A stretch of 12,156 bases of DNA from Deltaproteobacteria bacterium (lineage in GTDB: Bacteria; Myxococcota; Polyangia; Haliangiales; Haliangiaceae): NCBI GenBank assembly GCA_018262455.1, contig JAGSPR010000186.1, positions 1 to 12,156 on the forward strand. Reading direction: 5' to 3'. Within the stretch, counting starts at the first letter, position 1, and each line of letters begins with the position of its first letter. This document shows, in pieces, positions 1 to 12,156 of this stretch. The position numbers were made by a program, and so were the translations under genes. The notes under the pieces are model-generated. The model saw only the letters and a list, made by a program, of their open reading frames with translations. It did no database searches and was not told where the DNA came from.

Positions 1-45
1 GACGACGACGACGACGAGGACGAAGACGACGAGGACGAAGACGAC
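1..45 (+). repeat. GAC/GAG/GAA trinucleotide run encoding poly-Asp/Glu
   Basis: Fifteen consecutive codons are GAC, GAG or GAA, beginning with five GAC in a row. It is a coding low-complexity microsatellite within the partial gene at the left edge and probably continues outside the window. Such runs are prone to in-frame length change by slippage. Confidence 0.8.
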
Positions 46-651
46 TCGGTCGCCGCGCGCCCGGTGAGACCCGTCCGGCCCCTCCGGCCCATCCGCTCCA
101 TCGTCGACAAGGACGAGGAAGCCGACGCCGAGGATGCCAAGGACGACGAAGAAGAGGCCGCCGACGAGCGCGCCGAGGCCGAGGAAGACGACGAGCGCGA
201 GATTCGAGATCCGGACGATCGTCCGCAACGAGGACCGATCCCGCCACGTCCGGCCAAGCCGCTGCCGCCAGGGCCGATCCTGGTAGTCCCGCTCAAGCCA
301 ACACTGTCCAAGCCGACGCCGCTACCGCCGACGATCAAGCCGACGGTGATCCCGCCTGCCAAGCCGACCGTGACCCTGCCCCAGCCAAGTCCTGCGCCCG
401 TCGCGCCCGTCGCGCAGCGCGACGATCTCGACGAAGGGGACGAACTGGACGAGGGGGAGGACCGGCCCGCGAAGCCGGCACCCGCCGCCAAGAAGCCCGC
501 GACGAAGGTGCCCCCCGCGAAGGCGCCGAAGGCTCCGGCGAAGCCAAAGGCCCCGGCAAAGCCCGCTGCTGCCAAGAAGCCGGCCGCGCCCAAGGCTGCC
601 AAGCCGGCGGCCAAGAAGCCGGCCGCCAAGCCCGCCGCGAAGAAGAAGTAG
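1..651 (+). CDS. 3' end of a low-complexity acidic then Pro/Lys/Ala-rich protein (partial)
   Basis: The frame is open from the first base to the TAG at 649-651, so the true start lies outside the window; an internal GTG at 64 is probably just a valine codon. The visible 216 residues have no recognisable folded domain. In order they show an almost pure Asp/Glu run (residues 1-15), a short Arg/Pro segment, a second acidic stretch, a Pro-rich middle with recurring Lys-Pro-Thr and Pro-Pro elements, a short acidic patch, and a Lys/Ala/Pro tail with many KKPAA-like units ending in three lysines. The tail resembles histone H1-like or other nucleic-acid-binding tails of high-GC bacteria, but that is composition only. 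Whatever folded domain defines the function must be upstream. It is convergent with the ligase-like gene, 39 bases away. Function unknown; that it is coding is fairly likely given the clean frame and the abrupt end of the Lys-rich pattern at the stop. Confidence 0.7.
   Translation, partial: DDDDDEDEDDEDEDDSVAARPVRPVRPLRPIRSIVDKDEEADAEDAKDDEEEAADERAEAEEDDEREIRDPDDRPQRGPIPPRPAKPLPPGPILVVPLKPTLSKPTPLPPTIKPTVIPPAKPTVTLPQPSPAPVAPVAQRDDLDEGDELDEGEDRPAKPAPAAKKPATKVPPAKAPKAPAKPKAPAKPAAAKKPAAPKAAKPAAKKPAAKPAAKKK
475..648 (+). repeat. Degenerate Lys/Ala/Pro codon repeats in the protein tail
   Basis: Imperfect repetition of AAGAAGCC, GCCAAG and GCGAAG blocks encodes recurrent KKPAA, AKPKAP and KPAAK units up to the stop codon. 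The pattern is at codon level, with no single strict unit length. It ends exactly at the TAG, which supports its being translated. Confidence 0.6.
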
Positions 652-690
652 CGTCAGCGGGCGCCGAGCGTCACGAGCGAGCGCCGGCCT

Positions 691-2115
691 TCACAGCTCG
701 CCCTTGGCGCGCAGGAAGATCGGCAGCACGACCGCGACGTAGAGCACGCACGCGACGACGATGATCGCGAGATCCTTCCAGGTCAGTCGCACGCTGAACT
801 CTGGACGGTGGTGACGGATGCAGTTCGTCCACGCCCCGATCAGCGCGAAGAAGATCCACAGCACGGGCTTGTACGCGAACGACAGCGTGCCGATCGAGAA
901 CACCGTGGCGGCCATCGACGCGAGCAGCGCCATGCCCCACACCTGCACGACCTCCGCGCCTGGGACCATCGCGAGTGACCGGATGCCGACGATCAACGAC
1001 TTGATCGAGATGTAGATGATGGCGACGAACAGCACCATCCCGGGAAACCCCATCTCGGCAAGCGTGAGGACGAACGAATTATGCGCCGTGAGGTAGTGAT
1101 GCTCGCCAAACTGTCCCGACCCGACGCCGAACAGCGGGTTTGACTCGAACATCTTGAGCCCGGTCGCCCAGGCTTCGTACCGCTGCTGGGTCGACTCGTT
1201 CGCGGATTCGCCGCTGCGTCCGCCGAGCATGAGCAGCGGCAGCGCCAAGGCGGCAGCCGGCGCGAACGCCCACACCCCGTAGCGACGCACGAGGTAGACG
1301 AAGAACACGAGCAACATCGCGACCAGCCCGCCGCGCGACTGCGTCATGAAGATCGCGACCAGGGAGATCGCCAGGCCCGTCACGAGTGCGACCCGCATCA
1401 GCGGATTGCGCTTTCGGCGGACGAAGGCGATCAAGAACGACATCCCTCCGGCCGCGATCACCAGCGCCGCCTCGTTCGGATCGTTGAGGTTGCCTCGGTA
1501 GCGTACCCGGCCGTCCACGGAGTACGTGCCGAACAGGCCGACGTGCTCACAGCGGTAATCGAGGCCGGGTTCGGCTTCGGGGCCGCGGCACCCCGGGATC
1601 CCGAGGTCGGGCGCGTCGGAGTCCGCCAAGTCGCAGGCACGACCATCGGGCATCCCCGTCAACTCGCCCTCTTTCTCCTGCCCGCCCACGCACTGCGGAG
1701 CCGCGAGCCCCTGGTGGAAGCACACGAAGCCGATGAACGTGCAGGTCACCGCCATGATCCCGGCGACGACCTGGAACGTCCGGAACCGCTGGATCCCGTG
1801 CGCGATCGTCCCGTACAGCGCGAACAGGATCGCGAACTCGAGGACCGTGTGGATCAACTGATCGGGGACGAGGACGGCGACGGTGACGATCGCCCAGCCC
1901 ATGAACGCCAGCGCCCATGGGAGGGCCGGGGTCGCGGCCGGATGGGTTCGGCGAAGCCGCACATCGAGCACCCAGCCAATCACGGCGAAGGCCGCGAACA
2001 GGTGGAGGAACGGGACGCGCTGGAGCAGAGGTAGGAACTCCTGCGGTCGCACCAGGATGAACACGATCAACGCGGCAATGCCGGGAATCGCAAACATCCG
2101 CGCGCACCATAGCAT
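691..2115 (-). CDS. O-antigen ligase/polymerase-like (Wzy_C family) polytopic membrane protein
   Basis: A 474-residue polytopic inner-membrane protein. Family hallmarks are the S-R-G-G motif at about residues 260-263 just after a membrane helix, an N-D-P-N-E motif near 211-215 leading into another helix, and the GVGSGQF...TAHNSFVLTLAEMG block (about 330-355) with His345, typical of the large periplasmic loop of WaaL/Wzy-type enzymes. These join or polymerise lipid-linked glycans at the periplasmic face. Roughly ten hydrophobic segments are visible. An unusual cysteine-containing hydrophilic loop (Cys132, 142, 161, 176, 189) lies between helices. I chose ATG at 2115 (GCGAG just upstream); TTG at 2142 would add nine residues and overlap the divergent deacetylase, and ATG 2097 is also possible. 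Ligase and polymerase cannot be told apart by sequence alone. A role in the neighbouring polysaccharide pathway is inferred from context. Confidence 0.85.
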   Translation of the reverse strand: MLWCARMFAIPGIAALIVFILVRPQEFLPLLQRVPFLHLFAAFAVIGWVLDVRLRRTHPAATPALPWALAFMGWAIVTVAVLVPDQLIHTVLEFAILFALYGTIAHGIQRFRTFQVVAGIMAVTCTFIGFVCFHQGLAAPQCVGGQEKEGELTGMPDGRACDLADSDAPDLGIPGCRGPEAEPGLDYRCEHVGLFGTYSVDGRVRYRGNLNDPNEAALVIAAGGMSFLIAFVRRKRNPLMRVALVTGLAISLVAIFMTQSRGGLVAMLLVFFVYLVRRYGVWAFAPAAALALPLLMLGGRSGESANESTQQRYEAWATGLKMFESNPLFGVGSGQFGEHHYLTAHNSFVLTLAEMGFPGMVLFVAIIYISIKSLIVGIRSLAMVPGAEVVQVWGMALLASMAATVFSIGTLSFAYKPVLWIFFALIGAWTNCIRHHRPEFSVRLTWKDLAIIVVACVLYVAVVLPIFLRAKGEL

Positions 2116-2126
2116 CGCTCGCGGGT

Positions 2127-3182
2127 ATGCTTGGGTTTGCAATGCGCGAGCGGGTAGCGGGACTGCTGAATCGAGCCGGCGCGCTCGGAGCCGTGATGCG
2201 GCTGCGCCGGTTCGCGCCGATCCCGACCCTCAGCATCATCACGTTTCACCACATCTGGGATCCCGATCCCGATTACCCGTTCGATCCCGGCACCGTCGAT
2301 GCCACGCCACCGCAGTTCCGGCGCCAGATCGAGACGCTGGCCCGGTACTGCACGCCGATCGGGATCGACGAGCTGATCCAGGCCCTCGATGGTGCGCCGC
2401 TGCCGAAGAACCCGGTGATGGTGACGTTCGATGACGGCTACCAGTCGTGTCTCGAGGTCGCGCTCCCCATCCTGCGCGCCGTCGGCGTGCGCGCCACGTT
2501 CTTCATCTCGACGTCATTCGTCACCGAGCGGCGGCTCTACTGGTGGGAGCGGATCTCGCTCATCCTGCGCGCCGCGAAGGTCCCATCCACCACGATCTCG
2601 TATCCAGCGAAGCTCGCGATCGATCCGCGCGATGGCAAGCTGCTCAGGCAGCTGTTCGTCCTCGTCAAGACGACCCCCTCGCTCGACATCGACCGCTTCC
2701 TCGACGAGCTGGGCGCGGCGCTCGGTGTCGAGTGGAACCGCCAGATCGAGGCGGAGTACGCGAACAGCCTCATCATGAGCTGGGATCACGTGCGCGCCCT
2801 CGCGCGCGCGGGCATGGATGTCGAATCGCACGGCCGGCGCCATCGGGTGCTGGGCACGCTCGACGATGCCCAGCTCGTCGACGAGCTCGCGGGCTCGCGC
2901 TCGGATCTCGAGGCACAGCTCGGGCGCCCGGTCCGGGCCATCGCCTATCCCGTCGGCCGTCGCGTCGCGCACCAGCCCCGGATCCGCGACGCGATCGCTG
3001 CGGCGGGCTACCGGGTTGGGATGTCGAACCGGACCGGCGTCAACGGATTCTGGCCGCTGTCGATGCGCGGGATCATGCCGATCGATCCGTTCGACGTCCG
3101 CCGGCTCGCGACCGATCGCGCCATGAGCGAGGCGATGTTCTTCATGCAGTACGCGGTTCCCATGCTTGGGTACAAGGACTGA
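2127..3182 (+). CDS. Polysaccharide deacetylase (NodB-homology, CE4) family protein
   Basis: A 351-residue protein with the NodB deacetylase signature. TFDDGY at residues 100-105 supplies the expected catalytic base Asp102 and metal ligand Asp103. SHGRRH at 234-239 gives the two metal-binding histidines (His235 and His239, H-x3-H), and YPVG at 274-277 matches motif 3. CE4 enzymes remove N- or O-acetyl groups from amino-sugar polymers using a divalent metal. There is no obvious signal peptide, only a modestly hydrophobic N-terminus, so action on a cytoplasmic or lipid-linked intermediate is possible. About 85 residues (roughly 135-220) separate motifs 1 and 2, longer than in minimal NodB domains. 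ATG 2127 was chosen, but ATG 2142 (five residues shorter) would avoid crowding the divergent ligase-like gene. Its neighbours suggest it modifies the polysaccharide made by this locus; the true substrate is unknown. Confidence 0.88.
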   Translation: MLGFAMRERVAGLLNRAGALGAVMRLRRFAPIPTLSIITFHHIWDPDPDYPFDPGTVDATPPQFRRQIETLARYCTPIGIDELIQALDGAPLPKNPVMVTFDDGYQSCLEVALPILRAVGVRATFFISTSFVTERRLYWWERISLILRAAKVPSTTISYPAKLAIDPRDGKLLRQLFVLVKTTPSLDIDRFLDELGAALGVEWNRQIEAEYANSLIMSWDHVRALARAGMDVESHGRRHRVLGTLDDAQLVDELAGSRSDLEAQLGRPVRAIAYPVGRRVAHQPRIRDAIAAAGYRVGMSNRTGVNGFWPLSMRGIMPIDPFDVRRLATDRAMSEAMFFMQYAVPMLGYKD

Positions 3183-3278
3183 GCCGCCACGGCGCGACGG
3201 CCCTGGCGCGCGCCGGCCTGGCGCGACGGATCGGTCGAAAACTGGCGATCGGCTCGCCGCACGCGGGACAATTTTCCC

Positions 3279-3689
3279 ATGCGTGAATACCGTCGCGAAG
3301 GCCCCAGGATCGACGTCGAGGCCCTGTGCTGGGAGCTCGTCGATGGCCATGAAACCAGCGGACTCACGATCGATCTGTCGTCGACCGGGCTCCGGATCGA
3401 GCGGCCCTACATCGGCGGCCCGACGCGCCGCGAGGTCCCGCTCCAGATCGAGGTCCCTGGCATCGACGAGGTGATGTGGGCGCGTGGAGATGCGTGCTCC
3501 GACGTCCTCGTCCCGACCCGCTCGCCTGCGGGAGGTCCGCTGGGGCTGATCCGGCGCACCGGCTACCGGCTCGCGCTCGCCGCGTCTCGCGATCTGCGCC
3601 TGCTCAAGGAGTTCGTGTTCGAGACCCACCGGGCGCGTCACGAGGCGATCCTCGACTTCGCGATCGCGAGCTGCTACGTGCGCGCCTGA
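3279..3689 (+). CDS. PilZ-domain protein, probable c-di-GMP receptor
   Basis: A 136-residue single-domain protein. The N-terminal R-x3-R motif is Arg6-E-G-P-Arg10, and the downstream D-x-S-x2-G motif is Asp32-Leu-Ser34-Ser-Thr-Gly37. These are the two canonical c-di-GMP contact motifs of PilZ domains, at the usual spacing for a compact beta-barrel. The motifs are intact, so nucleotide binding is expected rather than degenerate. The start is ATG 3279 with GGGA at 3265-3268. It follows the deacetylase by 96 bases on the same strand and overlaps the 3' end of the convergent glycosyltransferase by 16 bases. Stand-alone PilZ proteins often control exopolysaccharide production, alginate and cellulose synthesis being known cases. 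Sitting inside a polysaccharide locus makes that a reasonable inference here, but motility or pilus control is equally open. Confidence 0.82.
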   Translation: MREYRREGPRIDVEALCWELVDGHETSGLTIDLSSTGLRIERPYIGGPTRREVPLQIEVPGIDEVMWARGDACSDVLVPTRSPAGGPLGLIRRTGYRLALAASRDLRLLKEFVFETHRARHEAILDFAIASCYVRA

Positions 3690-4777
3690 GCGAACCGGCG
3701 ATACAGCGCGGCGTAGTCGTCGACCATGCGGTCGTGACTGTAACGAGCGAGCGCGACCTCGCGTCCCTTGGCGCCCATCGCGCGTGCGGCCTCGCGATCG
3801 GACTCGAGTCGCGCGAGCGCGGCGCCTAGCGCACGGTCCTCGACCGGCACCAGCAGGCCCGTCACGCCTTCGTCCACGACGCTCGGGAGTCCGCCCACCG
3901 CGGTCGCGACGATCGGCAGCCCGGCAGCCATCGCCTCCGGGACCACGAGCGGCAGGCCCTCCGTCTTCGACGACAACGCGAACACGTCGAACGCGTGGAC
4001 CAGCCGCGGCACGTCCATCCGTCGCCCGGTCATCACGACCCAGCGCGGCTCTGCCAGCGCGGCGACCTCGGACTCGACCTTGGCGCGCGACTCTCCATCC
4101 CCCACGATCACGAGGCGGACGCGAGACGACAGCAGCGGTGCCATCGCGCGAACGAGCAACGACTGATTCTTGTAATCGTCGAGCCGACCGACCGTACCGA
4201 CCACCCAGGCGTCACCAAGCCCGAGCTCGACGCGCGCCTGGGCCCGCGCCTCGGGATCGGGCTTGTAACGATCGAGCCGGATCCCGTTCGGGATCGTGTG
4301 CAGCCGGTCCGCTGGCATGTCGTGCTGCTCGCGGGCTTGCGCGGCCGTGGTGTCCGAGACCGCCACGAAGGCGTGGACCAGCTGAGCCGCCGCACGGCGC
4401 AGCCACCGGTTGGCGCGCCCGCCCGGGTTCTTGCCGTGCTTGGTGTGGATCGCCACCGCACCCACGAGCCGGGCCGCGGGAGCGCCATAGATCAGCGGGA
4501 GCGGGTTGTGGGTGTGGACGATGTCCGCTTCGAGACGCCGCAGCGCTCGCGCGAGCCGGGGCACCAGGGTCGGGTCGATGCCACCCCGCTTCGCGACCCG
4601 GCCGACGTGGATCCCTGCCTCCTCGAACTCGTCCGCCATCGCCCCATCCGGTGCTGGCGCGAGCGAGAGGACGCTCACGCGATGGCCGCGGGCACGCTGG
4701 CCGATGGCGAGATCGAGCGCGACCCGCTCCTGGCCGCCGACCCCGTACGAGGACAAGACGTGGACGATCGACCACAC
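3674..4777 (-). CDS. Glycosyltransferase family 4 (GT-B fold)
   Basis: A 367-residue retaining GT4-type enzyme with a complete GT-B architecture. The N-terminal acceptor domain has GVGGQE (residues 12-17), a GT4 start signature, and HTHNP at 88-92. The C-terminal nucleotide-sugar domain has GRLDDYKNQ (197-205), VGDG (225-228) and the E-x7-E motif Glu273-...-Glu281 followed by AMAAGLPIVAT. These enzymes transfer a sugar from a nucleotide-sugar donor to a lipid-linked or glycan acceptor on the cytoplasmic face of the membrane. The donor cannot be read from sequence, though UDP-HexNAc or UDP-HexNAcA would fit the neighbours. The start was set at GTG 4777 because GGACGAGG lies directly upstream; TTG 4813 would add twelve unconserved residues and come within 17 bases of the divergent gene. 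Its end overlaps the convergent PilZ gene. Confidence 0.9.
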   Translation of the reverse strand: MWSIVHVLSSYGVGGQERVALDLAIGQRARGHRVSVLSLAPAPDGAMADEFEEAGIHVGRVAKRGGIDPTLVPRLARALRRLEADIVHTHNPLPLIYGAPAARLVGAVAIHTKHGKNPGGRANRWLRRAAAQLVHAFVAVSDTTAAQAREQHDMPADRLHTIPNGIRLDRYKPDPEARAQARVELGLGDAWVVGTVGRLDDYKNQSLLVRAMAPLLSSRVRLVIVGDGESRAKVESEVAALAEPRWVVMTGRRMDVPRLVHAFDVFALSSKTEGLPLVVPEAMAAGLPIVATAVGGLPSVVDEGVTGLLVPVEDRALGAALARLESDREAARAMGAKGREVALARYSHDRMVDDYAALYRRFAQART

Positions 4778-4778
4778 G

Positions 4779-4786
4779 CCTCGTCC
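4779..4786 (-). promoter_or_regulatory. Ribosome binding site deciding the glycosyltransferase start
   Basis: On the minus strand these bases read GGACGAGG, ending one base before the GTG at 4777. The GGA part is six bases from the start codon. This favours GTG 4777 over the upstream TTG 4813. Confidence 0.5.
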
Positions 4787-4830
4787 GTACCGTGTGTCGG
4801 CGGAGCTCCGCAAGCTATGCTGCCCCCCAG

Positions 4831-5607
4831 GTGCACGCCCGCCTGTTCGCCCACATCGCTGCCACCCTCGTGGCCGGCGCCCTCGCGTTCGTGTTCGGAC
4901 CGTCGGTGGCCAAGGACCCGTACTTCATCACGGTCCTCTGCACGGCGGGGGCCGCGAACCTGGTGGTCGTGCTCGAACATGTCGTTCGCCGCCGGCGCTC
5001 GGCGCCCGAGCCGCTCCCAGGTCCTGCTGCCGACGATGCGGTGCTCGAGACGATCGGCCTCGGCACCGAGGATGGCGAGCTCAAGGCCGCGTGCGCGCGG
5101 GTGGCCCGGCGCATCCACCAGGAGCACATCCGGGTCGTTGGCTTCGTGCCGTGTGACAACCTCGTCGCGGTCCCGCCGGTGATCATCCAGCTCGGCCTGG
5201 CGCTGTGCGAGCTGACGGGTGCCACGGTGGCGGTGATCGACGCGAACGTGCGCTACCCGGGTCTGGGAGCCCTCAACAGCGGCCAGGCGACCGATAGCGA
5301 TGAGTCGGTGTTCTCGACCCGCTGGCTGCGGGGCTCGCTGGCCCTGCTCTCGCCGCCCCGGCTCGAGCGCGCGGGCGAGGTCGTGCCCCAGCTCGCCCGG
5401 GTCCTGCTCGACGGCTCCGATCTGTTCGCGCACGTGCTCGTGGATCTCACCGGGTTCGAGTTGCTCGGCGAGCACGGTAGCGCTGCCGCCTGCATGGACG
5501 CCGTCGCGCTGGTCGCGCGCGCCCACCAAACACGCGAGCGAGAGCTGATCGAGCTGGCACCGCTGATGCCGCAGGGCCGGTTCCTGGGCATCCTGCTCGT
5601 CGGCTGA
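4831..5607 (+). CDS. Membrane-anchored BY-kinase/CpsD-like P-loop protein lacking Walker A (pseudo-kinase candidate)
   Basis: A 258-residue protein from GTG 4831 (weak upstream signal). Two hydrophobic segments (about 8-23 and 31-52) are followed by an Arg cluster, then a soluble domain. Its pattern tracks the BY-kinase/CpsD/Wzc ATPase fold: a first strand RVVGFVPC (101-108), an amphipathic helix, a Walker A'-like strand VAVIDANVRYPG (133-144; compare the known LLIDxDxRxP pattern), a Walker B-like strand HVLVDLTG (201-208) in place of DTPP, DAVALVAR (223-230) and a last strand LGILLV. At the P-loop position (about 105-118) there is no G-x4-GK-S/T, and the C-terminal tyrosine cluster of BY-kinases is absent. 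Kinase or ATPase activity is therefore unlikely. Such domains normally control polysaccharide chain length or export with Wzz-type partners. Divergent from the glycosyltransferase and 66 bases before the sugar-nucleotide genes. The fold assignment is by pattern only. Confidence 0.6.
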   Translation: MHARLFAHIAATLVAGALAFVFGPSVAKDPYFITVLCTAGAANLVVVLEHVVRRRRSAPEPLPGPAADDAVLETIGLGTEDGELKAACARVARRIHQEHIRVVGFVPCDNLVAVPPVIIQLGLALCELTGATVAVIDANVRYPGLGALNSGQATDSDESVFSTRWLRGSLALLSPPRLERAGEVVPQLARVLLDGSDLFAHVLVDLTGFELLGEHGSAAACMDAVALVARAHQTRERELIELAPLMPQGRFLGILLVG

Positions 5608-5673
5608 CGTGTCCGACGACCGTGCGCTGGGGCCTGCTCACGGAGGACACACGCGGCGTCGCTTGAACTAGGG

Positions 5674-6990
<1,317 letters not shown>

Positions 6991-7028
6991 GCCCTGCGGA
7001 TGTCGTCACGCCGCTGCCCGAACAACCC

Positions 7029-8066
<1,038 letters not shown>

Positions 8067-8081
8067 TAAGCTCGCGCCCAC

Positions 8082-8321
8082 ATGGCCGACGACGACCTGC
8101 CGAAGCCGGAACCCAAAGAGATCGACGAGAAGCTGGCCCTCCAGCTCAAGCATCTCGCCGAAGACGCGGTCCTCAAGGGTCAGCCCTATGGCGACGAGCG
8201 TTGTGACAACTGCCTGTTCTACCTGAATCCCGACGAGAACCTCTCGTACTGCTGGCACCCCAAGCTGCGCATCCTCGTCGGTGGAAACTGGTGGTGCCAG
8301 TGGTGGGAGAAGACCGAGTAA
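8082..8321 (+). CDS. Small four-cysteine protein resembling a high-potential iron-sulfur protein, no export signal
   Basis: A 79-residue protein starting 15 bases after the epimerase stop. The first ~40 residues are charged and probably helical (KEIDEKLALQLKHLAEDAV). The second half carries Cys41-x2-Cys44-x12-Cys57-x14-Cys72 with aromatic residues around it: CLFY after the second cysteine and GNWWCQWW around the last. The order C-x2-C ... C ... G-(W)-C-x-x-W resembles the [4Fe-4S] ligand pattern of HiPIPs, small electron carriers normally exported through Tat. Here there is no twin-arginine or other signal peptide, so the protein would be cytoplasmic unless exported with a partner. Other four-cysteine metal sites (zinc or rubredoxin-like) cannot be excluded, though the spacing is not rubredoxin-like. 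It lies between the epimerase and a membrane protein on the same strand; no functional link is evident. Confidence 0.72.
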   Translation: MADDDLPKPEPKEIDEKLALQLKHLAEDAVLKGQPYGDERCDNCLFYLNPDENLSYCWHPKLRILVGGNWWCQWWEKTE

Positions 8322-8331
8322 GCGCATGAGC

Positions 8332-8338
8332 GGGAGGA
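8332..8338 (+). promoter_or_regulatory. Strong Shine-Dalgarno before the four-helix membrane protein
   Basis: GGGAGGA sits six bases before ATG 8345. It is the best ribosome binding site in the window, which supports both that start and the reality of an otherwise unrecognised gene. Confidence 0.75.
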
Positions 8339-8344
8339 CACGGC

Positions 8345-9052
8345 ATGAGTGATGACTACGGGGGAGACCGTCCGGAGCCGACCTCCGATCACCGCGTGGT
8401 CGCGGTCGTGCTCGCATTCGCCGCCGCAGCCTGCTTCCTGTTCGCGAGCTTCTCGACCAGGTGGCTCTTCAACTCCCGCACCCCGACCACGCTGAGCGAG
8501 GTCGGGTTCGGACTGCGCTCGAACTACGAGTGCAGCTCGCCGAAGACCTGTCGCGAGCTGTCGAACGGCGAGCTCGTCTCGACGTGGAAGGCGGAGCTCG
8601 CCAAGCTCCAGGTCGCGGCGGCCGAGACTGCCGACAACTTTCGCTCCCCGGAGGAGATGCGCGCCGCCGAGTACGAGCGGCTCGCGGCGATGAAGGGCAT
8701 GGAGGTCTCGAGCGCGTTCGCGCCTTTGGGCTGGATCACGTTCATCTCCTGCCTCGTCGCGGGCCTGTCCCTCGCGATCGCGGGCGCACTCGTGCTCGCG
8801 AAGCGACGCCTGGTGCTGCCGATCATGCCAACGACGACGGCCCTGCTCTCGATCGTCGTCGCGCTCGTCGCGGGGTGCGTGTTCGCGGCGCTCAAGCCGG
8901 GTCCACCCGGCTATGCCGGCGTGAGCGTTGCGTTCTTCGTGTTCGGTGGCGGAGTCGTCGCCGGCCTCGCGAGCTCGCTCATGCTGAACAAGCTCCTGCG
9001 CCCCGAAGATCCGGATCTGCTCTCGGACGCGATGAACCCGGAGCAGTTCTGA
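8345..9052 (+). CDS. Four-helix membrane protein of unknown function, claudin-like layout
   Basis: A 235-residue protein I do not recognise by family. A hydrophilic 17-residue N-terminus is followed by helix 1 (about 18-37), a long loop (38-125), helices 2 (about 128-152), 3 (158-182) and 4 (191-214), and an acidic C-terminus. The long loop has Trp40, a GFGLRSNYE segment, and Cys63-x5-Cys69, positioned for a disulfide if the loop is periplasmic, then a charged, probably helical part (80-120). A long first loop with Trp, Gly-Leu and two cysteines recalls the claudin/PMP22 tetraspan layout of eukaryotes. This is a likeness of arrangement, not evidence of homology. Arg/Lys residues after helix 2 (AKRRL) are consistent with a cytoplasmic 2-3 loop. 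A strong ribosome binding site precedes ATG 8345. The gene lies 23 bases after the four-cysteine gene and 13 before the dehydrogenase, so co-transcription is likely. Confidence 0.78.
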   Translation: MSDDYGGDRPEPTSDHRVVAVVLAFAAAACFLFASFSTRWLFNSRTPTTLSEVGFGLRSNYECSSPKTCRELSNGELVSTWKAELAKLQVAAAETADNFRSPEEMRAAEYERLAAMKGMEVSSAFAPLGWITFISCLVAGLSLAIAGALVLAKRRLVLPIMPTTTALLSIVVALVAGCVFAALKPGPPGYAGVSVAFFVFGGGVVAGLASSLMLNKLLRPEDPDLLSDAMNPEQF

Positions 9053-9065
9053 CATAGGCTGCGGC

Positions 9066-9896
<831 letters not shown>

Positions 9897-9906
9897 ACGT
9901 TCGTGC

Positions 9907-10515
9907 TCAGCCCGGCAGGCGCTTCTTGGTTAGCGGCGCGCCCGGCAACCCCGGCTTGACCGGCTCCGCCCGCTTGCCACGCGCGCCGAGGAATCCGAAC
10001 GCGGCTCCCGAGAGGCCGCCGAGCAGGTGGCCGAGATGCGAGACGTTGTCGTTCTTGGTCACGCCGGCGTAGACCTCGCCGCCGAGGTAGATCACCGCGA
10101 CCGCGATGAACGTCAGTGGGATCTCGCCCTGGCGGATGTTCGCCGTCGAGGCGAGCAGGATCATCATGAACACGATCCCGCTGGCGCCGAGCGTGCCGTG
10201 GCCGAGCGCCACGTCGACCAACCCCGAGACCACCGCCGTGATGAGGATCATCACGATCAACGACAGCGAGCCATAGCGCTCCTCGAGGATCGGCCCGAGC
10301 AGCAGGATCAGCATGAAGTTGCCGAGCAGGTGCTCCCAGCTCGCGTGGCCGAGGATGTGACTCACGAGCGTCACGTATCCGGCCGTGCCGTCGAGGTTAC
10401 CGTGCGTCGCGAACCAGTGCCCGATCACGTCCTTGGGCAGCAGGTAGACCACCACCGCGGCCAGCGTGAACGTCAGAACAACAGGCGCGTTGTAGCTGAT
10501 GCGAATCTTTGCCAC
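9907..10515 (-). CDS. Rhomboid family intramembrane serine protease
   Basis: A 202-residue polytopic protein with about six hydrophobic segments, the minimal bacterial rhomboid core. The G-x-S-G motif is Gly110-Ala-Ser112-Gly113 (catalytic Ser112). The partner His163 lies in HLLGGLSG, matching H-x2-G-x3-G in the last core helix. H-A-S-W-E-H-L-L-G-N (57-66) matches the conserved helix-2 motif whose residues support the oxyanion site. Rhomboids cleave transmembrane segments of other membrane proteins within the bilayer. The final ~25 residues are a Lys/Pro-rich cytoplasmic tail. The start is GTG 10515 with no clear Shine-Dalgarno. It lies 25 bases downstream of the universal stress protein on the same strand, so the two may be co-transcribed. 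The substrate is unknown; all key residues are present, so activity is expected. Confidence 0.92.
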   Translation of the reverse strand: MAKIRISYNAPVVLTFTLAAVVVYLLPKDVIGHWFATHGNLDGTAGYVTLVSHILGHASWEHLLGNFMLILLLGPILEERYGSLSLIVMILITAVVSGLVDVALGHGTLGASGIVFMMILLASTANIRQGEIPLTFIAVAVIYLGGEVYAGVTKNDNVSHLGHLLGGLSGAAFGFLGARGKRAEPVKPGLPGAPLTKKRLPG

Positions 10516-10540
10516 ACGGCAAGGCTAGCACGCACGCGCG

Positions 10541-11128
10541 TCAATACAGCGGCCACTCCGGGGGACGCAGGTTCACCCGATGATCCTCGTATTCGTAGCG
10601 GTGGGCCGGCAGGGATGGCTGGTCGGAGTCGGGCGAACCCTGCTCGCCCGTCGTCAGCGCCGCCTCGGGGTACCTGGTCGTGCGCGCGATCTCGACGCTG
10701 CACTGGGCCTCGCGGACGATCTTCTCCGAGCTCGATCCGAGCAACCATCGATCGAGTCCCCTGAGGCCATGGCTGCCGACGATGATGAGCTCGGCACCGA
10801 CCTCGCGCGCGAGGGCCAGGATCTCGCCGGCAATCTCGCTGCCGATCCGGGCATGCACGAAGAAGTGAACGCGGCCGTGGACGTCCGCAGCCTCGAGCTC
10901 CTGTTGCGTCTCGAACGCGAGCGCCTCCTGGACGCGCGCCGCATACATGATATCGACCCCGTCGTAGGCCGGGATGCTCGGGATCGGCATGTGGGAATCG
11001 ATCACGCAGATCACGTGCAGCACGTGAGCTCGCGCCTGTGCAGCGAGCGTGACCGCGCGGTGCAAAGCTGCATGACCGGACTGGCTGAAGTCATAGCCGA
11101 CGACGACATGGCGCGGGTGCGAGGTCAT
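10541..11128 (-). CDS. Universal stress protein (UspA family), ATP-binding type, with C-terminal extension
   Basis: A 195-residue protein with one Usp domain. The first strand is HVVVGYDFSQSG (7-18), and the nucleotide motif G-x2-G-x9-G-S is complete: Gly118-Ser-His-Gly121 ... Gly131-Ser132, followed by SSEKIVREAQCSV. This pattern marks ATP-binding Usp proteins, generally linked to stress survival and starvation. An extra ~45 residues (about 151-195), rich in Pro, Glu and aromatic residues and ending in RPPEWPLY, follow the domain and are not part of the usual Usp fold (~140-150 residues). ATG 11128 was selected because the Usp strand begins directly after it; a longer frame reaching 11242 gives only an Arg/Ser/Pro-rich leader. 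It is divergent from the thioredoxin gene and upstream of the rhomboid gene. Confidence 0.9.
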   Translation of the reverse strand: MTSHPRHVVVGYDFSQSGHAALHRAVTLAAQARAHVLHVICVIDSHMPIPSIPAYDGVDIMYAARVQEALAFETQQELEAADVHGRVHFFVHARIGSEIAGEILALAREVGAELIIVGSHGLRGLDRWLLGSSSEKIVREAQCSVEIARTTRYPEAALTTGEQGSPDSDQPSLPAHRYEYEDHRVNLRPPEWPLY

Positions 11129-11286
11129 GGGCGAAACATCAGCAACCCACGTGCCACGAGAGGCCTGCGCTGGCGCGAGACCACGCTCACCGGGCGACGT
11201 CGACCGGCTCGGTCGGCCGATCGCGATCGCTGCGAGTTTCACTGCGGTGACTTGCGAGATCTTGGGACTCGCGCCATGGTCTGCGA
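11129..11286. promoter_or_regulatory. Divergent intergenic region between stress protein and thioredoxin genes
   Basis: These 158 bases separate two outward-facing genes and must hold the promoters of at least the stress protein and the thioredoxin. I see no convincing -35/-10 pair, operator palindrome or riboswitch. A TTGCGA at 11252-11257 is a possible -35, but the hexamer 17 bases on (CATGGT) is a poor -10. Confidence 0.35.
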
Positions 11287-11763
11287 ATGGCGACCGTCGA
11301 GATCACCACAGACAACTTTCAACAGACCATCGAGAAGGGCGGCGTCGTGCTCATCGACTTCTGGGCGGAATGGTGTGGCCCGTGCCGCACGTTCAGCCCG
11401 GTGTTCGAGCAGGCATCGGAGAAGCACGCCGACGTCGTGTTCGGCAAGGTCGACACCGAGGCGCAGCAGGAGCTCGCCGGCGCGGCAAGCATCCAGGCGA
11501 TCCCGACGCTGATGCTGTTCCGCGATGGCGTGCTGCTGTTCCGCGAGTCCGGCGCGCTACCGCCGTCGGCGCTCGAGGAGCTGGTGAGCCAGGCCAAGGC
11601 GCTCGACATGGCCAAGGTCAAAGAAGAGATCGCGTCGCACCAGCACGAGCACCAGCATGGGCCGGGCTGTAGCCACGACCATGCGCACGGTGACCACGCG
11701 CACGGTGACCACGCGCATGGGGACCACCCGCATGTGCATGGCCCGGACTGCGATCACGACTGA
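11287..11763 (+). CDS. Thioredoxin with a histidine-rich C-terminal tail
   Basis: A 158-residue protein. Residues 1-108 form a standard thioredoxin: FWAEWCGPCR with redox pair Cys30/Cys33, the cis-proline in AIPTLMLF (Pro73), and the terminal SGALPPSALEELVSQ helix. It should reduce disulfides in the cytoplasm; there is no signal peptide. After a short linker a 41-residue tail (118-158) holds fifteen histidines and two cysteines (Cys128 in HGPGC, Cys155 in HGPDC) with Asp and Gly, including three DHAHG units and a DHPHV variant. Such His/Asp/Cys tails usually bind Ni, Zn, Cu or Co, as in HypB or SlyD, so metal storage, metal sensing or metal-dependent redox control is a reasonable inference. 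No metal transporter or chaperone gene is adjacent. The start is ATG 11287 with only a weak ribosome binding site. The tail ends at the TGA, in frame throughout, so it is not a frameshift artefact. Confidence 0.93.
   Translation: MATVEITTDNFQQTIEKGGVVLIDFWAEWCGPCRTFSPVFEQASEKHADVVFGKVDTEAQQELAGAASIQAIPTLMLFRDGVLLFRESGALPPSALEELVSQAKALDMAKVKEEIASHQHEHQHGPGCSHDHAHGDHAHGDHAHGDHPHVHGPDCDHD
11677..11736 (+). repeat. Four 15-bp tandem repeats encoding Asp-His-x-His-x
   Basis: Four consecutive units start with GACCAY, at 11677, 11692, 11707 and 11722. The first three encode DHAHG and the last DHPHV. Units 1 and 2 differ by one base. A 15-bp unit keeps the frame, so copy-number change would lengthen or shorten the His tail without disrupting the protein. 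Confidence 0.85.
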
Positions 11764-11788
11764 GCTGCACTCGGGCCGCCCTGGCGAG

Positions 11789-12156
11789 CTACCGCGGGCG
11801 CTTCGCGACGAACCACGCGCCCCCCGCGCTCAGACAGTCCTCGCGGGTGACCGCTGGTGCGGAGCGAACCGCCGACGTGCCCGCTGCGGAACTCGCTCGG
11901 GGGGCGGTGGTTCGTCGCTTACGCGCTCGCTGGCTGCTCGTGCCGCGCGGCGGCTCGTTCGGATCAGCTGAGAAGGGCGGTGGCGTGTTGCCAGCGTCGT
12001 GCTCCTCGGCGCGATCGCGTCGAACGTGCTCCAGCACGCGTCGACGCGGTTGTCCCCAGCGGCGTCACCGCGCGCGCCAGGCGGCGGGCGGCCTTACGGC
12101 GAGCGGTAGCTTCCACGGCCGTTCGCTGCCCCCCTGTGTCAGGGTTGTTGTCGCGT
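11789..12156 (-). CDS. Possible 3' part of an unknown protein (weak, runs off the window)
   Basis: On the minus strand a frame is open from the window edge to a TAG at 11789, about 121 residues. Most of it is Arg/Ala/Thr-rich, as expected for a non-coding frame in GC-rich DNA, which argues against it. In favour, the last residues (TREDCLSAGGAWFVAKRP) look like a genuine short Cys/Gly/Trp motif of the sort seen at the ends of small exported proteins. Possible starts inside the window are GTG at 12037, 12067 and 12115, none with a clear ribosome binding site. It would converge with the thioredoxin gene, 25 bases away. I do not recognise it and assign no function. Confidence 0.25.
11805..11918. 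repeat. Imperfect inverted repeat, ~20-bp arms, 73-base loop
   Basis: The left arm at 11805-11825 begins GCGACGAACCAC and runs into a C tract. The right arm at 11899-11918 is its reverse complement apart from one extra base in the left arm. The length and near-perfect pairing exceed what is seen elsewhere in the window. It lies 42 bases after the thioredoxin stop. The loop is long for an intrinsic terminator and no T tract follows. Confidence 0.6.

Follow-up and report, generated by a model that had tools for sequence, protein, structure and literature searches.

A conserved family of BY pseudokinases encoded in polysaccharide loci of Kofleriaceae and further bacteria of the same phylum: probable scaffolds of the co-polymerase

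Results and Discussion

Genetic organisation of the locus

The window, i.e. the whole stretch of DNA that was analysed (12,156 nucleotides), carries a gene for a BY-kinase-like protein. This pseudokinase gene lies in a polysaccharide biosynthesis locus. The following features were distinguished:

691–2142, minus strand: Wzy_C (O-antigen ligase/polymerase-like) membrane protein
2127–3182, plus strand: polysaccharide deacetylase
3279–3689, plus strand: PilZ-like protein (just under the Pfam cut-off)
3674–4813, minus strand: GT4 glycosyltransferase, the divergent neighbour
4831–5607, plus strand: BY pseudokinase gene (GTG start, 258 aa; a longer start is possible at 4792)
4843–4998, plus strand: N-terminal hydrophobic hairpin, about residues 5–56 (model helices at residues 2–22 and 30–56; hydropathy)
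5074–5121, plus strand: helix of residues 82–97 with R90 and R93, opposite the RxxR helix of BY-kinases (profile alignment, model)
5149–5178, plus strand: former P-loop PCDNLVAVPP, residues 107–116, without GK-S/T (alignment, motif counts)
5230–5265, plus strand: Walker A'-like AVIDANVRYPGL, residues 134–145, D-x-N-x-R
5431–5460, plus strand: Walker B-like HVLVDLTGFE, residues 201–210 (D205 does not vary among the 13 rows of the family alignment A3)
5581–5604, plus strand: closing strand FLGILLVG, not followed by a Tyr tail (sequence, model, tail count)
5674–6990, plus strand: nucleotide-sugar dehydrogenase (exceeds the TIGR03026 cut-off; resembles TviB most, though under the cut-off of the TviB model)
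6987–8066, plus strand: NAD-dependent sugar epimerase

The siting between a glycosyltransferase and sugar-nucleotide genes, pointed out in the first-pass annotation, was confirmed, with the GT4 gene on one side and the dehydrogenase and epimerase genes on the other. The exact start of the pseudokinase gene is unsure: the alternative in-frame GTG at 4792 would give a product of 271 aa, the same length as protein P0002.

In the related loci L001 and L006, two extra genes (a member of an AAA+ cluster and its small partner) are located 3' of the epimerase gene, and they are absent from the window at 8066–8345. Both are present downstream of the dehydrogenase gene in L003, and the AAA+ cluster member was also found in L005 and L013. 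The AAA+ genes near the epimerase gene were considered as candidates for the kinase and rejected, the two that were scanned (L003 and L005) being AAA ATPases by Pfam. A separate observation concerns positions 11287–11763 of the window, where a thioredoxin-looking ORF (WCGPC, recognised by eye) has a long His-rich, possibly metal-binding C-terminal tail.

Loss of the P-loop and of the tyrosine tail

Translation of the ORF 4831–5607 gave the motifs VPCDNLVAVPP, VIDANVRYPG (Walker A'-like), VLVDLTG (Walker B-like) and GILLVG (closing strand) in the order reported previously, as well as the two N-terminal hydrophobic helices, with hydropathy peaks at residues 5–23 and 30–48. The state of the motifs was followed in (i) A3, an alignment and profile of the family built from 13 rows of diverse members, and (ii) a set of 230 proteins from the top of the homologue listings (the window's own protein included), of which 228 fit the strand-1 pattern.

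Between strand 1 and Walker A', the A3 profile aligns without gaps to a P-loop-bearing, BY-kinase-like paralogue (hereafter C7) in locus L091, and its segment e-v-a-v-p-p faces GEGKTT of this paralogue. As first claimed, the Walker A position of the window protein is devoid of GK-S/T; V114 lies at the position of the P-loop Lys, and P115 and P116 at the next two. The motif GK[ST][ST] occurs at the former P-loop site in none of the 228 homologues matching the strand-1 pattern. The two remaining proteins likewise have no GK-S/T there, and in the nine proteins (of 230) with GK-S/T elsewhere in the chain none is placed at this site. It is also missing from the site in all 13 family members identified in 377 genomes (see below), one of which has GKT near the last strands. 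Loss of the P-loop in all orthologues, raised initially as a question, was thereby found in all those read.

The Walker A' DxD is absent as well: the motif reads D-A-N, with the first Asp retained and Asn at the second position. DAN[VL]RYPGL was found in 205/228 proteins and DLTGF in 225/228. The first A' Asp is present in 12 of the 13 diverse members (the distant member L052 is devoid of it), and the Walker B Asp that follows the hydrophobic strand is invariant in all 13 rows of A3. No Tyr was found in the last 25 residues of 216/230 proteins and a single one in the other 14, which extends the missing C-terminal Tyr cluster noted for the window protein to the family. Judging from these alignments, the former P-loop is a conserved Pro-containing loop (G104, P107 and P115 are invariant across 74 sequences) standing in place of GK-S/T, and the Tyr tail is absent.

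The RxxR motif of BY-kinases has a role in oligomerisation. In the helix aligned with it, R90 and R93 are almost invariant among close homologues, and R93 alone is kept in distant ones. The N-terminal hairpin, treated at first as a mark of the protein, is present in the window product but does not define the family, as a crude hydropathy count gave two hydrophobic segments in 78/228 proteins, one in 22/228 and none in 128/228.

No kinase activity is expected, because the P-loop Lys and the phosphorylatable Tyr residues are missing. The retained Walker B Asp and first A' Asp are more than a pure scaffold would need, and they would suit an atypical ATPase or kinase in which the A' and B residues and the Pro-containing loop bind nucleotide in place of a P-loop. 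This seems very improbable, given Val and Pro at the Lys and Ser/Thr positions and Asn in place of the second A' Asp; moreover, we know of no enzyme of the BY-kinase group that works without a P-loop.

Fold and ancestry

With the single sequence as a query, no Pfam family exceeded its cut-off (one match at E 0.097 was below it), no NCBIfam family was reached and no solved BY-kinase was found among the PDB sequences. The family profile matched VpsO among the PDB sequences weakly (E 0.09), and an unrelated protein scored better (E 0.05). A BY-kinase fold with seven strands was found for both predicted models, whose confidence is intermediate (mean pLDDT 79 and 79; pTM 0.65 and 0.80). Structure prediction gave no unrelated fold, and the BY-kinase ancestry proposed in the first-pass annotation is supported. 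A MinD/Soj/ParA origin was rejected (E 0.11 in hhalign to 11 Soj/MinD-like proteins, and no KGG-type P-loop). The tree, which carries a long-branch warning, left the family unplaced among BY-kinases.

Size, distribution and conservation of the family

Of 7998 scored candidates, 897 proteins matched at E ≤ 1e-3, and the best 120 of the 897 were listed. Among the matches listed, Kofleriaceae, Deltaproteobacteria or Myxococcales account for most of the labels where one is given, besides a single label each for Acidimicrobiales and Acidobacteriota. Judging by these labels, the window itself presumably derives from Kofleriaceae. The family is present at 14 loci in named assemblies, with one strong copy per genome in all 14; two further matches in these genomes had E values of 0.44 and 0.72. 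When 377 genomes were searched with the A3 profile, all of them from this phylum, 13 had members, with E values no higher than 5.1e-55, and 63 more gave matches between 1e-11 and 1e-5, a wide gap separating the two sets. Both figures are minimum values, since at most eight candidates were scored per genome, and 10 of the 13 members were already rows of A3. The 32 rows that were read split cleanly into 13 members without GK-S/T at the site and 19 others with it; the latter were drawn from 17 genomes of the set of 63, from L053 and from one C7 gene.

In 9/9 pairs compared, third-position differences exceeded first- and second-position ones, and this, together with the many homologues, shows that the gene is real. 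Loss of the catalytic loop is what a decayed copy without function might display, but such a reading can practically be dismissed: the homologues are numerous, they keep G104, P107 and P115, and the third-position excess is the reverse of relaxed selection. Close orthologues with an intact GK-S/T, which would mark the window copy as a decayed allele, did not appear among those read. Selection appears to keep the rest of the pseudokinase core. The family is real, conserved and undescribed in the literature searched; searches of the open-licence PMC literature yielded no paper dealing with it beyond the general precedent set by the EcpK paper (PMC12004946).

The P-loop paralogue and its loci

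C7 occurs in the same genomes as the pseudokinase, sometimes in the same locus, and it retains GK-S/T in all 13 rows of its alignment (A6). It has no Tyr tail, and its Walker A' is usually E-x-N or E-x-H rather than DxD; from these motifs, C7, of which L095:3452–4063 is one example, may bind ATP and yet not act as a kinase. The nearest model of C7 is the XrtA-associated tyrosine autokinase (TIGR03018), a domain homologous to the pseudokinase. The two C7 proteins read scored 78 and 83 bits against it (cut-off 231), and their scores for TIGR01007 were also below the cut-off.

Over the 377 genomes, the family was found in 13, C7 (above 230 bits) in 14 and both in 12 (hypergeometric 8e-20, kinship ignored), a figure that kinship inflates and that depends on thresholds set after gaps were seen in the score lists and on at most eight candidates per genome. 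The exceptions are G341, with the family and no C7 (its contig ends 8.6 kb past the gene), and G380 and G384, with C7 and no family member. Both genes share a contig in five genomes, where their matches are separated by 59 bp (G060), by 2.6 kb (G346 and G277) and by 7.6 and 8.4 kb (G205 and G120). In G277, a single-strand run consists of the pseudokinase gene, a gene of an unknown family, an RsbW-like gene, a STAS-like gene (by clustering), C7 and SpoIIE. A shared pathway for C7 and the pseudokinase is something that we infer, because in nine Kofleriaceae-type genomes (two so named) they lie on different contigs.

In loci L100, L103, L105 and L106, C7 lies in a block with genes for an initiating sugar transferase, RsbW-like and STAS proteins, a GT4 glycosyltransferase, a second co-polymerase-like protein and a co-polymerase, and an exporter-cluster gene is found nearby in three of the four. 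The co-polymerase of this block resembles the XrtA chain-length determinant and has no kinase domain of its own; in all 11 copies of the C7-locus co-polymerase, a tail of 27–70 residues follows the last membrane segment. The second co-polymerase-like gene (cluster 18) precedes the co-polymerase and C7 in eight of the nine Kofleriaceae-type loci, the ninth ending at a contig edge.

This gene is located directly before the co-polymerase and C7 at L106:6228–7667, with like genes in L098–L103 and L105, and it is only weakly similar to the co-polymerase (E about 3e-8 to 5e-4 for most copies). The partner-switching genes (RsbW-like, STAS and SpoIIE) share loci with C7 or the pseudokinase at L091:5753–8666, L106:4511–5307 and L095:79–2789.

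The pseudokinase could co-assemble with C7 into a mixed BY-kinase-like ring under two co-polymerase chains, with only some subunits binding ATP. We regard this as less likely than not. It is favoured by the co-occurrence (12 of 13 family genomes have C7, and 12 of 14 C7 genomes have the family), the shared contigs, with the 59-bp spacing and the one-strand run, and the second co-polymerase-like gene. Against it stand the separate contigs of the nine Kofleriaceae-type genomes, the limits of the co-occurrence figure given above and the tree, which does not put the family beside C7, although one clade with C7 and four nested BY-kinase rows is not rejected (AU p 0.50). In addition, the EcpK paper argues that EcpK is independent of active BY-kinases (PMC12004946). 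A still more speculative version is a two-part ring, in which the pseudokinase, sometimes membrane-anchored, would alternate or dock with the tail-less, ATP-binding C7 under a co-polymerase pair, so that export would proceed by ATP-controlled assembly with no tyrosine phosphorylation.

Proposed role

The predicted fold, homology, loss of the P-loop across the members read, gene context and co-occurrence with C7 were directly shown. The gene is likely to encode a catalytically dead BY-kinase paralogue (BY pseudokinase) of Kofleriaceae and others of the phylum, acting as a scaffold of the co-polymerase. Its product, with a predicted BY-kinase fold in which the first A' Asp and the Walker B Asp are retained and GK-S/T and the Tyr tail are gone, probably has a structural and not an enzymatic role, given that related genomes usually also encode the P-loop-bearing C7. 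By analogy with EcpK, it would most likely bind a Wzz/PCP-2 polysaccharide co-polymerase at the cytoplasmic end of the latter and scaffold the assembly of this partner in a Wzx/Wzy-type pathway, with no tyrosine phosphorylation and presumably no ATP binding. The 27–70-residue tail of the co-polymerase may be the docking place, matching the EpsV–EcpK model, and the hairpin would tie the copies with two segments (78/228) to the membrane. A docking subunit for the co-polymerase is the simplest reading; the ring mixed with C7 is the bolder one.

Length control of capsules and exopolysaccharides is usually attributed to tyrosine phosphorylation cycles. This large pseudokinase family points to a route that relies on a dead kinase for the structural work. 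Since C7 is present in the same genomes, one can test whether the pseudokinase acts on its own, as has been suggested for EcpK, or shares a ring with an ATP-binding partner. C7 and the co-polymerase, which are encoded elsewhere in related genomes and could not be seen in the first-pass annotation, bear on the mechanism.

Comparison with known systems

The kinase domains of Wzc, VpsO and CapB have a P-loop, a second A' Asp and a Tyr tail, all of which are missing in the pseudokinase family. Caulobacter crescentus, the host of HfsB, belongs to another phylum. HfsB, another case named in the EcpK paper, is by its description likewise a stand-alone BY pseudokinase acting with a co-polymerase, HfsA (PMC12004946).

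EcpK of Myxococcus xanthus (MXAN_7447) has been described as a BY pseudokinase with a proposed scaffold function that interacts with the co-polymerase EpsV; the EpsV tail was modelled to dock into it, and no BY-kinase gene adjoins epsV in M. xanthus (PMC12004946). The BY pseudokinase as a co-polymerase scaffold is thus an already published concept, recognised in 2025. The first-pass annotation had suggested a distinct variant of Wzz/BY-kinase control; BY ancestry, motif loss and the polysaccharide setting stood, but the novelty of a pseudokinase scaffold did not. Haliangium, Kofleriaceae, Sorangium, Polyangium and Nannocystis are not mentioned in the main text of that paper.

The EpsV model (NF041864) gave matches at E ≤ 1e-50 in seven of the 377 genomes, none above its cut-off. 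Proteins encoded at EpsV-like co-polymerases and matching BY-kinase profiles (E 2e-7, 8e-6, 0.0025 and 0.32) are here called EcpK-like, a label of our own. Such degenerate BY-kinase genes lie directly beside the EpsV-like co-polymerase gene at L150:18235–18831 and L147:18433–18972, and about 0.6–1.2 kb from it at L145:17791–19056 and L143:17291–18580.

It is unlikely that the pseudokinase is simply the EcpK orthologue of Kofleriaceae, even though both are degenerate BY-kinases of the same kind, probably from the same phylum. The tree gave separate clades for the family and the EcpK-like proteins (100/100 each, with long stems), and the AU test did not reject a single clade (p 0.47), so one and two origins are not distinguished. 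The hhalign match of the family to the four EcpK-like proteins, MXAN_7447 not among them, is weak (E 0.0016, probability 16). The Walker residues and strands that the family retains and EcpK reportedly lacks, set out below, likewise speak against orthology.

By its description, EcpK shares with the family the BY-kinase fold, the missing Walker A and Tyr tail, the exopolysaccharide setting and a pathway co-polymerase without its own kinase domain (PMC12004946). It differs in the reported absence of Walker A' and B and of strands 4 and 5 of the Wzc domain, and no membrane hairpin figures in the model described for it. The pseudokinase family, in contrast, keeps the A' and B Asp residues, has seven strands in both models, co-occurs with a P-loop paralogue and has an N-terminal hairpin in part of its copies.
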